Source: Thiomonas sp. (GTDB lineage Bacteria; Pseudomonadota; Gammaproteobacteria; Burkholderiales; Burkholderiaceae). From it: 8,738 bases of DNA. Location: positions 1 to 8,738 of the forward strand of contig DAIAZB010000555.1 in the NCBI GenBank assembly GCA_027443745.1, written 5' to 3'. The position numbers and the translations under genes were made by a program. The stretch's first letter is position 1. Each line of letters opens with the position of its first letter. Positions 1 to 8,738 of the stretch are shown piece by piece. The notes beneath the pieces were generated by a model. It made no database searches. It was not told where the DNA came from and was given only the letters and a program-made list of their open reading frames with translations.

Positions 1-345
1 ACGATGAATTCTTCGTCCTGCAGACCCCGTTCCCACTGCCCGTTGGTGAACATGTGCGTGTGGATCGGAGGATCGGCGATCAGGTGGGTGTTCTGTGGGG
101 CGAGGTGATCCAAGGCCGCGCAGGCATGCGGGTCGAAGATCAGGGCCGAGGCCTTCTGGAAGGTGCTGGCTGAGGCGCGCAGGGTAGGAAGACAGATCGA
201 CGCAAATCTTGCGCGAGGGCAGCGGCTCCGCACCGAGAACGAAGCGCGCGATGCGCAAGTACAGCGGGCCGCGCTGGCCGTTTGCGACGGAATGGAGAAA
301 GCAGAGCGACGGTGTTAACCGGGACCGTGACTCATATCGGAAGTC
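1..345 (-). pseudogene. Broken, unrecognised coding remnant (frameshifted, runs off left edge)
   Basis: Two adjoining minus-strand frames look coding in sequence. From about 345 down to about 190 one frame reads through GQRGPLYLRIARFVLGAE and PSRKICVDLSS. From about 180 to 1 a different frame reads ASALIFDPHACAALDHLAP, then IADPPIHTHMFTNGQWERG, and stays open to the window edge. The alternative frames at each place are rich in Arg and Pro, as shadow frames usually are. This suggests one gene with a frameshift near 175-195. No convincing start codon exists: the first frame follows directly on the stop at 346-348. I do not recognise the family. It could instead be two unrelated scraps. The call rests only on amino-acid composition. 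Confidence 0.35.
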
Positions 346-413
346 TCAGCCTTCGAGTTCGAGACGGTGCTCAATGCGCTCGAGGCGCTCCTCGAGGTGC
401 GCCTGCCGCGCTA
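346..413 (-). pseudogene. C-terminal coiled-coil remnant cut by the IS630 end
   Basis: The minus-strand frame ending at the TGA of 346-348 reads RQAHLEERLERIEHRLELEG. This is a heptad-like, Glu/Arg/Leu-rich segment typical of a short C-terminal coiled coil. The frame runs into the probable IS630 terminus at about 412-414, so the rest of the gene is missing or lies elsewhere. Only about 20 residues remain and no function can be assigned. It is in the same frame as the remnant that follows it on the minus strand, so the TGA could be a nonsense mutation within one longer dead gene. Confidence 0.3.
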
Positions 414-780
414 GTGTAGTGCGTCAATTAGAAGTGTTCTTATTCAAGGCGGCGCGAGCGCGGGTGACCTTGGCGAGGATGTCGGTGGCCTTGGCGGTCC
501 AGATGAATAGCTTGGGTTTGGCGTTGTGCGCGGCGATGTACTCGTTGATGGCGGCCTCCAAATCGGGCATGTTGGTGAACACGCCGCGGTGGATGCGCTT
601 GTCGGTGATGTCGCGGAAGAAGCGTTCGGCCATGTTGAGCCAGGAAGAGCTGGTGGGCGTGAAGTGCAGATGAAAGCGCGGATGCCTGGCCAGTTCCGCC
701 GCACGCTCGTTGTGTGCGCAAAAACCGCCGCGGAACGGATCCGGGCACCGTATCCGTCCCATCGGCGCACGCCGCTTCAT
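412..780 (-). mobile_element. IS630-family insertion sequence remnant (3' end only)
   Basis: The segment contains the transposase 3' end followed, on the minus strand, by a short tail ending at a TA dinucleotide (412-413). IS630 elements insert at TA and duplicate it, so GTGTAGTGCGTCAATTAG next to this TA is a plausible terminal inverted repeat. No reverse-complement partner was found between 700 and 834, so the other end of the element is lost. Recognisable transposase sequence fades out around 700-720, which is where the deletion junction probably lies. The remnant sits immediately downstream of the recombinase-like gene and may have removed whatever gene stood there. Confidence 0.6.
424..780 (-). 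pseudogene. IS630 family transposase, C-terminal fragment
   Basis: The open frame is 118 aa. Its second half carries the signature end of IS630/Tc1-mariner-like DDE transposases: ARHPRFHLHFTPTSSSWLN followed by MAERFF. The Glu in that motif corresponds to the last acid of the catalytic triad. It continues with DITDKRIHRGVFTNMPDLE, INEYIAAHNA and a KPKLFIWTAKA segment, all usual near the family's C-terminus. Full-length proteins are about 340-360 aa. The N-terminal helix-turn-helix and the first two catalytic Asp residues are absent, so this cannot be an active enzyme. The first 35 or so residues of the frame do not resemble the family and are probably read-through from beyond the break. Confidence 0.8.
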
Positions 781-834
781 CCGACGACGTTCACCGCACG
801 GCTTCGCGGGAATTTCGCAACTTGCTCAGTAGAA

Positions 835-1794
835 TTAGGGCAACCCGGCATCCAGTGCCGCCAGCTTCTGCTGCCACTGTTCCCGCCCGTCTCTAGGGAT
901 CTTCGCGTTTCGGACGGTCTGTCGCCGCAGGTGTCGTTGCAGGTCATCCGTGCTCCAGCCGCACTGGACCGCGTGCCTGACGAATGATCGCTTCAGGTTC
1001 CGTGCACTGAGCTGCCGTGGCCCTTTTTCCGCGGCACGGGGCAGCTTTATCCGCCGGATAATCCGCGCGACCGTTACGGTCGACACCGGGTTCCCCGTGC
1101 GCACGCCGGTGACCGCATACCTGGAGCGGCCTCGAGCCGCGTCATAGGTAAGCCACGCACGCAAGACAGCAGATGGAGCCAGACTCCACTCACCTATCGA
1201 CTCGCTATCGGTGACACGTATTGCCAGCTCGTCATTGCGTACCCGGATATGCTGGCGACACAGGGCCGCAATTTCGGTTGGATTGAGACACAGCCAGAAG
1301 GCTAGGCCCGCAACAAACCGTTCACGCGCCTTGAGCAAGCCGATCCGCTTATTTTCCAGCGGCGGACGGACCACCCGATTCAACTGCCTAGCTGTGACAG
1401 GTGCTGATGGTGCAGGCTTTCGATCAATGCGAGGCCACGCTACAGGAGTGGCCAAGCTGGAAGTTACCCGGCCCTGGGCAGCTGCCCATCTAAGCCACGC
1501 CCCGACGATTCTGCGCGCTTGCCCAAGGGAGGAAGCGAGCAGCGGCTTGGAGATCCCCAGTGCCTGAAGCTCCCGTGGATTGGATGAACTCACGCAGCGC
1601 CCGAACTTCCTGACCATCTCAGCGTCGATCGTTGAAGGAGTGGCGTCAGACATCCGGGCCCAGCGGTTGAAACGATCGAGTTCCGTCCGGTAGGCCCTGC
1701 GGGTGACGTCGGATATCTCGATCTCCAGAAGCCAGTCATTCGCTAGGCCTTCAAAGCCCTGGAGCTGCCTGAGAGGGGATTTTTTTCTTGACAT
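835..1794 (-). CDS. Tyrosine-recombinase-fold protein lacking catalytic residues (putative DNA-binding regulator)
   Basis: The 319-aa product has the two-domain plan of phage integrases and Xer proteins. An N-terminal SAM-like core-binding domain spans about residues 17-115, with DVTRRAYRTELDRFNRWA at its start. A C-terminal recombinase domain spans about 133-300. The catalytic set looks gone. The box I Arg of the usual GLR-xSEL motif is Asn171 in FWLCLNPTEIAAL. The HxLRH box reads RNLKR (265-269). The following His/Trp and the nucleophilic Tyr have no clear counterpart in LRRQTVRNAKIPRDG. The frame is intact and full length, so it probably persists as a DNA-binding protein. It is divergent from the DNA methyltransferase gene, with only 28 bp between the start codons. 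No Shine-Dalgarno precedes the ATG; a TATAAT ends 7 nt before it, so the mRNA is probably leaderless. Control of the methylase promoter is my inference; degenerating integrase is the alternative. Confidence 0.72.
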   Translation of the reverse strand: MSRKKSPLRQLQGFEGLANDWLLEIEISDVTRRAYRTELDRFNRWARMSDATPSTIDAEMVRKFGRCVSSSNPRELQALGISKPLLASSLGQARRIVGAWLRWAAAQGRVTSSLATPVAWPRIDRKPAPSAPVTARQLNRVVRPPLENKRIGLLKARERFVAGLAFWLCLNPTEIAALCRQHIRVRNDELAIRVTDSESIGEWSLAPSAVLRAWLTYDAARGRSRYAVTGVRTGNPVSTVTVARIIRRIKLPRAAEKGPRQLSARNLKRSFVRHAVQCGWSTDDLQRHLRRQTVRNAKIPRDGREQWQQKLAALDAGLP

Positions 1795-1815
1795 ATGAAT
1801 GATTATATTTATAAT
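1788..1815 (+). promoter_or_regulatory. Consensus sigma-70 promoter of the methyltransferase gene
   Basis: TTGACA at 1788-1793 and TATAAT at 1810-1815 are both perfect consensus hexamers, separated by 16 bp. Transcription would start about 7 nt after the -10, at about 1822-1823, which is the methyltransferase ATG itself. A leaderless message is therefore predicted. A T-run (1781-1786) lies just upstream and could act as a partial UP element. The -35 lies inside the first codons of the divergent recombinase-like gene. Confidence 0.8.
1802..1815. promoter_or_regulatory. 14-bp palindromic candidate operator overlapping both -10 boxes
   Basis: ATTATA-TT-TATAAT is a hexamer inverted repeat with a 2-bp centre at 1808.5. 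The methyltransferase ATG (1823) and the recombinase-like ATG (1794) are each 14.5 bp from that centre. A dimeric protein bound here would block both -10 elements at once. In addition, TTGAC occurs twice as a direct repeat, at 1788 and 1815, each shortly before one of the ATG/CAT start signals. Confidence 0.55.
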
Positions 1816-1829
1816 TGACTACATGCGGT
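1802..1829 (-). promoter_or_regulatory. Predicted weak promoter of the recombinase-like gene
   Basis: On the minus strand TATAAT occupies 1807-1802. It is the other arm of the palindrome that forms the plus-strand -10. Its transcript would start at about 1795, directly before the ATG at 1794, so this mRNA is also predicted leaderless. No good -35 is visible: at the mirror-image position (1829-1824) the sequence is ACCGCA. This direction should be much weaker than the methyltransferase promoter, or depend on an activator. Confidence 0.5.
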
Positions 1830-3016
1830 ACCGCAAACCAAAAACTCGCGGTGATTCCCTCGGCCAGTTCTTCACGCCGCCGAAAATTGCGTCCCTGCTC
1901 GCAGCGGGCCTCAAGCGCGCGCCGGACTCCCTGCTCGAGCTTGGAGCCGGATGTGGCGCGCTCGTATCAGCCGTCCTCTCGCGCTATCCGCAATCTCAGG
2001 CGACGCTGGTCGAACTCGACGGTAAATTGCTTAAGCACCTTCGCCACGAATTCCCGACGCACCATGTGCTCGGTGGCGACGTCCTCGCGCGGGTCAACAA
2101 GTTGCCGATTGAATCGGCCTACGCGGCGGTCGTGGGCAATCCGCCATTCGGCGAATTCGCCGTGAAGCCCAAGGACCAGTTGGCTCTCCGGAGCCTGTTT
2201 CCTGGTTGTGATCGTGGCGGCTGGATGCGACAGGACTTGGCATTCCTGCACGAGAGCTGGAATCGCGTCGCCCCGGGCGGTGAGCTGGCCGTCATACTGG
2301 CTTCGCCAATCGTCAGCGCCCCGATCTTCACCGAGGTCAGGCGTTGGCTATTCGCCGAGGCCGGGTATGTGTCGGTCCGCGAGCTTCCCGAGAATGCTTT
2401 CGAGGGCGCCGAAGTAGGTACTTATCTTCTGACGATCCGGCACCGCGGTCGTGGCCGACGCGCGCGTTCCATCCAGGTGGACCGCTACCGGGGAGATGTC
2501 CTATCACGGACCCGGATCGAGCTTTCACTCGAAGCCGCCGTTGAGCGCATGGACTATCGGTTCCATGCGATTCAGGCGACCGCGGGCAGGCATTGGAAGA
2601 GAGCCCCCTCCCTCGAGTCGCTGGGTGCCCAGGTGGTCAGAGGGAGCCGATCGCACGGGGAGTTCGTGAAGGCGGAAGTGCCCCACGTCCATACGAGCGA
2701 CTTCACCAGCGACTCGATCCGCCTTCGCTTGGGTCAATGCCTCGAGGATGGGTTCCAACTGGCCGAACGCGGCGATATCCTCGTGCCGAGGGTCGGCTCC
2801 CGTTGCCTGCCGCGCGAGGCCATGGTTGTCTCGGGAGCCCGGCCGATCACCGAGGCGGTCTTCCGGATTCGCGTCGCACGCGCCAATCGGGCACGGGTGT
2901 TCGATGCGCTGGCGAGCGAATCGGGGCGCATGTGGCGCATGGCCCACGCCCGAGGCTCCTGCGCGAAGTTTCTGACCGTGTCGGACCTGCTGCGGTTTCC
3001 GGTGGTTGCCCGTTGA
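1823..3016 (+). CDS. N6-adenine DNA methyltransferase, TaqI/Eco57I-like, with C-terminal target-recognition region
   Basis: The 397-aa product should transfer a methyl group from S-adenosylmethionine to the N6 of adenine in a specific DNA site. From this start the motifs are in gamma order. Motif X is GQFFTPPKIA (14-23), the SAM-binding motif I is LELGAGCGAL (38-47), an acidic VELD (63-66) would bind the SAM ribose, and the catalytic motif IV is NPPFGEF (106-112). Residues about 260-397 resemble a target-recognition domain as in type I specificity subunits and M.TaqI: LESLGAQVVRG, HTSDF and RGDILVPRVG. The length is close to that of M.TaqI. An in-frame ATG at 1799 is possible, but it lies upstream of the -10 box, so it would not be on the predicted transcript. 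I therefore chose the leaderless start. No restriction endonuclease gene adjoins it. It may be an orphan methylase or the self-marking part of the neighbouring operon. Confidence 0.88.
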   Translation: MRYRKPKTRGDSLGQFFTPPKIASLLAAGLKRAPDSLLELGAGCGALVSAVLSRYPQSQATLVELDGKLLKHLRHEFPTHHVLGGDVLARVNKLPIESAYAAVVGNPPFGEFAVKPKDQLALRSLFPGCDRGGWMRQDLAFLHESWNRVAPGGELAVILASPIVSAPIFTEVRRWLFAEAGYVSVRELPENAFEGAEVGTYLLTIRHRGRGRRARSIQVDRYRGDVLSRTRIELSLEAAVERMDYRFHAIQATAGRHWKRAPSLESLGAQVVRGSRSHGEFVKAEVPHVHTSDFTSDSIRLRLGQCLEDGFQLAERGDILVPRVGSRCLPREAMVVSGARPITEAVFRIRVARANRARVFDALASESGRMWRMAHARGSCAKFLTVSDLLRFPVVAR

Positions 3017-3065
3017 GGTACGCGGCGGGATTGGTCGTGGCGGGTCTCCGGATTTTCGGCGCACA

Positions 3066-3974
3066 TCAACTTCGGTCGACGAGGTAGCGGTGGATCGCGC
3101 CCACACCTTCGGTCCGACCCTCCAGTTTGACCGGGAAGTCGTACTTCAGTCGGATGTTGTCCCGGCAGCACGCAAACAGGACGATTCCGATGGAACTAGG
3201 TTTTGACCCCAGCGGGGCGATGATCAAGCGCTCGCCTTGCCCAACGGCCTGGCAGGATTTCTTCAGGCACTCGTAGGTCGCCTTGGGATTGTTGGCTCCA
3301 GCAAATGCTAGCTCACAAGAGCGATGCTTGCTGATCACCCTCTCATGCGGTAGCAGGGCATGCATTTCCCAAGTCATACGGTATGGCGGAACCCCGAAGA
3401 TTAGGGTTACGTGTTTGATGAAGTTGCCATCGTCATCCTGCAGGATGCGATCCAGACGATCGGCCTCGAATCCAAGACATGCCACCAGCCGGCCGCCCTC
3501 GTCGTCGCGCAGTTCGTTGGCGAATCCCGGAACGGACTTCAGCCCGCGGAACTTGTCGGCGAACGTGAACGCATAATCCATGCTGATTGCTACGGTCGAC
3601 GGCTTGTAGTGCGCTGGCTCGGCATAGACGAAACCCAGACATCGCCGATCCTCGGCGTTGTATAGGAAGGCCCGGCTCAGGATCAGCATTTCCACCGGGT
3701 CCAGTGACGTCGCTTCCAGCAGGATCATCGCCTCCGGGAATGCCTGCCGGATGCTGTCCAGGTCCGAGGCACGAAAAACCTCGTCTCCCAGCTTCAGATG
3801 GAATGTCTCGGGGTCGTAGTCCACCTCGACGACGTGGTTCGCGCTGTTGCGGGCAATCTCCAGAGAACGACTACCCCGCTCGTCGATGGCTTGGCTCACG
3901 AAAACCAGGCCGAAAGTCTCAGGCGTACTCGCGGCAGACGGGGCGATCAGGCGCATGTCTGCGAACCGGATCAT
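3066..3974 (-). CDS. Unrecognised alpha/beta protein, third gene of the PRTase/ATPase operon
   Basis: The product is 302 aa. The start is the ATG at 3974-3972, which overlaps the ATPase stop as ATGA and is preceded by AGGG at a 10-nt spacing. An upstream in-frame ATG at 4022 would lie deep inside the ATPase gene and is less likely. No signal peptide or membrane segment is seen. The sequence alternates hydrophobic strands and helices. It includes AMILLEATSLDPVEMLILS (82-100), a GFVYAEP strand (114-120), LVACLGFEADRL (163-174), HVTLIFGVPPY (188-198) and a conserved-looking loop LIIAPLGSKPSSIGIVLFA (250-268). The last resembles PLGxKPxxxG motifs I associate with uncharacterised proteins of such operons, but I cannot name the family. 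Translational coupling to the ATPase suggests a stoichiometric partner, perhaps an adaptor, effector or nucleotide-binding component. This role is inferred from position only. Confidence 0.78.
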   Translation of the reverse strand: MIRFADMRLIAPSAASTPETFGLVFVSQAIDERGSRSLEIARNSANHVVEVDYDPETFHLKLGDEVFRASDLDSIRQAFPEAMILLEATSLDPVEMLILSRAFLYNAEDRRCLGFVYAEPAHYKPSTVAISMDYAFTFADKFRGLKSVPGFANELRDDEGGRLVACLGFEADRLDRILQDDDGNFIKHVTLIFGVPPYRMTWEMHALLPHERVISKHRSCELAFAGANNPKATYECLKKSCQAVGQGERLIIAPLGSKPSSIGIVLFACCRDNIRLKYDFPVKLEGRTEGVGAIHRYLVDRS

Positions 3975-5971
3975 TCGAACAGATCCCTGGAACGATCGGA
4001 CGGTTCTTCCTGGCTCTCCCACCTTGCAATGTAGTCCTTGAGCAGCAGTTCGAAGTGGCTATCCGTGCCGGTGAAGATCAGGTTGATCTCGGAGGCCTTG
4101 AGCGTCAGCTTGCGTCGCTTTCGGTAACTGATGCCGAAATGCGCGCTGTAAATCGGATTAGGGACATAATCGTGCTGCGCCAGCGAAGAATCGGCCTTAT
4201 TCTTGGTGTCCTCCTCTTCGTAGAGGACCGACCAGATCAGCGCCTCGCGCAACAGAGACTGCGTTGCTTCGCTCAACGCTTCCTTGTCAGCACCGTCAAT
4301 TGAGAAATGGTTGATCTCCGGCTCGCTCAGCGTGGGTCGTCTATGTGCAGCCTGGAACAGGCGACCCAAGCGCTTGAGGAGGGGCTCCAGTTCGCGTCCA
4401 CGAAGTCCCAAGTTAGGGATGTCCTTGAGCAAGACGGAACTGGTGTCCTTGGCAGCCAAGGCTTGGATATCTTCAGGGATCGATTCCACACTGGCGATGG
4501 CATCGGAAGCGGTACTGAACGCTGCTTCGCGAAGCGCCGTATGGCAGAACTCGATGAAGAAACGCAGGTTTGGTGCCGCCATCTGGCAATACCGATCGAA
4601 CCCTGCATAGAGCGGATTGGCGCGGCGAGGCAAGCCGTCATAAAGATAGAAGAGTGCGCCATGTAGGTTGTTGCTGATCCAGTCAAAAAACGGATTGTCC
4701 CGCCCTTGCGCTGGGCTATAGTTCCGCAGGTGGTCCAGCACATTGGACGGCCCGGGCGCGTCGCGATTCAGGATGAATCCGGCGACGGTGCTGGCCGCCG
4801 GCTGGTCGGGCCGCCAGAAATCTTCTGGCGATAGATTACTGGCCTTGTGCTTTTTCAACCCACGAGTGGCTACCTCCCGCCAGCGCTTGCGCAGCGGCCC
4901 ATCGTTGTTCACCCCGGCAGCGATCTCGGGCGCAGCCTTGCCGGGCAGCAAGGTACCAGCAGCTTCCTTGATGGCTTTCCGGTATCCATCCGCACGCCGC
5001 TCGTTGAGACGCTTCGGATCCCGTAGTCGCTCAACGTCGAAGGACGGGCAATGAATGTCCGTCTGCTTGTTGAATTTCATCAACAACAACTCGGCGGCCA
5101 GCACCTTGAAATCCATCTCCGTCCCCAGCCGCTCCTCGAGGTCAATTGTGCGGATGTCGTGGGTCTCGACGATCTGTTCGTTGCCGCTGGTCACAAGATT
5201 GTCGACCGAGTCCCGGCGCATAGCCAAGCTGAACGAGTACCGATTCTTCGGATGCTTGACTAAGTCGCAAATCAACTGCTGCTGAAACGGCTTGAGGTTC
5301 TCGAACTCGTCGACGAAGATGCGCAGGAACAGGCGCTCCAGGCGTTCGTCGGCATCGGCGATATCGTCGGCCAATTCGGAGAGCGCGTCGTCCAACCGAA
5401 AGAAACGTGGTGGATTTGTGTCAGGGTTTTGCAACCAGTGGCTGAGTTCGAATCGCCGATCTTTCGCAAACCGGCGAAGCTGCCCGTAGGTATCGATCTC
5501 CGTCCCGAGAAGAATGCCTACGCTGTCGGGCACTCGTCGGCTACGTAGGTCGATCACACCGCCGACCAGCGACGCGGAGCTGAGCGACTCGATAAAACAG
5601 CCGAATTCCTCGAGAACCACGGCGGCCACGTAATGGATGAATGCCATGCTGGCGTTCCTTTCGCCGATCCATTCGGGTTTCATCAGGTCGCAGAAGCCCG
5701 TGTCGGTCCGCCAATACAGTCCGATGCCCTGGCCGAACATCGACGCCGGCAGGTCGCGCCGGTTGCGACTGAGTTGCGACCGATGGGAGAAGTAGCGCAG
5801 GAAGATCGTCTTCCCGCACCCACGTCCCCCGACAATGCGCACCGACTTGCGGTCTCGATGGAGCGTCAGGCCATCGAAGAAGTACGGCACGATGAATTCA
5901 TCCGTCACGTCAGCGCCGAGCAACTCGGCGCGGTTGTTGACGAACTCATCGATGATGCTCTCTGCCTTCAT
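3971..5971 (-). CDS. ORC/CDC6-like AAA+ ATPase (predicted defence sensor)
   Basis: The 666-aa product is a P-loop ATPase. Walker A is GGRGCGKT (48-55), Walker B is RIFVDEFENL with the acidic pair DE at 221-222, and a sensor-1-like strand YSFSLAMRR lies at 245-253. The long region after about 290 is helical. It ends in a likely winged-helix unit (about 565-640) with the wing-like segment NPIYSAHFGISYRKRRKLTL, which suggests DNA binding. This layout fits the bacterial family annotated as ORC-CDC6 family AAA ATPase, which is often found beside PRTase-like proteins rather than in replication operons. The start is supported by AGAGGG 8 nt upstream, overlapping the stop codon of the preceding gene. 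Its stop overlaps the next start as ATGA. The probable role is recognition of foreign or abnormal DNA and ATP-driven activation of its partners; this is inference. A replication initiator role is unlikely because no origin-like repeats or plasmid genes are present. Confidence 0.85.
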   Translation of the reverse strand: MKAESIIDEFVNNRAELLGADVTDEFIVPYFFDGLTLHRDRKSVRIVGGRGCGKTIFLRYFSHRSQLSRNRRDLPASMFGQGIGLYWRTDTGFCDLMKPEWIGERNASMAFIHYVAAVVLEEFGCFIESLSSASLVGGVIDLRSRRVPDSVGILLGTEIDTYGQLRRFAKDRRFELSHWLQNPDTNPPRFFRLDDALSELADDIADADERLERLFLRIFVDEFENLKPFQQQLICDLVKHPKNRYSFSLAMRRDSVDNLVTSGNEQIVETHDIRTIDLEERLGTEMDFKVLAAELLLMKFNKQTDIHCPSFDVERLRDPKRLNERRADGYRKAIKEAAGTLLPGKAAPEIAAGVNNDGPLRKRWREVATRGLKKHKASNLSPEDFWRPDQPAASTVAGFILNRDAPGPSNVLDHLRNYSPAQGRDNPFFDWISNNLHGALFYLYDGLPRRANPLYAGFDRYCQMAAPNLRFFIEFCHTALREAAFSTASDAIASVESIPEDIQALAAKDTSSVLLKDIPNLGLRGRELEPLLKRLGRLFQAAHRRPTLSEPEINHFSIDGADKEALSEATQSLLREALIWSVLYEEEDTKNKADSSLAQHDYVPNPIYSAHFGISYRKRRKLTLKASEINLIFTGTDSHFELLLKDYIARWESQEEPSDRSRDLFE

Positions 5972-5984
5972 CAGGGTCGCCCTC

Positions 5985-6905
5985 TTAACGCCGCAGCAAC
6001 GGTTTCCATTGGTCGCACTCGGACCAATAAGCCCGCAAGGTGTTGTTGGGCGTACGGTCGGGTAGTAGGACGGTCAGTTCCAGTGAGTGCCGGCTTTCCT
6101 GGCCGACCCCTTTGGTGCTCATCAGACTCTGGTAGAACTGGCGCGTTTCGGCAACAGTGTTATGGCCGTCACGCGCCCAAATGCCTGATTTCGAAACCAA
6201 CTCACTGAAGAACGCCGAACTGTCATGTAGCGTCTCGACGGGCTTGACCTGGATCCTCGGGTGGTCTTGCCGGATCTTCTCGATGCCCTGCACAGCAGCC
6301 ATCAACGGAACATACACGCACTGAGTCGTATCAGGCAGGTTCGCCAGTTTGTAGGCCCTGGCGAATTTGTTGAACTGGCTTCCGGTACCCAACAGGTCGT
6401 CGAGCAGCACCAGCAAGGGAGGCGGCGCCTTCCAAATGTTCTGGTTATCTGCGCGCACGAAGTATCGGTCCTCAATGCGCGCATTGATCCCGAACTTGCG
6501 CAAGACGGAGTCGCCACTGTTGCCGGGACGGGCATCCAGTTGCTGCCCGTCGACTGGCATGAATCGGATCGCTATCGGGGTACGAGCAGTCCGGTCATGA
6601 AACTTGTACTCCATGTCCTCGACGCAACGGAAGTTCCAAAGACTTGCGTCGCGCAGCAGGCCGGGAACAATGACCTCGATGATCTGCCGATAGCTGCTCT
6701 GCATCATCCGATCGGTTCGAATCACTGCGGCGCTGAGCATTTGCGCAGCAAGATACTGTTCCTCATCGGAAGAAAAGTTGCGCTTCCATGCATCGAATGC
6801 CGTTGCCGTGACGATGTCGATGGCGTTGTTGGCCACCAAACTCCTGAACCTCGTGAACACCTGTCGCGATAGGCCCTCATGGCCCCCAGGCACCACAAAC
6901 GCCAT
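5985..6905 (-). CDS. Phosphoribosyltransferase-like protein (PRTase-CE type), first gene of defence-like operon
   Basis: The product is 306 aa. The type I phosphoribosyltransferase PRPP-binding loop is clear: LLVLLDDLLGTGSQF at 164-178, with the paired acids Asp169-Asp170 and the GTGS turn. It lies in the middle of the protein rather than near the C-terminus as in housekeeping enzymes. A C-terminal signature TPNNTLRAYWS (285-295) recurs, as I recall, in PRTase-like proteins of predicted bacterial conflict systems. An N-terminal helical region of about 90 residues precedes the core. The substrate is unknown; the fold would bind PRPP or a nucleotide and either transfer or cleave at ribose C1, or act as a sensor. 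AAGGGG 7 nt before the ATG supports the start. The ATPase gene follows after 13 bp. No base-salvage genes are nearby, so purine or pyrimidine metabolism is not supported. Confidence 0.82.
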   Translation of the reverse strand: MAFVVPGGHEGLSRQVFTRFRSLVANNAIDIVTATAFDAWKRNFSSDEEQYLAAQMLSAAVIRTDRMMQSSYRQIIEVIVPGLLRDASLWNFRCVEDMEYKFHDRTARTPIAIRFMPVDGQQLDARPGNSGDSVLRKFGINARIEDRYFVRADNQNIWKAPPPLLVLLDDLLGTGSQFNKFARAYKLANLPDTTQCVYVPLMAAVQGIEKIRQDHPRIQVKPVETLHDSSAFFSELVSKSGIWARDGHNTVAETRQFYQSLMSTKGVGQESRHSLELTVLLPDRTPNNTLRAYWSECDQWKPLLRR

Positions 6906-6912
6906 GGCTAGT

Positions 6913-6937
6913 CCCCTTGTTTGCCGCGATTATTCCA
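6913..6937 (-). promoter_or_regulatory. Extended -10 promoter and RBS of the three-gene operon
   Basis: On the minus strand TGG-AATAAT (6937-6929) is an extended -10 element with one mismatch to TATAAT. No good -35 is visible 16-18 bp upstream, which suits an extended -10 promoter. Transcription would begin near 6922, giving a leader of about 16 nt that contains the ribosome binding site AAGGGG (6918-6913), 7 nt before the ATG at 6905. The element sits at the junction with the EAL remnant. Confidence 0.5.
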
Positions 6938-7238
6938 CAGCTGACGGAGCTCAGTGCAGACAAACCGCGGACGGTGCCCTTTCTTTCGGGACTGATCGAT
7001 CTCGTGCAGGGGCTCGGCCTGCGTGCGGTGGTCGAAGGCTTGTCATCTCCCGAGCTGGTCGCGCTGGCCTGCATCATGGGTGCGGATGCGGGGCAAGAAT
7101 ACGCGCTGTCGCACCCCTTGCCGGCAACAGAGCTGCCGGCTTGGGTGCACGCCCCGGGCATTGATCAATCCGGCGCAACCGCTGGGTGAGCTCGCAGCGC
7201 TGGCCGCGCAGCTCACCCGATCGGGCGTCACCCGCTGA
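6917..7238 (+). pseudogene. EAL-domain (c-di-GMP phosphodiesterase) C-terminal remnant, truncated and frameshifted
   Basis: The plus-strand frame from 6917 contains the last third of an EAL domain: SGLIDLVQGLGLRAVVEGL, then SSPELVALACIMGAD, then AGQEYALSHPLPATELPAWV. These match the family's LGLxVVAEGVE, GCDxxQGYxxSxPLP and AxEL blocks. The N-terminal two thirds, including the EAL motif itself and the metal-binding acids before this point, are missing. After about 7155 the frame seems to shift: the frame that ends at 7238 continues plausibly as NPAQPLGELAALAAQLTRSG. The gene is therefore dead. Its break lies within about 50 bp of the defence-like operon start, so it probably marks the edge of the inserted block. 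Confidence 0.75.
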
Positions 7239-7309
7239 GGCAAGCTCTAGCTGCAGGATGATGCGCCCTGCTACGAGGCATCGATCAGATCGGCCACATC
7301 GAGAGAACG

Positions 7310-7621
7310 TCACATGCAGATGCGCTGCGTCGCATTTGGAGTGGTGGTGATCAGTGCAGCGCCATTGGCGGCATTGCAGGATTGCGTAAAGTCCGCAGCC
7401 GAACCAGGCTGGGGAAGGTGGGTCAGCGCGATGGCGGGCGCAACACCCCGACGCAGGGCGGCGATCAGCGCGGCGGCACGCGGCGTGATGCGGATGCTGA
7501 ATGCTGTTTGCGCGGCGTGCGGTGCCGGCGCCACAGCCAGCATACCAAGCATCAGTGCAGCCAAGAGGCTGCGCCGATAGGACACGATGCGTGGGCGTGC
7601 CGGTCTTTGCATGGAATCCAT
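7310..7621 (-). CDS. Small hypothetical exported protein
   Basis: The product is 103 aa and not recognised. The N-terminus has a typical Sec signal peptide: Arg-rich PRPRIVSYRRS, hydrophobic LLAALMLGMLAVAPAP, then a cleavable PHAAQT. The mature part would be about 65 residues, hydrophobic and Ala-rich, with two Cys (about residues 83 and 102) that could pair in the periplasm. The start lies after AGGTCG, a weak ribosome binding site. Its first codons, ATGGATTCCATG, are identical to those of the upstream hypothetical gene. The antisense plus-strand frame is Arg/His/Cys-rich and looks like a shadow. This may be a real small gene or a decayed one. Confidence 0.4.
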   Translation of the reverse strand: MDSMQRPARPRIVSYRRSLLAALMLGMLAVAPAPHAAQTAFSIRITPRAAALIAALRRGVAPAIALTHLPQPGSAADFTQSCNAANGAALITTTPNATQRICM

Positions 7622-7744
7622 GCTCGACCTGCGCAGCGGCCATCACTGTGCGCCGCGAGACGGAGCGCGCGCGGCATTGCAACGTTTTGTTGCGTTGTGA
7701 GCACGCGCACCTTGTTGCCGTCAGCGATGCATGGACATCGATGC

Positions 7745-8206
7745 CTACGTGCGATCCGGAGCCTCGGTGGCCACACCCAGAGTGGCCGGCACAGGGCGTT
7801 GCCGCAGCGGGTGCCACACGGCGCCGTGTCGGTTCGCGGCGCTCACGCTCGCGCACAAGGCCGCCGGAAGAGTCGAGTCCATGTCGTGGGTCGTGGAGTG
7901 ATCACAGACGACGATCACGCCCGTTCGAACGCGACGCTCGCGAAGGTGGCCCATCGCGATATCGACATACAACGGCACGATGGTGGCATCGACCACGTCC
8001 AGCACGATCGTGGTTGTATCGGTACCGACGCGGTGCCCCGCGTCCTCGATCAACTCGCTGAGTGCGGCGCCGAGCGCTTCCACTCCGATCGCAGCGAGAT
8101 CCTGCATCTGCGGACATGCAATTCGAAACACCGCGCCGTCATAGCCCGGCGCATCGAGCGTTTCCAAGCCGAACCCAGCCGTGATACCGGCGCTCATGGA
8201 ATCCAT
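7745..8206 (-). CDS. Hypothetical protein of unknown function
   Basis: The product is 153 aa from the ATG at 8206, chosen because GAGGTG lies 6 nt upstream. An in-frame ATG at 8233 with only a weak AGG would add nine residues. Composition is that of a soluble protein with a helix followed by strands: FRIACPQMQDLAAIGVEALG, ALSELIEDAGHRV, then TTTIVLDVVDATIVPLYVDI and RVRTGVIVVCDHSTTHDMDS. I do not recognise the family. The last 40 residues, from about SAANRHGAVWHP onward, look less protein-like and may be read-through after a frameshift. It could form an operon with the small exported protein gene that starts 123 bp further on. Coding status rests on codon pattern and the ribosome binding site. 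Confidence 0.4.
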   Translation of the reverse strand: MDSMSAGITAGFGLETLDAPGYDGAVFRIACPQMQDLAAIGVEALGAALSELIEDAGHRVGTDTTTIVLDVVDATIVPLYVDIAMGHLRERRVRTGVIVVCDHSTTHDMDSTLPAALCASVSAANRHGAVWHPLRQRPVPATLGVATEAPDRT

Positions 8207-8439
8207 CCCGTTCACCTCATCAATGGGCAGCATGCGTCAACCTGTTCGCGTCATCCGTCGCGAGCAGGCCGCAAGGGTATTTCTCGACGCATGGTCGTGC
8301 TGCAACGCTTCGTCAAGTTGTGCGCGGGTGCGCACATTGGGATCACGTGCGCGCTTCGTTCACATGCGCGACGTTCGGCTAGCGATGCGCGCACGGATGG
8401 GCGCACGATGACCGAAGCGTCCTCATCTGTCGGCGTGGC
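8207..8439. other. Apparent non-coding gap upstream of the hypothetical genes
   Basis: No minus-strand frame here looks coding. The long open plus-strand frame that crosses it is Arg, His and Cys rich throughout and reads as an antisense shadow. Two TTGACG hexamers occur on the minus strand, but no acceptable -10 follows at 16-18 bp. I see no RNA gene or clear promoter. Confidence 0.35.
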
Positions 8440-8556
8440 TTAACCTTGTCACCGATGCAACGCACCGATTTTATTGACCTTCCGCTGGCGCCCGTGTCAT
8501 TTCTGCGAAATTCGGGACAGGGTTAAGCGCCTGAGCGTGCGCTGGTGACAGGTTTA
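8440..8556. repeat. Inverted-repeat element, possible REP/MITE-like sequence
   Basis: TTAACCTTGTCACC (8440-8453) is matched in inverted orientation twice. GACAGGGTTAA (8516-8526) pairs with its first 11 bases with one mismatch. GGTGACAGGTTTA (8544-8556) pairs with almost all of it, with small differences. About 60-90 bp separate the arms. No open frame for a transposase lies between them, so this would be a short non-autonomous element or a REP-type repeat. The third arm falls inside the 3' end of the following minus-strand gene. Confidence 0.45.
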
Positions 8557-8738
8557 GACATCATCGCCGTGGGCACTGGGCGGTATGGTGGAACCATCCG
8601 GAATCCATCCCACGCAGAGCTGCGCGTATCAGCCTCGAACCGCATCTCGTGGCCTTGGCCGGGATACGCCACCAGCCAGAACCCCGGCTCGCACAGCTTA
8701 CGGATCAGCTCATCAGGCGCGCGATCTCCCGCACCGAT
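8523..8738 (-). CDS. C-terminal end of an unrecognised gene, partial at the right edge
   Basis: The frame is open from the window edge to TAA at 8523-8525, giving 71 residues without the start. The first part looks like genuine protein: APDELIRKLCEPGFWLVAYP, then GQGHEMRFEADTRSSAWDGF and RMVPPYRPVP. The final dozen residues (MSKPVTSARSGA) are encoded within the inverted-repeat element, so the native stop may have been replaced when that repeat arrived. I cannot name the family. Confidence 0.5.
   Translation of the reverse strand: MGAGDRAPDELIRKLCEPGFWLVAYPGQGHEMRFEADTRSSAWDGFRMVPPYRPVPTAMMSKPVTSARSGA

Follow-up and report, generated by a model that had tools for sequence, protein, structure and literature searches.

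The question raised by the window (the whole 8,738-nucleotide stretch of DNA analyzed here) is whether three tightly packed genes on its minus strand form a defence system, as the first-pass annotation proposed, and by what means such a system would act. A gene for a PRTase-CE family phosphoribosyltransferase-like protein (hereafter PRTase; 6905-5985, 306 aa), the presumed effector, is followed after a gap of 13 bp (5972-5984) by a gene for an ORC/CDC6-like AAA ATPase (5971-3971, 666 aa). The stop codon of the latter overlaps, in the tetranucleotide ATGA (3971-3974), the start of a gene for a CARF6-type, CARF/SAVED-like protein (CARF6; 3974-3066, 302 aa), the presumed ligand-sensing switch. 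The compact arrangement originally described is borne out by the ORFs and their coordinates. The third gene is read here from the ATG at 3974, the start chosen by the ORF caller being an upstream GTG at 4022; a database copy of its product (P0001) has 302 aa. The nearest named database copies belong to a Metallibacterium scheffleri MAG, with 98% identity for the ATPase and 96% for the third protein. The trio had also been credited with its own promoter, which our scan did not recover: a single sigma-70-like site was found between 2900 and 7300 (1.2 expected by chance), on the plus strand within the ATPase gene, and no promoter-like site was seen upstream of the PRTase gene. Across the window, the promoter and terminator scan gave nothing above chance, the Rfam scan no match at the gathering threshold and the tRNA search no tRNA.

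Downstream of the trio and convergent with it lies a plus-strand gene for a DNA N6-adenine-type methylase (1799-3016, 405 aa), the end of which is 49 bp from the third gene; the first-pass annotation missed it as a conserved partner, and we treat it as the fourth component. Beyond the methylase are the truncated C-terminal part of an IS630-type transposase (424-780) and an integrase-like gene (835-1794) with weak matches to tyrosine-recombinase profiles. The start codons of the integrase-like gene and the methylase ORF are 4 bp apart, and the usual recombinase catalytic positions look altered by eye; the gene is possibly a decayed integrase or a regulator. It was considered as a fifth component and rejected, as phmmer found no homologue at 1e-3 in the other 52 loci of the survey described below. 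Upstream of the PRTase gene, a plus-strand fragment (6917-7189) weakly similar to the C-terminal end of an EAL domain (c-di-GMP phosphodiesterase; E 3e-4, under all curated cut-offs) may represent the border at which the module was inserted.

The survey comprised 53 loci, namely 50 from a scan of bacterial and archaeal genomes with the ATPase alignment, the window and two plasmid loci; being seeded by the ATPase, it covers only ATPase-bearing loci. Genes were called by greedy ORF picking with bacterial start codons, the first codon being set to M in some loci; L004 and L005 are identical, and L045 and L046 are 99% alike. In all 53 loci the gene directly upstream of the ATPase gene encodes the PRTase (split into two ORF pieces at L030). 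The CARF6 gene follows the ATPase gene directly in 49 of them, with a cut-off piece at L031, and the contigs of the remaining four end at that point. The record titles assign the loci to Pseudomonadota, Bacteroidota, Planctomycetota, Campylobacterota, MAGs of Desulfobacteraceae/Thermodesulfobacteriota and one archaeon, and across this range the order PRTase-ATPase-CARF6 is constant. Two more complete modules were reached from other components, one on a Cupriavidus plasmid (L100, from the methylase) and one on an Acinetobacter contig labelled as phage (L099, from the ATPase and CARF6). The homologues therefore do co-occur elsewhere, and the proposal of a candidate defence operon stands in so far as the trio is conserved together; its restriction to three genes does not, since the usual unit has four, a methylase homologue adjoining the trio in 47 of the 53 loci.

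All four proteins of the window look intact, judging by their motifs; residues are called invariant below if they are so among the aligned sequences of the 53 loci, in columns at least 85% occupied. The PRTase matches PF24390 (PRTase-CE; E 1e-35, 124 bits against a cut-off of 27), its predicted structure is a type I PRTase fold, and the PRPP-type loop DDLLGTGS noticed at first reading is present, with D169, D170 and G175 invariant, as is W40. It also matches the PADLOC model PRTase_III-A (E 3e-12), a label that we take to denote retron type III-A. In a PDB search with the PRTase profile, Nup133 (E 2.5e-4 to 2e-3) outranked UPRTase (E 5e-3); the Nup133 matches were judged spurious. A PRTase is the usual effector of type III retrons, according to PMC12548924, and PMC9122126 reports that DprA paired with a PRTase confers protection from T7 and lambda, with the PRTase as the proposed effector.

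The ATPase matches PF24389 (ORC-CDC6-like) with E 2.6e-85 and 287.7 bits (cut-off 27), and the matches to PF24389 and PF24390 are both far above chance. The intact Walker motifs reported at first reading are likewise confirmed, Walker A (G48-G51, G53-T55) and Walker B (D221/E222) being invariant; a PDB search with the ATPase profile returned one weak guanylate kinase row and no useful relative. The third protein, initially left as unrecognised, matches the PADLOC group CARF6 (E 3e-53, residues 35-313 of the 318-aa ORF), a group taken over from the 2020 CARF classification. Its predicted fold is CARF/Rossmann, resembling the CARF domains of Csm6 and Cam1 and, more weakly, SAVED, and its invariant residues are D31, Y117, E119, P120, Y123, G168, E170, R173, K258 and P259, some of which look like CARF ligand motifs. 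CARF and SAVED families are established nucleotide receptors, and we regard the protein as a putative nucleotide receptor of CARF6 type, here encoded in a module without a sensor-effector fusion. A PDB search with its profile yielded designed SAKe proteins with no passing domain, which were judged spurious.

The methylase matches PF02384 (E 2.5e-7) and the PADLOC model MTase_II (E 2.8e-34). Its invariant residues are T26, the motif I residues G51 and G53, and N114, P115 and P116 of the NPP motif, which reads NPPF in the window; the PDB search gave SAM methyltransferases at E 8e-4 or worse and no useful relative. Of the six loci lacking it, five (L019, L031, L041, L044 and L052) have their downstream side cut by contig ends, and in the sixth, L051 (Methanoregula), no methylase was detected on a contig with 723 bp of sequence before the PRTase gene. 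The methylase lies upstream on the same strand in 11 of the 47 linked loci, downstream and convergent in 21 (among them L018, with a second methylase upstream) and downstream on the same strand in 15; these three arrangements imply that the linkage has been kept or re-formed repeatedly. By our rough gene calls, 41 of the 47 have it as the immediate neighbour of the trio. The methylase family extends beyond the module, since a Rhizobium match reached by starting from the methylase has no trio among its annotated neighbours. The module methylase of L001 and Klebsiella plasmids is labelled tRNA1(Val) adenine-N6 methyltransferase in several plasmid records, which is probably a misannotation.

Additional genes accompany the methylase in some loci. 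In five Pseudomonas loci (L006, L009, L010, L017 and L036) a SIR2-like gene (PF13289), ThsA-like in the one of them scanned with PADLOC, lies between CARF6 and the methylase on the strand of the methylase and is possibly a second effector. An accessory pair consisting of an ORC-CDC6-like/STAND ATPase (~570 aa) and a protein of 280-330 aa of unknown family was observed in L008, L018, L020 and L022, the second ATPase and the unknown gene being located between trio and methylase in L008. A family of small genes divergent from the methylase was seen in 11 loci (e.g., L017:15281-15691), and the one member scanned gave a weak HTH_3 match (E 0.002, below the cut-off), like the controller protein of a restriction system.

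The identities of PRTase, ATPase and CARF6 are closely correlated among themselves (Pearson 0.92-0.94, Spearman 0.73-0.77), and those of the methylase follow the trio more loosely (Pearson 0.82-0.87, Spearman 0.36-0.51). Of 104 locus pairs whose ATPases share 50-97% identity, 14 have methylases that are less than 42% identical (for the L013/L018 pair, the upstream one of the two L018 methylases was used); between the window and Pseudoxanthomonas, for example, the ATPases are 75% and the methylases 35% identical. This pattern of identities indicates repeated exchange of the methylase for a distant relative, with the trio conserved. The exchange is not accompanied by a strongly variable block in any of the three trio proteins, the only two dips being modest (0.15 at about 301-330 of the ATPase and 0.14 at the N-terminal end of CARF6), so nothing resembling a matching target-recognition domain is apparent in the trio. 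Such weak variation fits a methylase acting as the reader and would also fit the lack of any sequence-specific sensing, and we infer that target specificity comes either from the methylase itself or from no sequence.

Methylase exchange of this kind resembles that in restriction-modification systems, and together with the frequent linkage it could mean that the methylase protects DNA and a complex of ATPase, CARF6 and PRTase directly damages or modifies unmethylated DNA, for example by phosphoribosylation of bases. The module shares with type II restriction-modification a DNA methylase with intact motifs. However, neither a nuclease family nor a cognate endonuclease was found in PRTase, ATPase or CARF6 (Pfam and PADLOC, E up to 1), and strong variation in step with the methylase is absent from the trio. 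We consider this restriction-like action improbable.

The position of the PRTase proved to be exchangeable. PF24389 (ORC-CDC6-like), PF24390 (PRTase-CE) and PF24391 (HD-CE) are consecutive Pfam accessions, of which the window holds members of the first two, and these labels carry no tested function. A first sample of 398 genomes from the phylum of the Pseudoxanthomonas genome had PF24389 over the cut-off in 14 and PF24390 in 18, both in the same place in 5 (including the seed, G001); each also occurs without the other. HD-CE takes the place of the PRTase beside the ATPase in the relatives L072, which also has a cytosine-5 methylase, and L074, and a calcineurin-like phosphoesterase does so in L073 (L098 has the same ORF coordinates). 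A neighbour of the HD-CE variant (L074:6077-7966) matches the PADLOC phage-defence candidate PDC-M33A (E 5e-191). In a second phylum sample, 18 of 385 genomes were over the cut-off, and six places were inspected besides the seed. There, calcineurin-like enzymes occupy the place of the PRTase in L093, with a Dam-type methylase, and in L094; L092 has the full set with a methylase of another family (N6_N4_Mtase); L096 combines a methylase with an ATPase of 853 aa and CARF6, and no enzyme was identified for its slot; L095 has a methylase and a 1236-aa ATPase ORF, with no CARF6 match; and L097 gave no match to the profiles used. CARF6 adjoins the ATPase in L092-L094 and L096, and PADLOC recovered it from each of the six relatives scanned (L072, L073, L074, L077, L093 and L096). 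These replacements of the PRTase by HD or calcineurin-like enzymes, with ATPase and CARF6 remaining, define what we read from the gene neighbourhoods as a swappable slot, and the slot enzymes found are of nucleotide or phosphoester type. In certain other predicted conflict systems, the variable effector is most often a domain of the calcineurin superfamily, as stated in PMC7159879.

The same PRTase family also occurs apart from the ATPase. Among 12 PRTase loci without ATPase (of 14 such places over the cut-off), a reverse transcriptase adjoins the PRTase in nine, four recognized by Pfam and the other five by a profile derived from the Pfam-recognized ones, and these nine loci look like retrons by gene content. 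This neighbourhood favours an effector over a sensor role for the PRTase. A further methylase-linked PRTase system was observed in L081, where a related PRTase is accompanied by a helicase (NOV_C), a NADAR protein and a DUF1156 methylase; the ORFs of L080 are arranged similarly.

A different division of labour is conceivable, in which a nucleotide signal, derived from PRPP or otherwise, is produced or cleared by the slot enzyme and bound by CARF6. CARF6 would then control the ATPase, which would in turn block replication or transcription of foreign DNA. The established receptor role of CARF and SAVED families, the conserved CARF6 positions that resemble ligand motifs, and the chemistry of the slot enzymes are all in favour of such a relay. 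So are four divergent loci (L075-L078) that have a PRTase, an ATPase and a gene in the CARF position, with no match to the methylase profile: the scanned neighbours include HAD-type genes at L075 and L077 and PfkB-type, kinase-like genes at L076 and L077, and these loci look more like signal synthesis and are a possible nucleoside-signal variant. PRTases of Ter systems have been proposed to make a nucleoside- or nucleotide-derived signal, according to PMC7824862 and PMC5512222, with HAD phosphoesterases joining them in the former. On the other hand, varied chemistries in one slot fit interchangeable toxins better than a single receptor ligand, and the retron-like loci contain the same PRTase family in a type of system whose description includes no CARF protein. 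We regard a signal relay of this form as fairly unlikely.

The module travels on mobile elements. Relatives of the ATPase were found in 147 plasmid records, 130 of them from Klebsiella and 133 typed as conjugative, and separate searches gave similar numbers for PRTase (142) and CARF6 (145). The Klebsiella four-gene DNA is present in 4 of 5,426 E. coli genomes at 99.9-100% identity, in all cases on plasmids of strains C600 and J53; the window module gave no megablast match in the E. coli genomes. Neighbouring genes were scanned for 150 of 172 selected genes (those of at least 130 aa, from loci other than L001, L004, L046 and the window), the largest genes and some short-contig loci having been dropped. 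Among the families listed, 25 of 151 from PADLOC and 25 of 126 from Pfam, integrases (6), SIR2 (5), TniQ (4) and ArdC (3) recur, AbiE, IetS and type I specificity models were matched once each, and none is a nucleotide cyclase of CBASS (CD-NTase) or type III CRISPR (Cas10). Taken as raw counts, not set against a background, these neighbours describe a mobile, defence-like setting.

Conjugative plasmids and nearby transposon or integrase genes would also suit an addiction or plasmid-maintenance element, in which the methylase or CARF6 restrains a toxic PRTase, loss of the element harms the cell and phage defence is incidental. Yet the 50 genome loci are on contigs not titled plasmids, and a set of four genes that includes an ATPase and at times gains SIR2 is larger than an addiction pair; we find this explanation highly improbable.

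We therefore prefer to read the locus as a four-gene, mobile, self-methylation-gated, ORC-driven abortive-infection module with a swappable nucleotide-enzyme effector, to which we assign a probability of about 0.5. In this module, the methylase would mark host DNA, and the ATPase, an initiator-type DNA-binding AAA protein, would survey DNA with its partner CARF6. On meeting unmarked DNA, the ATPase-CARF6 complex would release or activate the PRTase, which with its intact PRPP site would drain or modify a nucleotide or PRPP pool, and the infected cell would no longer support the invader; CARF6 would serve as a ligand-gated on/off switch. From the fixed gene order, the co-occurrence of the methylase, the intact motifs, the CARF-like and PRTase folds and the exchange of methylases and slot enzymes, all of which are observed, we infer self-marking, DNA sensing and the roles of PRTase and CARF6. 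On this genomic evidence, the four genes very likely constitute a defence module, and the methylase probably marks self DNA. The PRTase is placed as the effector because of the retron and DprA-PRTase reports, the calcineurin effectors elsewhere and the types of slot enzymes, and the chances of this assignment appear even; the part of a ligand switch is given to CARF6 tentatively. Several observations stand against the four-gene reading: the module has no identified nuclease or cyclase, L075-L078 gave no match to the methylase profile and L051 no detected methylase, the trio holds no strongly variable block that follows the methylase, some genomes hold a single one of the PRTase and ATPase families, and the methylase occurs without an annotated trio.

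A broader version of the preferred reading, which we think unlikely, would make the methylase, ORC/CDC6 ATPase and CARF6 a chassis that senses unmethylated DNA and drives interchangeable PRTase, HD or calcineurin-like enzymes, with CARF6 reading a PRPP-derived, cyclase-independent signal. If true, this would amount to methylation-gated second-messenger immunity.

The closest known systems each share a part of the module. Type III retrons have a PRTase homologous to that of the module, whereas the module has ATPase, CARF6 and methylase instead of the reverse transcriptase, for which the 53 loci gave no match at E <= 1e-5. According to PMC12839542, BREX is alike in combining a methylase (BrxX) with an ATPase of the ORC/Cdc6 clade (BrxC), and BrxX has a specificity role in type 1 BREX; a methylase as possible specificity unit is a further likeness. 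The module differs in having PRTase and CARF6 instead, and no BREX model (e.g., PglZ, BrxC) was among the PADLOC matches of five window proteins at E up to 1. The DprA and PRTase pair, or ShosTA, likewise unites a DNA-sensing partner with a PRTase as proposed effector, but with another sensor and, as described in PMC9122126, with neither methylase nor CARF.

Pfam and PADLOC already have names for the component families, and earlier comparative-genomic work may well have predicted parts of their association, perhaps even the whole set; our full-text literature search found no paper, experiment or mechanism for this gene set. The present analysis adds the four-gene unit, the swappable slot and the exchange of the methylase. 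If the proposed mechanism is true, the module joins self-marking methylation, as in restriction and BREX, with the nucleotide-centred effectors and receptors of retrons, CBASS and type III CRISPR. It would offer a tractable system for studying the action of PRTase effectors, in retrons as in similar systems, and the signals sensed by CARF proteins that lack a CRISPR cyclase. With relatives on conjugative Klebsiella plasmids, it would also have a bearing on plasmid and phage ecology in clinical bacteria.
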